Positions 1 through 64,000 of a stretch of DNA of 64,000 bases are shown here, piece by piece. Source of the DNA: Pseudoclavibacter sp. CFCC 11306 (GTDB lineage: Bacteria; Actinomycetota; Actinomycetes; Actinomycetales; Microbacteriaceae); assembly GCF_008831235.1 (NCBI RefSeq), contig NZ_WBKF01000002.1, positions 310,001 through 374,000 of the forward strand. The letters run 5' to 3'. Numbering within the stretch: the stretch's first letter is position 1; every line of letters begins with the position of its first letter. The notes beneath the pieces were generated by a model that did not search any database, had not been told where the DNA came from, and saw only the letters and a program-made list of their open reading frames with translations. A program made the position numbers and the translations under genes.

Positions 1-1
1 T

Positions 2-1114
2 GACCGGCTGCGCGTGCAGCCGCCGACGTACGAGCCGCGTGCCACGGCGAACATCCAGCGCATGCAGCAGATCATCGCACGGCTGATCGAGCGCGGTCAT
101 GCCTATGCGGCCGAAGACGGCAGCGGCGATGTGTACTTCGACACGAAGTCCTGGCCGGCCTACGGCGAGCTCACCCACCAACGCCTCGAAGACATGGCCG
201 ACGCGGCAGATGCAGATCCGCGGGGCAAACGCGACCCCAGAGACTTCGCGCTGTGGAAGGGGCACAAGGCCGGTGAGCCCGAGACCGCTGCGTGGGATTC
301 CCCGTGGGGACGCGGTCGTCCTGGCTGGCATATTGAGTGCTCGGCGATGTCGACCCAGTACCTGGGCGAGACCTTCGACATCCACGGCGGCGGGCTCGAC
401 CTGCGCTTCCCCCATCACGAGAACGAGCTGGCCCAGTCGACCGCCGCCGGCTTCGAGTTCGCCCGCATCTGGGTGCACAACGGTCTGGTCGCCGTCGGCG
501 ACCAGAAGATGAGCAAGTCGCTCGGCAACTCGGTCTTCGCAGCCGATCTGCTCGATGCGGCCCCGGCGCAGGCCGTGCGATACTTTCTCAGCTCTGCGCA
601 CTACCGCTCGACGCTCGAGTACTCGCCGAGTGCCCTTGACGAGGCAGCTGCTGCTGTCGGACGCATCAACGGGTTCGTGCAGCGTCTGCATGAGACCGTC
701 GAGGGCGTGGACGACGGCGCAGACGCCTGGGCGGCACTGCCGACGGCGTTCGTCGAGGCGATGGACGATGACCTCGGTGTGCCGCAGGGGCTCGCCGTGC
801 TGCACGAACAGGTGCGCCGCGGCAACGCAGCTCTGGCTGACGGCGATGCGGCGACGGCGCTGCAGGCCGGCGCCGCAGTCGAAGCCATGCTGTGGGTTCT
901 GGGGCTGCACCCCGACGACTTCGCCGCTGAGACCGGAGGTGACGACGCGGCCGAACGCGTGCTCGACCAACTGGTGGCCGAGCGCCTCAAGGCGCGTGCG
1001 ACGGCACGGAATGAACGGGACTTCTCGGCTGCGGATCGCATCCGTGACGAGCTGATCGCAGCCGGGCTGCAGATCGAAGACACCCCCAACGGGGCGAAAT
1101 GGAGTGTGGAGTGA
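2..1114 (+). CDS. cysS: Cysteinyl-tRNA synthetase, C-terminal part (5' end outside window)
   Basis: Class I aminoacyl-tRNA synthetase that charges tRNA-Cys in the cytoplasm. The reading frame is open from base 2, so only the last ~370 of the usual ~470 residues are present and the HIGH motif lies upstream of the window. Visible hallmarks are WHIECS with its zinc-ligand Cys, the zinc-site FPHHENE, and the KMSKS loop (QKMSKSLGN, around bases 505-525). The C-terminal helical DALR region follows and includes [14 protein letters not shown], typical of CysRS. The stop codon overlaps the rlmB start (TGATG), so the two genes are probably translationally coupled. Confidence 0.97.
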
Positions 1115-2100
1115 TGGCAGAACGTCGTCGCGCGGGAGCCGTGCGCAAACACAAGAAGGGCGCGCAGGCCGGCTCGGGCGGTCAGGGGCGCAAGAAGCTC
1201 GAGGGTCGTGGGCCGACGCCGAAGGCCGAGGACCGGCCGTACCACCCCAAAGCCAAGGCGAAGGCCCGAGCCGAGCGGTCCGCCTCCGGCGCACAGCCCT
1301 ACCGCGGCCATCAGAGCAGTCGCACCGGTCGACCGACGGTGCACAAGCAGCGCGACACCGAACTGATCGGCGGCCGCAACTCGGTCGTCGAGGCCCTGGT
1401 CGCCAAAGTGCCCGCCACCGCCCTCTACGTGGCCGAGCACATCGACGCGGACGACCGCGTTCGCGACGCGCTCGCTCGCGCGACCGGGCGCGGCATCCCC
1501 GTGACGACCGTCACCCGAGACGAACTCGACCGCTTGGTCGGCGAGGGTGCAGTGCATCAGGGCATCGCACTGCAGGTGCCGCCCTACCGGTATGCGAAGC
1601 TCGACGACCTGCTCTCGCAGGCCAGCGACCATGCGCCCCTCATCGTCGCGCTCGACGGGGTGACCGATCCGAGGAATCTCGGTGCGATCATCCGTTCGGT
1701 CGCAGCCTTCGGGGCTGACGGCGTCATCATCCCGGAGCGCCGCAGCGCCGGCGTGACGGCATCGGCATGGAAGACCTCGGCGGGTGCCGCGCTGCGAACG
1801 CACGTGGCGATGGTGCCCAACCTCACTCAGACGCTGCGCCAGCTCAAGAAAGACGGCCTGTTCGTCGTCGGTCTCGACGGTGGCGGAGACGTGTCGCTGC
1901 CCGAGCTCAACCTCGCCACCGATCCGTTGGTGATCGTCGTGGGGTCGGAGGGCAAGGGGCTGTCACGCCTGGTGCGCGAGACGTGCGACGAGATCGTGTC
2001 GATTCCGATCACGAGCGGCGTCGAGAGCCTGAACGCAGGCATCGCCGCCGCGGTTGCGATGTATGCGGTCTCAACCGCGCGCAGCGGGAGCGGCGAGTAG
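1114..2100 (+). CDS. rlmB: 23S rRNA (guanosine-2'-O-)-methyltransferase RlmB, TrmH family
   Basis: SpoU/TrmH-type SPOUT methyltransferase of 328 aa, expected to 2'-O-methylate 23S rRNA (G2251 in E. coli) with S-adenosylmethionine. The first ~80 residues are a Lys/Arg/Gly-rich, probably disordered RNA-binding extension common in actinobacterial members. A substrate-binding domain follows (GGRNSVVEAL onward). The SPOUT motifs come next: DPRNLGAIIRS (motif 1), VVGSEGKGLS (motif 2) and IPITSGVESLNAG (motif 3). ATG 1114 overlaps the cysS stop; cysS-rlmB is a common actinobacterial pair. The 3' end overlaps the convergent ABC ATPase gene by 30 bases. Confidence 0.94.
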   Translation: MAERRRAGAVRKHKKGAQAGSGGQGRKKLEGRGPTPKAEDRPYHPKAKAKARAERSASGAQPYRGHQSSRTGRPTVHKQRDTELIGGRNSVVEALVAKVPATALYVAEHIDADDRVRDALARATGRGIPVTTVTRDELDRLVGEGAVHQGIALQVPPYRYAKLDDLLSQASDHAPLIVALDGVTDPRNLGAIIRSVAAFGADGVIIPERRSAGVTASAWKTSAGAALRTHVAMVPNLTQTLRQLKKDGLFVVGLDGGGDVSLPELNLATDPLVIVVGSEGKGLSRLVRETCDEIVSIPITSGVESLNAGIAAAVAMYAVSTARSGSGE

Positions 2101-3147
2101 TCGTCCGCTGTCGGCGTGGAACACCCATGCGAGTTCGACGGCGACGGCCAGACGCACGCGGTCACCGGGCTGCAGCCTGACGCCGTCGGTGCGCATCTGA
2201 CACTCGCTGCGGTCGCGGTCGGCCAGGCGCAGGGTGAGTGTGCGCCCGCCGTCGGGCCCCGGTGCGATGTGTTCGACCGTGCCGCCGAGGTCTTCGCGCT
2301 GATCGCTGAGGGTCATGTGTCGCGAGGCGATCGCGAGCACCACCGGGCCGTGTGCTCCCGGGACGATGCGGCACTGATCGCCGATGCAGATCGTGCCGTC
2401 TTCGGCGGAGGCCGTCCAGCAGGTGAGCGGCTCGTCGATGACGGTCTGGGCGACGGTGAGATCCTCTGGACGGCTGCGCAGATGCGCGAGCGAACCGATC
2501 TGGTGCAGCCGGCCGCCGTCGAGCACGGCGATGGGCTCGTCGAGCAACGCCGCCTCTGAGAGATCTCTGGTTGCGTAGAGCGTGGTGACGCCGAGTCGTG
2601 CAGCCAGAGTGCGGATGCTGCTGAGCAGTGGATGGCGCACATCGGCGGGCAGGCTGGTGAAGGGCTCGTCGAGCAGCAGCAGATCGGGGATGCGAGCGAG
2701 CGCCCGCCCCACGGCGACGCGCTGGCGCTCGCGGCCGGAGAGCTCGTGCGGTGCCGAACTCAGCAGATCGTCGAGATCGAGGCCGTCGGCGACCACGCTG
2801 ACGCGGCGATCGCGCTCGGTCTGGTCGACGCCGGCGACTTTCAGCGCGAACGCGATGTTGTCGCGCACTGACATCTGCGGGTACAGCGCGTAGTTCTGAA
2901 ACACCATGGCGACGTTGCGATGCTTCGGGGGCAGGCGTGTGACCTCACGCCCGTCGATGCGCACCGCGCCCGAGGCGGTCTCTTCGAGGCCGGCGATCAT
3001 GCGCAGCAGTGTCGACTTGCCTGAGCCGCTCTGGCCCAAGAGAGTGAGAAAGGCTCCGTCGTCGACCGACAGCGACACGTCGCGCACCGCGGGCTCGGCC
3101 GCGCCCGGATAGACGCAGGAGGCGCGTTCCAAGACCAGAGAGGGCAT
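2071..3147 (-). CDS. Orphan sugar-type ABC transporter ATP-binding protein (MsmK/UgpC-like) with altered signature and H-loop
   Basis: A 358-aa CUT1-type ABC ATPase: Walker A GQSGSGKST (residues 38-46), Q-loop VFQNYALYPQ, Walker B LLLLDEPF, then a C-terminal TOBE-like region. Such ATPases energise sugar importers, sometimes several systems at once (MsiK). No permease or binding-protein gene is adjacent. Two conserved sites differ from the norm. The signature reads LSGRE instead of LSGGQ, and the H-loop histidine of the usual THD is arginine (YATRDLSEA). Activity may therefore be weak or the protein may have another role. ATG 3147 was chosen because CATAAT lies six bases upstream (leaderless) and homology starts there; upstream codons in the longer frame look non-coding. 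Confidence 0.82.
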   Translation of the reverse strand: MPSLVLERASCVYPGAAEPAVRDVSLSVDDGAFLTLLGQSGSGKSTLLRMIAGLEETASGAVRIDGREVTRLPPKHRNVAMVFQNYALYPQMSVRDNIAFALKVAGVDQTERDRRVSVVADGLDLDDLLSSAPHELSGRERQRVAVGRALARIPDLLLLDEPFTSLPADVRHPLLSSIRTLAARLGVTTLYATRDLSEAALLDEPIAVLDGGRLHQIGSLAHLRSRPEDLTVAQTVIDEPLTCWTASAEDGTICIGDQCRIVPGAHGPVVLAIASRHMTLSDQREDLGGTVEHIAPGPDGGRTLTLRLADRDRSECQMRTDGVRLQPGDRVRLAVAVELAWVFHADSGRLLAAPAARG

Positions 3148-3153
3148 AGTCTC

Positions 3154-3159
3154 ATTATG
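3154..3159 (-). promoter_or_regulatory. Leaderless -10 element of the ABC ATPase gene
   Basis: On the minus strand CATAAT is followed by six bases and then ATG 3147, with no Shine-Dalgarno sequence. This spacing places transcription start at or next to the start codon. Confidence 0.5.
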
Positions 3160-3308
3160 CGCGATTCTCGGGGACGCCAGGCAGTGGGTGACACGGTATC
3201 CTCGGTGAGAGCTGTGAGACCACGCGATCCGGCCTGCTGTGTGGCATGCTGGTATGCGCAATCCATTGTAGATGCAACTTATTTGGCCGAATCGACCAGA
3301 GGGAGATC

Positions 3309-4211
3309 ATGGCAGGCAGCACATCAGGCGGCAGTTCGCAGAGCCGCCCGACAAAGAACCAGCGTCGTGAGGCGGCGCGTGAGAAAGCCCGCCAGTTTCG
3401 TGAGCAGCAGGAACGGCAGCGCAAGCGCAAGCGCCTGCTCATTCAGATCGGCGTGATCGTCGCTGTGGTCGCTGTGGTTCTCGGCGGCTGGCTCATCATT
3501 CAGAGCGTGCAGAAGCACGAGCAGGCAGCGGCTTCGGTCATGCCGGCGAATATGCCCAACGACGGTGTGGTGATCTCTGAAGGTCTTGCGGTGCAGAAAG
3601 CCGAGCCGCGTGCCGCCGACGTGCAGCCGGAACGTCAGACCTCGCCAGACGGGCGTCTCGTCGTAGAGATCTACGCCGATTTCATGTGCCCGATCTGCGG
3701 CCAGTTCGAGCAGACGTACGGGCAGATGCTCAGCGAACAGGCTCAGGCGGGCAACATCGACCTGGTCATCCACCCGGTGTCGATTCTGGATCAGGCCTCT
3801 CAGGGCACCAAGTACTCGACGCGGTCTGCCGCAGCCGCAGCCTCGGTCGCGACGTATGCGCCCGACAGCTTTCTGAACTACTTCACCACGCTGCTGCAGC
3901 CCGGCGTGCAGGCGAACGAGAGCACGAGCGGGCTGAGTGATGACCGGCTCGTCGAGCTGGCTCGCCAGGTGATCGGCGACGATCACCCCGAGCAGCAGGA
4001 TCAGGTCGAGAAGTCGATTCGTGACGGCGAGTTCAAGAAGTGGGTCAAACGGTCGACGGACGCGGCGAATCTCACTGGCACGCCCACGGTCTACATCGAT
4101 GGACAGTCGGTTGACGACCTCAGCAAAGTCAGTGACACCCTGCAGCAGAAGCTCAAAGATCGTGGCATCGACATGACGCAGACCGGTGTCGGCGCCTCTG
4201 ACGGTCAGTGA
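3309..4211 (+). CDS. Membrane-anchored DsbA-like thioredoxin-fold protein
   Basis: A 300-aa protein with a very basic cytoplasmic N-terminus (residues 1-42), one membrane segment (about 43-65) and an extracytoplasmic DsbA/thioredoxin domain. The active site is CPIC at residues 127-130 (DFMCPICGQFE), and a cis-Pro region GTPTVYIDG lies near the C-terminus. It probably oxidises or isomerises disulfides in exported proteins; actinobacteria usually encode several. ATG 3309 is preceded by GAGGGAG at good spacing, and the upstream in-frame codons lack homology. The partner oxidase (VKOR or DsbB) is not in the window, so the redox direction cannot be read here. Confidence 0.9.
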   Translation: MAGSTSGGSSQSRPTKNQRREAAREKARQFREQQERQRKRKRLLIQIGVIVAVVAVVLGGWLIIQSVQKHEQAAASVMPANMPNDGVVISEGLAVQKAEPRAADVQPERQTSPDGRLVVEIYADFMCPICGQFEQTYGQMLSEQAQAGNIDLVIHPVSILDQASQGTKYSTRSAAAAASVATYAPDSFLNYFTTLLQPGVQANESTSGLSDDRLVELARQVIGDDHPEQQDQVEKSIRDGEFKKWVKRSTDAANLTGTPTVYIDGQSVDDLSKVSDTLQQKLKDRGIDMTQTGVGASDGQ

Positions 4212-4260
4212 GCGCCAGGCTGATCTGAGCGCGATCGTGCGGACGGCCCGAATCACCCGC

Positions 4261-4290
4261 TAAGATGGGTTCGGCCGTTCGCGCGGCCGA
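4261..4290 (+). promoter_or_regulatory. tRNA-Thr promoter -10 and leader hairpin
   Basis: TAAGAT (4261-4266) is a good -10 element about 25 bases before the tRNA. A perfect 7-bp hairpin follows, TCGGCCG at 4271-4277 pairing with CGGCCGA at 4284-4290, ending one base before the mature tRNA. It would lie in the 5' leader removed by RNase P. Confidence 0.5.
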
Positions 4291-4291
4291 T

Positions 4292-4364
4292 GCCGACTTA
4301 GCTCATCTGGTAGAGCACCTGTCTTGTAAACAGGAGGTGGCGGGTTCGAGCCCCGCAGTCGGCT
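4292..4364 (+). tRNA. tRNA-Thr (anticodon TGT)
   Basis: A 73-nt cloverleaf. The acceptor GCCGACT pairs with AGTCGGC, the D-arm GCTC pairs with GAGC, the anticodon stem CCTGT pairs with ACAGG around loop CTTGTAA, and the T-arm GCGGG-TTCGAGC-CCCGC is intact. The anticodon TGT reads ACA and related Thr codons. The 3' CCA is not encoded. Confidence 0.96.
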
Positions 4365-4395
4365 CAAGTGAAACAGCCCGGAATCACGGGCGAGT

Positions 4396-4426
4396 AGAGG
4401 CCTCGACCATCACGGTCGGGGCCTCT
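4396..4426 (+). terminator. Terminator after tRNA-Thr
   Basis: AGAGGCC-T-CGACC pairs with GGTCG-G-GGCCTCT around a 5-base loop, followed by TCTGC. The outer arm and single mismatch match those of the groEL terminator. Confidence 0.7.
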
Positions 4427-4553
4427 TCTGCGCCGTCGGCTGGATCTCTGATGTCGTTGTGATGTCAGTCCTGCATGTCAGCAGTGCCGGTGGCACGGCT
4501 GAGAACAGAGCTACCGACACCCAGACCGGCGGCTTCGGGCCCGAAGAACCCGA

Positions 4554-5003
4554 TCAGGCCTCAGAGTCCGCTTCGAACGTGAGCGCCACCGAGTTCATGC
4601 AGTAGCGCTGTCCCGTCGGCGTCTGGGGAGCGTCCTCGAACACATGCCCCAAGTGCGAGCCGCACTTCGCGCAGCGCACCTCGGTGCGCACCATGCCGTG
4701 TGAGTCGTCTCTGACCAGCGTCACGGCTTCGGTGTCGCGCGGATCGTAGAAGCTGGGCCATCCGCAGCCTGACTCGAACTTCGTCGTCGAGGTGAAGAGC
4801 TCGGCGCCGCAGGCTCGGCAGCGGTAGACCCCGACGCGATGCTCGTCGAGCAGCTCGCCCGTCCACGGGCGCTCGGTGGCCGCTTCGCGCAGCACCGCGT
4901 ACTCGATGGGGTCGAGCCGCTGTCGCCATTGCGGCTCGGTGACCGTCGCCGGGTCAGAGACCGTGTCTGCATCGTGCGCGGGTGAATTGTGCTGATCTGT
5001 CAT
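4554..5003 (-). CDS. msrB: Peptide-methionine (R)-S-oxide reductase
   Basis: Reduces the R-epimer of methionine sulfoxide in oxidised proteins, using thioredoxin. The 149-aa length is normal for a stand-alone MsrB. The first structural CxxC (YRCRACGAELF), the second (VRCAKCGSHLGH), CGWPSF and the catalytic RYCMNSVAL near the C-terminus are all present. ATG 5003 has GGAGG nearby (cacggaggtcaatccaATG). It is transcribed divergently from the DUF3263 gene. Confidence 0.96.
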   Translation of the reverse strand: MTDQHNSPAHDADTVSDPATVTEPQWRQRLDPIEYAVLREAATERPWTGELLDEHRVGVYRCRACGAELFTSTTKFESGCGWPSFYDPRDTEAVTLVRDDSHGMVRTEVRCAKCGSHLGHVFEDAPQTPTGQRYCMNSVALTFEADSEA

Positions 5004-5076
5004 TGGATTGACCTCCGTGCCTCACCGCAGTCTGCGCAACGGCGAATCGTGCCTGAACGCCCCCACACTCATAGCG

Positions 5077-5082
5077 TAGACT
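5077..5082 (+). promoter_or_regulatory. Leaderless -10 element of the DUF3263 gene
   Basis: TAGACT is followed by eight bases and ATG 5091, with no Shine-Dalgarno sequence. This decides the start against the longer frame that opens at 4989 inside the divergent msrB gene. Confidence 0.45.
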
Positions 5083-5090
5083 CCCATACC

Positions 5091-5339
5091 ATGTGCACGG
5101 GCGGGCTCACATCACTGCAGCGTGACGTGCTGCGCTGCGAGATGGAGCTGCAGAATCTGCGACAGGGGCGCAGCCGGGCGATTCGCGACAGACTCGGCCT
5201 CAGCGCCGTACGCTACGAGCAGATTCTGCGATCACTGGTCGGCGTGCCTGCCGCGGTGGCGTTCGCCCCCGACGTCATGCATCGCGTCGAGCGTCGACTG
5301 CACCGTCAGGAGCCTCGCGACCCACGTGCGCAGAAGTGA
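5091..5339 (+). CDS. DUF3263 family small protein
   Basis: An 82-aa protein of an actinobacteria-specific family. It resembles a sigma-factor-like helix-turn-helix: a helical segment LRCEMELQ, then LGLSAVRYEQILRSL where the family has a LSATRYYQxLN-type motif, then a basic tail RVERRLHRQ. The function is unknown; the Tyr-containing helix suggests DNA binding. It lies 14 bases before the LytR_C gene, so the two probably form one transcript, an arrangement common in Actinomycetota. Confidence 0.75.
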   Translation: MCTGGLTSLQRDVLRCEMELQNLRQGRSRAIRDRLGLSAVRYEQILRSLVGVPAAVAFAPDVMHRVERRLHRQEPRDPRAQK

Positions 5340-5353
5340 GAGAGAATTGAGAC

Positions 5354-5980
5354 ATGGCTGAGAAGTTCCCGAAAGACGAGTTCGACGACCTGCCCGTATC
5401 ACGCAAGGTCGGCGCGCATCGTGCGGTCGAACGCGGCTGGCGCACGCTGCGCATCGTGATCGGCGCGCTGGTCGCCACGGCCCTCCTGGTCGGCATCGTC
5501 TACGGAGTCATGCAGATCACTCGCAGTCAGAGCGTCTTCGATGACTACTCGGCCGCACCGCAGCAGAGCGAGAGCTCTGAGCCGGCGGAGTCTGAGAGCG
5601 CGTCGGCTGAACCTGCCGAACCGTCTGAGGAGCCCAGCGAGCCGGCTCCGTCGCCCAGTCCGTCGGCCCCGACCGTCAACCCGCACTCGCTCCAGGTCAC
5701 TGTCTTCAACGCACAGGGAGCCAACGCGCAGAGCGGCCTGGCCGCACGCACCGGTGCGAAGCTCACGGCGAACGGCTGGAAGGTCGGGCAGGTGACCAAC
5801 GCTCCTGCCAGCTTTGGCACACACCGCACCACGGTCGTGTACTACACCGATGAGCGCTACGCAGACGCCGCCAAGCAGCTCAGCAGCGATCTGCAGCTCT
5901 CCAGCTCGCCGCAGCTCAACCAGACGCTGTCAGTGCCGCTCACAGTGGCGATCGGCAGCGACTATTCGACTCGCCGCTGA
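5354..5980 (+). CDS. Membrane-anchored LytR_C domain protein
   Basis: A 208-aa protein with a short cytoplasmic N-terminus, one membrane segment (about residues 38-62), and a Glu/Ser/Pro-rich linker (about 75-110). It ends in a LytR_C domain starting at LQVTVFNAQGANAQSGLAA. LytR_C domains occur at the end of LytR-CpsA-Psr cell-wall ligases and as stand-alone anchored proteins like this one. It is likely to act at the cell envelope; the precise role is unknown. It follows the DUF3263 gene by 14 bases. Confidence 0.85.
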   Translation: MAEKFPKDEFDDLPVSRKVGAHRAVERGWRTLRIVIGALVATALLVGIVYGVMQITRSQSVFDDYSAAPQQSESSEPAESESASAEPAEPSEEPSEPAPSPSPSAPTVNPHSLQVTVFNAQGANAQSGLAARTGAKLTANGWKVGQVTNAPASFGTHRTTVVYYTDERYADAAKQLSSDLQLSSSPQLNQTLSVPLTVAIGSDYSTRR

Positions 5981-6036
5981 CCGTTCGGCCGCCCTGCACC
6001 GGCCACGTCGCCGAACCGCACCACGAAGGAGACCCC

Positions 6037-7149
6037 ATGAACAGCATCCGCACACGAACCGCTCGTCGAGGCACGGCGGTGATCGGTGGTCTGCTGGCCC
6101 TAGGGCTGGGGGCTGCGGGGCTCGCCGGCTGCGCGAAGCACGAGCCGGAGCCAGATCCGGTCTCAGAGTCGCCGAGCCCGTCGGCCCCGGCTCTGGCCCC
6201 GCTCACCGGCGAAGAGATGCCCGGCGTCGACCTGAACCATGCCGCGGTCACCGTGAAAGTGCCGAACGCGAACGACGGCGCCCGCCCGCAGGTCAACCTC
6301 AACTCGGCCGACCTCGTCTACGAAGAGCAGGTCGAAGGCGGCATCACTCGGTATGTGGCCGTCTACCACTCGCAGCTGCCGAGTCTCGTGGGGCCGGTGC
6401 GTTCGGCCCGTCCCACCGACACCAGTCTCGTGTCACCCATCGGTGGAGCTTTCGTCTACTCGGGGTCGCACAGCGCTTTCGACGACGTGCTCGGATCGAT
6501 GGCGGCCACCCGAATCGACGAGAGCCATGGCGATGTGCTCACGCGTGACGACAGCTGGGGTCGAGGTGCTCCGAACAACCTGTTCGCGCATCCGCAGGCT
6601 GCACTCGATGCGCTCGACGACGGAGCCCGGACGACGCAGCCGGCCACCCAGTTCGCCTATGCGGCGAAAGACCAGCCCGCGTCGGCCGCGCAGAGCGGCG
6701 ACGCGCTGACGGGGCTGTCGGTCTCGGTCGGGGCGGATGCCCCGCGTCGTTGGACGTGGGATGCTGCTCAGAACCGGTGGGTGCGTTCGACGGCCAACGG
6801 CCAGGTCGACAGCACGCTGCAGGGCGAGTCTGCCAGCGCTGCCCAGTCGCAGCAGATCGCAGCAGACAACGTCGTGGTCATCAGATCGGTGCTCGGAAAG
6901 CCCTACGATCTGGGGTCGAAAGGCCTCTCGCCGCGCTACCAGCTCGACGGTGCCAGTGGGCAGGGGTACGTGCTCTCGAGCGGTCGTGTGCTCGACGTCT
7001 CGTGGAGCAAGGCCGACGCCGCGTCGCCATTCGTGCTGACCACGACCGACGGTGCCGGCGAGGTTCGCCTGCAGCCTGGATCGAGCTGGATAGAGCTGGT
7101 GCCCGACGGCAGCGGACAGGCCACGCCGGAGGGGCGGACCGCCGCCTGA
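6037..7149 (+). CDS. DUF3048 domain lipoprotein
   Basis: A 370-aa exported lipoprotein. The signal peptide has an Arg-rich start and ends in the lipobox LAGC (Cys32), followed by a Pro/Ser linker. The rest matches DUF3048: PQVNLNSADLVYEEQVEGGITR, the VGPVRSARPTD core, and a C-terminal half ending VLTTTDGAGEVRLQPGSSWIELVP. Homologues include Bacillus YerB; the biochemical function is unknown. The start ATG has GAAGGAGACCCC directly upstream. It is 20 bases from CIRCE operator 1 of groEL, so the two are separately controlled. Confidence 0.88.
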   Translation: MNSIRTRTARRGTAVIGGLLALGLGAAGLAGCAKHEPEPDPVSESPSPSAPALAPLTGEEMPGVDLNHAAVTVKVPNANDGARPQVNLNSADLVYEEQVEGGITRYVAVYHSQLPSLVGPVRSARPTDTSLVSPIGGAFVYSGSHSAFDDVLGSMAATRIDESHGDVLTRDDSWGRGAPNNLFAHPQAALDALDDGARTTQPATQFAYAAKDQPASAAQSGDALTGLSVSVGADAPRRWTWDAAQNRWVRSTANGQVDSTLQGESASAAQSQQIAADNVVVIRSVLGKPYDLGSKGLSPRYQLDGASGQGYVLSSGRVLDVSWSKADAASPFVLTTTDGAGEVRLQPGSSWIELVPDGSGQATPEGRTAA

Positions 7150-7166
7150 CGAACTTCGTCGTGTGA

Positions 7167-7193
7167 CTTGCACTCTCATGGTGCGAGTGCTAA
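7167..7193 (+). promoter_or_regulatory. CIRCE operator 1 (HrcA site) of groEL
   Basis: CTTGCACTC-N9-GAGTGCTAA. The right arm is the perfect CIRCE half and the left arm has two changes from TTAGCACTC. HrcA binds CIRCE to repress groE operons. A possible promoter overlaps it: TTGCAC at 7168-7173 and TAATCA at 7191-7196, 17 bases apart. Confidence 0.9.
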
Positions 7194-8888
<1,695 letters not shown>

Positions 8889-8922
8889 TCAGCTGACGTG
8901 TTCGGCTGATTGATCCAGTCTC

Positions 8923-8957
8923 AGAGGCCTCGGCTGCGTTTCGCAGCCGGGGCCTCT
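8923..8957 (+). terminator. groEL terminator
   Basis: AGAGGCC-T-CGGCTGC pairs with GCAGCCG-G-GGCCTCT around a short GTTTC loop, 35 bases after the groEL stop and followed by GTCTGTCTG. Confidence 0.85.
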
Positions 8958-9201
8958 GTCTGTCTGCGCAGAGAGCGGGTGCTGCACTGGTGTATCCGCC
9001 CGTGCTGGCACAGGTTCAGCTGGCGCTCAGCACAGGCGCTGCTGCTCCGCCACGGATCGGACGGCTTCGTCGCGGATTGGCAGGAACCGACCGACTTCCT
9101 GCGATCGGCGGTGGTGCTCTGAAATCGGCGTAGGTGTAGGTGCTGGGCGTTGCTGCAGGTTGCAGGCGCAGCGGCAGAACGCAGCTGCGACAGCCGCCAG
9201 C
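8958..9201. other. Intergenic stretch with no recognised gene
   Basis: About 240 bases lie between the groEL terminator and the end of the convergent helicase gene. No convincing coding frame, RNA gene or repeat was seen; short open frames here lack start signals and do not resemble known families. Confidence 0.6.
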
Positions 9202-10848
9202 TCAGGCCGGAATCTGCACCGGCAGGTCTTCGGCATCGACGATGCGGTACGAGTAGCCCTGTTCGCTCAGAAAGCGCTGCCGAGACAGCGCGTAGTCCTG
9301 GTCGACAGTGTCAGCCACCACGATCGAATAGAAGATCGAGCGTGAGCCGTCGCTGTTCGGGCGGATGATGCGCCCGAGTCGCTGCGCCTCCTCCTGCCGC
9401 GAGCCGAACGCTCCCGAGATCTGGATCGCGACGCGCGCATCCGGCAGATCGACCGAGAAATTGGCGACTTTCGAGACGATCAGGGCCCGCTGCTCACCGG
9501 TGCGGAACGCAGCGAAGAGCCGTTCTCGCTCCGGGGTCGGCGTCTTGCCCGTGATCAGCGGCAGTCCGGTGCGCTCAGCGACGAGTTCGAGCTGGTCGAG
9601 GTACTGCCCGATGACCAGAGTCTGATCGTCGGCGTGCTCGTCGAGCAGCTCAGACACCGTGTCGAGCTTCGCCTCGGCCAGCGCCGTCGCGTGGTAGCGC
9701 TCGGCATCGGCGAGCATCGCATAGCGTGCCTGCTCGTCTTCAGAGAACTCGACTCGCACTTCGACGCAGTCGGCCGGTGAGATGAATCCCTGTGCCTCTA
9801 TGTCGCGCCAGGGCGCCTCGTAGCGCTTCGGCCCGATCAGTGAGAACACGTCGGACTCTTTGCCGTCTTCGCGCACCAACGTCGCGGTCAGCCCCAGACG
9901 GCGGCGCGCCTGCAGCTCAGCCGTCAGTTTGAAGATGGGCGCCGGCAGCAGGTGCACCTCGTCATAGACGATGAGGCCCCAGTTCTCGGCGTCGAGCAGA
10001 CTGAGGTGGGTGTACTTCTTGCTGCGGCGAGCGGTGAGCATCTGATAGGTGGCGATGGTCACCGGCGCGATGATCTTGGCCTCGCCCGAGTACTCGCCGA
10101 TCTGCTCGTCGGTGAGCAGGGTGCGTCGCAGCAGCTCGTCACGCCACTGGTGCGCCGCGAGCGTGTTCGTCACCAAGATCAGAGTCTTGCGGCTGAGCGC
10201 GGCCATCGCCCCCGCTCCGACGATGGTCTTGCCGGCACCACACGGCAGCACGACGACGCCGGAGCCACCGGCGACGAACGAGTCGACAGCCTGCTGCTGG
10301 TAGGGGCGCAGGTGCCAGTCGTCCTCGTTCAGGTCGATCTCGTACGGGTCTCCGTCGGTGTAGCCGGCATGGTCTTCGGCCGGCCAGCCGATGCGCAGCA
10401 GCTCCTGCTTGAGCTGGCCGCGGGCCCATTCCTGCACGATCCAGGTGCGCTGGTCGACCTGCTCGGTCAGCAGCGCGGCGACGCGCTTGTGATTGGCCAC
10501 GTCGGTCAGCAGGCGGGCATCGTCGGCGGTGAGCACCAGCCGGCCTTCAGCGTCGCGGATGATGTCGAGGCGGCCGTAGCGGTCGATCGCGTCGGTGATG
10601 GTGCGCACGACGGTGTCGGGCACCGCGAACTTCGCATAGGTGTTCAGCGCGCTGATGATCTCGTCGGCGGTGACCCCGGCTGCAGCGGCATTCCAGAGCC
10701 CCATGCGGGTGATGCGATAGGTGTGCACGTGCTCGGGAGCGCGCTCCAGCTCGGCGAAGCCGCCGATCGCCTGCCGTGCGGCGTTGGCGTCGGGATGGTC
10801 GAGTTCGAGCAGCACCGTACGGTCGCTCTGCACGATCAGTGGTCCCAT
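9202..10848 (-). CDS. XPB-type DEAD/DEAH-box DNA repair helicase
   Basis: A 548-aa SF2 helicase homologous to eukaryotic XPB/Rad25, found widely in Actinobacteria. An N-terminal damage-recognition-like region (residues 1-~180) precedes the core. Motif I is PCGAGKT (about residues 202-208), motif II is DEVH, motif III is GLTATLVREDG, and motif VI is EAQRLGRIIRPNSDG. It is an ATP-dependent 3'-5' DNA helicase by family, with a proposed role in repair. Its start overlaps the end of the upstream Helicase_C_3 gene by 13 bases, so the two are co-translated and probably form a functional pair. Length and motifs are complete. Confidence 0.95.
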   Translation of the reverse strand: MGPLIVQSDRTVLLELDHPDANAARQAIGGFAELERAPEHVHTYRITRMGLWNAAAAGVTADEIISALNTYAKFAVPDTVVRTITDAIDRYGRLDIIRDAEGRLVLTADDARLLTDVANHKRVAALLTEQVDQRTWIVQEWARGQLKQELLRIGWPAEDHAGYTDGDPYEIDLNEDDWHLRPYQQQAVDSFVAGGSGVVVLPCGAGKTIVGAGAMAALSRKTLILVTNTLAAHQWRDELLRRTLLTDEQIGEYSGEAKIIAPVTIATYQMLTARRSKKYTHLSLLDAENWGLIVYDEVHLLPAPIFKLTAELQARRRLGLTATLVREDGKESDVFSLIGPKRYEAPWRDIEAQGFISPADCVEVRVEFSEDEQARYAMLADAERYHATALAEAKLDTVSELLDEHADDQTLVIGQYLDQLELVAERTGLPLITGKTPTPERERLFAAFRTGEQRALIVSKVANFSVDLPDARVAIQISGAFGSRQEEAQRLGRIIRPNSDGSRSIFYSIVVADTVDQDYALSRQRFLSEQGYSYRIVDAEDLPVQIPA

Positions 10849-12383
10849 GAGGTCTCCTTCGTGATCGGATGCACTTCGGCGATGGCCTTCAGCGGCAGCG
10901 TGCGCTCGATCTCGGCGCCGGGCTCACGCCCACGCAGGCGCGTCGTCCCCATGCCGATGACTTCGAGTACGACGGTGCGCAGAGCGTCGCCCACGCGCAC
11001 CGTGATCGAGATCGGAGCGTGCTCGCGCAGTGCTGTCTCGAGCAGCAGGCGGATGCGTGCGTCTGGCGAATCGCGGAACTCGCCGACCAGCGCACGTGCT
11101 CGGCTGACCGGGTCGCGGTCGTCGGCGGACTCCATCGTAATGCTCGGTGTGCTGCTCGGAGAGGTGCGGAGCGCAGCACCAGTCGATGCGAATGCGGTGT
11201 CTGACCGACTGCGGCGGACGACGGCTTGGGGCGACTCTGCGAAGGAGCGCAGCAGATACTGCAGTGGCTGGCTCAGATCGCCGCGCAGCAGCGTCTTGAG
11301 AAAGTCGCGGATCTCGCCCACTGACTCCCCATGACCCACTGCCGCGGCGATCGTCTGCTCGCTGATCTGGTAGGTGTGCGTCTCGACGAGTCGCGTCGGC
11401 GTCGCGATCCGTCGCAGCTGCCTGGCGAGCTGCGGCGTGAGCAGCCCGGGCACCAGCAGCTCGAGGTGGTTGTAGAGATAGCCGTACTCGGTCGGAGCGG
11501 GCCACTGCGCAGCCAGGTTCTGCTGGCGTTCGTCGTCGTGGGCGACCCACGCCTCACCGAGATCGGTCAGTCGGCCTGCAGCATCGATGACGGCCAGAAT
11601 TCGCCAGTCGTGAAGCAGGCGCTGCAGCCGGGCGGCGAGGTGCTCGTGTGCCAGCGGCCAGCGCGTGTTCGCCGCGTGGACCAGCCGATCAGACATGGTC
11701 TGTGCAGTCTCGGCACCGTGCAGAACGGCCTGCTCGACGACGGGCGCGAGGTCTTTCGGCACTGTCGCGCCGGCGAGCCTGCGCCAGGCGTCGAGCAGAG
11801 GCAGGTCGAGCCAGCTCTCGGCATCTGCCGCGGCAGAGACGCGGTCGTCATCGGTGCGGAACAGGCCTGCGGTCGTGGCGATCGAGATGAGCGCGCTCAC
11901 CGTGCTGGGCTCGATGTCGAGGATGTGCCCCAGGTCGGTCAGTGCGGAGACCGGCACATGGCCGGTCGCGGTCAGCGGCAGGGAAGAGTTCTCGGCCTGC
12001 AGCACGACGGTCTGCACTGCGACGACGGAGTGCCATGGCGCGGGTGCGTCGAGAGCCGGTATGGCCGACACCTCTGGGCGCGGCAGCTCACGCATCGCAG
12101 CGATGCGGTCTGCGACTCCGGGAAGAGGATGCCCGGCGCCATCAGCCAGCAGCAGTGCGGTGGCCACTTCGCTGGGGGTGTCGACGGCGAGCAGTGCGCG
12201 CAGGTCGTCGGCGGTGAGCACCGCGAGTCGACGGTCGATCGCATCAGGGTGGGCCAGCCGCGAGCTCAGATCGTAGAGATCGGCGATGCGCAGTCTGGGC
12301 AGGTGCGAGAGCGAGACGACGGTGTCGAGATCGGTGTCAGAGAGTGCGACCACGGCATCGGAGTAGGCGATGGTCTGTGACAT
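10836..12383 (-). CDS. Helicase-associated protein (Helicase_C_3 / XPB-Ssl2-like family)
   Basis: A 515-aa protein without ATPase motifs, nearly always found directly upstream of XPB in actinobacteria and annotated as helicase C-terminal family 3. It is mostly helical with repeated Leu/Asp-rich winged-helix-like segments (LSHLPRLRIADLYDLSSRL, and LARQLRRIATPTRLVETHTYQIS). The C-terminal part YSDAV..DATAF corresponds to the XPB-interacting family domain. It overlaps the helicase gene by 13 bases. Function inferred from context: a partner or loader of the helicase; not demonstrated here. Confidence 0.82.
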   Translation of the reverse strand: MSQTIAYSDAVVALSDTDLDTVVSLSHLPRLRIADLYDLSSRLAHPDAIDRRLAVLTADDLRALLAVDTPSEVATALLLADGAGHPLPGVADRIAAMRELPRPEVSAIPALDAPAPWHSVVAVQTVVLQAENSSLPLTATGHVPVSALTDLGHILDIEPSTVSALISIATTAGLFRTDDDRVSAAADAESWLDLPLLDAWRRLAGATVPKDLAPVVEQAVLHGAETAQTMSDRLVHAANTRWPLAHEHLAARLQRLLHDWRILAVIDAAGRLTDLGEAWVAHDDERQQNLAAQWPAPTEYGYLYNHLELLVPGLLTPQLARQLRRIATPTRLVETHTYQISEQTIAAAVGHGESVGEIRDFLKTLLRGDLSQPLQYLLRSFAESPQAVVRRSRSDTAFASTGAALRTSPSSTPSITMESADDRDPVSRARALVGEFRDSPDARIRLLLETALREHAPISITVRVGDALRTVVLEVIGMGTTRLRGREPGAEIERTLPLKAIAEVHPITKETSWDH

Positions 12384-12388
12384 TCACA

Positions 12389-12637
12389 TCACGACTGTTC
12401 GCGACGGCGCTGGCGGATGATGACTGTGGTCAGCACCGCGATGAGCACGATTCCGATGGGGAGACCGATGAGCGGCACGGTCTCGACGATGCGGGCGAAC
12501 GTGCCGAGTTCGCTCTGCCTGGAGAGGAAGAAGATGGTGATCAGCGCACAGACTGAGGAAAGTACGAGGATGCCGATCGTGATCGCTCCGAGCACGTTCA
12601 CCGCTCGCGAACGGCGGGGTGTGTCTTGTTGGATCAT
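12389..12637 (-). CDS. Small two-helix membrane protein
   Basis: An 82-aa protein of unknown function. A basic N-terminus (QDTPRRSR) precedes two hydrophobic segments (about residues 16-37 and 55-73), and it ends in RQRRREQS. ATG 12637 is chosen because TATTCT lies six bases upstream; a much longer frame opening at 13015 runs antisense through the cold-shock gene and is a shadow. It sits five bases upstream of the Helicase_C_3 gene and probably heads that transcript. Confidence 0.6.
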   Translation of the reverse strand: MIQQDTPRRSRAVNVLGAITIGILVLSSVCALITIFFLSRQSELGTFARIVETVPLIGLPIGIVLIAVLTTVIIRQRRREQS

Positions 12638-12643
12638 CCTTAT

Positions 12644-12649
12644 AGAATA
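12644..12649 (-). promoter_or_regulatory. Leaderless -10 element of the small membrane protein / helicase operon
   Basis: TATTCT on the minus strand, six bases before ATG 12637. It is likely to serve the three-gene run 12637-9202. Confidence 0.45.
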
Positions 12650-12728
12650 CTTGTCGTGCGCGATCCGCGCGACGGAGTATCTTGCGCAGATGTCGCGAGA
12701 CCGTGAGTGAACTCGAAAGAGATGTGCG

Positions 12729-13112
12729 ATGCCAACCGGAAAAGTGAAGTTCTTCGACGAGGAGAAAGGGTTCGGCTTCATCACCGCTGATGACGGCCAA
12801 CAGGTCTTTCTGCATACCTCGGCACTGCCCGCCGGGGTGACCTCGCTACACCCGGGAACCCGTCTGGAGTTCGGTGTGGCCGAGGGGAAGCGAGGGGCGC
12901 AGGCGCTCTCGGTTCGCGTGCTGACGGCGCCTCCGAGCGTCGCGAAATCGCGTCGACGTGCGGCCGAAGACATGTCTGTCGTGGTCGAAGACCTGATCAA
13001 GCTGCTCGACGGCATCGGAGGCGGCCTGAAGCACGGCCGTTACCCGTCTGACGCACATGCGCGCAAGGTCGCTGCGGTGCTGCGAAAGGTGGCGGACGAA
13101 CTCGATGTCTGA
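12729..13112 (+). CDS. Cold-shock domain protein with C-terminal extension
   Basis: A 127-aa protein. Residues 1-66 are a cold-shock domain: TGKVKFFDEEKGFGFI includes RNP1, and VFLHTSAL is RNP2; this binds single-stranded RNA/DNA as an RNA chaperone. Classical CspA proteins are ~67 aa. The extra ~60 residues (SRRRAAEDMSVVVEDLIKLLDGIGGGLKHG) form a helical extension seen in related actinobacterial CspB-like proteins. ATG 12729 has AAAGAGA upstream. The stop overlaps the DUF3027 start (ATGTCTGA), so the two are co-translated. Confidence 0.92.
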   Translation: MPTGKVKFFDEEKGFGFITADDGQQVFLHTSALPAGVTSLHPGTRLEFGVAEGKRGAQALSVRVLTAPPSVAKSRRRAAEDMSVVVEDLIKLLDGIGGGLKHGRYPSDAHARKVAAVLRKVADELDV

Positions 13113-13602
13113 CCCGACTGTGTCTGATCCCGCCGAGTTCCTGGCTCAAGAGGCAGCTGCGCGCTCGGCTTTGGCCGAGATCGCACCACGCCGGCAGATC
13201 GGGGCGCTGCTGCGGGCAGACCCCGAACCCGACGAGAACGTGTTCACTCTGCGGTTCGCCTCTGACGTTCCCGGCTACCCGCACTGGGAATGGGCCGCCG
13301 TGCTGGGCCGCGTCGACGCCGAATCGACTCCTACGGTGCTCGAAGTCGGGCTCATGCCCGGCGAGGGCGCGCTCGTTCCGCCCGCCTGGGTGCCGTGGTC
13401 CGAGCGCTTCGCCGAGTACAAGGCGCAGCATGATGACGACTCTGACGACGTCGACAGCCGGGACGACTCCGACATAGATTCGACGGCCGATGCCGAATCG
13501 CAGTCTGACGGTGACGCCGAGTCCGAGGCCGCGGATGAGCCGATGATCGAGGAAACGTCTGAGGCGACGGCTGAGGCCGAGGGATCACCCGCGCAGGAGT
13601 GA
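13105..13602 (+). CDS. DUF3027 family protein with acidic tail
   Basis: A 165-aa protein of an actinobacterial family of unknown function. Family hallmarks are YPHWEWAAVLGRVD and LEVGLMPGEGALVPPAWVPWSERF. The final ~55 residues are almost entirely Asp/Glu/Ser/Ala. ATG 13105 overlaps the cold-shock gene by eight bases. The csp-DUF3027 pairing is conserved in many Micrococcales, which suggests a shared RNA- or stress-related process (inference). Confidence 0.85.
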   Translation: MSDPTVSDPAEFLAQEAAARSALAEIAPRRQIGALLRADPEPDENVFTLRFASDVPGYPHWEWAAVLGRVDAESTPTVLEVGLMPGEGALVPPAWVPWSERFAEYKAQHDDDSDDVDSRDDSDIDSTADAESQSDGDAESEAADEPMIEETSEATAEAEGSPAQE

Positions 13603-13613
13603 CCCCGGCGGCA

Positions 13614-14723
13614 TCACATGCGGTCGAGCACGTAGGTGATCGACTCGATGAGACGCTCCACCTCAGCCGGCTCCACCGCGACGAACGTGCCGATGCGCAG
13701 CTGGTTGCGGCCGAGCTTGCGATAGCCGTTCACGTCGACGATGCCGTTCTCGCGCAGCGCTGCCGTGACGTCGGCGGCGTGGATGCTCTCGTCGAGATCA
13801 ATCGTCGTCACGACCTGTGACCGCACCGCCGGATCGCTGACGAACGGCGTGAGTCGAGTGTCGGCCTCTGCCCAGTCGTAGACGAGCTGTGACGACTGTT
13901 TCGTGCGAGCGTCGGCCCATGCCAGGCCCCCGTTGGCGAGCAGCCACTGCACCTGCTGATCGAGCAGAAAGAGCGTGGCGATCGCCGGAGTGTTGATCGT
14001 CTGATGCTTGCGCGAGTTCGTGATCGCACCCTGCAGCGAGAGGGCGGCAGGGATGAAGCGATCGCCGTCGGCGATGCGCGCAGCACGTTCGATCGCAGCG
14101 GGTGACATCAGCGCGATCCAGAGGCCGCCCTCCGAACCGAGGTTCTTCTGCGGCGAGAAGTAGTAGACGTCGAACTGGGCGGGATCGACGAATGTGCCGC
14201 CTGCCGCGCTGGTGCCGTCGACGACGCTCAACGCGCCCATGTCATCCACTCGGCGAACCGGCAGCTGCACGCCGGTCGACGTCTCGTTATGCGGCCAGGC
14301 ATAGAGATCGATCCCTGGAGTCGGTGCGTTCGCGGTCGCCTCGCCGAATGCCGCCTCACGCAGGTCGGGCGTCTGCAGCCACGGTGCGCTCGCGGCCTTG
14401 GCGAACTTGGCGCTGAACTCGCCGATGACCACATGCTGACTGCGCTGCTCGATGAGTCCGGCGGCTGCGGTGTCCCAGAACACGCTCGCACCGCCGAGGC
14501 CGAGCACGACCTCGTAGCCGTCGGGCAGGCCATAGAGCTCGGTGAGATGCTGCTGCAGGTCGGCGACGAGCTGTTTGACCGGAGCCGCTCTGTGCGAGGT
14601 GCCGATCAGGGCGCGTCCGGCGGTGTTGAGGGCGTCGAGCTGTTCGTCTCGCACGCGGCTCGGGCCAGAGCCGAAGCGGCCGTCTCGGGGAAGCAGTGTC
14701 TGGGGAATCTCGATGGAAGCCAT
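13614..14723 (-). CDS. serC: Phosphoserine aminotransferase
   Basis: PLP enzyme of 369 aa converting 3-phosphohydroxypyruvate plus glutamate to phosphoserine in serine synthesis, and acting in pyridoxine synthesis. It is the actinobacterial/archaeal subtype: DGRFGSGPSRVR near the start, THR-type motif GTSHRAAPVK, and the PLP lysine in SPQKNLGSEGG (Lys193). It ends convergently 11 bases from the DUF3027 gene and starts divergently from dtxR. The start ATG 14723 matches the family N-terminus. Confidence 0.95.
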   Translation of the reverse strand: MASIEIPQTLLPRDGRFGSGPSRVRDEQLDALNTAGRALIGTSHRAAPVKQLVADLQQHLTELYGLPDGYEVVLGLGGASVFWDTAAAGLIEQRSQHVVIGEFSAKFAKAASAPWLQTPDLREAAFGEATANAPTPGIDLYAWPHNETSTGVQLPVRRVDDMGALSVVDGTSAAGGTFVDPAQFDVYYFSPQKNLGSEGGLWIALMSPAAIERAARIADGDRFIPAALSLQGAITNSRKHQTINTPAIATLFLLDQQVQWLLANGGLAWADARTKQSSQLVYDWAEADTRLTPFVSDPAVRSQVVTTIDLDESIHAADVTAALRENGIVDVNGYRKLGRNQLRIGTFVAVEPAEVERLIESITYVLDRM

Positions 14724-14798
14724 GCGTCAATGCTAGCCGTCGACATGGCCGGACATCGGGACGATCGTTGACGGTCGTGCGCTGAGCCGACCGAATAT

Positions 14799-14817
14799 TT
14801 AGGCTAGACTAACTTGG
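14799..14817 (+). promoter_or_regulatory. DtxR/IdeR iron box in front of dtxR
   Basis: TTAGGCTAGACTAACTTGG matches 14 of 19 positions of the DtxR consensus TTAGGTTAGGCTAACCTAA as recalled. It lies between the divergent serC and dtxR genes, 41 bases before the dtxR start, and overlaps a TAGACT -10-like element. It suggests iron-dependent autoregulation. Confidence 0.7.
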
Positions 14818-14858
14818 CGTGACGGCCGTGCGGGCGTCGGCCGAAGGAGGACTGCTCG

Positions 14859-15554
14859 GTGACTGATCTGATTGACACGACAGAGATGTATCTGCGAACC
14901 ATTCTCGAGCTGGAAGAAGAGGGAATCGTGCCGCTTCGTGCGCGGATCTCGGAGCGACTCGGCCATTCGGGGCCCACGGTCTCTCAGACGGTCTCCCGCA
15001 TGGAGCGTGACGGGCTGGTGGTGGTCAGCGGAGACCGTCACCTCGAGCTCACGGCAGAAGGGCGGGCAAAAGCCGTCCGCGTCATGCGCAAGCATCGTCT
15101 TGCCGAACGTCTGCTCTCAGACGTGATCAAGCTGGACTGGGAGCTGGTGCACGACGAGGCCTGCCGCTGGGAACATGTGATGAGCGAAGACGTCGAGCGT
15201 CGTATCATCCCGCTCATCTCGCGGCTGGACGAGAGCCCGTACGGAAACCCGATTCCGGGTCTGGACGAGCTGGACGAACAGAGCAATGTGGAGTTCCTGC
15301 ACGGCGTGGTCGATGTGCACACGCTGGCGCGCACGGCAAAGGGGTCGCTGCAGCGGGCGGTGCGTCGAATGGGTGAGCCTGTGCAGCTCGATCCCGACCT
15401 GCTCAAGCAGTTCCGCGAGGTCGGCATCGTGCCCGGCGCCGAGGTCACGATCCAGGCAGTGGGCGACTACACGCGCGTCAAGGTCGAAGGGCGTGACGAA
15501 GGGCTCGAGCTGGCCCCTGAGATCGCGACGCACATCTTCGTGGACGACCACTGA
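14859..15554 (+). CDS. dtxR: Iron-dependent transcriptional repressor, DtxR/IdeR family
   Basis: A 231-aa metal-responsive repressor. The N-terminal winged helix closely matches diphtheria DtxR (DTTEMYLRTILELEEEG, SGPTVSQTVSRMERDGLVVV). The metal and dimer domain has KHRLAERLL and VHDEACRWEHVMS, which carry the His, Glu and Cys ligands of the iron sites, plus the conserved GNPIPGLDEL. A C-terminal SH3-like domain follows. It is the Fe-type (DtxR/IdeR) rather than the short MntR type. GTG 14859 is chosen because AAGGAGG lies eight bases upstream. An iron box precedes the gene. Confidence 0.95.
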   Translation: MTDLIDTTEMYLRTILELEEEGIVPLRARISERLGHSGPTVSQTVSRMERDGLVVVSGDRHLELTAEGRAKAVRVMRKHRLAERLLSDVIKLDWELVHDEACRWEHVMSEDVERRIIPLISRLDESPYGNPIPGLDELDEQSNVEFLHGVVDVHTLARTAKGSLQRAVRRMGEPVQLDPDLLKQFREVGIVPGAEVTIQAVGDYTRVKVEGRDEGLELAPEIATHIFVDDH

Positions 15555-15611
15555 TCGAGCCGCGATCGACGTGCCCAGTCGAACGCGAGGGTGACATTTC
15601 TCACCGGGGTG

Positions 15612-15617
15612 TATAGG
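15612..15617 (+). promoter_or_regulatory. Candidate -10 element of the M23 peptidase gene
   Basis: TATAGG, with a GTGACA-like -35 about 15 bases upstream, lies between the dtxR stop and the M23 gene. No c-di-AMP (ydaO) riboswitch was recognised in this short leader. Confidence 0.3.
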
Positions 15618-15666
15618 CTTGATGACTGTTCGTGTCAGGCCTATGCAGAGAGGAACCTCCGAACGA

Positions 15667-16752
15667 ATGCAGAGTGAGAAGCGTGTGACCGCAGAACAGC
15701 GCTCCCCTGTCCACGGTCATGCCGCTCGCAAGCCCATGACTCGCCGCGAGATGCGTGCGATCTGGGAAGCCGAAGATCGACAGGTCGCACACTCCAGCCA
15801 GCCTCAGCCTGTTCAGCACCCCCGTGAGGCGAAAGCCGAAGAGCCATCGGTCTCATCCGCTCTCGTCGTGAAGGCGGTCGGCGGCGACGGGCCTTCCCCA
15901 GAGCGCATGCCTCGACGCCAGCAGCTGCCGAGCGGAGCCGTCTTTCGGCGAGGTCGACGTTCGTTCTCCCGCCCTCTGAAGACGGGGCGCGCCCGCAACA
16001 TCACTGCCGTGGCCATTGCCATGGGGCTCAGCTTCACCGCAGCCGTGCCTGCGTATGCCGTGTCGCCCGCTGTGGCGGCGACGAGCAATCTCACGCAGCT
16101 CTCGCCGGCCGAGATCGCCTATCGTGAGGCCGAACTCGTCGATTCCGGCTCACTGCAGTCCGGTGCTCTGCTCGCGTCGTCGGCGAGCTATTCGAACGCA
16201 GACGGCGGCGATTTTCTGACTGCGGAAGAGCGAGCCACGGCTCGGCTGACCAGCGGCAACGTCTGCCAGGTTCAGGCAGGCTCGGTGACGCCCAGTGCTG
16301 CCGGTGTCATTCCGGTGCCGGCGGGCTCGTATACGGTGACGTCTCGCATCGCCGAGCGATGGGGGCGCATGCACAACGGCGTCGATCTTGCCGCGCCGAT
16401 CGGCACCACGGTCGTCGCCGCATGGAGCGGCACGGTCATCGAGGTCGGGTCTGCCGCCGGGAACCCGATGATTCATCTGCGCACCGTCATGCCCGACGGC
16501 ACACAGGTCGATCATTTCTACCTGCACATTCCGCCTGAGTCGGTCAGCGTCTCAGCGGGCCAGCAGGTGACGATGGGACAGCCGATCGCCGTCGTCGGCA
16601 ATGAGGGCCACTCGACCGGGCCTCATCTGCACTTCGAGGTGCACCTCAACGGCGGCAGTAATGTCTGGCCAAGCGGCCCGGGGCAGATCGTCGACGGACT
16701 TGACATGCTGCAGGCCGGAAACGCTGCCTCACTGCCCGGCTGTAAGAGCTGA
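15667..16752 (+). CDS. Membrane-anchored or secreted M23 family peptidase
   Basis: A 361-aa predicted peptidoglycan endopeptidase. It has an unusually long, basic cytoplasmic N-terminus of ~100 residues (TRREMRAIWEAEDRQ), a hydrophobic segment (ITAVAIAMGLSFTAAVPAYA), a linker, then a LytM/M23 domain. The zinc ligands HNGVD and HLHFEVH are both intact, so it should be active. The start is uncertain: ATG 15667 has AGAGGA 12 bases upstream, while ATG 15643 has no such signal. It is followed 37 bases later by the first of two NlpC/P60 hydrolases, forming a cell-wall remodelling cluster. Confidence 0.88.
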   Translation: MQSEKRVTAEQRSPVHGHAARKPMTRREMRAIWEAEDRQVAHSSQPQPVQHPREAKAEEPSVSSALVVKAVGGDGPSPERMPRRQQLPSGAVFRRGRRSFSRPLKTGRARNITAVAIAMGLSFTAAVPAYAVSPAVAATSNLTQLSPAEIAYREAELVDSGSLQSGALLASSASYSNADGGDFLTAEERATARLTSGNVCQVQAGSVTPSAAGVIPVPAGSYTVTSRIAERWGRMHNGVDLAAPIGTTVVAAWSGTVIEVGSAAGNPMIHLRTVMPDGTQVDHFYLHIPPESVSVSAGQQVTMGQPIAVVGNEGHSTGPHLHFEVHLNGGSNVWPSGPGQIVDGLDMLQAGNAASLPGCKS

Positions 16753-16777
16753 CTTTAGATATGGATCGCGAAAGCGT

Positions 16778-16783
16778 TAGGAT
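16778..16783 (+). promoter_or_regulatory. Leaderless -10 element of NlpC/P60 gene 1
   Basis: TAGGAT followed by six bases and ATG 16790; no Shine-Dalgarno sequence. Confidence 0.55.
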
Positions 16784-16789
16784 GTACCA

Positions 16790-17503
16790 ATGCTGACCAG
16801 ACTGAAATCGTCCAAAGTCTCTGGAACTCTCGCAACACTCGCTGTAGCCGGTGGGCTGGTCTTCGCGACTGCGGTTCCCTCTCAGGCGGCAGAAGTCAGT
16901 CTCAGCCAGGAGACGGGCGTCACGGCTCCTGTGCGCGCAGAGATGCAGCGGCAGCAGCTGGCCGTGAGCACCAACAGTCTGGCCCCGGCAGCCTTCGATG
17001 ATCTCGAAGTAGTGGGTACGGTCTCGGCAGACACCCCAGAGCCGGTTGCGGCACCGACCCCAACCGTGGTGCGCACGCCCGGCAGCTCCAGCTCTGTTTC
17101 TGCCGACAAGAGTGCTGCAACGGCATCTGCGTCTGGCCCGGCCCCCGTCCAAGCTGGCCCGGGAGCGACAGTCGTGGCGACCGCCGCCCAGTATCTTGGC
17201 GTTCCCTACGTCTTCGGCGGTACGACGCCCGCAGGCTTCGACTGCTCTGGTCTGGTGCAGTACGTCTTCGCACAGCACGGCATCAGCTTGCCGCGTACAG
17301 ACTCCGCCCAGAAGGCAGCCGGCACCGTCATCGACGAATCCGCTGCACAGCCCGGCGACCTCGTCTGGAAGCCCGGTCACATCGGCATCTACGCCGGCAA
17401 CGGAACGATCATCCACGCACCGCGACCCGGCAAGAACGTCGAGTACATCTCGGTGAGCAACTGGAAGTCCTACATCGGTGGGGCGACGTTCGTGCGCATC
17501 TGA
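16790..17503 (+). CDS. Secreted NlpC/P60 (C40) peptidoglycan hydrolase 1
   Basis: A 237-aa exported protein. The signal peptide (LATLAVAGGLVFATAVPSQA) precedes a ~90-residue Ala/Pro/Ser linker and a C-terminal NlpC/P60 domain. Catalytic Cys152 lies in FDCSGLVQYV, with HIGIY and HAPRPG supplying the two histidines. It cleaves the D-Glu-DAP type stem peptide bond by family. Its leader is closely similar to that of the next NlpC/P60 gene, so the two are likely tandem paralogues. Translation probably starts leaderless at ATG 16790. Confidence 0.93.
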   Translation: MLTRLKSSKVSGTLATLAVAGGLVFATAVPSQAAEVSLSQETGVTAPVRAEMQRQQLAVSTNSLAPAAFDDLEVVGTVSADTPEPVAAPTPTVVRTPGSSSSVSADKSAATASASGPAPVQAGPGATVVATAAQYLGVPYVFGGTTPAGFDCSGLVQYVFAQHGISLPRTDSAQKAAGTVIDESAAQPGDLVWKPGHIGIYAGNGTIIHAPRPGKNVEYISVSNWKSYIGGATFVRI

Positions 17504-17528
17504 CGCGCAAAGGTTTTGTGAAGCGCAG

Positions 17529-17560
17529 GTGAGAGCCGAGTCGAGAGACTCGGCTCTCAC
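17529..17560 (+). terminator. Hairpin between NlpC/P60 gene 1 and tRNA-Arg
   Basis: GTGAGAGCCGAGTC-GAGA-GACTCGGCTCTCAC is a perfect 14-bp stem with a four-base loop. It ends five bases before tRNA-Arg and leaves no room for a separate tRNA promoter downstream of it. Confidence 0.75.
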
Positions 17561-17565
17561 CTTCT

Positions 17566-17638
17566 GCCGCCGTAGCTCAGTGGATAGAGCGACAGTTTCC
17601 TAAACTGTGCGTCGCGAGTTCGATTCTCGCCGGTGGCA
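17566..17638 (+). tRNA. tRNA-Arg (anticodon CCT)
   Basis: A 73-nt cloverleaf: acceptor GCCGCCG with CGGTGGC (one G-T pair), D-arm GCTC/GAGC, anticodon stem ACAGT/ACTGT with loop TTCCTAA, T-arm GCGAG-TTCGATT-CTCGC. Anticodon CCT reads AGG, a rare Arg codon in this genome. The 3' CCA is encoded (through 17641). Confidence 0.96.
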
Positions 17639-17675
17639 CCATCCCGTGGCTCTCGCGAACAGGTGCCAGTCGCGG

Positions 17676-17681
17676 TAAACT
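17676..17681 (+). promoter_or_regulatory. Leaderless -10 element of NlpC/P60 gene 2
   Basis: TAAACT followed by six bases and ATG 17688; no Shine-Dalgarno sequence. Confidence 0.55.
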
Positions 17682-17687
17682 GAACGG

Positions 17688-18296
17688 ATGCTGATCACGT
17701 CCCGTTCTTCGAAGATGTCCAGCTTTCTTGCGACCGTTCTCGTCTCGGGCGGTCTGATCTTCTCATCCGTGGTGCCCGCACAGGCTCAGACTGCTGCCTC
17801 TGTGCCTGCTTCAGGGCCCTCGCAGCAGCTTGAGCCTTCTTTCGAACAGACTTGGAACGATCTTGACGCCGAGGCAGAGCGCCCCGTCGACGCAGCTGCT
17901 TCAGAGGCGACGACGGTGCTGACTGTCGGTGCGTCGGAGTCGGCAGCGCCTGCAGAAGCAGCGACTGGTGTGACCGACTTGGCACGTCAGTACCTGGGAG
18001 TTCCCTATGTCTGGGGTGGCACGACTCCGGCCGGGTTCGACTGCTCGGGCTTCACCAGTTGGGTCTATTCGCACAACGGCATCAGCCTGCCTCGCGTCTC
18101 GCAGGCGCAGATGAACGTCGGGCAGGCCGTCTCGCTCGAGAATGCGCAGCCCGGCGACCTCGTGTGGATGAACGGCGGCGGTCACGTAGGCATCTATTTG
18201 GGCGGCGGGCAGGTGATCCATGCACCGGCTCCCGGCGAGTCGGTGATGGTCAGCCCGGTCTCACGTTGGACGTCGATCGGGTTTCGCCATCTGTGA
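17688..18296 (+). CDS. Secreted NlpC/P60 (C40) peptidoglycan hydrolase 2
   Basis: A 202-aa exported cysteine peptidase. The signal peptide (FLATVLVSGGLIFSSVVPAQA) is followed by a shorter acidic linker than in the neighbouring paralogue, then the NlpC/P60 domain. Catalytic Cys119 lies in FDCSGFTSWV, and HVGIYLGG and HAPAPGE carry the histidines. The motif spacing and leader (MLxxxxSSK) match the gene at 16790, supporting tandem duplication with tRNA-Arg between the copies. Expected action is cleavage of peptidoglycan stem peptides in cell separation or wall turnover. Confidence 0.93.
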   Translation: MLITSRSSKMSSFLATVLVSGGLIFSSVVPAQAQTAASVPASGPSQQLEPSFEQTWNDLDAEAERPVDAAASEATTVLTVGASESAAPAEAATGVTDLARQYLGVPYVWGGTTPAGFDCSGFTSWVYSHNGISLPRVSQAQMNVGQAVSLENAQPGDLVWMNGGGHVGIYLGGGQVIHAPAPGESVMVSPVSRWTSIGFRHL

Positions 18297-18404
18297 GGTG
18301 TCCGTCTGAGCAAGCTGTCGAAGGCTCACCGGCGCTGGCGCCCAGCGGTCGGTGCTGACGCTAGGCTGGGAGAGGGAGTGCAATCGGATTTCGGAGGAGT
18401 TCGT

Positions 18405-21400
18405 GTGACTGCAGAATCAGATCAGCGCAGCGCCGCCTGGGCGGGGTGGCGCGATCGACTCACAGCAGTCGGCGAAAGTGCCCGCAGAGGCACCGAGCGC
18501 TCGGCGATCCTCGATCTCAGCACCGCGCATCCGGGCGGCATCGCCCGCCTCTTCAGCGGGCGAGTCACCCGACTCTCGACGCTCATTCGAGATGAGAAGG
18601 CGCGCGCCCGTTCGATGCGGGTCGCCCGGCAGATCGAGCACAAGGCGGCCGAACTGGCCGAAGACCGGGGCATCGACGCGGTGCACCTGCTCGCCGGCGA
18701 GATGCTCTGGCACGGCAGCAGAGGGCGCTCCGGACACCTGCCTCTGATTGTGCAGCCTGCAGCGATTCAGGCAGTGCCCGGCGACTTCGAGCTGCTCATC
18801 ACCGGTCGTTCTCTGATCAATCCCGAGGTCGTCTCGCTGCTCGAACGCCGCTTCTCTTCAGAGATCGACGTCGACGGCATCGTTGCGGCCGTGCATGACG
18901 AGAACGGCTTTCACCCGGATGAGGCGCTGCACCGTCTCGATCGCGAATTCCACTTCGTCGACGGCGTCGACTTCCAGGGGCGGCTCGTCATGGGAACCTA
19001 CAGCACCGCGGCGAGCGGTCTCTCGACGCGGGCTGCCACGCGCATCCACCCGATTCTCGATGCGGTCGCCGGCGTGCCCGGCGCGGCCGACGCGCTGCAG
19101 GAACGGGCCCGGCTCGTCACCGTGAACAGCGCGGACGAACGCTCTGCGCTGTCGGATGCGCTGATACTCGATGCGAGCGCCGAGCAGGAGCGCGTCGTCG
19201 CCCAGGCCAGCACCGGCACATCATTCGTGGTGCGCACAGTGCCGGGGTCAGGGGTTGCGCAGGCGGTGTCGAACATCTTGGCCACCCTGGTGCCGGTCGG
19301 GCGTCGGGTCGCAGTGGTCGCCTCGTCGCGCGCGACGCTGGATGCCGTGGCGACGAAGCTGGCATCGCGCGGGCTGGCCGGCATGGCGGTCACGGCGCAG
19401 CACCTGCGCCAGGACGTCGTGCACGCGATCTCGCGCAACGAGCGTGCACAGGCGCCCCAAGACCGCGAGGAGCGAGCTGGGGCCTACGCTCGCATCCGCG
19501 ATGCGCTGCTTGGCTACCGGCGCAGCCTGGGGCAGGTCAGTCAGACCTATGGCGTCTCGGTCGAGCAGGCGCTGAGCGAGCTGGCTCGTCTGTCGCTGCT
19601 GCCCGACCCGCCGCACACCAAGGTGCGTCTGCACTCGACCGTTCTCGAGTCGCTGGCCGTCGACCGCACCTCGGCAGCGGCTCTGCTGCGCAAGGCCGCT
19701 GACCTCGGCCAGTTCGACTTCGGGCCTGACGACTCGTCGTGGTACGGAGCCGAGTTCGACACCCCGCAAGACGCTGAGAACATCTATCTGCTCGCCAAAC
19801 GGCTGGCTGGCAATGATCTGCAGGTACTGGTCGAGAAGTCTCGGCGAGTGTTCCATGACGCCGGGCTGCGACGCCCCACGAATCTCACCGAGATCGGTGA
19901 GGGGCTCGCTCTGCTGCTGCGCGTGCGCAGCACCCTCGACCGTTTTCAGCCGGTGGTCTACGACCGGTCGCTCGAAGAGCTCATCATCGCGACGGCTCCG
20001 CGTCGCGAACAGGATATGCCGGTCGGCTCGCGCCGTCGCCTGCGTCAGCTGGCCAAGGAGTATCAGCGGCCGGGCGCTCACGTCAACGACGTGCACCAGG
20101 CGCTGCAGGAGATCCAGGAGGAGCGCATCCTCTGGGGGCAGCTGGTGGCCGATCACCGACCGCCCAACGTGCCGGTCGGCCTCGGCGATGTGAACATCAT
20201 GTACACCGCGCTGACCGCCGACCTGCAGGAGCTGCAGCGGCCGCTCGACCGTGAGCGCATCGGCGATCTGATGCGTGTGCCGGTCGAGCGGGTGCAGGAG
20301 GTGCTCGATTCCTTGTCGCGCGACGTCGGTGCGTTGGAGCATCTGCACGAGCGCGCCGAGCTGCTGGCCGCGCTCGAACGCGAGGGGCTCTCTGAACTCG
20401 TCGACGACTTCGCCCGACGGCATGTGACGACAGAGCACGCCGCTGACGAGCTCGAACTCGCATGGTGGCAGTCAGTGCTCGAACTGCTGCTCGAGCGCGA
20501 CGGTTCGCTGCTCAACGCCAACACGCAGGTGCTGGCGCGACTGGAGCGCGATTTCGTGCTCGAAGACCGCCGCGTGGTCGACGATCACGCCCAAGAGCTC
20601 GCAGCCACGCTCGCCAGCCGGTGGCGTGAGGCTATCGACCTGCACCCGGACGAGGCGGCCGAACTGCGGCAGCGTCTGCTCGACGACGCCGTCACACCGT
20701 CGACGCTCATGCAGCGTCTGCCGGTCGTCGGGCGGGCCGTCGCACCGGTCTGGCTGTTCTCGCCATACCAGTTCGGATCTGATGTGCCTGATCGAGCGCA
20801 TTTCGACACGGTGATTCTGCTCGATGCGGCGAGTATGGCGCTGTCTGAGGCGGTGCTGCCGATCGCACAGTCCGAGCAGGTCATCGCCATAGGCGACCCG
20901 GTGCTCGGCACGCCGAGCCGGTTCAGCATCGACCCGAACGACCCCGAGGTGGTGCCGATCACCGACGAGCCGTCGGCGTTCGCGGCGCTGCGGGGGCTGC
21001 TGCCTGAGTTCACTCTCGACTTCAGCTATCGATCCGGCGGCCGTGCCCTGGCGTCGCTGGTGAATCGTCGCTGGTACGACCTGCAGATTCGCGCGCTGCC
21101 CTCGGCCGCCGAGTTCGCCGGACAGTCAGCCTACGACGTCGTGCAGGTCGAGGCCCCCGGACGAGGCACGCCCGACCCCGACAGCGGCAACGTCGAGGCG
21201 CTGCCCGCAGAGGTGGCCAAGGTCGTCGATCTGGCCTTCGCCACAGCGGTCTGGCACCCGGACGACTCGCTCATGGTGGTGACGCCCAGCGAGGCCATGG
21301 CACAGCAGGTGCGTGCGGCGCTGCGCTCCGAGCTGGCTACGCGACAGGCGCTGCAGACGTTCTTCGACCCGCGGCAGCCAGAGCCGTTCTTAGTGCTCAC

Positions 21401-22025
21401 CGTCGCGCAGGCTGCGTCGCGCAGCCGCGATCGAGTGATCTTCGCGCTCGGATACGGTCGTACGCCGCACGGCCGGATGCTGTCGGCGTTCGGGGCGATC
21501 ACGCCAGACCCCAGCGGGATGCGCTGGCTGGGGGTGGCGCTCACCCGCGCCCGTCGTCATCTCACGCTGGTGGCAGCGCTGCAGCCGAGAGGCAATGAGC
21601 TGGAACGGCTGACCGGAGCCCCGCGTGTGCTCTTCGACCTGCTCGGCGGAGAGCGCGACCCTGCTCCAGAGCGCCGCTTCTTCTCAGCGCAGGCACTGCT
21701 CGTCGACCTCGGACGTCGGCTGCACCGCAAGGGGCTCAAAGTGAACGATCACTTCGACGACGATCTGGGGCTGGCGGTCGACGACGGCACCACCCAGATG
21801 ATCATCGAGACCGACTCCGACTACAACCGCGACACGCTTCGAGAGGTGCTGCGCCTGCACCCGACGCTGCTCACCAAGCTCGGCTGGAAGTTTCGCCGGG
21901 TGTACTCGTTCGAGCTCTTCGCGAACCCGCAGCGCATCGCCGACGAGATCGCGGCCGAGCTTGATCAGCATCGCGCTGCGGCCGAGCGACAGCAGCGCGA
22001 GTACGCGCGCAGAGGGCAGCAGTGA
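18405..22025 (+). CDS. SF1 helicase-like protein with degraded ATPase motifs and C-terminal nuclease-like domain
   Basis: A 1206-aa relative of the large AAA_11/AAA_12 (DUF4011-type) SF1 helicases. The family order can be traced: an N-terminal region, the motif I region (residues ~270-300), a long helical insertion, motif II, YRSGG, a strand with FALGYGRTPHGR, and motif VI-like VALTRARR. Motif I reads VPGSGVAQ where GTGKT/S is expected, and motif II reads LLDAAS where DEAS is expected, so the catalytic Lys and Glu are missing. A PD-(D/E)XK/Vsr-like C-terminus follows (GLAVDDG..IIETDSDYN), also altered. GTG 18405 is chosen because GGAGGAG lies five bases upstream. Function unknown; it may be a non-catalytic DNA-binding protein. 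Confidence 0.75.
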   Translation: MTAESDQRSAAWAGWRDRLTAVGESARRGTERSAILDLSTAHPGGIARLFSGRVTRLSTLIRDEKARARSMRVARQIEHKAAELAEDRGIDAVHLLAGEMLWHGSRGRSGHLPLIVQPAAIQAVPGDFELLITGRSLINPEVVSLLERRFSSEIDVDGIVAAVHDENGFHPDEALHRLDREFHFVDGVDFQGRLVMGTYSTAASGLSTRAATRIHPILDAVAGVPGAADALQERARLVTVNSADERSALSDALILDASAEQERVVAQASTGTSFVVRTVPGSGVAQAVSNILATLVPVGRRVAVVASSRATLDAVATKLASRGLAGMAVTAQHLRQDVVHAISRNERAQAPQDREERAGAYARIRDALLGYRRSLGQVSQTYGVSVEQALSELARLSLLPDPPHTKVRLHSTVLESLAVDRTSAAALLRKAADLGQFDFGPDDSSWYGAEFDTPQDAENIYLLAKRLAGNDLQVLVEKSRRVFHDAGLRRPTNLTEIGEGLALLLRVRSTLDRFQPVVYDRSLEELIIATAPRREQDMPVGSRRRLRQLAKEYQRPGAHVNDVHQALQEIQEERILWGQLVADHRPPNVPVGLGDVNIMYTALTADLQELQRPLDRERIGDLMRVPVERVQEVLDSLSRDVGALEHLHERAELLAALEREGLSELVDDFARRHVTTEHAADELELAWWQSVLELLLERDGSLLNANTQVLARLERDFVLEDRRVVDDHAQELAATLASRWREAIDLHPDEAAELRQRLLDDAVTPSTLMQRLPVVGRAVAPVWLFSPYQFGSDVPDRAHFDTVILLDAASMALSEAVLPIAQSEQVIAIGDPVLGTPSRFSIDPNDPEVVPITDEPSAFAALRGLLPEFTLDFSYRSGGRALASLVNRRWYDLQIRALPSAAEFAGQSAYDVVQVEAPGRGTPDPDSGNVEALPAEVAKVVDLAFATAVWHPDDSLMVVTPSEAMAQQVRAALRSELATRQALQTFFDPRQPEPFLVLTVAQAASRSRDRVIFALGYGRTPHGRMLSAFGAITPDPSGMRWLGVALTRARRHLTLVAALQPRGNELERLTGAPRVLFDLLGGERDPAPERRFFSAQALLVDLGRRLHRKGLKVNDHFDDDLGLAVDDGTTQMIIETDSDYNRDTLREVLRLHPTLLTKLGWKFRRVYSFELFANPQRIADEIAAELDQHRAAAERQQREYARRGQQ

Positions 22026-22234
22026 CCGAACGCATCCGTCGCATCGGCAGTCGGCGCGTGGTCTACGGCACGGTGCCCGACGAACACGACGTGCAGGCCG
22101 AACGTGCGCTGACCCGGCGTGATCAGACCCTAGCGGCGGACGAATCCGCTGAGCAGGGGGAGTGGGGCGATCACACGGCCGAAGCCGAAGAGGACCGCTG
22201 GCTCAAAGCTCAGCGGCCTCCGCACTGGGGCTGA
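22022..22234 (+). CDS. Small conserved hypothetical protein
   Basis: A 70-aa charged protein beginning TERIRRIGSRRVVYGTVPDEHD and ending DRWLKAQRPPHWG. Its GTG overlaps the stop of the 1206-aa helicase-like gene (GTGA), so the two are translationally coupled. Small proteins with an ERWLKEQRPPHWG-type end occur after this helicase-like gene in other actinobacteria, by recollection. No domain or catalytic motif is recognisable; a partner of the helicase-like protein is plausible. Confidence 0.7.
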   Translation: MTERIRRIGSRRVVYGTVPDEHDVQAERALTRRDQTLAADESAEQGEWGDHTAEAEEDRWLKAQRPPHWG

Positions 22235-22271
22235 GCCGGCGAGATCAGCGCCTGCCGCTCAGCAGACAGAG

Positions 22272-22315
22272 AGAACCCCGCTGCCACGCCGATGCGGCGG
22301 TGGCAGCGGGGTTCT
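22272..22315. terminator. Bidirectional terminator between helicase-like operon and mscL
   Basis: AGAACCCCGCTGCCA pairs perfectly (15 bp) with TGGCAGCGGGGTTCT between convergent genes. Confidence 0.85.
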
Positions 22316-22377
22316 GCCATGAGACACGGTTCAGCCGGGCCACCCAGCGGAAAAGCGGAAGGGCGCCCGACCACCGG

Positions 22378-22815
22378 TCATTTCTGCGCGTGAGCGCCGG
22401 AACCGGTGGTGCCGTTCTGCGCCTGCAGAGCCTCCTGAATCTCTTTGAGCACATCGAGCTCGGTGCGGGGGTCTTCCGGCGCCTCGGGCTTCTTGGCGCT
22501 GTGCTTGACCTGGTACTCGCGCAGCTTGTTGAACGGCAGCACGATGCAGAAGTACAGGGCCAGCGCGATCAGCAGGAAGTTCACGATGGCAGTGATCACT
22601 GCGCCGATCGAGAAGTCAGCACCGTTGATGGTGAAGTTGCCGACTGAGTCGAAGTTGGGCTTGCCGAAGATCGCCGCGACCAGCGGCATGATGAGCTTCT
22701 CGACCAGTGCGTTGACCAGTCCGGTGAAAGCCGAGCCGATGACCACACCGACGGCCAGCTCGATCGCGTTGCCTTTTGAGATGAAGTCTCGGAATCCGGC
22801 GAAGACCTGTTTCAT
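22378..22815 (-). CDS. mscL: Large-conductance mechanosensitive channel
   Basis: A 145-aa pentameric channel subunit that opens under membrane tension to release solutes on hypo-osmotic shock. It has the N-terminal amphipathic helix FRDFISKGNAIELAVGVVIG (S1 plus TM1), a periplasmic loop with NFTINGADFSIG, TM2 (ITAIVNFLLIALALYF) and a charged C-terminal helix. ATG 22815 is chosen because AGGAG lies seven bases upstream. mscL next to 5-FTHF cyclo-ligase and galU is the conserved actinobacterial order. Confidence 0.96.
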   Translation of the reverse strand: MKQVFAGFRDFISKGNAIELAVGVVIGSAFTGLVNALVEKLIMPLVAAIFGKPNFDSVGNFTINGADFSIGAVITAIVNFLLIALALYFCIVLPFNKLREYQVKHSAKKPEAPEDPRTELDVLKEIQEALQAQNGTTGSGAHAQK

Positions 22816-22907
22816 TGCGTTTGCTCCTGAATCATGTGATTGCACGCATGGCGCGTCGAGGGGCGCCCCCGTGCGCCTATGCAGCGTCTGTGGAACGCCG
22901 CCGCTCT

Positions 22908-23543
22908 CTACTGTATATGCGTCGGCGGCGTCACGGCGAGGATTCGCCGATCGGTGACGATCCAGTCGACCGGTCGGTCGTGCGCCTCGATCGGCAGATC
23001 GGCGATCACCTCCTCATCGAAGACGGCAGCGACCACGTGGGCGGTGAGCGCCCGGTCGGCCAGCGTGCGGTCGTAGAAGCCGCCGCCCTGTCCGAGTCGT
23101 GCCCCGGTGCCCGACGCCGCCAGCGCGGGAACGACGATGACCGACGCTTCACGCAATGCTCCCTCGGGCAGCGCCGCAGCATCCACTTCGGGCACGCCGA
23201 AGCCGCTGTCACGCTCGCCCGCCCCCGCGGCATCGGCCCAGTCCAGCCCGCCGTCGACCCGTACCTGTGGCAGCAGAACACGATGCCCGGCCTCTTGCGC
23301 GGCCGTGATGAACCCGCGTGTCTGCGGTTCGCTTCGAGCGGCCAGGTAGCAGGCGACGGTTGCCGGAACGCTACTGGTCAGCTGGCTGAGCAGGCGCAGC
23401 AGATTCGGGGTGAGGTCTCGCGTCGGTGATGGCGACCGGCGTCTCGCTGCACGGATGCGCTGGCGCAGCTCGGCCTTGCGGGCTGCCGAGGTCTCTGCCG
23501 CAGCGGTGCCCGGCGACGTCTCTGGAATCGGATCAACGGCCAT
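22908..23543 (-). CDS. 5-formyltetrahydrofolate cyclo-ligase
   Basis: ATP-dependent enzyme of 211 aa converting 5-formyl-THF to 5,10-methenyl-THF in one-carbon metabolism. Family motifs are an Arg/Ala-rich first helix (KAELRQRIRAARR), YLAARSEPQT, the substrate loop, and the ATP-site GARLGQGGGFYDR, followed by VFDEEVIADLP. ATG 23543 is chosen over the longer frame because TAGACT lies seven bases upstream (leaderless). It diverges from galU with only 52 bases between starts. Confidence 0.93.
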   Translation of the reverse strand: MAVDPIPETSPGTAAAETSAARKAELRQRIRAARRRSPSPTRDLTPNLLRLLSQLTSSVPATVACYLAARSEPQTRGFITAAQEAGHRVLLPQVRVDGGLDWADAAGAGERDSGFGVPEVDAAALPEGALREASVIVVPALAASGTGARLGQGGGFYDRTLADRALTAHVVAAVFDEEVIADLPIEAHDRPVDWIVTDRRILAVTPPTHIQ

Positions 23544-23550
23544 CGGCACG

Positions 23551-23556
23551 AGTCTA
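23551..23556 (-). promoter_or_regulatory. Leaderless -10 element of 5-FTHF cyclo-ligase
   Basis: TAGACT on the minus strand, seven bases before ATG 23543. It is back-to-back with the galU promoter. Confidence 0.55.
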
Positions 23557-23582
23557 AACCCGTGAGCGCGCACGGGTGCCGG

Positions 23583-23588
23583 TATGCT
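23583..23588 (+). promoter_or_regulatory. Leaderless -10 element of galU
   Basis: TATGCT followed by AAGGCGC and ATG 23596. The in-frame ATG at 23584 lies inside this element and is therefore unlikely to be the start. Confidence 0.55.
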
Positions 23589-23595
23589 AAGGCGC

Positions 23596-24513
23596 ATGAC
23601 TGCAGAGAATCAGGGTGGGACACAACAGCGTCGTGCGGTGAAGGCGGTGGTGCCGGTTGCGGGTTTGGGGACGCGTTTTTTGCCGGCGACGAAGGCGGTG
23701 CCGAAGGAGATGCTGCCGGTGGTTGATCGTCCGGCGATTCAGTATGTGTTGGAGGAGGCTTCGGGTGCGGGGCTTTCTGATGTGTTGTTGGTGACGGGGT
23801 CGGGCAAGGGTGCGATCGAGGATCATTTTGATGCGGCGCCGTATTTGGAGTCTCGTTTGGCTGCTGATGGCAAGGATGCTTTGTTGGCGTCGGTGCGTGA
23901 GGCGACTGGTGTGGCTGATGTGCATTCGGTGCGTCAGGGTGTGCCGCGTGGTTTGGGGCATGCGGTGTTGTGTGGGCGTGAGCATGTGGGGGATGAGCCG
24001 TTCGCGGTGTTGTTGGGTGATGACCTGATTGATGCTGATGAGGATTTGCTGAGCCGGATGTTGGATGTGCAGGCGGCGCGGGGGGCGTCGGTGGTGGCGT
24101 TGTTGGAGGTGCCGGCTGATCGTACGCATTTGTATGGTGTGGCCGAGGTTGAGGCGACGGGTGAGGATGGTGTGGTGCGGATCACGGGTCTGGTGGAGAA
24201 GCCGGAGCCGGGGACGTCGCCGTCGAATCTTGCGGTGATCGGTCGGTATGTGTTGCAGCCGGGGGTGTTCGATGTGTTGGCGCGCACGGCTCCGGGTCGG
24301 GGTAATGAGATTCAGTTGACGGATGCGTTGGAGACGTTGGCGGCGGATGAGTCGATTGCCGGCCCGGTGTTGGGTGTGGTGTTCCGTGGTCGTCGTTTCG
24401 ATACGGGTGACAAGCTTGAGTACCTGAAGACCGTGGTCACTCTGGCCAGCGAGCGCGACGATCTCGGGCCCGCATTCCGCACCTGGCTCAACGACTTCAG
24501 CAAGACGCTGTGA
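23596..24513 (+). CDS. galU: UTP-glucose-1-phosphate uridylyltransferase (mosaic codon use)
   Basis: A 305-aa nucleotidyltransferase making UDP-glucose for envelope glycans. It has the NTP site VPVAGLGTRFLPATKAVPKEMLP, VDRPAIQYVLEEA, and LGDDLIDA. From about 23640 to 24410 codon choice is unlike any neighbour: TTG is the main Leu codon, and GAT, CGT, GGT, GTG, GCG and ACG replace C-ending codons. The last ~35 codons (from GAGTACCTGAAGACC) return abruptly to normal GC-ending usage. This points to recombination with a foreign galU or unusual selection on the coding strand. The stop overlaps the next gene's GTG by four bases. Confidence 0.96.
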   Translation: MTAENQGGTQQRRAVKAVVPVAGLGTRFLPATKAVPKEMLPVVDRPAIQYVLEEASGAGLSDVLLVTGSGKGAIEDHFDAAPYLESRLAADGKDALLASVREATGVADVHSVRQGVPRGLGHAVLCGREHVGDEPFAVLLGDDLIDADEDLLSRMLDVQAARGASVVALLEVPADRTHLYGVAEVEATGEDGVVRITGLVEKPEPGTSPSNLAVIGRYVLQPGVFDVLARTAPGRGNEIQLTDALETLAADESIAGPVLGVVFRGRRFDTGDKLEYLKTVVTLASERDDLGPAFRTWLNDFSKTL

Positions 24514-25163
24514 ATCTGCCGCTGCATCGGTGCGTCTGGGGAGAGGTCGCCATTCGCCCGGTGCGGCAGCGTGACTGGCGGGCGCTCGACGCCGAGCTGA
24601 GAGCCGGCCGGGCCTGGCTGCAGCAGTGGGAGGCCACGCTGCCCGGTCAGCCGGCGGGAATGCCGGACACCCGACGCCAGGTGCGATCGATGATCGTCAG
24701 CATGCGCGAGGGTCTCTCGATCACCTGCGTGATCGAATGGCACGGCGAGATCGTCGGTCAGATCAGCGTGGCGCAGATCGCCTGGGGGGCGATGAACTCG
24801 TGCTCGATCGGCTATTGGGTCGCCGAGCGTGTGGCCGGTCGCGGCATCGCCCCGACGGCGACGGCCCTGATCTGCGATCTGCTGTTTCGAGAGTGGGGCA
24901 TGCATCGGATCGAGATCTGTATGCTGCCCGAGAATGCGGCTTCCCGCCGGGTGCCCGAGAAACTCGGCTTTCGCCCCGAGGGGCTGCGCCGTGGCTACAT
25001 CCACATCGGTGATCGTTGGCGCGATCACTTGGTGTTCGCGCTGTTGGCCGAGGAAGCTCCTCGTGACGGCCTGGTCGCGCACCTCGCGGCCGACGGCGGA
25101 TGCTCGCCACACCGTGGCGAATCATCGCTAAACGACCCTGCCGAACGTAGGTTAATGCCATGA
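24510..25163 (+). CDS. GNAT acetyltransferase, RimJ/RimL type
   Basis: A 217-aa GNAT enzyme in the position of rimJ downstream of galU in actinobacteria. The N-terminus IRPVRQRDWRALDAELRAGRAWL and the acetyl-CoA region YWVAERVAGRGIAPTATALICDLLF (altered R/Q-x-x-G-x-G/A loop VAGRGIA) match the RimJ/RimL branch. The branch acetylates N-termini or small molecules; the substrate here is unknown. GTG 24510 overlaps the galU stop, and the end overlaps the next start (ATGA), so galU, this gene and the next are tightly coupled. Confidence 0.88.
   Translation: MNLPLHRCVWGEVAIRPVRQRDWRALDAELRAGRAWLQQWEATLPGQPAGMPDTRRQVRSMIVSMREGLSITCVIEWHGEIVGQISVAQIAWGAMNSCSIGYWVAERVAGRGIAPTATALICDLLFREWGMHRIEICMLPENAASRRVPEKLGFRPEGLRRGYIHIGDRWRDHLVFALLAEEAPRDGLVAHLAADGGCSPHRGESSLNDPAERRLMP
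25148..25153 (+). promoter_or_regulatory. Leaderless -10 element of the SepX/GlpR-like gene
   Basis: TAGGTT followed by six bases and ATG 25160, inside the end of the rimJ-like gene. It could give independent expression in addition to coupling. Confidence 0.45.
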
Positions 25164-26176
25164 GCGGACTTCTCGGGCAGATCGGCGGCGCCATGCTGGT
25201 GCTCTGCATCGTGGGGCTGTGGCTCGCCGTGCTCACTCCAAGCTGGATCGAGCGACGCAATCTGCGCACCACCGCGCGCAACGCCACGCGTGTGCAGCGT
25301 GCCGTCAACGTCATCGCTCGCAATCAGGAACTCCCAGACGAATACGAAGAAGAAGTGAGCGCCCGCCGCGCAGCGGTGCTCGCGAGAGAGGCACGCCGAA
25401 TGGAACGTGAGAGACAGCGTGCCCAGCGTAGCGAAGCCCGCCGCGAAGCCGGTCTGCCGCCGAAGCTGCAGGCTGCCGTGCGCGGGCAGCGAGTCGGCTC
25501 GACACTGAGCCTGATCGCTCTCGGCCTGGTCATCATCGGGGCGCTGCAGGTCACAAATCGTGCGAGCGGGTGGCTCTGGCTCGGCTGCGGCCTGGTCGTC
25601 GGTGTGCTGGGGCTGGCCATGCGGGCGCGGGCGACTCGAGTCGTGCGTCATCAGCGTCGTCGGCTCGCGACCGAGCAGACTGCGCAGCAGGTTCCCGCGC
25701 AGCAGACTCCGGTCTATGACGTTGCTGACGATCTCGACGCCGAAGCCCGGCGTCAGGCAGCTGCAGAGGATGTTCGGACGGATCACACCTGGACCCCGAA
25801 CCCGCTGCCGAAGCCGCTGGGCGTCACCCGCGACGAAGTCGTCGCGGCAGCCCTCGCCGAGGCAGCGCGCATCGGTGACGACTCGGTTCCCGGTCTTCGG
25901 CCCGCGGCGCCGAACCGCGCTGCAGACGAGGAGCAGGCAGACGTGCGCCAGCTCCCGATCGTGACTCCGCAGGCGGACGCCGTGGGCGCATCCGCCGCAG
26001 AGGCAGCGCACAGCCGGGACGCGCAGCCAGCCGCAGAGGCGGTCGCCGAAGAGATCGAGGCATCGCTCGGCGAGCACGACGAATACGACTGGATCGACGA
26101 TCGTGCCGGGGTCGACGCGAGCTTCGACTCGGGGCGCCTCGACGACATTCTGAATCGGCGCCGCAACGTTGGATGA
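25160..26176 (+). CDS. sepX: SepX/GlpR-like membrane protein (cell division)
   Basis: A 338-aa protein with an N-terminal membrane segment (residues ~4-24, ending LTPSWIERRNLR) and a charged coiled region (~55-95). A pair of membrane segments (~112-150) and a long acidic cytoplasmic tail follow. Topology and position after galU and rimJ match M. tuberculosis Rv0996 and the SepX/GLPR proteins, which take part in FtsZ-dependent division in Streptomyces and Corynebacterium. The moeA-like glp gene normally found between galU and rimJ in relatives is absent here. The assignment rests on synteny and topology; no catalytic motif is expected. Confidence 0.6.
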   Translation: MSGLLGQIGGAMLVLCIVGLWLAVLTPSWIERRNLRTTARNATRVQRAVNVIARNQELPDEYEEEVSARRAAVLAREARRMERERQRAQRSEARREAGLPPKLQAAVRGQRVGSTLSLIALGLVIIGALQVTNRASGWLWLGCGLVVGVLGLAMRARATRVVRHQRRRLATEQTAQQVPAQQTPVYDVADDLDAEARRQAAAEDVRTDHTWTPNPLPKPLGVTRDEVVAAALAEAARIGDDSVPGLRPAAPNRAADEEQADVRQLPIVTPQADAVGASAAEAAHSRDAQPAAEAVAEEIEASLGEHDEYDWIDDRAGVDASFDSGRLDDILNRRRNVG

Positions 26177-26222
26177 GCAGCAGCTCGTCGTCTGAGCGTC
26201 AGAGTGATTTGTCCTGCTCATA

Positions 26223-26241
26223 ATTTTGAGTTCATCAAAAT
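26223..26241 (+). promoter_or_regulatory. Fur-type operator in front of furA-katG
   Basis: ATTTTGA-GTTCA-TCAAAAT is a perfect inverted repeat in an AT-rich block just upstream of the -10 TAGACT (26247-26252). The position and composition fit the FurA autoregulatory site known in mycobacteria. Confidence 0.75.
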
Positions 26242-26246
26242 ATTGC

Positions 26247-26252
26247 TAGACT
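26247..26252 (+). promoter_or_regulatory. Leaderless -10 element of furA
   Basis: TAGACT followed by six bases and ATG 26259. It favours ATG 26259 over GTG 26253, and no Shine-Dalgarno sequence is present. Leaderless furA is also known in mycobacteria. Confidence 0.6.
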
Positions 26253-26258
26253 GTGGGC

Positions 26259-26723
26259 ATGAGCGTTCATGTCTCCATCGCTCCCGAATCGTGGGGTGAA
26301 CAGCTGCGTGAGAGCGGACTGCGCGTCACTGCCGGACGCCTGGCGACGCTGCAGTATCTCGACGAGCACCCGCACAGCTCGGCCGCAGACATTCTCGCCG
26401 GACTGAGCGACGGCATGCCGAGTATCTCGGCGCAGTCGGTGCACAACATCGTGCACGATCTCACCCGCAACGAGCTCGTGCGGCGCATCGATCTGCCAGA
26501 CTCCGGCAGTGCGCGATACGAGACGCGCACTCACGACAACCATCATCATGTGCAGTGCGTGGTCTGCGGACGCATCGAAGACGTCGACTGCGTCGTGGGG
26601 CATGCCCCCTGCCTGACGCCTGACGACGTGCACGGCATGCGCGTGCTGACCGCCGACATCACTTTTCGCGGCGTCTGCCCCGAATGCGAGCAGAAGCTGC
26701 GCGACCATGACCCCCAGTACTGA
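26259..26723 (+). CDS. furA: Fur family redox/metal-responsive repressor (FurA/PerR-like)
   Basis: A 154-aa regulator. The winged-helix half includes LRVTAGRLATLQYLDEHPH and SAQSVHNIVHDLTRNELVRRID. The metal half includes NHHHVQCVVCGRIEDVDC with a first CxxC, and CPECEQ with the second, giving the structural zinc site. Followed 64 bases later by katG, it matches the conserved furA-katG operon, where peroxide or metal status relieves repression of catalase-peroxidase. A palindrome at its promoter supports autoregulation. Confidence 0.94.
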   Translation: MSVHVSIAPESWGEQLRESGLRVTAGRLATLQYLDEHPHSSAADILAGLSDGMPSISAQSVHNIVHDLTRNELVRRIDLPDSGSARYETRTHDNHHHVQCVVCGRIEDVDCVVGHAPCLTPDDVHGMRVLTADITFRGVCPECEQKLRDHDPQY

Positions 26724-26787
26724 ACAGAGGGGCGACGTCGCCCCTGTGACACACAGAATCACAACCACAGCACGGAAGGAAGCACAC

Positions 26788-29040
26788 ATGTCTGAATCAA
26801 AGTGCCCCATCGACCACGAGACCGGAGCACCGGTCAGCGGCGATGCCACCGGGGTCGCCATGCCCGGGATCCCGCAGAAAGAGCTGCCGCATCCCACGCA
26901 GGGCGACGCCAGCTTCGCCTGGTGGCCGAAGCACTTGAATGTCGGGCTGCTCGATGAGAACCCCCGTGAGCGCAACCCCGAAGAAGACGGCTTCGACTAC
27001 AAAGCGGCTTTTGAGGCGCTCGATCTCGACCAGGTCAAGAAAGACATCGCCGAGGTGCTCACCACCTCGCAGCCTTGGTGGCCGGCCGACTTCGGGAACT
27101 ACGGCCCGCTGATCATCCGTGTGGCCTGGCATAGTGCAGGCACCTATCGTCAGTTCGACGGACGAGGCGGTGCGGGCACCGGGCAGCAGCGTTTTCTGCC
27201 GACCGAGGCCTGGCCCGACAATGTGAGCACTGACAAAGGGCGTCGTCTGCTCTGGCCGGTGAAGCAGAAGTACGGTCGCAGCATCTCGTGGGGCGACCTG
27301 ATCGTGCTCGCCGGCAACGTCGCGCTCGAGATCATGGGGCTGCCGACTGCCGGCTACGGCGGCGGGCGCATCGACGCGTGGGAGCCCGAGAACATCTACT
27401 GGGGCTCAGAGCCGCAGTGGAAGGGCACTGAAGACCGCATCACTGACAAGCAGCGGCGCGATCTCGAGAAGCCGCTCGGCGCGACTGTGATGGGGCTCAT
27501 CTACGTCGACCCCGAGGGCCCTGAGGGACAGCCCGATCCGGCCCGCGCTGCGCATGACATCCGTGAGACCTTCGACCGTATGGGCATGAACGATCGCGAG
27601 ACGCTCGCACTGATCGCCGGTGGGCACACCTTCGGCAAATCGCACGGTGCCGCACCTGACGGAGAGCACGTGCACGGCAGTCCGGCTGAGGCCGGCATCC
27701 AGGATCAGGGCCTGGGCTGGAAGAACGACTACAAGAGCGGCATCGGCGACGACACCATCACCTCGGGTCTCGAAGTCACGTGGACATATCACCCCACTCG
27801 TTGGGACAACGAGTACCTGCACATTCTCTTCTCATACGAGTGGGAGTGTTACAAGGGAGAGGGCGGCCACTGGCAGTGGCGTCCGAAGGACGGCGCCGGG
27901 CAGGACATGGTGCCGCTCGCACACTCCGAGGGCCGTCGCGAGCCGCGCATGTTCACCACAGACCTGGCACTGCGCGTCGACCCTGAGTACGAACGCATCG
28001 GTCGCGAGTTTCTTGGCGACCAGAAGCTCTTCGAGCAGGAGTTCGCCAAAGCCTGGTACAAGCTGGTGCACCGCGACATGGGTCCGAAGTCGCGTTACCT
28101 CGGCAAAGAGGTGCCCGCAGCCGACTACATCTGGCAGGATCCGCTGCCCGCAGCGACCGGTGAGCCGGTGCTGGCCGCCGACATCAACGAGCTCAAGCGG
28201 CAGATCCTCGCCTCAAGCCTGAGCCGACAGCAGCTGGTCAAGACCGCCTGGGCGTCAGCCTCGACGTTCCGTGCGACCGACTATCGCGGCGGCGCAAACG
28301 GCGCGCGCATCCGTCTGGAGCCGCAGCGCCACTGGGAGGTCAACGAGCCCGAGCAGCTTGACCAGGTGCTCTCGGTCTACGAGAAGATCCAGAGCGATTT
28401 CAACGAGCAGAACGCGCCGCGCCACATCTCGCTGGCAGACCTGATCGTGCTCGGCGGCTCCGCTGCGATCGAGCAGGCCGCTCACGAGGGGGGCATCGAC
28501 ATCGAGGTGCCGTTCACACCGGGTCGCGTCGACGCCACTCAGGACGACACCGATCCCGAGACGTTCGCATACCTCGAGCCGACCAACGACGGGTTCCGCA
28601 ACTATCTGCGCCCCGGGCACTCGCTGCCGGCTGAGAACCTGCTGATCGACCGTGCTCAGCTGCTCGGGCTGCGCGTGCCCGAGCTGACGGCGCTGATCGG
28701 CGGGCTGCGCGTGCTGGGGACGGGCTATGAGGGCACCGACCTCGGCCTGCTGACCGATCGTCCCGGCGTGCTGAGCAACGACTGGTACCGCAACCTGCTC
28801 GAGAACGGCAACGTGTGGAGCTCGACCGACGAGACGCAGAACACCTTCGAGATGCGCCACTACGGCGAAGACGAGGTCGTGTGGCGGGCCAGCCGCTTCG
28901 ACCTGGTCTTCTCGGCCAACTCGGAGCTGCGCGCCGTCGCCGAGTACTACGCCTCAGACGATGCTCGTGCCGTCTTCGTGCGTGATTTCGTGGCCGCCTG
29001 GAACAAGGTGATGAACGCGGATCGCTACGATCTGCGCTGA
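26788..29040 (+). CDS. katG: Catalase-peroxidase
   Basis: A 750-aa haem enzyme that dismutates hydrogen peroxide and oxidises peroxidase substrates. The two-domain length is complete. Distal site residues lie in RVAWHSAGTYR (Arg, Trp, His), the Trp-Tyr-Met adduct tyrosine in GLIYVDPEGP, and the proximal haem His in GGHTFGKSHG. ATG 26788 has GGAAGG upstream and follows the furA stop by 64 bases. It is probably co-transcribed with furA and induced by peroxide. It ends at a strong terminator shared with the convergent mmsA gene. Confidence 0.98.
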   Translation: MSESKCPIDHETGAPVSGDATGVAMPGIPQKELPHPTQGDASFAWWPKHLNVGLLDENPRERNPEEDGFDYKAAFEALDLDQVKKDIAEVLTTSQPWWPADFGNYGPLIIRVAWHSAGTYRQFDGRGGAGTGQQRFLPTEAWPDNVSTDKGRRLLWPVKQKYGRSISWGDLIVLAGNVALEIMGLPTAGYGGGRIDAWEPENIYWGSEPQWKGTEDRITDKQRRDLEKPLGATVMGLIYVDPEGPEGQPDPARAAHDIRETFDRMGMNDRETLALIAGGHTFGKSHGAAPDGEHVHGSPAEAGIQDQGLGWKNDYKSGIGDDTITSGLEVTWTYHPTRWDNEYLHILFSYEWECYKGEGGHWQWRPKDGAGQDMVPLAHSEGRREPRMFTTDLALRVDPEYERIGREFLGDQKLFEQEFAKAWYKLVHRDMGPKSRYLGKEVPAADYIWQDPLPAATGEPVLAADINELKRQILASSLSRQQLVKTAWASASTFRATDYRGGANGARIRLEPQRHWEVNEPEQLDQVLSVYEKIQSDFNEQNAPRHISLADLIVLGGSAAIEQAAHEGGIDIEVPFTPGRVDATQDDTDPETFAYLEPTNDGFRNYLRPGHSLPAENLLIDRAQLLGLRVPELTALIGGLRVLGTGYEGTDLGLLTDRPGVLSNDWYRNLLENGNVWSSTDETQNTFEMRHYGEDEVVWRASRFDLVFSANSELRAVAEYYASDDARAVFVRDFVAAWNKVMNADRYDLR

Positions 29041-29081
29041 ACGGTGCGCAGCCGCTGAACGAAGCGCTGCACCCTGAGCGA

Positions 29082-29120
29082 AAGGGCCCCGTCCACGATC
29101 ATTTCGTGGACGGGGCCCTT
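29082..29120. terminator. Bidirectional terminator between katG and mmsA
   Basis: AAGGGCCCCGTCCACGA-TCATT-TCGTGGACGGGGCCCTT is a perfect 17-bp stem with A-rich and T-rich flanks, between convergent genes. Confidence 0.92.
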
Positions 29121-29171
29121 GCACGTCGCGAGCGCTGGCAGCGTCAGCGCTCAGACGATCGGCAGATCATC

Positions 29172-30683
29172 TCAGTTCGTCGGAAAGCCCAACTCGATCT
29201 GGCTTTCGCTGGGGTGCGGCCAACGCGAGGTCACGACCTTGCGGCGAGTGTAGAAGTTGAACGACTCCGGCCCGTACATGTGGGTGTCGCCGAAGAGAGA
29301 GCTCTTCCAGCCGCCGAACGAGAACGAGCCGACCGGCACCGGAATCGGCACGTTCACACCCACCATGCCCACCTCGATGTCGAACTGGAACTCACGGGCG
29401 GTCTTGCCGTCACGGGTGAAGATCGCGGTGCCGTTCGCATACTGATTGGAGTTGATCAGGTCGACGGCCTCGTCATAGCTGTCGACGCGCACCACTGCCA
29501 GCACCGGGCCGAAGATCTCGTCGTCGTACACGCGCATGCCGGGGCGCACGTGGTCGATCAGAGAGACGCCGATGAAGTAGCCGTCGCCCTCGAAGTGCTG
29601 CTCGCGCCCGTCGACGACGACCGTCGCACCTTCGCCAGCGGCAGAGCCGACGTACTCGGCGACGCGCTCCTGAGCCTGCCGTGTGATCAGCGGCCCCATC
29701 TCCGAATCCGGGTCGAAGCCGTCGCCGATGCGCAGATCGGCGATGCGGGCCGCGACCTTCTCGATGAGCGGGTCGGCCGTGTCGCCGACGGCGACCAGCA
29801 CCGAGACCGCCATGCAGCGCTCGCCGGCAGAGCCGTATGCCGCTGAGACCGCAGCGTCCGCAGCCGAGTCGAGGTCGGCATCCGGCATGACCACCATATG
29901 GTTCTTGGCACCGCCCAGCGCCTGCACACGTTTGCCCGCGTGCGCCGCCGTCTCGTAGACATAGCGTGCGATCGGCGTCGAGCCGACGAAGGCCGCGCCG
30001 GCGATGCCGGGGTTGGTCAGCAGCTCGTCGACGACCTCTTTGTCGCCGTGCACGACATTGAGGATGCCATCGGGCAGACCGGCCTCGCGGAACGCCTCGG
30101 CGATCCAGACTGATGCGGAGGGGTCACGCTCCGAGGGCTTCAGAATGACCGCGTTGCCTGCCGCGATCGCAGTCGTCACCATCCACAGCGGCACCATGGC
30201 CGGAAAGTTGAAGGGCGTGATGCAGGCGACGACGCCGAGTGGCTGGCGCAGCTGATGCACGTCGATGCCGGTGGCGACCTGCTCGGCGAATTCGCCCTTG
30301 AGATGGTGCGTGAGCCCGGCGCAGAACTCGACGTTCTCGAGCCCGCGCGCGATCTCGCCGCGTGCATCGGGGACGGTCTTGCCGTGCTCGGCGGTGATGA
30401 TGCGGGCGAGTTCGTCTGCGCGCTCGTTGATGATGTGCACGAGGCGGAAGAAGACCTGCGAACGCTTTGCGAGGCCGACGCGACGCCAGGCCCGCTGGGC
30501 CTCAGCAGCCTGCGCGATGGCGGCATCGACCTGTGCGGCACTGGCGAGCGGCACTTCGGCGGTCTGCCGCCCGGTTGCCGGGTTGAAGACCGGGCCGTAC
30601 CGTTCTGCTTCGTCCGTCTGCTGACCGCCGATGACGTGCGGGATGCGAGTGAGCGTCTGCGTCGTGCTGGTGGTGGTGTTCAT
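29172..30683 (-). CDS. mmsA: CoA-acylating methylmalonate-semialdehyde dehydrogenase
   Basis: A 503-aa NAD-dependent aldehyde dehydrogenase converting (methyl)malonate semialdehyde to propionyl- or acetyl-CoA in valine, inositol or beta-alanine breakdown. The catalytic Cys lies in GSAGERCMAVS, typical of MmsA rather than general ALDHs. Other hallmarks are ITPFNFPAMVPLWM and FVGSTPIARYVYETA. ATG 30683 has CAGGAG upstream. It follows mmsB by 63 bases in one transcript under the divergent LysR regulator. Confidence 0.95.
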   Translation of the reverse strand: MNTTTSTTQTLTRIPHVIGGQQTDEAERYGPVFNPATGRQTAEVPLASAAQVDAAIAQAAEAQRAWRRVGLAKRSQVFFRLVHIINERADELARIITAEHGKTVPDARGEIARGLENVEFCAGLTHHLKGEFAEQVATGIDVHQLRQPLGVVACITPFNFPAMVPLWMVTTAIAAGNAVILKPSERDPSASVWIAEAFREAGLPDGILNVVHGDKEVVDELLTNPGIAGAAFVGSTPIARYVYETAAHAGKRVQALGGAKNHMVVMPDADLDSAADAAVSAAYGSAGERCMAVSVLVAVGDTADPLIEKVAARIADLRIGDGFDPDSEMGPLITRQAQERVAEYVGSAAGEGATVVVDGREQHFEGDGYFIGVSLIDHVRPGMRVYDDEIFGPVLAVVRVDSYDEAVDLINSNQYANGTAIFTRDGKTAREFQFDIEVGMVGVNVPIPVPVGSFSFGGWKSSLFGDTHMYGPESFNFYTRRKVVTSRWPHPSESQIELGFPTN

Positions 30684-30746
30684 CTGAGCTCCTGTAGCTG
30701 CGAATCTGGTGTTTGTGATGAGCGGTGGGGGCGGCGCATGCGCAGA

Positions 30747-31658
30747 TCAGGGCTGCCAGCCGCGCAGGGTGCCGTCAGGTGTGGCGTACTTGGCGACTAG
30801 GGTGCAGTCTTTGCCACCGAGCCCTTCGTCGATCAGCCGCTGCAGCTGATCGGCCGCCAGCGTCGCAGCCGGGAGATGCACGCCGGTCTGTCGGCCTGCC
30901 TCAAGCGCCAGACCGATGTCTTTGTTCGCGAGGTCTGCGGTGAAGGTCGCGTCGAAGTTGTGGTCTGCTGCCGAGGTCGGAATCACTCCGGGCACTGGAT
31001 ACCAGGTCTGCTGGGCCCAGGAACGGCCGGATGACGCGCTCGCGATCTGCCAGAAGACCTTGGGGTCGAGCCCGAGCTCTTCGGCCAGCTGCGAGCCCTC
31101 GGAATTCGCGAGCACGTCGATCAGCAGCATCATGTTGTTGACGATCTTGGCGGCGATGCCCATGGTCGGGCCTCCGGCGACGATGGTGCTGCCGCTCATC
31201 GGCTCGATGTACTCGGCAGCGCGAGCGGTGTCGGCCGAGTCTCCGCCGAGCATGAAGGCGAGTGTGCCGTCGGCTGCTCCGCTGATGCCGCCGCTGACGG
31301 GCGCGTCGACGAAATGGTGCCCGCTGACCTCTGACTGCTCATGCAGATAGCGCGACGTCTCGACGTCGATCGTCGAGCAGTCGATCAGCAGCGTCGACGT
31401 GGCCGCATGCGCCCACACGCCGTCGGCCCCTTCGTAGACGCTGCGCACATGCTGCCCCTTCGGCAGACTGGTGAACAGTGCATCAGCGCCGTCGAGTGCT
31501 GCGGCGATGCTGTCGACGATGGTCACGCCCTCGGCCTGAGCCGCGGCAGTCGCCGCCGGGTTCAGGTCGTAGCCCAGCACGGTGTGGCCGGCACGCACGA
31601 GGTGGCCGGTCATCCGACCGCCCATGTTGCCCAACCCGATCCAGCCCAAAGTTGCCAT
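30747..31658 (-). CDS. mmsB: 3-hydroxyisobutyrate dehydrogenase family oxidoreductase
   Basis: A 303-aa beta-hydroxyacid dehydrogenase. It has the N-terminal NAD site GWIGLGNMGGRM, the substrate motif DAPVSGGISGA, and the catalytic Lys in MGIAAKIVNNMML. With mmsA it forms the 3-hydroxyisobutyrate to propionyl-CoA steps of valine degradation; related enzymes use 3-hydroxypropionate or tartronate semialdehyde, so the substrate is not certain. ATG 31658 has GAGGAG upstream. The first gene of mmsB-mmsA, it is controlled from the LysR intergenic region. Confidence 0.92.
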   Translation of the reverse strand: MATLGWIGLGNMGGRMTGHLVRAGHTVLGYDLNPAATAAAQAEGVTIVDSIAAALDGADALFTSLPKGQHVRSVYEGADGVWAHAATSTLLIDCSTIDVETSRYLHEQSEVSGHHFVDAPVSGGISGAADGTLAFMLGGDSADTARAAEYIEPMSGSTIVAGGPTMGIAAKIVNNMMLLIDVLANSEGSQLAEELGLDPKVFWQIASASSGRSWAQQTWYPVPGVIPTSAADHNFDATFTADLANKDIGLALEAGRQTGVHLPAATLAADQLQRLIDEGLGGKDCTLVAKYATPDGTLRGWQP

Positions 31659-31705
31659 GATGATTCTCCTCGGCTCCGTTGTCGAAAAGTCGTATGTGTG
31701 ATGAC

Positions 31706-31735
31706 AGGCTAAGTCGCCGGTTCTGTGCGTGGCAA
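31706..31735 (-). promoter_or_regulatory. Candidate mmsB-mmsA promoter
   Basis: On the minus strand TTGCCA (31735-31730) and TAGCCT (31711-31706) are 18 bases apart. A CTGTGC half-site of the LysR palindrome (31722-31727) lies in the spacer. Confidence 0.4.
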
Positions 31736-31762
31736 TCTCTGAGAGACGTCATTTGTGCACCA

Positions 31763-31786
31763 GAGCTGTGCATTCATGCACAGCTC
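31763..31786. promoter_or_regulatory. LysR operator A between mmsB and the LysR gene
   Basis: GAGCTGTGCAT-TC-ATGCACAGCTC has perfect 11-bp arms. Its core CTGTGCATTCATGCACAG matches the site upstream of the MHS transporter at 15 of 18 positions. Extra TGTGC half-sites lie at 31723 and 31754. Confidence 0.75.
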
Positions 31787-31802
31787 ATGACGCGGATGCG
31801 GC

Positions 31803-31808
31803 ACAATA
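31803..31808 (+). promoter_or_regulatory. -10 element of the LysR gene
   Basis: CACAAT five bases before ATG 31814, probably leaderless. Operator A is centred about 40 bases upstream, so the regulator probably controls itself. Confidence 0.4.
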
Positions 31809-31813
31809 GGGCC

Positions 31814-32710
31814 ATGGAACACAGACTTGACGAGACGCACCTGCAGGGCCTGATGACGTTGCTCGCTGTTGCTCGTTCAGGGCGCTTCACCGCCGCAGCG
31901 AAAGCGCTCGGAGTGAACCATTCGACGGTCTCGCGCAGAATCGGGCAGCTCGACGAGGCTTTGGGCGGACGCGTGCTGGTGCGGGGTGCGACGGGGTGGG
32001 AGCTCACCGTGCTCGGCACGAGAGCGATGCAGGCGGCTGAGCGCATCGAACGCTCCGTGCACGATCTGGTCTCGGACAAGCCTCATGATGCCGTTCGGGG
32101 CCTCGTGCGCGTGGGGGCACCGGATGCGTATGCGGTCTTCATCGCCATGCCGGCCTTGGCCTGGCTGCAGCGCAGACATCCTGCACTCGACCTTGAGGTC
32201 GTCGCGGCGACGCAACAGGCTCGACAGCGCCGCTCAGGCGTCGACATCGAAGTGGTCGTCGGTCGGCCGCAGGTCAACCGAGCGGTCACCGTCGAGCTGT
32301 TCTCATACCAGCTGCGGCTGTATGCGACTGCGGAGTATCTGTCGCGGATGGGTCGGCCTGCGAAGATCGCCGATCTGACCGAGCACCGTCTCAACTACTA
32401 CATCGAGTCGGCGCTGCAGGTCGACGATCTCGACGTCGCGCTGCAGCTGCTGCCGCGGATGCGCGAGGCCATCAGCTCGACGAGCGTCTTTGCGCACGTC
32501 GCGGCCACGCGTGCTGGGGCAGGCATCGGACTGCTGCCGGACTATGTGGCGCAGCGGTACGACGACTTGGCCGTGGTGCTCGAACACGAGTTCTCTCACG
32601 GCGTCTCGTACTGGGCCGCGCTGCGCGAAGAGAACGACCGCAACCCGGCGGTCGGGGCCTGCCTGTCGGCTATGGTCTCCTACGCCCAGAGCAGCGACTT
32701 CGTGAAATAA
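31814..32710 (+). CDS. LysR family transcriptional regulator
   Basis: A 298-aa LysR-type regulator. The N-terminal HTH reads LMTLLAVARSGRFTAAAKALGVNHSTVSRRIGQLDEALGG; the C-terminal effector domain (about residues 90-298) is less conserved. It is divergent from mmsB-mmsA and convergent with the MHS transporter gene. The same 18-bp palindrome occurs in its own promoter region and before the transporter, so these four genes probably form its regulon. ATG 31814 is chosen for the -10 element and the domain start; 45 upstream codons in the frame are not LysR-like. The inducer is unknown, perhaps a hydroxy acid or semialdehyde. Confidence 0.92.
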   Translation: MEHRLDETHLQGLMTLLAVARSGRFTAAAKALGVNHSTVSRRIGQLDEALGGRVLVRGATGWELTVLGTRAMQAAERIERSVHDLVSDKPHDAVRGLVRVGAPDAYAVFIAMPALAWLQRRHPALDLEVVAATQQARQRRSGVDIEVVVGRPQVNRAVTVELFSYQLRLYATAEYLSRMGRPAKIADLTEHRLNYYIESALQVDDLDVALQLLPRMREAISSTSVFAHVAATRAGAGIGLLPDYVAQRYDDLAVVLEHEFSHGVSYWAALREENDRNPAVGACLSAMVSYAQSSDFVK

Positions 32711-32755
32711 GTCTGGCGGGCGGCCGAGAGGTCTCTCCTCGGCCGCCCGCCAGAC
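32711..32755. terminator. Bidirectional terminator between LysR gene and transporter
   Basis: GTCTGGCGGGCGGCCGAG and CTCGGCCGCCCGCCAGAC form a perfect 18-bp stem with a nine-base loop, between convergent genes. Confidence 0.92.
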
Positions 32756-32769
32756 TGTGGCGGATGCGT

Positions 32770-34152
32770 TCAGGCTCCCGGTGTCGCTTCTGCGCGTGTG
32801 CTCTGCATCAACGGGGCGATGTGCCGTTCGTGGTCGAGCCGGTCGATCTCTTCGAGGGTGATTCCCTTGGTCTCGCGCAGTGAGACTGCGGCGATCAGGG
32901 TGATCAGTGCGGCTCCGACGAGGTAGAGCGCAATCGGCACCCACGAGGCGAACTGTCCGAGCAGCGCAGTCGCGATGATGGGCGCGACGGAGCCTGCCAC
33001 GATCGAGGTCACTTGGTAGCCGAACGAGACGCCGGCATAGCGCATGCGCGTCGGGAACATCTCGGACATGATCGCAGGCTGGCCGGCGTACATCAGGCCG
33101 TGCACGAACAGTCCGAGGATGATCGCCAGGATCACCATCAGCGGCGCAGCCGTGTTGAACATCGGGAAGGCGACGAACGGCCAGACGCCGGTGAGCACGG
33201 CCCCGGCGATGTAGACGGGTTTGCGGCCGACCCGGTCAGTGAGCGCACCGGTCAGGGGCACGATCACGAACTGGAAGACATGTGCGAAGAACATCAGCCC
33301 CAGAATGCTGCTGGTGTCCATCTTGACCCAGACCGACAGATACGTGATCGAGAACGTCACGACCATGTAGTAGAGGATGTTCTCGGCGAAGCGCAGACCC
33401 ATCGCAGTGAGCACGCCACGCGGGTAGCGTTTGAGCACCTCGAAGACGCCGTAGCGCACCTCGTCCTCCTGTTCGATCTTTCGCTGCGTCTCTTGGAAGA
33501 TCGGCGCATCAGAGATCTTCGTGCGCACGTAGTAGCCCACGGCCACGATGACGACCGACAGCCAGAAGCCGATGCGCCAGCCCCAGCTCAGGAACGCTTC
33601 GGGGGAAAGCGACGCCGAGAGCACCAACAGCACGATCGTCGCCAGCAGGTTGCCGAGAGGCAGGGCGGCCTGCGGCCAGCTGGCCCAGAAGCCGCGTGAC
33701 TTCGCCGGTGCGTGCTCTGCGACGAGGAGCACCGCTCCGCCCCATTCCCCGCCGACGGCGATGCCTTGGATGAACCTCAGCGCGACGAGCAGCGCGGGCG
33801 CCCAGTACCCGACCGTGGCGAAGGTCGGCAGACAGCCCATCAGGAACGTCGAGGCTCCCACCATGATGATCGCCACCTGGAGCAGATGCTTACGGCCGTA
33901 GCGGTCGCCGAAGTGTGCGAAGACGATCCCCCCGAGCGGTCGAGCGACGAAGCCGACGGCGTAGGTGACGAATGCGGCGATGATCGGCGCATAGGGGTCT
34001 TCGCTGGGAGGGAAGAAGACCTTGTTGAAGACCAGGGTCGCGGCCGTCGCGTAGAGAAAGAACTCGTACCATTCGACGATGGTGCCCGCCATTGACGCGA
34101 GCACGACCTGTCGCAGGCCTTTCTTCGGGGCTGCCGGGGCTGACACAGACAT
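32770..34152 (-). CDS. MHS-family MFS transporter (metabolite:H+ symporter)
   Basis: A 460-aa transporter with 12 predicted membrane segments. The start VLASMAGTIVEWYEFFLYATAA is characteristic of the metabolite:H+ symporter family (shikimate, alpha-ketoglutarate, proline/betaine type). The loop motifs GDRYGRKHLL and TDRVGRKPVY and the GGEWGGA motif of TM5 are intact. ATG 34152 has AAGGAGGT upstream. The LysR palindrome about 100 bases before the start links it to mmsB-mmsA, so it may import the compound feeding that pathway (inference). Confidence 0.92.
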   Translation of the reverse strand: MSVSAPAAPKKGLRQVVLASMAGTIVEWYEFFLYATAATLVFNKVFFPPSEDPYAPIIAAFVTYAVGFVARPLGGIVFAHFGDRYGRKHLLQVAIIMVGASTFLMGCLPTFATVGYWAPALLVALRFIQGIAVGGEWGGAVLLVAEHAPAKSRGFWASWPQAALPLGNLLATIVLLVLSASLSPEAFLSWGWRIGFWLSVVIVAVGYYVRTKISDAPIFQETQRKIEQEDEVRYGVFEVLKRYPRGVLTAMGLRFAENILYYMVVTFSITYLSVWVKMDTSSILGLMFFAHVFQFVIVPLTGALTDRVGRKPVYIAGAVLTGVWPFVAFPMFNTAAPLMVILAIILGLFVHGLMYAGQPAIMSEMFPTRMRYAGVSFGYQVTSIVAGSVAPIIATALLGQFASWVPIALYLVGAALITLIAAVSLRETKGITLEEIDRLDHERHIAPLMQSTRAEATPGA

Positions 34153-34233
34153 CTGCTACCTCCTTGTAGTCAGGGATCTGAGAACATCCTGCAAGAGATG
34201 GTGTGTCATGTCTACGCACCGGCGCTGGTGATT

Positions 34234-34263
34234 GCGCACAGTGCCTGTGCATATACGCACAGG
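34234..34263. promoter_or_regulatory. LysR operator B upstream of the MHS transporter
   Basis: CCTGTGC-ATATAC-GCACAGG at 34244-34263 is an inverted repeat; the 18-bp core CTGTGCATATACGCACAG differs from operator A at three positions. An additional GCGCACAG half-site lies at 34234-34241. Confidence 0.7.
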
Positions 34264-34288
34264 GCTGTGACCTCGCCGGACATGCAGC

Positions 34289-34327
34289 GAGCCGGGGTCT
34301 CCGTCGTGATGACAGAGGCCCCGGCTC
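34289..34327 (-). terminator. alsS-budA terminator
   Basis: GAGCCGGGGTCT pairs with AGAGGCCCCGGCTC (two-base bulge) about 28 bases after the budA stop. Confidence 0.75.
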
Positions 34328-34354
34328 GCGGGAATCGTATACGGAGTCAGTCGC

Positions 34355-35137
34355 TCACTTGTGCGATTCGGTGCGGTTCAGTTCGTCGTGCAGGTCTTCT
34401 GGAGACAGGTTGGCCTCTTCGAACGCCTCGGTGCGCGGCAGCGACAGACGCAGGTCTGTTCCGAGGCAGACCTCGACGGTGCCCTTGGCCATCTGGAAGT
34501 CGAGCACATGCCCGCCCATGGTGCGTTCATCGTCGATGAAGTGCACGTGGCAGCCGGGCACCGAGATGCCCTGCTCATACACCGGCGTGCGGAAACCGCC
34601 GACGACGCCTGACACATTCTCGAAGCGCAGCGTCGGCTCGTCGTTGGTCGCATCGACCATGCGTGGGTAGGGCTTGCTCTGCAGCTGCACCGTACGGGTC
34701 TTGACCCAGTCGAACTCGCCGGTGATGCGCAGCGCGTACAGATAGTTCGGCGACACCGTCAGCGAGTCGACCAGCGCCGAGACGTCTTCACGGCTGGAGT
34801 GCGGCTTGACCTCGGCACTCAGGCTGGTCACGAAGTTGGTGACCACGGCGAACGGCGTGCGCGCGTCGAGTGGTGCGGGCTGCACTGAGCCGTCGACGCG
34901 CATCTGCCAGCAGTGACCGTCGAGAATGATCATCTCGCCGTCGAGCCCGTCGAAGGTGCCCAGACCGAAACTGCCCTGGCCGAGCAGCTCCGCGATGGTC
35001 ATCTCGCCGTCATAGATGCCGTCGAGCAGTGCGCTCATCAGCGAGGTCTGAAAGACCTCGTGGCGGACGATGTGGTTCGAGACCCGTTTGGCGGCGGGTG
35101 CCGACGTCGAATCGGTAATGTCGGATGATGTGGTCAT
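34355..35137 (-). CDS. budA: Alpha-acetolactate decarboxylase
   Basis: A 260-aa zinc enzyme converting 2-acetolactate to (R)-acetoin. The zinc-binding block [21 protein letters not shown] is complete, as are the N-terminal region ([19 protein letters not shown]) and the [19 protein letters not shown] segment. ATG 35137 overlaps the alsS stop (TCATGA on the plus strand), so alsS and budA are co-translated and give a direct pyruvate-to-acetoin route. Such a route usually serves as overflow or pH control. Confidence 0.96.
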
Positions 35138-36810
35138 GACAGAACTCCCTCTCTGAGATCACCGGCGAGACCCGCGAGGTTGTCGCGGTAGTCGACCGGT
35201 ACGTCGATGATGGTCGGGCCCGACTCGGCGAGCCCTGTGCGCACCTCGGTGACGAGTTCTTCGAGCGAGGTGGCGCGGCGGCCGTGGGCGCCGAATGACT
35301 CGGCGTACGCAGCCAGATCCGGGTGCCCCAGGGTGATGCCCGAGGTACGCCCGTACTTCTTCATCTGCTGGAAGGCGACCATGTCATAGGTGCCGTCGTT
35401 GAAGATGACGTGGGTGAAGTTCGCTCCGCGGCGCACGGCTGTGTCCAGCTCCATGGCCGAGAACAGGAAGCCGCCGTCGCCCGACACCGAGAGCACCGGC
35501 TCGTCGGGGCGAACCATGGTGGTGGCGATGGCCCACGGCAGCGCGACGCCGAGCGTCTGCTGGCCGTTCGAGAACAGCAGCCGACGCGGGCGGTAGGTGC
35601 GGAAGTAGCGGGCCATGTAGATGTAGTGCGAGCCGACGTCTGAGATCACTGTGGTGTCATCGCTGACGAGGTCTCGCAGGGTGAGAGTCACGGCCACGGG
35701 ATCGAGTCCGAACGTGTCGTCGTGCTCTTCGCTCGGGCGTGCCTTCTCGGCGAGACGGGCGAGCTGCGAGTCGACGACCTCGCGAGCCGCGCTCTCGAGC
35801 TTCAATCCCTGCAGACGGTCGGCGAGAGCCGAGACCGTGGTGGGAATGTCGCCGCGCAGCTCGAGCGCGGGCGCATAGCTGGCGTCGATGTCGGCTGCGA
35901 TCTCGTCGAGGTTGATGATGCGACGCGAGCTGTCGTGATTCCACATCTTCGCGTCGTACTCGACCGGGTCGTAACCGATCGCAAGCACCACATCGGCGTG
36001 ATCGAGGATGACGTCGCCGGGCTGGTTGCGGAAGAGCCCGACGCGACCGAGGTAGTGATCTTCGAGATCGCGTGAGACGAGCCCCGCGGCCTGGAAGGTC
36101 TCGACGACCGGCAGCTCGGTGGCCTTCAACAGCTGGTGCAGTGCCTCGGCCCCAGAGGTGCAGGCTGAGCGCACGCCGGCCAGGATGACCGGGAACTTGG
36201 CATTGCGCAGCAGATCTGCTGCCGCATCCAGCGACTTCTGAGAAGCCGGACCGAGGTCGGGCACCGGCTGCACAGGAGGCAGCGGCACTGAGGTGTGCTC
36301 CGCCATCACGTCAGAGGGCAGCACCAGCGAGGCGGCGCCCCGCGGCATCACCTCAGCCTGGCGGAAGGCATTCACGATCGCCTCGGGAACGTTGTCTGCG
36401 GAGTCGACCTCGCCGGCGAACTTCGAGACGGTCGACAGCAGGCCCACGGCATCCATCGACTGGTGAGTGCGCTTCAGACGGTCGCCGCGCGGCACGGCGC
36501 CGCACAGCGCGATCATCGGATCGCCCTCGGTGGTCGCCGTCACCAGTCCGGTGGCGAGGTTGCTGGTGCCGGGCCCTGAGGTGACCAGTGCGACGCCGGG
36601 GTGACCGGTCAGACGACCGACGGCGGCGGCCATGAATGCCGCATTCTGCTCGTGTCGGCAGACGACGACCTCGATGGGGGAATCCTCCAGAGCGTCGAAG
36701 ACCTGATCGACCTTCGCGCCGGGAACGCCGAAGACCCATTTCACGCCTGCCGCCTCGAGTGCTTCGACGATGCGGTTCGCGCTGCGCACCGATTCTGCGC
36801 TGCTGTTCAT
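35134..36810 (-). CDS. alsS: Catabolic acetolactate synthase
   Basis: A 558-aa thiamine-diphosphate enzyme joining two pyruvates to acetolactate. The catalytic Glu lies in [11 protein letters not shown], the ThDP motif runs from [12 protein letters not shown] to NDGTYDM, and [24 protein letters not shown] resembles AlsS/BudB rather than anabolic IlvB. No small subunit (ilvN) is adjacent. ATG 36810 is chosen because AGGAG lies five bases upstream; the extra 45 codons of the longer frame look non-coding. It is first of the alsS-budA pair and separated from lpdA by a terminator. Confidence 0.94.
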
Positions 36811-37111
36811 TGCTGCTCCTGAACTGTGCGGTCGCCAGCTGGTGCCGGCGACCGGGATGTGTGTGATGGAAACCTGTGGGAAAGTGTGGACGAGCGGGTC
36901 GGTCTCGTCATGGCGCCCGACGCTCCGTGAGGGGAGCGGCAGCATCGCTGAGACGCTGAACCGACCGGCTCGAGAACACCCCGCGTCTTTGAGGTGGACT
37001 CACCGTATACAACATAGATACTAGATCTCTTTGGGGCTGAGCGCGAATCTGTTTCAGAAGAGTTCACCGAGACGAAGACGACAGCTGTGGTCGATGAGGC
37101 GGCTGATACAC
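36811..37111 (-). promoter_or_regulatory. alsS-budA upstream region
   Basis: About 300 bases without a gene. An AT-rich segment around 37005-37030 (GTATACAACATAGATAC and flanks) is the only promoter-like patch and has weak inverted symmetry (GTAT..ATAC). No known operator was recognised. Confidence 0.35.
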
Positions 37112-37149
37112 GAAAAGTGTGGTTTGTCCGAAGACAAACCACACTTTTC
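37112..37149 (-). terminator. lpdA terminator with TTCG loop
   Basis: GAAAAGTGTGGTTTGTC and GACAAACCACACTTTTC form a perfect 17-bp stem. Read in the lpdA direction the loop is TTCG, an exceptionally stable tetraloop. It closes the pdh operon 51 bases after lpdA. Confidence 0.88.
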
Positions 37150-37200
37150 ACTCTTCGCCCGCAGAGGCGAGGACGCGACGCGACGTCGGTCAGCCGATGA

Positions 37201-38631
37201 TCAGATGTGCGTCGGGTACCCGATCGCGATGTCGGCGGCCTCGGCGATGGGCTCCGAGAGCGTCGGATGCGGGTGAATCGTCAGCGCGATGTCTTCGACG
37301 TTCATCTGAGCGTTGACCGCGAGGCTGAGCTCGGAGATGAGGTCGGAGGCCCCCGGGCCGACGATCTGCGCGCCGATCAGCGTGCCCTCGTCCTTCGTCG
37401 ACACCAGCCGCACGAAGCCGTCAGGCTCGCCCAGCGACACGGCGCGGGCGTTGCCGGCGAAGGGGAACTTCGCCGTCTCGACCGCGACGCCCTGTTTCTC
37501 GGCCTCGTCTTTGGTCACGCCCACTGTCGCGACCTCGGGGTCGCTGAAGCAGACGGCGGGCACACCGATGTAGTCGTTCGCCGTCGGCTGCCCGGCGATC
37601 GCGCCGGCAGCGGTCTTCGCCTGGAAGAACGCCTTGTGCGCCAGAGCGGGCCCCGCCGTGATGTCGCCGATCGCGTAGATGTGCGGCGACGCTGTGCGTC
37701 CCTGCTCATCGGTGACGACGAGACCGTGGTTGTCGATCTCGACGCTGGTGAACTCGAGCCCGATGTTGTCGGTGTTGGGGCGGCGACCGACGGTGACCAG
37801 ACAGTAGTCGGCCTCAAGGGTCTCTTCTTCGTCGTTCAGCGTGACGAAGACCTGCACGCCGTCGGCATCCTCATCGACGTCGCGCGCCCGCACGCCGGTG
37901 TGGATCTCGACGCCCTTGGCCTCGAGCCGCTTCGTGACGATCGACGAGAGATCGTTTTCGAAGAGCGGCAGGATGCTGGGGGAGCCTTCAAGGATGATCA
38001 CCTTGGCGCCCATGTCGGCGTAGGCGCCGGCGAGCTCGGTGCCGATGTACCCGCCGCCGATGACGATCATGCGCTTGGGCACCTCGGGCAGATTCAGCGC
38101 ACCGGTCGAGTCGATCACTCGGTCGCCCCAAGGAAAGCTCGGGATCTCGATGGGGCGAGAACCGGTCGCGATGATCAGGTCGTCGAAGGTGAACTGTCGG
38201 CCGAGGTCGACGCTCATGAACTGCTGCGGGCCTGCCGGCATCACGCGCAGCACGGTGTCGCTGTCGAGGGTGGCGAAGCCCTGGACGATCTCGACGTCGT
38301 GCTTCTTGAGCAGCCCGCGCACACCACGCGTCATGCGCTCGACCACGTCGTGCTGCTTCCAGTGCTGCGTCTTGGCGAAGTCGAGCTTCGGCGCTTCGAA
38401 GCTCAGGCCGTACTGGTCGGTGTCGTGTACGGCCCGGATGCGGTGCCCGACGCTGATCAGGGCCTTCGACGGCACGCAGCCCTCGTTCAGGCAGATGCCG
38501 CCGACTCGATCGGTGGCCTCGATCAGCGTGACCTTCTGCCCGAGCTCTGAGGCGCGGATGGCCGCGACGTAGCCGCCGGGCCCCGAACCGATGACGATGG
38601 TGCCGCGGTGTTCGACTGTGGAGTCGCTCAT
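37201..38631 (-). CDS. lpdA: Dihydrolipoyl dehydrogenase (E3)
   Basis: A 476-aa flavoprotein re-oxidising the lipoyl groups of the E2 component with NAD. The FAD site is VIGSGPGGYVAAIRA, the redox disulfide GGICLNEGCVPSK, the NAD site VIGGGYIGTELAGAYADMG, and the C-terminal His-Glu motif HPHPTLSEP. ATG 38631 has GAGAGGA upstream. It is the last gene of the transporter-pdhABC-lpdA run, 39 bases after pdhC, and is followed by a strong terminator. Confidence 0.97.
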   Translation of the reverse strand: MSDSTVEHRGTIVIGSGPGGYVAAIRASELGQKVTLIEATDRVGGICLNEGCVPSKALISVGHRIRAVHDTDQYGLSFEAPKLDFAKTQHWKQHDVVERMTRGVRGLLKKHDVEIVQGFATLDSDTVLRVMPAGPQQFMSVDLGRQFTFDDLIIATGSRPIEIPSFPWGDRVIDSTGALNLPEVPKRMIVIGGGYIGTELAGAYADMGAKVIILEGSPSILPLFENDLSSIVTKRLEAKGVEIHTGVRARDVDEDADGVQVFVTLNDEEETLEADYCLVTVGRRPNTDNIGLEFTSVEIDNHGLVVTDEQGRTASPHIYAIGDITAGPALAHKAFFQAKTAAGAIAGQPTANDYIGVPAVCFSDPEVATVGVTKDEAEKQGVAVETAKFPFAGNARAVSLGEPDGFVRLVSTKDEGTLIGAQIVGPGASDLISELSLAVNAQMNVEDIALTIHPHPTLSEPIAEAADIAIGYPTHI

Positions 38632-38670
38632 GATGTTCCTCTCAATGCTTCGTGTCGTGACGCGGCCGGA

Positions 38671-40053
38671 TCAGGCCTCGACCAGCAGACGTGCTGGGTC
38701 GTGCAGCACCGCGGTGAGCAGGTTCAGCGCCTGCTGTGCCTTGGCGCCGTCGATGACGCGGTGGTCGGTCGTGAACGACAGCTGCAGCAGCTGCCCGACT
38801 TCGAGTTCGCCCTCGTCGTTGACGACCGGGCCCGGTTTTGCGCGCCCGACGCCGAGAATCGAGGTCTCGGGTGCGTTGAGGATCGGTGTGAACCAGCCGC
38901 CGCCGACGCTGCCGAGGTTGCTGATCGTGATCGACCCGTCGCCCATGTCGTTGGGGCCGAGCTTGCCGGCCTTCGCCTTCTCGGTGTTCTCGGCGATGCG
39001 CTGTGCCACCTCGAAGAGGCTCAGCCGGTCGGCATCGCGCACCACCGGCACGAACAGGCCGCGGTCGGTGTCGGTCGCAATGCCCACGTCGATGCGGTCG
39101 CGGTAGACGATCTCACCGGCGTCGAGGTCGAGCCGGGTGTTCAGATCGGGGAACTGCTTCAGCACGGCGACCAGCGCTTTGACGATGTAGGCGAGCGGCG
39201 TCAGATGGATGTCGCGTTCGACGGCGAGCTGCTTGTACGTCTTGCGATGTGCGAGCAGCGCAGAGATCTCGACCTCGGCGAAGAAGGTGACCGGCGGAAT
39301 CTCGTGCGCCTTCGTGACGGCGTTCGCGGTGGCCTTGCGGATGCCGCTGAAGGGAGTGCGACGCTCGCCGCTGCCGTCGTAGGCCGGCGTGACGCTGACC
39401 TCGTCGGTCGGTGCGGCGGCTGCCTCGGGATGCGGCTCGGCGCTCGCGGCGACGGCCGGAGCCGACCCTGCATCCGCCGGCTCGGCGCGATGGCCGAAGA
39501 CGGCGTCGACATCGGCACGCAGCACGTGACCGTGTGCCCCGGTGGGCACCACGGTCGACAGATCGACACCGTGTTCGCGGGCGTACAGGCGGACTGACGG
39601 CATCGCGAGCACCGGAGCGCCCTCTGGGCGTGCGTCTGCCGGAGCTGCTGCGGGTTCGGCCGCGGGTGCGGCTGCAGCCGGTGCCGGGGATGCCGGAGCG
39701 GCGGGTGCGGCAGGTGCCGGTGCAGCTGGCGCGGGTGCGCTTGGTGCCTCGGGCTCGGCGGCAGCGGCGGCATCCGCGGCCGCCGCCTCATCAGACGCGT
39801 CGGGCTCGTCTGGCGAGCCGTCATCGATGTCGATGATGACCTGGCCGACTTCGACGGTGTCGCCCTCTTTGAACTTCAGGCTCTTCACCGTGCCGCTGAC
39901 CGGTGACGGCAGGTCGACGACCGACTTGTCGTTCTCGATCTCGACGAGGGTCTGATCGGTCTTGACCTCGTCGCCCTCTTTGACCTGCCAGGCTGAGATG
40001 ACGCCCTCAGAGAGGCCCTCACCCAGCTCGGGCAGTTTGAACTTGAATGACAT
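38671..40053 (-). CDS. pdhC: Dihydrolipoamide acyltransferase (E2) of pyruvate dehydrogenase
   Basis: A 460-aa E2. Residues 1-78 are a single lipoyl domain with the modified Lys in [13 protein letters not shown] long Ala/Pro/Glu linker follows, then the E1/E3-binding domain ([21 protein letters not shown]), and a catalytic domain beginning [15 protein letters not shown] and ending with the active site DHRVIDGA. The catalytic half resembles the Firmicutes PDH E2 ([21 protein letters not shown]). ATG 40053 has AAAGGA upstream. It sits between pdhB and lpdA in one operon. Confidence 0.94.
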
Positions 40054-40162
40054 CTTGACAGTCCTTTCATTGCCCCGGTGGGGCCCGGCGTCTGCGCAGT
40101 CACACTGCGCAGACGCGCTTTGCAATCGACATTTCGGCGCTGGTCGTGACCAGCGTGGGCAA

Positions 40163-41146
40163 TCAGTAGGTCAGGGCCTCGCGGGCCTTGGCCTCGATGT
40201 CGGCGGCATTCGGAATCCAGTCGAGCTCGGCGGCGGCGAACGGATAGACCGAGTCGGGAGCCGCGACGCGCATGATCGGTGCCTCGAGGCTGAGGATGCG
40301 CTCTTCGGCGATGGCCGAGACCACCTGAGTTCCGACGCCGGCGATGCGCTGCGCCTCCTGCGCCACGACCACGCGGTGGGTCTTGTCGACGGAGGCGAAG
40401 ATCGTGTCTGTGTCGATCGGCTGCAGCGAGATCAGGTCGATGACCTCTGCCTTGATGCCGTCGGCAGCCAGTGCGTCGGCCGCCTTGACGGCCTGCTGCA
40501 CCATGGCGCCGTAGGCCACGATCGTCACGTCGGTGCCTTCGCGCACGACCTTCGCCGTGTCGAGTGCCACGCGGTACGGTTCTTCGGGCACATCGCCTTT
40601 GACCGAGCGATAGAGCTTCAGGTGCTCCATGAACAGCACCGGATCGTTGTTCTCGATCGCCGCGATGATCAGGCCCTTGGCATCGTAGGGATTGCTGGGG
40701 GTGACCACGCGCAGACCGGGGGTGCCGGTGAAGACATGCTCCAGGTTGTCGCTGTGCAGCTCGGCGGTGTGCGTGCCGCCGCCGTACGGGGTGCGCACGG
40801 TGATGGGCTGCGCGACCTTGCCGCCGAAGCGGAAGCGGTTGCGAGCCATCTGCGCATTGAGCGAGTCGGCGGCTTCGAACGTGAACCCCATGAACTGGAT
40901 CTCGGGGACGGGACGCCAGCCAGTGGCGGCCAGTCCGATCGAGAGCCCGAGGATGGCCGACTCGGCGAGCGGAGTGTCGAAGACGCGGTCTTCGCCGTAC
41001 TTCGCCTGCAGGCCCTGCGTGGTGCGGAACACGCCGCCGTTCTTGCCGACGTCCTCACCGAAGATGAGGGTGCGGTCGTCTTCGGCGAGCGCCTGATCGA
41101 GTCCTTCAGTGATGGCTTTGATGTACGTCAGTTTTTTCGAGCTCAT
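40163..41146 (-). CDS. pdhB: Pyruvate dehydrogenase E1 beta subunit
   Basis: A 327-aa transketolase-fold subunit of the heterotetrameric E1. It begins [16 protein letters not shown] and contains [39 protein letters not shown] and [14 protein letters not shown]-type segments (here VAYGAMV). It aligns by eye with Firmicutes PdhB over its whole length. One base separates it from the pdhA stop. Most Actinobacteria use the single-chain E1 AceE, so this two-subunit form is unusual (see findings). Confidence 0.94.
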
Positions 41147-41147
41147 C

Positions 41148-42302
41148 TCACTCGGCCTCCTTCGCGGTGAATGCTTTGATCTGCTTGGCGACGCCCGGGG
41201 TGGGCACCTCGTAGGTGTTGCGCAGGAAGTCGGAGACGGTCTGCTTCGGGGCCTTGTCGGCCTCGGCCAGCGCCTCACGGAACGACTTCTTGTACTGCTC
41301 AGCGAGATCGCTCTCTTTGTCCGGGCTCCACAGCCCGCGGGGAACGAGCAGATCGCGCAGACGGTTGAGCGGATCGCGTTCGATCCACGGCATCTCTTCT
41401 TCGTGTGTGCGGTAGCGGCTCGGATCGTCGCCGGCGCTTGAGTGCGCTCCGAAGCGGTAGGTCAGGGTCTCGATCAGCACGGGACCGTTGCCGGCGACCG
41501 CGTAGGCGCGGGCGGCGCGGGTCACGGCGTTGACCGCGAGGATGTCCATGCCGTCGACCTGCACCGAAGGGATGCCTGCTGCGACCGCCTTCTGAGCGAG
41601 CGTGAGCGCATGGGTCTGCTTCGAACGCGGCACCGAAATCGCCCAGCCGTTGTTCTGGATGATGCCCACCAGCGGAGACTGGAACGCGCCGGCGAAGTTC
41701 AGCGCCTCGTAGAAGTCGCCTTGCGAGGTGGTTCCGTCACCACCGTATGCCAGAGCCACGTTCGGCTCGCCGTTCTTCTGGATGCCGAGGGCGGCTCCCG
41801 CAGCCTCGACGTACTGGGCGCCGATGATGATCTGCGGCATCCAGGCGCGGTGGCCTTCGGCCATCGCGTTGCCCTGCACGTGGCCGCGTGACCACAGATA
41901 GCCCTGAGCGGGTGTGATCGCGCCGTGCTGAATGAGCTGGGGGAGGTCGCGGTACGCGGGGAAGAGGAAGTCCATCGGCTCGAAGGCGGTGATGGTGCCC
42001 ATGTTGCTGGCCTCTTCACCGAGAGTCGGGGCGTAGAAGCCGAGGCGACCCTGTCGGGAGAAGACGATCGTCTGTTCGTGCAGCGCACGCTCCCAGACCA
42101 TCAGCTCGAGAAAGTGCACGAGCTCGTCTTCGCTGTAGGAGTCGAAAGTCTTCTGGTCGACCACGTTGCTGTTGCGGTCGAGCACGCTCACCGGGTGGTC
42201 GTACTCTTCGCCGAGGTTCTCGGCGATCGCCGAGAAGTCGACGATGGGCTTGGCCTCGTCAGGTACTGGTGTGGCCTCAGGGCCATGAGGTGTGGTCATC
42301 AT
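41148..42302 (-). CDS. pdhA: Pyruvate dehydrogenase E1 alpha subunit
   Basis: A 384-aa ThDP-binding subunit. The ThDP motif runs from GDGTTSQGDFYEALNFAGAF to QNNGWAIS. Firmicutes-PDH-like segments include RQGRLGFYAPTLGEEASN, PAYRDLPQLIQHG, LWSRGH, QIIIGAQYVEAAG and RFGAHSSAGDDPSRYR with the phosphorylation-loop equivalent. These favour pyruvate over branched-chain oxo acids, but substrate preference is inferred. ATG 42302 has AAAGGAA upstream. It follows the OFA transporter by 64 bases and is probably co-transcribed with it. Confidence 0.92.
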   Translation of the reverse strand: MMTTPHGPEATPVPDEAKPIVDFSAIAENLGEEYDHPVSVLDRNSNVVDQKTFDSYSEDELVHFLELMVWERALHEQTIVFSRQGRLGFYAPTLGEEASNMGTITAFEPMDFLFPAYRDLPQLIQHGAITPAQGYLWSRGHVQGNAMAEGHRAWMPQIIIGAQYVEAAGAALGIQKNGEPNVALAYGGDGTTSQGDFYEALNFAGAFQSPLVGIIQNNGWAISVPRSKQTHALTLAQKAVAAGIPSVQVDGMDILAVNAVTRAARAYAVAGNGPVLIETLTYRFGAHSSAGDDPSRYRTHEEEMPWIERDPLNRLRDLLVPRGLWSPDKESDLAEQYKKSFREALAEADKAPKQTVSDFLRNTYEVPTPGVAKQIKAFTAKEAE

Positions 42303-42366
42303 GCCTGTGGTTCCTTTCCTTTTCTTGTTGCTGCGGTTGCTCGAGTGGGAGCACGAAAACGGTCGG

Positions 42367-43620
42367 TCATTCGACTGGTCCGGGCTTGCGGACCAAGAAC
42401 AGGATCACCGCGCTGACTGCCAGAAACACGCTGCCGATCAGCAGCGACGTGCCGAAGGTGATGATCTTCTGCGCCATCAGGATGTTGAAGATCAGCGTGA
42501 TGAGAGCGCCGCTGGCGAACCCCTGGTAGATCACCGAATAGTTCTTCGCCTGGTTGTTCTTGCCGAAGAACTCGCCCACGATGGTCGGGTAGATCGTGAT
42601 GCAGCCGCCGAACGATGCGCCGAAGAGCAGGAAGCCGACGATGTACAGTGCCGGCTGCGGCAGCCAGGTCAGACCCAAGACGAACGCGAAGACGGCGAGC
42701 ACCGCGAGAGCCACGGCCACGATGAGGGTGCGCCGCACCCGGTCGGAGAGCCAGCCGAAGAAGAAACGACCGATCGTGTTGACCAGCCCGACCAGCGACA
42801 CCAGGGTGATGGCCGTGCCGATCAGGTACTTCGAGGGATCATCTGCCGTGATCGCGCCGTCACCCGCGTGCCCGATGATGAACAGGCCGGCGAAGCAGAA
42901 CGCGGTGATGCCGAAGTACAGCAGGTAGGCCTGCGGGCGGCGAAGCATCTGCGGAATGGTGTACTCGTGGCTCGCGTGCGAGTGGTCTTTGGGGATCTCT
43001 GGGGCGTCTTTGAGCAGCAGCCCGCCGCCGCCGATGAGCACGATCACCGTGACCGCCCAGAGGATGAAACATGTGGTGAGCCCGGCATAGCCGTTGTCGG
43101 CGCTGCCCAGCACGGGCGTGACGATGAACGGCAGGATCACAGCGGGCACGCCGTACGAGCCGACTGAGACGCCGGAGATCGCACCTGCTTTGTCGGGGTA
43201 CCAGCGCAGGACGTTGGTCAGACTGAGCAGATAGCCGATGCCGTCGGCGGCGCCGACGATGACGCCGGCGAAGATGTAGAGCATCCAGAGGCTGGTGGCG
43301 AAGGCCGAGACGAGCAGGCCGGCTCCGAGCACGATGCCGCAGGCGACCAGCACTCTGCGCACGCCGAAGCGATGCTGCAGCCAGCCGATCAGCAGCGTCG
43401 ACACCGACAGGCTGATCATCATGATCGAGAAGGTGATCGCGATGGGGAAGGTCTGCGTGTGATCGCCCGAGATGCGCTGCGCGAGAGCGGGATTCAGCAC
43501 GCTCCAGGCGTAGACCGTGCCCAAGCCCAGCTGGGCGAGCACCGTGCCGAGCAGGACGCGACTCCGAGAACCGCCGGCACCGAGCGCGGCGGACGTCTGG
43601 GGCTTGAGTGTCTGGCTCAT
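42367..43620 (-). CDS. OFA-type MFS transporter (oxalate/formate antiporter family)
   Basis: A 417-aa, 12-TM transporter of the OFA family: GTVYAWSVLNPALAQ in TM1, and VGAADGIGYLLSLTNVLRWYPDKAGAISGVSVGSYGVPAV in TM4-5. Members carry oxalate/formate, lactate or pyruvate-type monocarboxylates. Its place as first gene before pdhA suggests import or export of pyruvate, lactate or a related acid feeding the complex (inference). ATG 43620 is chosen over the GTG six bases upstream because AAGGAG then has good spacing. Confidence 0.88.
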   Translation of the reverse strand: MSQTLKPQTSAALGAGGSRSRVLLGTVLAQLGLGTVYAWSVLNPALAQRISGDHTQTFPIAITFSIMMISLSVSTLLIGWLQHRFGVRRVLVACGIVLGAGLLVSAFATSLWMLYIFAGVIVGAADGIGYLLSLTNVLRWYPDKAGAISGVSVGSYGVPAVILPFIVTPVLGSADNGYAGLTTCFILWAVTVIVLIGGGGLLLKDAPEIPKDHSHASHEYTIPQMLRRPQAYLLYFGITAFCFAGLFIIGHAGDGAITADDPSKYLIGTAITLVSLVGLVNTIGRFFFGWLSDRVRRTLIVAVALAVLAVFAFVLGLTWLPQPALYIVGFLLFGASFGGCITIYPTIVGEFFGKNNQAKNYSVIYQGFASGALITLIFNILMAQKIITFGTSLLIGSVFLAVSAVILFLVRKPGPVE

Positions 43621-43720
43621 CGTCACTCCTTCGCAGAGCGAACCTGTGCGCAGCCATGTGGAAGACCATCGGTTTCAGTCCCGCTCTGCGACCGGTTCTG
43701 ATCCCACTCTACGACTCTTT

Positions 43721-43738
43721 CCCCGACAGATGTCGGGG
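43721..43738. promoter_or_regulatory. Palindrome upstream of the OFA transporter-pdh operon
   Basis: CCCCGACA-GA-TGTCGGGG is a perfect 8-bp inverted repeat with a two-base spacer, about 100 bases before the transporter start. It could be a regulator site; a short terminator hairpin is the alternative. Confidence 0.4.
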
Positions 43739-43900
43739 AGTCTGCATTGCGTTCAGACGTTGTTCATTCCTGACACGAAACAGGTGCAGAAGATGTGTGT
43801 CGGGAGACTGGCGGTGAGGCCGAAAAAGTGCCTATGCAGGGGATGTGGAAGCAAGAAACGGCCGCCGAGTCTTGTCTGTGCAAGAACTGGCGACCGGCTG

Positions 43901-43973
43901 TGGAGCTAAGGGGAATTGAACCCCTGACCTCTTCATTGCGAACGAAGCGCTCTACCAACTGAGCTATAGCCCC
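43901..43973 (-). tRNA. tRNA-Ala (anticodon CGC)
   Basis: On the minus strand, a 73-nt cloverleaf: acceptor GGGGCTA/TAGCTCC (one G-T pair), D-arm GCTC/GAGC, anticodon stem CTTCG/TGAAG with loop TTCGCAA, T-arm CAGGG-TTCAATT-CCCTT. Anticodon CGC reads GCG. CCA is not encoded. Confidence 0.95.
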
Positions 43974-43996
43974 GTGACCCTGACGGGCACCAGAAG

Positions 43997-44002
43997 ATGC
44001 TA
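43997..44002 (-). promoter_or_regulatory. Candidate -10 element of tRNA-Ala
   Basis: TAGCAT on the minus strand, 23 bases before the mature tRNA 5' end. Confidence 0.35.
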
Positions 44003-44024
44003 CCACTTCTCAAGTGTCGTCGCA

Positions 44025-45071
44025 TCAGTCGAGATAGCGGTTGATCGTGATCATGGCGGTGCGATCGTCTGAGGTGGCCGTGTCGGCCTCGCAGTCCGCG
44101 AGCCGTGCGGCGACGTCGGCCGCATCGACGCCGATGCCGATGAGCACGAGCTGCGTCTCGTCGACGAGCGGATGATTCGGCGTCTGGCGCTGGCGGGCGA
44201 AACGCACGTGCGCACCGACGCTCTGCACCTCGAGCGGATGCCGTGCCGCTCCCGGCCCCCGGGTGACGGTGAATCGGACGTGCCCTTTCAGCCGGTAGAG
44301 CCCGGCCGGGCGGTCATAGAGGAGTTCGAGGAAGCGATGCGGGCTGAGCGGTTGGTCGGTGCGGAAAGAGACGCTGGTGTACTGATCGTGCAGGTGTGGG
44401 GGATGCCGGTCGTGAGCATGGCGTTCCAGATTCTCGAAGGGCAGAGGCACTTGGCCGTATCGCGGCGGTTCGTGCCGGGCCCGGTCGAAGAGCAGCCGAG
44501 GATCGATCGTGCCGAACGTGGTCGGCAGCACTGGCGCACCTCGTGAGGAGTCTTCGAGTGTGCGCATGAGCTGGTCGAGGTCGGAGGACGACACCAGGTC
44601 GGCCTTGTTCAGTACGATCAGGTCGGCGATGCGGCCGTCCTGTGCGATCTGCGGGTGGCTGCGCAGCGTCTCGAGGTATTCGCAGGCGTCGACCATGAGA
44701 ACGACGCCGGCGAATCTGACGCCGCGCGTGCTGCTGCGGCTGACGCGCAGAGCAAGGTTCGCCGGGTCGGCCAGGCCGCTGGCCTCGATGACGACGGCGT
44801 CGATCTCGAGGCTCGGGTCGAGCAGCTGCTGCAGCATGTCGTCGATCTGACCGGCGTCGGTGACGCAGCAGAGGCACCCGCCGCCGAGCGTCACCATGGT
44901 GTCGACCGAGGCATCGACCAGCCAGCTGTCGACGGGGATGTCGCCGAAGTCGTTGATGATCACCCCGACGCGCACACCGAGTGCGTTGTGCAGCAGCCCG
45001 TTCAGAAAGGTCGTCTTGCCGCTGCCGAGAAAGCCGGCGAGCACGAAGACGGGAATCTGACGGGTGGGCAT
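44025..45071 (-). CDS. CobW/G3E-family GTPase (metal chaperone)
   Basis: A 348-aa GTPase with Walker A GFLGSGKTT, the CxCC metal motif GGCLCCVTD, Walker B-like EASGLADP and NKAD. A His-rich loop (HAHDRHPPHLHD) precedes the C-terminal CobW domain. The family delivers zinc or other metals to target proteins under limitation. No Zur box was recognised nearby. It starts nine bases after a small Cys-containing DUF6907-like gene, so the two are co-expressed and may work together. Confidence 0.92.
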   Translation of the reverse strand: MPTRQIPVFVLAGFLGSGKTTFLNGLLHNALGVRVGVIINDFGDIPVDSWLVDASVDTMVTLGGGCLCCVTDAGQIDDMLQQLLDPSLEIDAVVIEASGLADPANLALRVSRSSTRGVRFAGVVLMVDACEYLETLRSHPQIAQDGRIADLIVLNKADLVSSSDLDQLMRTLEDSSRGAPVLPTTFGTIDPRLLFDRARHEPPRYGQVPLPFENLERHAHDRHPPHLHDQYTSVSFRTDQPLSPHRFLELLYDRPAGLYRLKGHVRFTVTRGPGAARHPLEVQSVGAHVRFARQRQTPNHPLVDETQLVLIGIGVDAADVAARLADCEADTATSDDRTAMITINRYLD

Positions 45072-45080
45072 GGCAGCATC

Positions 45081-45494
45081 CTACGGCGATCGCAGCACGC
45101 CGAGAAACAGCATCAGCGCATCGACCATACGCTGTGCGCTCTCAGGCGTGAGGTCGATGCCCAGGCCGTCGTCGGTGCTGCAGGTGAGGTAGGGGGCGGT
45201 GCCGCACTGGATCAGCCCGACCCAGCATTCGTGCCCGCGCGGAGTCGAGAGGACCTGTCCGTCGGTCATCAGCGTCTCGCGTACGACCAATGGCACGGGA
45301 ACCATTGCGCTCATGTGCATCAGGTCGACCTCGAGGTCGTGCTGGTGGCTTTCGCCCAACACGCACCACGACGGGCAGTCGAGATGTAGTGCGTGGGCGT
45401 TCCCGAGATGCTGCTGGTCGTGCGACGACGTGGCGGGAGCGTCGATCGAAAGGGCGTCTTCTGGCGTGGGCTCTGGGGCGTCGTGTTCGTTCAT
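45081..45494 (-). CDS. DUF6907-like small protein
   Basis: A 137-aa protein with CPSWCVLGESHQHD, a Trp-Cys and His pattern recalled from actinobacterial DUF6907-type proteins. RGHECWVGLIQCG and a C-terminal helical segment (ESAQRMVDALMLFLGVL) follow. The conserved Cys and His residues could bind metal, which fits the CobW GTPase that follows by nine bases (inference). No clear Shine-Dalgarno precedes ATG 45494; function unknown. Confidence 0.6.
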   Translation of the reverse strand: MNEHDAPEPTPEDALSIDAPATSSHDQQHLGNAHALHLDCPSWCVLGESHQHDLEVDLMHMSAMVPVPLVVRETLMTDGQVLSTPRGHECWVGLIQCGTAPYLTCSTDDGLGIDLTPESAQRMVDALMLFLGVLRSP

Positions 45495-45556
45495 GCGGCC
45501 AGTTCACCGGCAGGCGCTGACAGATCGGCACGTGGACGTCCTCGGCCATCGAAGTG

Positions 45557-45589
45557 TGCACAGACGATGATCGATCGGTCGTCTGTGCA
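45557..45589. terminator. Inverted repeat between XRE and DUF6907-like genes
   Basis: TGCACAGACGA and TCGTCTGTGCA are perfect 11-bp arms around an 11-base spacer, seven bases after the XRE gene stop. It may be a terminator or attenuator for the XRE gene, or an operator for the following pair; the arms contain CTGTGCA. Confidence 0.5.
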
Positions 45590-45595
45590 GAGTGC

Positions 45596-45889
45596 TCAGT
45601 CCAAGCGGATATCGGGGTACTGATCGGGAATGATGTCTTCGACGCGAACGTGCAGAGCGTTCGCCAGACAGATCAGGTTGATGAGCGTGAGGTTTGCAGG
45701 TCGGCCGTCCTGGCCGCGCCCCTGCTCATAGCGCACATATGTGTAAGGGGCCATGCCTGCCTGAGCGGCGACGTACTCCTGGCTGAAGCCACGCTCTCGC
45801 CGCACCTGAGCGAGCAGCAGCCCGAAGTCTGCCATGAAACGCTGCCAGTCCTGCTGCGCGTGAGCAGTCAGACGGGCAGGACGGGGCAT
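45596..45889 (-). CDS. XRE-family helix-turn-helix regulator
   Basis: A 97-aa (or 108-aa from ATG 45922) DNA-binding protein. The HTH covers LLLAQVRRERGFSQEYVAAQAGMAPYTYVRYEQGR, with the unusual insertion GQDGRPANLT before the final helices NLICLANALHVRVEDII. It probably regulates itself or neighbours. The start is uncertain: 45889 keeps the full HTH with a short leader, and no Shine-Dalgarno is visible at either ATG. Confidence 0.78.
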   Translation of the reverse strand: MPRPARLTAHAQQDWQRFMADFGLLLAQVRRERGFSQEYVAAQAGMAPYTYVRYEQGRGQDGRPANLTLINLICLANALHVRVEDIIPDQYPDIRLD

Positions 45890-45965
45890 CCAAATAGGAT
45901 GCAGCTCGCTTCGCCGCGGCATACCCTTGCAGACAAGGGGGAATGCGCAGACCGGCGCCGAGGCC

Positions 45966-45971
45966 TACGCT
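45966..45971 (+). promoter_or_regulatory. Leaderless -10 element of the DUF3054 gene
   Basis: TACGCT followed by six bases and GTG 45978, with no Shine-Dalgarno sequence; it fixes the start inside the longer open frame. Confidence 0.45.
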
Positions 45972-45977
45972 GTCTGT

Positions 45978-46481
45978 GTGAGCACCAATACCACTGCACC
46001 AGAAGTGACCGCCGAAACCGACGTCGCCGCAGGCGAGAGCCCGACGGCCTTCGCCGAGCTCGAGACGCCGCAGCAGCGAGCCGATCGGCTCTCCCGCATC
46101 GGCACGGGCCCGGTGTGGGTCATCACAGCGATCGTGCTCGACGCCGTCTCGATTCTGCTCTTCGCCTTCATCGGCGGTCGTGCGCACGCAGCCGACCCGA
46201 GCTTCCTGCATGTGCTCGAGGTGGCCTGGCCGTTCCTGCTGAGCGCGTTCGTCGGGTGGGTCTGGGCGCACGCCTGGCGTCGCCCGCTCGACCTCTCGCA
46301 CACTGCTGCGCCGATCTGGCTGTTCACTCTCGTCGGGGGCGTACTGCTGCGCGGGCTCACGCTGCACGGCGTCGCCTTCGGGTTCGTGATCGTCACCGGC
46401 ACTGTGCTCGCCGTCTTCATGTTCGGCTGGCGAGCCATTCTGCGGTCGTTCGCCCGGCGCTCAGCCGGCTGGCGTCGCTGA
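45978..46481 (+). CDS. DUF3054 family membrane protein
   Basis: A 167-aa protein with an acidic N-terminus and four predicted membrane helices beginning WVITAIVLDAVSILLFAFIGGRAHA. The family signature WPFLLSAFVGWVWAHAWRRPLDL and the final FMFGWRAILR segment match DUF3054, an actinobacteria-rich family of unknown function. It overlaps the convergent EEP gene by 21 bases. Confidence 0.87.
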   Translation: MSTNTTAPEVTAETDVAAGESPTAFAELETPQQRADRLSRIGTGPVWVITAIVLDAVSILLFAFIGGRAHAADPSFLHVLEVAWPFLLSAFVGWVWAHAWRRPLDLSHTAAPIWLFTLVGGVLLRGLTLHGVAFGFVIVTGTVLAVFMFGWRAILRSFARRSAGWRR

Positions 46482-47468
46482 CCTGCTGAGATCGACCACG
46501 ATCGGTCGATGATCGCTCGCGGTGACTCGCTGGCCGGAGATCGGCCAGAGGCCTCTGACCTGCCACTGATCGGTCGTGTATGCGCGATCGATCGGCGCTC
46601 CGAGCCATGCCGGCAGCACGCTCGGCCAGGTGCCTCCTGTGGTCGACCCCTGCGTGTCTGAGCCCGGCGCCCGGCACGAGCCCAGCGTCGGCCCGATGTT
46701 CGCGTCAGTGCCGTTGAAATCGCCGACGATGACGGCCTCGCCGCTGTCGCACCATGAGCCGAGCCACCCCAGGTGTGCCCGCCAGATCTGGGCCTGTTCG
46801 ACGGCGAAGCCCGGCTGCTGCGCATGCGCCACCACGATGGTCGGCCCTTGACCGTTGACCGGTTTGGCGGCGACTCCCGGACGCACCGACTGTGAGGTGT
46901 CGTCGACGACGCGGTACCTCCCCAACTTCGAGCTGATCAGCACCGACGACGGCCATGCGCTGTCGCTGCCCTGCGCAGGAAGCACCCGCATGTCGAGACC
47001 GTCTGCTGCGAGCTGGTCGGCCAGGGCATGCGCCTCGCTGGGGGTCGTCTCTGGGAGTGCGATGACCTGCGGCGAGACCTGCTGCGCGAGGGCTGCGACG
47101 TCGTCGACCGAATCGGCTGAGCCGCCCACGTTCCAGCTGAGCACGCGCAGGCCGTCAGCGGATGCCGCGGGCAGGCTGGCGACGTCGAAAGCGCGCGGCG
47201 GGGTGGTCAGGCGCGGCGAGAGCCATGGCACCGAGGCGAGAGCGACGACGAGCACGCAGACCAGCGTCAGCATCCGCACGCGACGACGCAGCAGCGAGGT
47301 GACCAACAGCAGCAGGCCGATCAGGGCGAGGGCGGCGAGCCACGGCGCGGGCATCGCGAAGAACTGTGCGAAGCCGATCTGCTGGCCGAGGTGCGCGGGC
47401 AGCCAGGCGAGGGCTCCGAGCAGCGTCAACACGACGAGCGCCCAGAGCACCGTCACGAGACGACGCAT
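46461..47468 (-). CDS. Membrane-anchored endonuclease/exonuclease/phosphatase family protein
   Basis: A 335-aa protein with three N-terminal membrane segments (residues ~1-90) and an external EEP domain. Motifs are VLSWNVGG (Asn metal site), ALPETTPSE (Glu), VGDFNGTD (Asp/Asn) and ASDHRPIVV (catalytic Asp-His). Related membrane EEP proteins may act on nucleic acids or phospholipid headgroups; the substrate is unknown. ATG 47468 has GAGAGGGAAGG upstream. Confidence 0.88.
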   Translation of the reverse strand: MRRLVTVLWALVVLTLLGALAWLPAHLGQQIGFAQFFAMPAPWLAALALIGLLLLVTSLLRRRVRMLTLVCVLVVALASVPWLSPRLTTPPRAFDVASLPAASADGLRVLSWNVGGSADSVDDVAALAQQVSPQVIALPETTPSEAHALADQLAADGLDMRVLPAQGSDSAWPSSVLISSKLGRYRVVDDTSQSVRPGVAAKPVNGQGPTIVVAHAQQPGFAVEQAQIWRAHLGWLGSWCDSGEAVIVGDFNGTDANIGPTLGSCRAPGSDTQGSTTGGTWPSVLPAWLGAPIDRAYTTDQWQVRGLWPISGQRVTASDHRPIVVDLSRSATPAG

Positions 47469-47631
47469 GTGCGGCCTTCCCTCTCATCGCACGGCCGGGC
47501 TGCTGAGAGAACAGTACAGTTGAGAGCGTGCCGCACGCTCAACCCATGTTAGCGATGCGCGCCACGTTCGGGGGTCGAGTGCGCCTCCCGTACCTGTGAA
47601 TCCGCTGAACACTCTGACAGGAGAACTACCC

Positions 47632-48393
47632 GTGCCCGATCTGCCCAAACTGGTCGCCTTCGATCTCGACGACACTCTCGCGCCCTCGAAGTCGCGCGTG
47701 CCGGAATCGATGGCGCAGGTGCTGCGCCGACTGCTCGACCGCACCCAGGTGTGTGTGATCTCGGGTGGCAACATCGGGCAGTTCCAGGCCCAAGTCATCG
47801 ATGCGCTCGAGGCCGCTGGCGGCACCGACGACGAACTCGATCGGCTGCACCTGATGCCGACCTGTGGAACGCGCTACCACCGGCATGCAGGCGGCGCCTG
47901 GCACGAGGTGTACGCGCAGGATCTCAGCGCAGACGAGAAGTCGGCCGCCGAGCGTGCGCTGACCGAGCAGGCGAAATGGCTCGGACTGTGGGAGTCGAAG
48001 ACGTGGGGGCCGATCATCGAAGATCGTGGGTCGCAGATCACCTTCTCGGCACTGGGGCAGCAGGCGCCGGTCGAGGCCAAGCAGGCGTGGGATCCGACCG
48101 GCGAGCGCAAAGACGGGCTTCGGCGTGCGGTGCAGGCCGTGCTGCCCGACCTCGAGGTGCGGGCGGGGGGCACCACGTCGATCGACATCACGCGGCGCGG
48201 TATCGACAAGGCGTATGGCATCCGGCAGCTCGCCGAACAGACCGGCATCGGCCTCGACGAGATGCTCTTCTTCGGTGACAAGCTCCATGAAGACGGCAAT
48301 GACTACCCCGTTCGGGCTCTGGGAGTGGAGTCGGTCGAGGTGACCGGCTGGCCCGACACGGAGCAGCGTCTGCGACACCTGTTGGGGCTGTAG
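47632..48393 (+). CDS. HAD-IIB family phosphatase (phosphomannomutase/Cof-like)
   Basis: A 253-aa HAD hydrolase. The nucleophile motif is AFDLDDTLAPSK, motif II ISGGN, and motif IV FFGDKLHEDGNDYPV with the acidic pair. A C2-type cap lies between. The pattern resembles eukaryote-type phosphomannomutase and Cof/YbiV phosphatases; actinobacterial copies are usually annotated only as HAD-IIB. GTG 47632 is chosen because ACAGGAG lies upstream at normal spacing. The substrate is probably a sugar phosphate (inference). Confidence 0.85.
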   Translation: MPDLPKLVAFDLDDTLAPSKSRVPESMAQVLRRLLDRTQVCVISGGNIGQFQAQVIDALEAAGGTDDELDRLHLMPTCGTRYHRHAGGAWHEVYAQDLSADEKSAAERALTEQAKWLGLWESKTWGPIIEDRGSQITFSALGQQAPVEAKQAWDPTGERKDGLRRAVQAVLPDLEVRAGGTTSIDITRRGIDKAYGIRQLAEQTGIGLDEMLFFGDKLHEDGNDYPVRALGVESVEVTGWPDTEQRLRHLLGL

Positions 48394-48485
48394 AAAATCG
48401 TTCTCGTGGCGTGTCGCACTCGCTTGGCGCACGCGATCCGCGTCATTCCGCGGCAGAACGCCATCGTGGTAATTACATTGATGTT

Positions 48486-48501
48486 ACACATCATCTAGTG
48501 G
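48486..48501 (+). promoter_or_regulatory. NrdR box 1
   Basis: ACACATCATCTAGTGG resembles the NrdR consensus acaCwAtATaTwGtgt. It lies 32 bases before box 2, the usual three-turn spacing. Confidence 0.75.
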
Positions 48502-48517
48502 TGGCTTGCGTGGCCCG

Positions 48518-48533
48518 CCACTAGATGTAGTAT
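48518..48533 (+). promoter_or_regulatory. NrdR box 2
   Basis: CCACTAGATGTAGTAT, with its CCACTAGATG half inverted relative to CATCTAGTGG of box 1 (perfect 10-bp arms). NrdR represses nrd operons when dATP/ATP is high. Confidence 0.75.
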
Positions 48534-48664
48534 CGACTCATATCTGCTGCGGCAGGCGCTCCAAGAGAGGGATCACCGCGAGCGCAGCTGTCCAGAACAC
48601 TGAGAAGACACCGATTCGAACTGCCGCTGAGGGCGAGTGCGAGTCTGAAGAATGGAGACGAAAG

Positions 48665-48910
48665 ATGTCAGTCACGGTCTACAGCAAGCCAGCATGCGTG
48701 CAGTGCAACGCGACCTACCGCGCTCTCGACAAGCGTGGCATCGACTACACCGTCGTCGACATCACTGAAGACGCCGCTGCGCTCGCCCAGGTCAAGGAGC
48801 TCGGCTACATGCAGGCGCCGGTCGTCGTGACCGATGGCGGTCACTGGTCGGGCTTCCGCCCCGACAAGATCGACGCGCTCGCAGCATCCACCGTCGCAAG
48901 CCTGGCCTGA
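48665..48910 (+). CDS. nrdH: Glutaredoxin-like NrdH redoxin
   Basis: An 81-aa thioredoxin-reductase-dependent electron donor for class Ib ribonucleotide reductase. The active site CVQC lies in [17 protein letters not shown], and the C-terminal WSGFRPDKI motif is the NrdH signature. ATG 48665 has GGAGACGAAAG upstream. nrdE follows after 20 bases, while the usual nrdI is missing between them. Confidence 0.96.
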
Positions 48911-48930
48911 GACCGAGGCTGAGAACCATC

Positions 48931-51081
48931 TTGGACACCACGCACCCCGGCTCCGGAAGTGGCGAGAACAGCCAGCTCGACTACCACGCGCTCAACGCGA
49001 TGCTGAACCTGTATGACGAGCAGGGACACATTCAGTTCGACAAAGACCACGAGGCAGCTCGGCAGTACTTTCTGCAGCACGTGAACCAGAACACGGTCTT
49101 CTTCCATGACCTGGAAGAGAAGATCGAGTACCTGATCGAGAACGAGTACTACGAGAAAGAGTTCCTCGACCTCTACCCGTGGCAGTTCGTCAAAGACCTG
49201 TTCAAACGGGCCTATGGCTACAAGTTCCGCTTTCCGACCTTCCTGGGTGCGTTCAAGTACTACACGAGCTACACGCTCAAGACCTTCGACGGCAAGCGCT
49301 ATCTTGAGCGTTTCGAAGACCGCGTCACGATCGTGAGCCTCTACCTGGCGGCAGGCGACCAGGAGCTCGCGACGCATCTGGTCGACGAGATCGTCTCGGG
49401 CCGGTTCCAGCCGGCGACGCCGACGTTCCTCAACGCGGGCAAGAAGCAGCGCGGCGAACTCGTCAGCTGCTTTCTGCTGCGCATCGAAGACAACATGGAG
49501 TCGATCGGCCGTTCGATCAACTCGGCGCTGCAGCTCTCGAAGCGCGGCGGCGGCGTGGCCTTCCTGCTGTCGAACATTCGCGAGTCGGGTGCGCCGATCA
49601 AGCACATCGAGAACCAGTCGTCGGGTGTCATCCCGATCATGAAGCTGCTCGAAGACTCGTTCAGCTACGCGAACCAGCTCGGTGCGCGTCAGGGCGCCGG
49701 TGCGGTGTACATCAACGCACACCACCCCGACATCTATCGGTTCCTCGACACCAAGCGCGAGAACGCCGACGAGAAGATCCGCATCAAGACCCTCTCGCTC
49801 GGCGTGGTCATCCCCGACATAACGTTCGAGCTGGCCAAGCGCAACGAAGACATGTACCTCTTCAGCCCCTACGACGTCGAGCGCGTCACGGGCAAGGCGT
49901 TCGCCGACCTGTCGGTCAGCGAGCACTACTACGAGTGGGTCGACGACTCCCGCATTCGCAAGACGAAGATCAGCGCCCGCGAGTTCTTCCAGACGCTCGC
50001 CGAGATCCAGTTCGAGTCGGGCTACCCGTACATCCTGTTCGAAGACACGGCCAATCGGGCGAACCCGATCAAGGGTCGCATCAACATGTCGAACCTCTGC
50101 AGCGAGATTCTGCAGGTCAACGAACCCAGCCAGTACGACGAAGATCTGTCATACGCCCAGATCGGCAAAGACATCTCGTGCAACCTCGGTTCGCTGAACA
50201 TCGCGAAGACGATGGACTCCGAAGACTTCGGCATCACCGTCGAGACGGCCATCCGCGGTCTCACCGCGGTCAGCGACCACAGCCACATCCACTCGGTGCC
50301 GTCGATCGAGGCGGGCAACGACCGCAGCCATGCGATCGGCCTCGGGCAGATGAACCTGCATGGCTACCTCGCTCGTGAGCGCGTCTTCTACGGCAGCGAA
50401 GAGGGCGTCGACTTCACGAACATCTACTTCTACACGGTGCTCTACCACGCGTTGCGCACATCGAACCAGATCGCCATCGAGCGCGGCGAGCGCTTCGACG
50501 GCTTCGACGAGTCGAAGTACGCCAGCGGAGCGTTCTTCGACAAGTACATCGAGCAGGAGTGGAAGCCCACGACGCAGCGCGGCCGCGAGCTGTTCGAACA
50601 GGCTGGCGTGCGCATCCCCACACAGGACGACTGGCGCGAGCTCAAGGCGAGCGTGCAGGAGCACGGCATCTACAACCAGAACCTGCAGGCGGTGCCGCCG
50701 ACCGGCTCGATCAGCTACATCAACAACTCGACCTCATCGATTCACCCGATCGCCTCGAAGATCGAGATTCGCAAAGAGGGCAAGATCGGTCGCGTCTACT
50801 ACCCGGCGCCGTTCATGACGAACGACAACCTGGAGTACTACCAGGATGCCTACGAGGTCGGCTACGAGAAGATCATCGACACCTACGCCGCGGCGACGCA
50901 GCACGTCGATCAGGGGCTGTCGCTCACGCTGTTCTTCAAAGACACCGCGACCACCCGTGATCTGAACAAAGCCCAGATCTACGCATGGCGCAAGGGCATC
51001 AAGACGCTCTATTACATCCGTCTGCGCCAGATGGCGTTGGAAGGCACCGAGGTCGAGGGCTGCGTCAGCTGCATGCTGTGA
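48931..51081 (+). CDS. nrdE: Class Ib ribonucleoside-diphosphate reductase, alpha subunit
   Basis: A 716-aa catalytic subunit reducing NDPs to dNDPs. It contains the first redox Cys in [12 protein letters not shown], the radical-site NLCSEILQ (Asn, Cys, Glu) and the C-terminal redox pair EGCVSCML. It lacks the N-terminal ATP cone of class Ia, as expected for NrdE. The only start in frame near the homologous N-terminus is TTG 48931, with GAGG upstream. It is co-transcribed with nrdH and, 134 bases later, nrdF. Confidence 0.96.
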
Positions 51082-51206
51082 CGCAGATGTGACTGTTTGG
51101 CTGCGGCAGTCGGCTCAGGCCGATTGATGCGACTAGTGTCAGGAGGAGTCCCCGTGTCTGCGAGGGCTCCTCTTGTCTGCTGCCGTGACCGCGATTTTCA
51201 TTCTGA

Positions 51207-52193
<987 letters not shown>

Positions 52194-52660
52194 TCTGACT
52201 CGGCACAGCGGTAAGTGCTGAGCTCTGTCTGCTGGAGCGCACCTGCGGGGATTGCACTCTGCCTGCACGGATTGGACGAAATCGGCCGGTTTGCGAGTGA
52301 TCGCGGTAGAGAGCGAGTGATCCACGCAGGTGGGCTGTGCGCCCTCGCGAGAATCGACACCTCGGCCTTCATGAGATCTCGATGCAGCAGGGGGCAGGCG
52401 GGTTGAAGTTGGGGCTCTCGCGGACACCGACGTTGAGAACAAACGTTCGTGCACCTCGGATTCAGCCACCCCTGCTGCAGTCTCCCGCGACAGCTGTTCA
52501 CGCGTCGCGGCTCGCTTGACCTTGACGCGGCCGTGCTGCGAGACGCCCTGTGCTTCGATCTGCTGCCTCCACACATTCGCCAGTGGCCGTGGTGCACCGT
52601 TCCAGGTGGCGCTGGAAGCGGGCGCTGAATGCGGGCGGATGTGGCACGCCGCTCGCAAGG
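52194..52660. other. Intergenic stretch with no recognised gene
   Basis: About 470 bases follow nrdF. Open frames on both strands lack start signals, have scattered composition and resemble no known protein. No tRNA, terminator with a strong stem, or repeat was seen. It may be a decayed gene or a long untranslated region. Confidence 0.5.
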
Positions 52661-52705
52661 TATATTGTTTACCAAGTTAGATAATCCAAGTCAGGGAGCC
52701 TGACT
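52661..52705 (+). promoter_or_regulatory. hemH upstream region with weak DtxR-like site and inverted repeat
   Basis: An AT-rich block at 52661-52687 contains CCAAGTTAGATAATCCAAG (52672-52690). Its reverse complement shares CTAACTTGG with the dtxR iron box (13 of 19 positions) but only 10 of 19 with the DtxR consensus. Next to it AGTCAGG-GAG-CCTGACT (52689-52705) is a perfect 7-bp inverted repeat. Promoter and operator assignments are tentative. Confidence 0.35.
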
Positions 52706-52785
52706 GCCGCCATTTCTCACGGTAGAGCTGTGCACGCAGGGCCGGAGTGCGCCCCAACGCCTTCTCACCATGATCGGAGCTTTCG

Positions 52786-53964
52786 ATGGAGCAGAACACC
52801 GCTGTGCCCTATGCCTCGCCTGCAAGCGCAGCAGGGGCGCCGTTCGTCTCTCAGCCGCAGCGATACGACGGCATTCTTCTTGCCGGCTTCGGAGGCCCCG
52901 AAGGGCAGGAAGACGTCATTCCCTTTCTCAGAAATGTGACTCGCGGTCGCGGCATTCCAGAAGAACGGCTTGAAGAGGTCGCCCACCATTACCGTCGCTT
53001 CGGCGGCATCAGCCCGATCAACGCGCAGAACCGAGCACTGAAGAAGGCGCTCGAGCGCGAGCTGGCGGCGCGAGGCATCGACCTGCCCGTGTACTGGGGC
53101 AACCGCAACTGGGCACCGTATCTGACTGATGCGGTACGCGAGGCGGATGCGGCAGGCGACCATCGACTCCTGGCGCTCGCCACGAGTGCCTACAGCTCGT
53201 TCTCAAGCTGCCGTCAGTACCGAGAAGACTTCGCTCGTGCGCTCGAAGAGACCGGCCTCGCCGAGACCATGACGATCGACAAGATTCGTCAGTTCTTCGA
53301 TCACCCGGGCTTCGTCGACTCATTCGTTCCGAGCGTTCTGTCTGCTCTGCAGAGGTTCCGCGACGATGGAACCGACGTCGAACACATGCGTGTGCTCTTC
53401 ACCACCCATTCGATTCCTCTCGCCGACGCGCAGCGGTCGGGGCCACGAGATGCAGACTTCGGCCCGGGTGGCGCGTATGAGGCACAGCACCGGGCGGTGG
53501 CGGCAGCGGTGATGCGTCGCGTCGGCGATCAGGATGCGATGCTCAAAGACGTGAGCTGGGAGCTCGTCTACCAATCTCGATCAGGGCCCGCGGCACAGCC
53601 CTGGCTGGAACCGGATGTCTGCGACCGCATCGCCGAGCTGCCGGGCGAGTCGGTCGAGGCCATCGCGATCTCGCCCATCGGATTCGTCAGCGACCACATG
53701 GAGGTGCTCTGGGATCTCGACACCGAGGCTCTCGAGGCGGCGTCAGAAGCCGGTCTTCGCGCCGTGCGAACGGAAACTCCCGGCACCGCCCACACGCAGG
53801 TGGCCGGCATCGTAGACCTCATCGAAGAACGCATGTCGGCGGTCGATCCGGCTGATCGCCCGTCTGCCACCGCCCTCGGCCCGTGGTTCGACGTGTGTCG
53901 GCCAGGCTGCTGCGAGAACGTCAGAGCTGGGTTCAAACGTGCTGCCGCAGGCGTCGCGCCGTGA
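52786..53964 (+). CDS. hemH: Coproporphyrin III ferrochelatase
   Basis: A 392-aa enzyme inserting iron into coproporphyrin III in the actinobacterial haem route (CpfC). It begins ILLAGFGGPEGQEDVIPFL, and the catalytic His lies in FTTHSIPLADA. The C-terminal VCRPGCCEN plus the Cys in SSFSSCRQY give the four cysteines of the [2Fe-2S] cluster found in actinobacterial ferrochelatases. ATG 52786 has CGGAG upstream. Possible iron-dependent control is discussed in the findings. Confidence 0.94.
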   Translation: MEQNTAVPYASPASAAGAPFVSQPQRYDGILLAGFGGPEGQEDVIPFLRNVTRGRGIPEERLEEVAHHYRRFGGISPINAQNRALKKALERELAARGIDLPVYWGNRNWAPYLTDAVREADAAGDHRLLALATSAYSSFSSCRQYREDFARALEETGLAETMTIDKIRQFFDHPGFVDSFVPSVLSALQRFRDDGTDVEHMRVLFTTHSIPLADAQRSGPRDADFGPGGAYEAQHRAVAAAVMRRVGDQDAMLKDVSWELVYQSRSGPAAQPWLEPDVCDRIAELPGESVEAIAISPIGFVSDHMEVLWDLDTEALEAASEAGLRAVRTETPGTAHTQVAGIVDLIEERMSAVDPADRPSATALGPWFDVCRPGCCENVRAGFKRAAAGVAP

Positions 53965-54120
53965 GTGCAGTCGTCGTCGTGAAGCGTCCGCAGAGGTGCA
54001 TTCCGCTGGTCGGCTGAGAGCCGTGACCGCCGATCGCGGCGTGTAACGTGGTGGGGGCAGGATGCCCTTCGGACGCGTCGAGGGTCGGCGCGTCGCTGCG
54101 AGACAGGATGAGGATTTCTG

Positions 54121-54597
54121 ATGGCGACACACGGACTGATCATCGACCACCCCGGGCTTCCGACCGTTCCCGACCAGCGCGCGGCCCTCGACGACGCTCA
54201 GGTCAGCGAGTGCACAGAGATCGCACCGCGCACGCAGGAAGACTGGCACTACCGCATTCGCGAGGCGCTGGAGACCTTCGACGCGGACGACACCGCGGTG
54301 GTCTCAGAACTCTGCGTACTCGGTCTGAACGCGGTGAGTCTGCTCGACAGCCTTGAGGCCGTCAGCGCGAGCCAGGTGCGCTTCGTCTCGCTCGGGGAGG
54401 GCATCGACAGCGCCGAGGATCCCCGCTTTCTGGCACACGCCAAGACCATCAGCAACGCGCTCGAGGCCGGCAGGCTCGCGCAGGCTCGCACCATCATCGA
54501 CCGTGCGAAGCATCGAGACGCGGTGACTCCGCCCAAAGTCGAGTTCGTCGACCGCGACCTCTGGGAGGCCACGGCCGCTGAGACCATCGACGACTGA
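54121..54597 (+). CDS. Serine-recombinase-like domain protein lacking catalytic residues
   Basis: A 158-aa protein not found in any named family by recall. Residues ~57-130 (DTAVVSELCVLGLNAVSLLD, QVRFVSLGEGID, then an ALEAGRLAQARTIIDRAKHR helix) follow the fold pattern of resolvase/invertase catalytic domains. That pattern is D.LVV..LDRLGR....L......GV.F.SL.EGID followed by the long E helix. The N-terminal Y-x-R-V-S motif with the nucleophile Ser is absent, and the LDRLGR arginine position reads LCVLGL. No DNA-binding tail or repeats are present. GAGGA precedes ATG 54121. It lies 18 bases before the Eis-like gene. Probably a domesticated, non-catalytic protein; function unknown. Confidence 0.5.
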   Translation: MATHGLIIDHPGLPTVPDQRAALDDAQVSECTEIAPRTQEDWHYRIREALETFDADDTAVVSELCVLGLNAVSLLDSLEAVSASQVRFVSLGEGIDSAEDPRFLAHAKTISNALEAGRLAQARTIIDRAKHRDAVTPPKVEFVDRDLWEATAAETIDD

Positions 54598-54615
54598 CTC
54601 AGAAAGCGGGAGACC

Positions 54616-56067
54616 ATGTCGCAGCGCCAGCCGCAGCGTCTGAACGCTGACGCGCTCGAGACGTTCTCGTCGAACGCGCAGCGCAGACTGGACGCCGCCC
54701 GACTGCAGGGCCGAGTGGTCGATCAGTCTGACGAGGTCGCGGTCGACGGCTGGCTCGGCGCCATGGAGCGCGGCTTTCTCGATGCGCTGCCGCCGACACC
54801 GCGCATGCGTCGAGAGCTGCGCGACACGTTGGTCGGCAGTCGCATCATCGGCATCTACGACGACGCTCTGAGCATCGAGGGCGATTCTGCCGATCAGAGT
54901 GATCGCGAAATCGACGAAGACCCGACTGACGAAGAGGCCATGCACAGCGCGATCGCGGCATCGCCGGCGGGCACCGCCCAAGGGTGGCCGACCGGTCTCA
55001 CGCTTGTCGGTGGCTCATCGGTGGATGCCTGGGCGATTTCTGCTGTGACAGTCGCCGGCACGCATCGTCGGCGGGGCATCGCACGAGCCATGATCACGGA
55101 TCAGCTGGACGCAGCGATCGCGAGCGGAGCATCCGCCGCTGTGCTGACCGCAACCGAAGGCGGCATCTACGGGAGATTCGGATTCGGCCCGGCCACGCGC
55201 TCGACGACGCTGCGCTTCGATCCGAGACGTGTCTCATGGCGCGACCGGGCAGACGACGATATGACTGTGCGGCTGGTCGCGCCGCAGGCCCTGCGCGCCG
55301 AGGCGCCGCAGGTGTTCGAACGTGCGCGGAATGCCGGAGACATCGGTCGACGTGACGTGTGGTGGCAGCAGGCGCTGCGAGTCTTCTCGCTGCGGCTGTT
55401 CAACCACGGTGACTCAGGCACCACGCTTGCGCTGCGCGTCGACTCTGCGAAGACTGGGCGACTTGAAGGCTTCGCCCTGTACCGAGTCTCCGGCGGCGAG
55501 GAGCACGGCCGTCTGGTGGTCGACGAGGTCTGCGCGGCAGATCCCGCTGCCGAGGCGGCGCTCTGGCGCCATCTGCTCTCGACCGATCTGGTCGGCGAGG
55601 TCTCTGCACGCAGTCAGCCGGTCGACTTCCTGCTGCCGTGGCTGCTGAACGATCCGCGGGCGGTCGCGGCGAAGCAGACCAGCGACTCGCTCTGGGTGCG
55701 TGTGCTCGACGTCTGTTCAGCGCTCGCAGCGCGGTCGTGGTCGCGCAGCCCGGCCGGGACTCGGCTGCGGCTGCGCGTCGGCGACGCGTTGGGCTATGCC
55801 GACGGAGACTATCTGCTGCAGGTCGACGAGCTGGGCGCAGGCACCGTCGAACGCCTGCGCGGCGCCGCGACGACGGACGCTTCGGTGCCGACGCTGGAAC
55901 TGGACGTCGCCGACCTGGGGTCGCTGCTCTTCGGATACACCTCGGCGAGCCTGCTGGCCGGTGCCGGGCGAGCCTGTGGGCTGGGCGAATGCGAGGCGGA
56001 GACCTTGGCGCTGGCCGATGACCTGTTCTCGACCGCCCGTGCGCCGCACCTGCGCACACCCTTCTGA
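54616..56067 (+). CDS. Eis-like GNAT N-acetyltransferase
   Basis: A 483-aa protein of the Eis (enhanced intracellular survival) type: GNAT domain, second GNAT-like domain, and SCP2-like C-terminus ending in a terminal Phe carboxylate (HLRTPF) that acts as general base in Eis. The acetyl-CoA loop is VTVAGTHRRRGIARAM, followed by LTATEGGIYGRFGFGPAT, a strong family mark. Mycobacterial Eis acetylates aminoglycosides and protein lysines; the native substrate here is unknown. The insertion GDSADQSDREIDEDPTDEE (~90-108) is acidic and unusual. Confidence 0.9.
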   Translation: MSQRQPQRLNADALETFSSNAQRRLDAARLQGRVVDQSDEVAVDGWLGAMERGFLDALPPTPRMRRELRDTLVGSRIIGIYDDALSIEGDSADQSDREIDEDPTDEEAMHSAIAASPAGTAQGWPTGLTLVGGSSVDAWAISAVTVAGTHRRRGIARAMITDQLDAAIASGASAAVLTATEGGIYGRFGFGPATRSTTLRFDPRRVSWRDRADDDMTVRLVAPQALRAEAPQVFERARNAGDIGRRDVWWQQALRVFSLRLFNHGDSGTTLALRVDSAKTGRLEGFALYRVSGGEEHGRLVVDEVCAADPAAEAALWRHLLSTDLVGEVSARSQPVDFLLPWLLNDPRAVAAKQTSDSLWVRVLDVCSALAARSWSRSPAGTRLRLRVGDALGYADGDYLLQVDELGAGTVERLRGAATTDASVPTLELDVADLGSLLFGYTSASLLAGAGRACGLGECEAETLALADDLFSTARAPHLRTPF

Positions 56068-56170
56068 GGTCTGACCACACAGGGGATGTGTCGGCCCGAT
56101 CGCCGGCGACGGAACCTCGACAGCGCTGGCGCACACGTGCGTGAAGACGTGGTGACAATTCGCTGCACAC

Positions 56171-56193
56171 TATGCAAAAGACGGGCATACAAT
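56171..56193 (+). promoter_or_regulatory. TetR gene promoter and possible operator
   Basis: TACAAT (56188-56193) is followed by seven bases and GTG 56201, suggesting a leaderless start. It overlaps TATGC-N9-GCATA (56171-56189), a short inverted repeat that could be the regulator's own site. Confidence 0.4.
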
Positions 56194-56200
56194 GAGGGAC

Positions 56201-56875
56201 GTGCCACGGCAGAATGACAGAGTTCTCGACCCCAGGGCGCAGCGAACTCGTCAGGCGCTGCGCACGGCCGTGCTCACCCTGATCAGTCAGGAGCCGATCG
56301 AGGTCATCTCGATCTCAGACGTCGTTCGCGAGGCAGGCGTCAACCGCAGCTCGTTCTACGTGCACTACAGCGATATCGACGAACTGCTCGCCGACGCGTT
56401 CGAAGAGCTCTCGATCAGCGTCAATCAAACGAACATGATCTCGCCCGGAGTGCCGCACGACGCCGAGACCGGCCTGCCCAAGACGCTCATGCAGTATCTG
56501 GAGCACATCGCCGAATACAAGTCGGCCTATGCCTGGGCGCTCGGCCCGAAAGGCAGCGCCGCGGTCACGCACCGTCTGCGCGAGCAGTTTCGCGCGATCA
56601 TCGAGCAGAGCCTGTTGCAGTACGCCGACCGCAGCACCGCAGTGCCGATGGGGTTCGACGCTGACGCGGCCTTTCTCGCCGGTGCGGTGATCGGGACCAT
56701 CTCGATCTGGCTCTCCGAAGCTCCCGAGGTGCCCGCCAAACGCGTGAGCGTGTGGCTGTGGCGCCAGCTGCAGCAGGACTTCCTGCGCATCCTCGAACGC
56801 TACGCACTCACCAACCGGCCGGCCGCCCGGCTGCCGAAGCGCGGGCGTCGTCCGAGCAATCCTGGTCGCGGCTGA
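56201..56875 (+). CDS. TetR family transcriptional regulator
   Basis: A 224-aa regulator with the TetR HTH: RTRQALRTAVLTLISQEPIEVISISDVVREAGVNRSSFYVHYSDIDEL. The C-terminal ligand domain (about residues 90-200) is of the TetR_C type seen with FYVHYxDxDEL proteins. It ends in a basic tail RLPKRGRRPSNPGRG. GTG 56201 is chosen over ATG 56192 because of the leaderless -10. The target is not evident; the flanking genes are Eis-like (same strand) and CapA (convergent). Confidence 0.9.
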   Translation: MPRQNDRVLDPRAQRTRQALRTAVLTLISQEPIEVISISDVVREAGVNRSSFYVHYSDIDELLADAFEELSISVNQTNMISPGVPHDAETGLPKTLMQYLEHIAEYKSAYAWALGPKGSAAVTHRLREQFRAIIEQSLLQYADRSTAVPMGFDADAAFLAGAVIGTISIWLSEAPEVPAKRVSVWLWRQLQQDFLRILERYALTNRPAARLPKRGRRPSNPGRG

Positions 56876-56878
56876 GCG

Positions 56879-58060
56879 TCAGCGCACCACCTGCACCTGA
56901 TCGCCCACAGTCTTCTGCACGAACGCGTAGCGGCTGTCGGCGCTTTCGCCGGGAAACTCGCTGCGCACCCGCTCGTCGGCCTGCGACATCGGCAGGATGC
57001 GCAGGCCGTGTCGAGCCCCCAGCGAGACGCCGCGAGCGACGAAGTCCATGAACGTCGGTGTGAACGTGGCCTGCTCGACGGTGACCGGGCCGTCGCCGGT
57101 GCGCACCAGCTGCCACTGCGCGATGCCTCCGGTGCGATTGTTGACCGGCACCTGCGTCGAGAGCATGTTGCCCAGTGAGTTCCAGACCAGCGTGCGCCCG
57201 CCATCCGGACGATCGATGAACTCGGCCGGCTGCAGTACATGCGGGCCGGTGCCGATGACGACGTCGGCGCCCGCGTTCACGAGCTTCTGCGTGAGCTCGC
57301 GCTGTGGGGCATCGGTCGCCGTGGAGTCTTCGGTACCCCAGTGCATTGAGACCATGACGACATCGGCCTGTTTGTGGGCCTCGGCGAGCTGCTCATCCAT
57401 GAGCGGGCCGTCGGTGGTGTTCAGACCGAAGGTCGTGTGCCCCATGTTGCTCTGCGCGGTGAAGGCGAGCTGGGCGATCTTCATGCCGTTGATCTCGGCG
57501 TAGGCGATCGTGCGTTGCTCTTCGGAGCTGCGGTTGGCCCCGGCGATGAGCTTCGGCTGCAGGGCATCCCAGGTGTCGCGGGTGCGGTCGATGTCAGCCT
57601 GCTCGTAGTCGGCCATGTGGTTGTTCGCCAGGTTGATGTCGTTGCAGCCGACGTCGCGGCTCAGACTCTCGGCGAACTGAGTGGGGGCGCGGAACCGAGG
57701 ATAGGTCGTGATCTGTGCGGGGGATGTGGCCGAGGCGAGCACCTCTTCGTTGCAGAAAACCAGGTCGGAGCTCTGATAGATCGGCCGGATCGCGTCGAAG
57801 TAGTGACCGTAGTCGTAGCCGTCAGCGGTCTTCGCCTCGGCGTTGACCGCATGGTGCGGCAACATGTCGCCCATGGCGCTCACGGTGACGCGCTGTTCTG
57901 TCGGTGCGCTTGGTGTGCTCGGTGCGCTGCTGGTCTGCTCTGGGGTGAATGAAACAGGCGCATCTGGTGCGACGTTCGAAGTGCACCCCGTCAGCGCGAG
58001 CGTCAGACCGAGCAGGCCGACGGAGGAAGACAGCGGCAGAGACCCAGGCAGGTGGCGCAT
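56879..58060 (-). CDS. CapA family lipoprotein (metallophosphatase fold)
   Basis: A 393-aa exported lipoprotein: signal peptide with lipobox LTGC (Cys25), Ser/Pro linker, then the CapA/PgsA domain. Motifs are VSAMGDMLPHH (metal site), FCNEEVLAS, NLANNHMADYE and GTGPHVLQPAE, characteristic of the calcineurin-like CapA family. CapA proteins take part in capsule/poly-glutamate anchoring, but many members in actinobacteria have unknown substrates. ATG 58060 is preceded by TATACT at seven bases (leaderless). It ends three bases from the TetR gene. Confidence 0.9.
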   Translation of the reverse strand: MRHLPGSLPLSSSVGLLGLTLALTGCTSNVAPDAPVSFTPEQTSSAPSTPSAPTEQRVTVSAMGDMLPHHAVNAEAKTADGYDYGHYFDAIRPIYQSSDLVFCNEEVLASATSPAQITTYPRFRAPTQFAESLSRDVGCNDINLANNHMADYEQADIDRTRDTWDALQPKLIAGANRSSEEQRTIAYAEINGMKIAQLAFTAQSNMGHTTFGLNTTDGPLMDEQLAEAHKQADVVMVSMHWGTEDSTATDAPQRELTQKLVNAGADVVIGTGPHVLQPAEFIDRPDGGRTLVWNSLGNMLSTQVPVNNRTGGIAQWQLVRTGDGPVTVEQATFTPTFMDFVARGVSLGARHGLRILPMSQADERVRSEFPGESADSRYAFVQKTVGDQVQVVR

Positions 58061-58067
58061 GCGACTC

Positions 58068-58073
58068 AGTATA
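58068..58073 (-). promoter_or_regulatory. Leaderless -10 element of capA-like gene
   Basis: TATACT on the minus strand, seven bases before ATG 58060. Confidence 0.5.
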
Positions 58074-58230
58074 GGGGCTGCTGTGATTCAGCTGTGAACG
58101 ATCTTGAGCGAATGGTGACAGCAGACGGAGTCGACTGATGAGGCGGAGCCGCCCGCGCATCCGCTCGACACGTCTTTGCGTTCGCATCTGCAGTCGTTGA
58201 GCGGAGTGTCCATCGATGCATCGGTCGCGG

Positions 58231-58236
58231 TAGGGT
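58231..58236 (+). promoter_or_regulatory. Leaderless -10 element of thyA
   Basis: TAGGGT followed by seven bases and GTG 58244; chosen over GTG 58235, which overlaps the element. Confidence 0.5.
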
Positions 58237-58243
58237 GAACGGC

Positions 58244-59053
58244 GTGACCAATGCGATTCCCACCCCATACGAAGACCTGCTGCGCGACGTCTCCGAACAC
58301 GGCGCAGCCAAGGGCGACCGCACCGGAACCGGAACGCGCTCGCTCTTCGGGCGTCAGATTCGGTACGACCTCTCGAAGGGGTTTCCGCTGATCACGACGA
58401 AGCGCGTGCACTTCAAATCGGTCGCATACGAACTGCTCTGGTTTCTGCGCGGCGAGTCGAACGTGCACTGGCTGCAGGAGCACGGCGTCAGCATCTGGGA
58501 CGAGTGGGCAGACGCCGACGGCGAGCTCGGGCCGGTCTACGGCGTGCAGTGGCGGTCATGGCCGACGCCCGACGGCGGGCATATCGATCAGATCGCGCAG
58601 GTGATCGAGCAGCTGCGCAGCGACCCCGAGTCGCGCCGCATCATCGTGTCGGCCTGGAACGTCGCCGAGATCTCGAAGATGGCGCTGGCGCCCTGCCATG
58701 CCTTCTTCCAGTTCTACGTGGCCGACGGCAGGCTCTCGACGCAGCTGTACCAGCGTTCGGCCGATATGTTTCTCGGGGTGCCGTTCAACATCGCCTCGTA
58801 TGCGCTGCTGACACACATGATCGCTCAGCAGGTGGGGCTCGAGGTCGGCGACTTCGTCTGGACGGGCGGAGACTGCCACATCTATGACAATCACACCGAG
58901 CAGGTCGAACGGCAGCTCGCGCGAGAGCCGTACCCATACCCGACGTTGAAGATCCGTCGTCGGCCAGAGAGCATCTTCGACTATGAGTACGACGACTTCG
59001 AGATTGTGAACTACCAGCACCATCCCGGGATCAAGGCTCCGGTGGCGGTGTGA
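58244..59053 (+). CDS. thyA: Thymidylate synthase
   Basis: A 269-aa enzyme converting dUMP and methylene-THF to dTMP and dihydrofolate. It contains the substrate Arg motif [25 protein letters not shown], and the catalytic Cys in [14 protein letters not shown], and ends with IKAPVAV. Full length and intact. Its stop overlaps the folA GTG (GTGTGA), the classic coupling of dTMP synthesis with dihydrofolate recycling. It is expressed from a probable leaderless promoter. Confidence 0.98.
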
Positions 59054-59898
59054 GCACGGGGGATGCCGCCGAGCAGGCTGCTCGTAGCGAACGCGGGGCA
59101 GACGTCGGCCGCAGTGCAGAAGCTGAGCAGGTTCTGCACGAGGGACGCAGCACAGACTTCGGCCTCGAAGAGATCATCGAGCACAGGCCTTTGATCGGGC
59201 TGATCTGGGCGCAGGATCGCCACGGCGTGATCGGCGCACAAGGCGGCATGCCCTGGCACGTGCCCGAAGATCTGGCGCACTTCAAAGCTGTGACGATGGG
59301 CGCGCCGGTGATCATGGGACGGCGCACCTGGGATTCGCTCAACCCGCGGTTCCGTCCGCTGCCCAGGCGGCGCAACATCGTGGTCACTCGACAGGACTCC
59401 TGGGGCGAAGCCGCCGCGGCGAGCGACGAGCGCGCCCGGCACGGCCTCAAACGTGGCGATCTGCAGGTCGTGCACGCGCTGAGCGAAGCCGTGACGCTCG
59501 CGACGCAGGATGCAGTGGCAGAGGGAGCGGGGCATCCTGCGCCCGTCTCGCAGCCGACCGCAGACGGCACGCTGTTGCACGATGCGGCTGCACGTGCTGC
59601 TGCACAGAGCACGGCTGGCACGGGCACGGCTGCACAGGGCGCTGGTGCCCAGGTCGAGATCGACGCCTGGATCATCGGGGGTGCTCAGCTGTTCGCCGAG
59701 GCGCTCAATTCGGGACTCGCCGATGTGGTCGAGCGCACGATGCTCGACGTCGACGTAGCGGGTGATGAGGGTGTCGTCGGCGATACCTTTGCTCCGGAAC
59801 TCGGGGCTGATTGGCGGGCGGTCCCCGCCTACGAGGTAGACTGGGCGACCTCGCGCTCGGGCATGCGCTATCGCTTCGAACGGCTTGTGCGAGCCTGA
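59050..59898 (+). CDS. folA: Dihydrofolate reductase with N-terminal extension and internal insertion
   Basis: A 282-aa DHFR, where ~160-180 aa is usual; it reduces dihydrofolate to tetrahydrofolate with NADPH. Core motifs are intact: [32 protein letters not shown] (folate/NADPH sites), GRRTWDSL and WIIGGAQLF. Residues 1-46 are an extra Glu/Ala-rich N-terminus. Residues ~153-202 are an Ala/Gly/Thr-rich insertion before the strand AWIIGG. GTG 59050 overlaps the thyA stop. Either extension could be a disordered linker; no separate domain is recognised. Confidence 0.94.
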
Positions 59899-60109
59899 CT
59901 CTGCTGATTGGGCGAGGCCCAAGGCGGGAGTGGGCGCTCTCAGCCGGTTGGCCGCTGGGGCTCACCTAGACCATCTGCTCTCCTCCCAATCGAACCAGGC
60001 GTATCTGGTCTCAGCCCATCGATCCATGGGAAATGATGCCTAAACCGATTCAGACATGGAACTTGGCATGTCTGGATGTGAATGCTGCTGTTCGAAGCAG
60101 CGACAGAGC

Positions 60110-60622
60110 TCAGCCGCCGAACCGATGCGAGTCGATGACGCGCTGAGCGCGCTCGGCGTCGTCGAAGCTCGTGAACACGACCGTGTAGAGCCGCTGATCG
60201 AAGGTCTGCATCTGCAGCGCGGCCACACCGCCGAGATTGAGCCGCACCCCGCTTCGATCGCGAGGCCGACCCATCACCACCCAGTCGAAGCCGGAGCGGC
60301 CGAGCGTCGCATCGTCCACGACCGCCGTCTGTGCGATGTCGGCGGTGTGCACCGACGAACGGTAGAACGGGGCTGAGAGCCGCACCTCATGCGGCTGGAT
60401 GCGCACGCGGATCACCGTCCATCGCATCCACCACCAGGAGACCAGCCCCAGCGCGACGACGACCGCGACCGAGAGCACGACGCCGATCGCGCCGCCATCG
60501 AGCGTCATTGCGACGATGACGAGCACTGCGGCCACGAAGATCAAGGGCGCGACGGCGATCCATCGGGCCCATGTCGGCGGCCGGATGGCGAACTCTGCGA
60601 GATGCTCACCGGTCGTGCTCAT
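60110..60622 (-). CDS. Two-helix membrane protein with PH-like domain
   Basis: A 170-aa protein of unknown function. Two membrane helices (about residues 20-40 and 44-66) are followed by a beta-rich region typical of bacterial PH-like membrane proteins (IRVRIQPHEVRLSAPFYRSSVHTADIAQT, and VRLNLGGVAALQM). TATGGT six bases before ATG 60622 suggests a leaderless start. It lies downstream of hrpA and the DUF3097 gene but is separately promoted. Confidence 0.65.
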   Translation of the reverse strand: MSTTGEHLAEFAIRPPTWARWIAVAPLIFVAAVLVIVAMTLDGGAIGVVLSVAVVVALGLVSWWWMRWTVIRVRIQPHEVRLSAPFYRSSVHTADIAQTAVVDDATLGRSGFDWVVMGRPRDRSGVRLNLGGVAALQMQTFDQRLYTVVFTSFDDAERAQRVIDSHRFGG

Positions 60623-60628
60623 GCCTCC

Positions 60629-60634
60629 ACCATA
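60629..60634 (-). promoter_or_regulatory. Leaderless -10 element of the PH-like membrane protein gene
   Basis: TATGGT on the minus strand, six bases before ATG 60622. The intervening GGAGGC is too close to act as a Shine-Dalgarno. Confidence 0.4.
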
Positions 60635-60761
60635 GGCGCATGCCGGCTGGCGGGGCAGCGATGCAATACGACGCGCGTCGGCGGAGCCGCGAACCCGTGT
60701 CGACGGCGGTCTGGTCGAAGACTGACGGCGGGCGCGTCCCGCAGCAGAGCGGCGACCGACG

Positions 60762-61673
60762 TCACTCCGGGATCTCGGTGACGAAGTCGATCAGCTGCTC
60801 GACCCGACCGGTGAGCGAGGGCTCGAGATCGCGGTAGCTGCGCACCGTACCGAGAATGCGCGACCATGCTTTGCCGACGTCGGCCCCGGTCTCGCCGGGC
60901 CAGCCGAGCGCTCGGCACATGCCCGACTTCCAGTCGATGCCGCGGGGGATGCTGGGCCAGGCCCGTATGCCCAGTCGCTCGGGCTTGACGGCCTGCCAGA
61001 TGTCGATGAACGGATGCCCCACGACGAGCACGGCGTCTCGCGCCGGCCCGGCGGGCAGCGCGTCGACGATGTGGGACTCCTTCGAGCCCTTGACGAGGTG
61101 ATCGACGAGCACCCCCATGCGACGGGTGGGGCCGGGTTCGAACTCGGCCATGACCTCGGCGAGATGGTCGACGCCGAGCAGCTGCTCGACGACCACGCCA
61201 GTGGCCTTCAGATCGTCGCCCCAGACCTTCACCACCAGCTCGGCGTCGTGCTTGCCCTCGACGAAGAGCCGACTGGCCCGAGCCACCCGGGCCCGCTGCT
61301 TCGGATCGACCCGCATGCCCGAGGCTCCGATGCGCAGCGATTCCGCAGCGCGACCGGCCGATCCTGCAGCTCCGCGCCCCGCCGTGCCAGCGCGACCTGC
61401 GCCGCGCTCAGCGCGTGCGGCATCCCCCGGATGCACCAGATCGATCGGCTTGCCCTCAAGCAGCAGGCCGGGCCCCCACTGAAACGCGCGCACCGCACCA
61501 TGCCGGTCTTCGAGCTCGACCACCTGCCGGTCGAAGCGCACCAGTGCTCCGCAGAATCCACTGGCGACGTCTTCATAGACCTCGCCGAGCTGTGCGGCGA
61601 CTTTCTTCGGCCCCACCGTGCGCCGCCACGACTGGTCGGCGAGCGGGTCTATGTCATAGCGATCGTCAAACAT
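60762..61673 (-). CDS. DUF3097 family protein
   Basis: A 303-aa actinobacterial protein of unknown function. Family features include VYEDVASGFCGALVRFDRQVVELEDR, WGPGLLLEGKPIDLV, ASRLFVEGKHDAELVVKVWGDDL (Toprim-like) and VLVVGHPFIDIWQAVKPERLG. The Toprim-like segment suggests nucleic-acid work; this is inference. ATG 61673 matches the family start (MFDDRYDIDPLADQ-type). It follows the hrpA stop by 16 bases and is probably co-transcribed with it. Confidence 0.85.
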   Translation of the reverse strand: MFDDRYDIDPLADQSWRRTVGPKKVAAQLGEVYEDVASGFCGALVRFDRQVVELEDRHGAVRAFQWGPGLLLEGKPIDLVHPGDAARAERGAGRAGTAGRGAAGSAGRAAESLRIGASGMRVDPKQRARVARASRLFVEGKHDAELVVKVWGDDLKATGVVVEQLLGVDHLAEVMAEFEPGPTRRMGVLVDHLVKGSKESHIVDALPAGPARDAVLVVGHPFIDIWQAVKPERLGIRAWPSIPRGIDWKSGMCRALGWPGETGADVGKAWSRILGTVRSYRDLEPSLTGRVEQLIDFVTEIPE

Positions 61674-61689
61674 GTGTCTTCTGTGGCTC

Positions 61690-64000
61690 CTACTTCGGCA
61701 GCTTCGCGAGCAGCTTCTTGAGTCGGGGAACGCTCGCCGCGCTGGCCGTGCCGAGCTCCTGCGCCCAGAGACCGACCTGCAGCTCTTCGAGCATCCAGCG
61801 GGCCTCATCGAGTACGCGGCTGCGCTCGTCGATCACACCCAGCCACCAGTCGGGCGAGGGAATGCTGCCTCCTGCGCCCTCGAAGAGCCGCAGCGCCGTG
61901 TCGGCCTCGGCACGCCACGTGTTGTCGCGGCCGGGCTGCGCCTCGAGCTTGTGCAGCCGCAGCGCGAGGCCCTCGAGATAGCGGGCGATGTGCGGCAGGC
62001 GCGCGGTGCCGCAGGCGCGGATGAACCCTTCGTAGACGAGCTGTTCGATGTGCGCGCGGATGCCGCTGGTCGCCCCGAGCAGCGCCATCGAGGTGACCTG
62101 CTTCAGCGCGCGCTCGGTGTCGCGCTGGGCTCCGAGCACCTTCGCCACCTGCGAGGTCGCCGCGAACAGTGCGTCGACGAGGTCGGCGCTGACTCGGTCG
62201 CAGAACTGTTCGAAGGCCTGCGGGTCGCGGGGCAGCGCCTCGGCGAGGTGCAGCAGCCGGGCGCGCTCACGACTTCCTGCGGATGCCCCGCTCGCCCCCG
62301 CCTGCAGGTCTGCTCCCGCCGTGTGGCCGGCGGCGTTCGGCCGCACCAGTTCGGCGAGGTGAGCGTCGATCACGGCCAGCGCCGCGTCCTCGATCGCGGC
62401 CCGCGGCGAGCGGTACGGCGATGAGGCCAGCGCGAGCTTCTCGGGGCCGGTCAGGTGTTTCAGCACGTATTCGGTCGGCATGGGCACGTTGAGCGCGACG
62501 AGGCGACGCACGCCGGCCCAGTGGCTGCGCAGCGCATCGCCCGGGGCGGCGAAGAGTCGCACCGCCACACTCCTGCCCTCGTCGACGAGCGCCGGGTAGC
62601 TGCGCACGACGTTGCCGCCGAGATCTTCGACGGTCTCGACGGGCAGCGCGCCGATGCCGCGGTCGGCGGCCTCGTCGCCGGGCTTCGACGCCCACGCGGT
62701 GAGCCCGGTGCGCTCGTTGGCCGAGCTGCGCGCCGCCACGGCGACTCGTGCGCTGTCATGGTGCTCTCGCTGCAGCTCGAGCAGGTCGGTCGACTCGCTG
62801 ATCGCGCGGCCCCGATCGTCGAGCACGCGGAAGGTGGCCCGCAGATGCGCGGGCACGCGCTCGACCTCCCACGCGTCGTCGGGAATCGGCACGCCGCTGA
62901 GCGAGCGCAGGGCTGCGCCCAACGCGACGGCGAAGGGGCGGCCGTCAGGATGCTGCGGCAGCGTCTCGAGCGCGCGGCGCGCCCAGTCGGCTGCAGGCAC
63001 CACGTTGCGACGGTGCACTTTCGGCAGCGAACGGATGAGAGCGACCGCAAGATCCTCACGCAGCCCGGGCACCAGCCAGTCGAAGCCCTCGGGTCGCAGC
63101 TGGGCCAGCAGGGCGAGCGGAACATCCACATTCACGCCGTCGGAGTCGCTGCCGGGGTCGAACCGGTAGCTCACGGCCAGCGTCAGGTCGCCCTGCCGCC
63201 AGGTGTTGGGGTAGTCGGTCTCGTCGACCGACTGGGCGCGATCGTCGGTCACGTCGTCGATGCTGAGCGTCAGCAGATCGGGCGTCTCGCGGCGCTGCTG
63301 CTTCCACCAGCGGTCGAAGGCGCGGCCGGTGTTGATCTCAGCGGGAATGCGGTGGTCGTAGAAACCGAAGAGCGCCTCGTCGTCGATCGCGATGTCTCGT
63401 CGTCGACTGCGGTTCTCGAGATCTTCGACGTGCGCGCGCAGCCGCTGGTTCTCAGCGAAGAAGGCGTGCCGAGTGTGCCAGTCGCCCTCGACGAGCGCCT
63501 GTCGAATGAACAGCTCGCGGGCGACCTCTGGGTCGACCCGGCCGTAGTTCGCGCGCCGGCCGGCCACGATGGGCACGCCGTAGAGCGTCACCCGCTCGGT
63601 CGCGACGACCTGTTCGCGCTTCGCCGACCAGCGCGGCTCGGCGTAGCTGTGTTTGGCGAGGTCGCCGGCGAGCTCCTCGGCCCACTCCAGATCGACCTTG
63701 GCGTTCACGCGTGCCCAGAGCCGCTCGGTCTCGACCAGCTCGGCGGTCATCACCTCGGTCGGCGGCTTCTTGAACAGCCCCGAACCGGGGAACACCCAGA
63801 AGCGCGTGCCACGGCTGCCCAGATAGTTGCGCTTCTTCTCGTCGTAGACGCCCAGCTGCGAGAGCAGTCCCGCCATGAGTGCGCGATGGATGCTGTCGGC
63901 AGCCTCGGTGATCGTGCCATCGCCGCGTCGACGCCCGCTGCGCTGGTTGGAGCCGTGTCTGCTCTTCGTGTGACCGCGGTCGTTCGCGCGCTCGCCGACT
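61690..64000 (-). CDS. hrpA: ATP-dependent RNA helicase HrpA, C-terminal part (5' end outside window)
   Basis: The last ~770 residues of a ~1300-aa DEAH-box RNA helicase. The frame stays open to the window edge, so translation does not begin at the internal ATG 63876. Present are the post-helicase region (SIHRALMAGLLSQLGVYDEKKRNYLGSRGTRF) and the DUF3418 C-terminus (DWRTRHAFF, LFGFYDHRIPAEINTGRAFDRWW). DEAH and motif VI lie outside. A Gly/Arg-rich low-complexity insertion (SNQRSGRRRGDG) is near the edge. Reported roles are ribosome rescue and RNA processing. Confidence 0.94.
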   Translation of the reverse strand, partial: VGERANDRGHTKSRHGSNQRSGRRRGDGTITEAADSIHRALMAGLLSQLGVYDEKKRNYLGSRGTRFWVFPGSGLFKKPPTEVMTAELVETERLWARVNAKVDLEWAEELAGDLAKHSYAEPRWSAKREQVVATERVTLYGVPIVAGRRANYGRVDPEVARELFIRQALVEGDWHTRHAFFAENQRLRAHVEDLENRSRRRDIAIDDEALFGFYDHRIPAEINTGRAFDRWWKQQRRETPDLLTLSIDDVTDDRAQSVDETDYPNTWRQGDLTLAVSYRFDPGSDSDGVNVDVPLALLAQLRPEGFDWLVPGLREDLAVALIRSLPKVHRRNVVPAADWARRALETLPQHPDGRPFAVALGAALRSLSGVPIPDDAWEVERVPAHLRATFRVLDDRGRAISESTDLLELQREHHDSARVAVAARSSANERTGLTAWASKPGDEAADRGIGALPVETVEDLGGNVVRSYPALVDEGRSVAVRLFAAPGDALRSHWAGVRRLVALNVPMPTEYVLKHLTGPEKLALASSPYRSPRAAIEDAALAVIDAHLAELVRPNAAGHTAGADLQAGASGASAGSRERARLLHLAEALPRDPQAFEQFCDRVSADLVDALFAATSQVAKVLGAQRDTERALKQVTSMALLGATSGIRAHIEQLVYEGFIRACGTARLPHIARYLEGLALRLHKLEAQPGRDNTWRAEADTALRLFEGAGGSIPSPDWWLGVIDERSRVLDEARWMLEELQVGLWAQELGTASAASVPRLKKLLAKLPK

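Follow-up and report, generated by a model that had tools for sequence, protein, structure and literature searches.

A serine-recombinase-fold protein without catalytic residues or a DNA-binding domain is very probably domesticated in Pseudoclavibacter

The window analyzed here, a stretch of 64,000 nucleotides from Pseudoclavibacter sp. CFCC 11306, contains a short gene whose product looks like the catalytic domain of a resolvase from which the DNA-cutting residues have gone, and it raises the question of whether such a gene is a remnant on its way to loss or a protein kept for another purpose. The gene, which we call X together with its orthologs, is listed as an open reading frame at 54121 to 54597 on the plus strand and encodes 158 amino acids (aa) from an ATG start. 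A GAGG at 54110 to 54113 (plus strand), seven bases 5' of the ATG, is the likely ribosome-binding site; a preliminary description of this DNA had also credited the gene with one. All four genus orthologs have a purine-rich stretch 5' of the start, and a promoter scan 5' of X returned no site. The window genome measures 2.35 Mb, and the genus, placed by taxonomy look-up in the Microbacteriaceae (Micrococcales), was represented in our comparison by four genomes: that of the window, Pseudoclavibacter sp. 13-3, P. caeni, and P. soli.

Judged by sequence, the resemblance of X to resolvases is real, yet weak in the window protein and clear in some other members. Against PF00239, the window protein scored 19.0 bits (E = 0.0016), below the curated cutoff of 23.3, which three of the seven X members passed: L045 with 38.7 bits (E = 1.3e-9, the best among X members), L004 with 27.6, and L002 with 24.1. 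The scores of the others were 23.0 (L058), 20.6 (L003), and 14.4 (L012). A profile of six members matched a DNA invertase (3uj3, E = 1.9e-7) and gamma-delta resolvase (2gm4, E = 7.7e-5) in the PDB. In PHROGs, L045 matched a DNA-invertase family (E = 5.4e-7) and the window protein found nothing better than E = 0.13; in NCBIfam, the best match of X had E = 0.23, far under the family cutoff.

Predicted structures confirmed, at the level of models, that X has the alpha/beta catalytic fold of resolvases, a likeness that had been proposed from the letters of the window. The models of the window and P. soli proteins were built from the same shallow alignment of four proteins. The window model (pLDDT 69.2, pTM 0.61) matched Tn3/gamma-delta resolvase in Foldseek with a best E of 1.5e-4 and superposed on 2rsl_C with Z = 10.7 and an rmsd of 3.3 over 111 residues. 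The P. soli model (pLDDT 82.8) superposed on 5cy2_A with Z = 13.8 and an rmsd of 2.7 over 122 residues; 31 of its first 33 matches were titled resolvase, recombinase, invertase, integrase, or complexes of these, the other two being the transposon ORF 3ilx and the putative DNA-binding protein 3lhk. Unrelated proteins begin at about Z = 5.9 in both structure-match lists. A viral structure library gave 18 matches at E ≤ 0.001, and the 13 with names were all integrases, resolvases, or recombinases. On the long helix that had also been claimed for X, the two models differ: helix E is unbroken (residues 102 to 131) in that of P. soli and split (102 to 115 and 119 to 130) in that of the window.

The chemistry of the fold, on the other hand, is gone. 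Residue positions are given in gamma-delta numbering, assigned with the motifs GYARVS, RPEL, and DRLGR of one canonical row as anchors. Arg8, Ser10, Arg45, Asp67, Arg68, and Arg71 are each replaced in all seven X members, while the canonical rows hold Arg8, Ser10, Asp67, and Arg68 in 11/11 and Arg45 and Arg71 in 10/11 cases. The nucleophile position is occupied by His (5/7), Thr (1/7), or Tyr (1/7), so the earlier reading that the nucleophile motif and the conserved arginines were lost is borne out. What X has kept in common with small serine recombinases such as Tn3/gamma-delta resolvase and Gin/Hin (PF00239), besides the fold and the order of its elements, is Gln19, the LG/FG of DRLGR, and the Asp of IDT; Gln19, Gly70, and that Asp are present in 7/7 members.

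Two other segments of X are newly conserved or cut short. Residues 35 to 48 (APRTQEDWHYRIRE; codons at 54223 to 54264, plus strand) cover the former active-site loop and the start of helix B, modeled as a helix from 39 to 50, and hold a replacement motif: Thr38, Glu40, Asp41, Trp42, and Tyr44 are invariant in the six aligned members, and in the seventh, G1196, Asp replaces Tyr44. Residues 136 to 145 (TPPKVEFVDR; 54526 to 54555, plus strand) form a conserved tail, modeled with low confidence, in which [TS]PP[KH] recurs in 7/7 members. This tail sits where the helix-turn-helix of a recombinase would be expected to begin and aligns by eye with the start of its first helix, as if X had been cut off at this point. 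Only 14 residues follow Asp144; the model has one short low-confidence helix there (145 to 156) and no helix-turn-helix, in keeping with the missing DNA-binding tail noted in the preliminary description. With both the nucleophile and the DNA-reading part gone, it is very unlikely that X cuts or reads DNA in the manner of a recombinase.

Despite these losses, X appears to be retained rather than decaying, as had been supposed: it is open and free of stop codons in 4/4 Pseudoclavibacter genomes, and the window and 13-3 genes differ with dN of 0.081 and dS of 0.516 (dN/dS of 0.157; NG86). All 477 bases of this pair align with no indel, and the differences fall 11/15/45 at codon positions 1/2/3. 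Neither of the two outcomes that the preliminary description had named as refuting domestication, a lack of profile likeness to resolvases and frameshifts in close relatives, was observed. The low ratio rests on this one pair and is informative, within the genus, for that pair only; the comparisons of the window with P. soli (0.47/1.07, dN/dS of 0.44) and P. caeni (0.42/0.91, dN/dS of 0.46), by the same method, are near saturation. For the neighboring genes in the window/13-3 pair, dN/dS is 0.083 (hemH), 0.28 (the Eis-like gene), and 0.03 (the TetR-type gene), and the region 5' of X looks strongly diverged between these two genomes. Identity to the window protein is 84.8% in 13-3, 52% in P. 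caeni, 48% in P. soli, 37% in G623, and 30% in G088.

X also has no recognizable mobile context. No terminal inverted repeats were found, as had been stated, the interval from 53900 to 54650 holding only two 12-nucleotide pairs of 92% identity, one reaching from upstream into X and one within it. X had no match in phage, plasmid, and viral-contig collections, and we rejected it as cargo of such elements; it was likewise rejected as a defense system, PADLOC giving no match for X or L045.

The preliminary description had further linked X to the acetyltransferase gene that follows it, and the gap between the two does measure the 18 bases given there. That gene (54616 to 56067, plus strand) has the Pfam domains Acetyltransf_17, Acetyltransf_9, and SCP2_2, presumably the Eis architecture of a GNAT acetyltransferase with an SCP2 domain. 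The link itself failed the neighborhood comparison: the Eis-like gene lies directly 3' of X in only two of the four genus genomes, the window and 13-3, which are the two most similar, and we rejected a functional pair of X and the Eis-like gene on this ground. As the surroundings of X differ across the genus and outside it, this neighbor is most likely incidental. The block in the genus runs from a variable gene through X, the Eis-like gene (window and 13-3 only), a TetR-type regulator gene, and, on the opposite strand, a gene for a PGA_cap-domain protein to thyA- and folA-like genes. In the window, Pfam places the TetR-type gene at 56192 to 56875 (plus strand), the PGA_cap gene at 56879 to 58060 (minus strand), and, as the variable gene, ferrochelatase at 52786 to 53964 (plus strand); ferrochelatase also precedes X in 13-3, and a bioB-like gene does so in P. 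soli. An nrdF-like gene (51216 to 52193, plus strand) lies two genes 5' of X. The names thyA, folA, bioB, and nrd were read by eye.

Outside the genus, also by eye, X has an rpoC-like gene on one side and an rpsL-like gene on the other in G623, lies directly 3' of an nrdF-like gene in G1196, and in G088 is flanked by an NAD(P)HX-epimerase-like gene and genes for an ABC transporter, so that the only neighbor shared with the genus is the nrdF-like gene of one genome. Two side observations concern the genus block. Toxin-antitoxin-like insertions occupy the same interval, between nrdF and the X region, in two genomes (by eye): a HipA/HipB-like pair in 13-3 (L044:5171-6879, minus strand) and a GNAT/DUF1778-like pair in P. 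soli (L042:6327-7174, minus strand). A promoter-like site (9/12 matches, 0.1 expected in the region) lies just 5' of the TetR-type gene at 56164 to 56193 in the window; as the second hexamer runs into the start codon assumed at 56192, use of the site is doubtful.

X is rare. Of 398 family genomes, 86 matched it at E = 1e-3, and only five did so at E = 2e-29 or better, namely the four genus genomes and G088, the sole genome of its genus in the comparison. The next match had E = 3e-10, and those past the first five whose loci were read, down to about E = 1e-5, were all canonical, B, or W proteins (both groups are described below); a very divergent X could hide among the weaker family matches. 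A scan of 396 genomes of the order added one member, G623, and a scan of 394 genomes of the class revealed no further X at E = 1e-10. Within the family of G623, X is present in two of 150 genomes (G623 and G1196), and within its genus in one of four. The members known are therefore those of the four Pseudoclavibacter genomes, one other of the Microbacteriaceae, and two of another family. The sequence of a weakly matching protein in G770 is that of an ordinary recombinase.

Among the weaker matches of the X search were proteins from the genera g100, g106, and g80, here called B, that have the same degenerate core as X and end before helix E. Seven of the eight B proteins carry an N-terminal CPxCF stretch (G377 is without it), and in the profile search two B matches, G650 and G408, run past stop codons. 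B had no match in phage and plasmid collections. X and B have in common a strand-1 run, GLVV....LPSV..QR, and, as the new element of this find, a replacement motif at the old active-site loop: [PA]x[TS]xExW occurs in 15/15 X and B rows and in 0/16 canonical and W rows, a count that is not independent, as the profiles that fetched the rows already contained the motif. HHalign aligned X with B over columns 4 to 98 (E = 9e-16) and X with canonical recombinases from column 18 only (E = 1e-13); in these profiles, and in the alignment behind the helix-E counts given below, the row of the B protein from G402 ended in six extraneous residues, and the tree and main residue counts used the correct row. 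A Na+/H+-antiporter-like gene was seen by eye directly 5' of B at five of the eight B loci (L032, L033, L037, L048, and L054).

The tree and residue counts were made on 31 rows picked from the search matches, one copy each, leaving out near-copies (L017, L018, L027, L028, L031, and L034) and partial or additional rows (L030, L036, and L050). X and B fell on one side of a branch with support of 100/100, found in 100% of 200 bootstrap trees; the alignment is short and the X and B branch long, and long-branch attraction is possible. In a separate run, X alone formed one group in just 26% of bootstrap trees, which suggests that B may have its origin within X or next to it. As B proteins stop before helix E, dimerization through that helix cannot be the function common to the two groups.

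Taken together, X is intact, under purifying selection, and outside any mobile context that we could recognize, which is what one would look for in a domesticated gene, and we consider it very probable that in X the catalytic domain of a serine recombinase has been domesticated. An intact gene kept under selection without its cutting residues or DNA-binding tail has probably been reused for another job. The best overall explanation, and one that we regard as reasonably likely, is that this domesticated domain serves as a non-catalytic adaptor or regulator. How it might do so can be put forward tentatively, as a mechanism somewhat more apt to be wrong than right: X would no longer cut DNA or read it as recombinases do, but would act as a small, perhaps dimeric, non-catalytic protein whose remodeled active-site face binds a partner protein or small ligand, with the conserved [TS]PP[KH] tail taking part in that binding. 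For Pseudoclavibacter, the TetR-type protein encoded downstream would be the first candidate partner. A wider reading, to which we give almost an even chance, treats X and B together as a single ancient, chromosomal family of pseudo-recombinases in actinobacteria. The DNA-cutting site would have been rebuilt once into a new conserved binding site, PxTxExW, and the protein then passed down through seven genera of two bacterial families (X in four of the genera, B in three), serving as a ligand sensor or regulator that is not mobile and has no DNA-binding part.

Several other explanations have to be weighed against an adaptor or regulator. That X is a decaying resolvase caught before its loss would account for the missing chemistry and helix-turn-helix, the subthreshold PF00239 score of the window protein, and the rarity of X outside the genus. 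Such decay is very improbable, however, for a gene that stays open in four genomes at 48 to 85% identity to the window protein, shows the low dN/dS and absence of indels of the 13-3 comparison, and has gained new invariant residues. It is also possible, if rather improbable, that X is a poison subunit, which would form dead heterodimers through helix E with active serine recombinases and so protect the host from resolvases, invertases, and serine integrases. The whole helix E of the P. soli model and the Arg found at position 125 in 6/7 members are in its favor, as are the only two other PF00239 matches of the window genome (G000:C1:146761-147219, L038, and G000:C1:89544-90026, L039), both over the cutoff and one of them within a 665-aa open frame. 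(Next to L039, inspection by eye shows another ORF resembling a recombinase, in a different frame.) Yet other helix-E residues have been lost (Glu118 is Glu in 0/7 members, Arg119 is Arg in 3/7, and Glu124 is Gly in 7/7), the newly conserved residues are found on the loop of the former active site, the sister group B has no helix E, and X shows no linkage to mobile elements.

Alternatively, X could be a new enzyme or small-ligand binder, its pocket rebuilt around Thr38, Glu40, Asp41, and Trp42 for a nucleotide or other metabolite. This is unlikely but would fit the invariance of these residues and Tyr44 in the aligned members, the nrdEF-, thyA-, and folA-like genes seen by eye near the genus loci, and the position of X directly 3' of an nrdF-like gene in G1196. 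That same genome has Asp at position 44, however, and G623 and G088 carry X at other places. nrdF-like genes lie within about 3.6 kb of X in three genus genomes; in P. caeni and G088, nrdF is on a different contig from X, and in G623 it is about 200 kb away. We rejected nrdF as a partner of X, as 0/60 listed nrdF loci (30 + 30, with 107 genomes matched) had X, B, W, or a canonical recombinase, within 1.5-kb flanks that would miss the genus arrangement. A further view, also doubtful, is that X is only a cofactor of the neighboring TetR-type regulator in Pseudoclavibacter and that its distant relatives do other things. The TetR-type gene does lie 3' of X on the same strand in 4/4 genus genomes, at gaps of 1594 bases in the window and 13-3 and of 159 (P. 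soli) and 63 bases (P. caeni) where the Eis-like gene is absent. Against this, no TetR-type gene was seen by eye within about 1.5 kb of X in G088, G623, and G1196, common descent alone may account for a location shared among these related genomes, and the TetR-type protein has diverged far less than X (98.7% versus 84.8% identity to 13-3).

The nearest parallel to X that we found is MrpR, the SP-beta master repressor, described in the excerpted text of PMC10516654 as a protein of tyrosine-recombinase fold that has no recombinase function and now represses a prophage. Like X, it has lost the catalytic residues of its fold and been given another role; unlike X, which has a serine-recombinase fold, a chromosomal location, and no recognizable DNA-binding domain, it is encoded by a prophage and binds DNA. 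IS607-type TnpA, as excerpted from PMC6188088, likewise combines a serine-recombinase domain with the absence of the usual DNA-binding domain at the C terminus. TnpA, however, is a transposase that binds DNA through a domain at its N terminus, and X has a DNA-binding domain at neither end. In the excerpted text of the review PMC8987985, on mobile elements recruited by prokaryotes, serine recombinases are cited for DNA inversion, no evidence is reported for serine resolvases in chromosome segregation, and catalytically dead serine recombinases are not treated. Among the open-access matches listed, we found no description of a serine-recombinase catalytic domain that is under selection and lacks both its chemistry and its DNA-binding domain. 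If the adaptor reading is true, what is useful in a recombinase can be its catalytic domain rather than the part that binds DNA. In practice, counts of mobile elements would be misled if X-type genes were labeled "recombinase," and the motif shared with B offers a cheap handle for finding further members. X differs from small serine recombinases also in having no terminal repeats beside its missing helix-turn-helix.

A group of serine-recombinase relatives from the same bacterial family, here called W (L013, L015, L016, L019, L023, and L030), has Arg8 changed to Trp in 6/6 and Ser10 replaced in 5/6 proteins, with the helix-turn-helix kept, and matched 7/150 family genomes at E ≤ 1e-50. In the rows that include L015, L016, and L023, W resembles X in its altered residues (Arg8 is Trp in 5/5, Ser10 replaced in 4/5) but differs in keeping the Asp-Arg of DRLG (5/5), helix E, and the helix-turn-helix. 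An origin of X from W is not supported by the tree, which places W with the canonical rows and away from X and B. W is possibly a recombinase turned DNA-binding regulator. By eye, DeoR-type or sugar-binding-protein genes lie nearby in several of the W loci listed.
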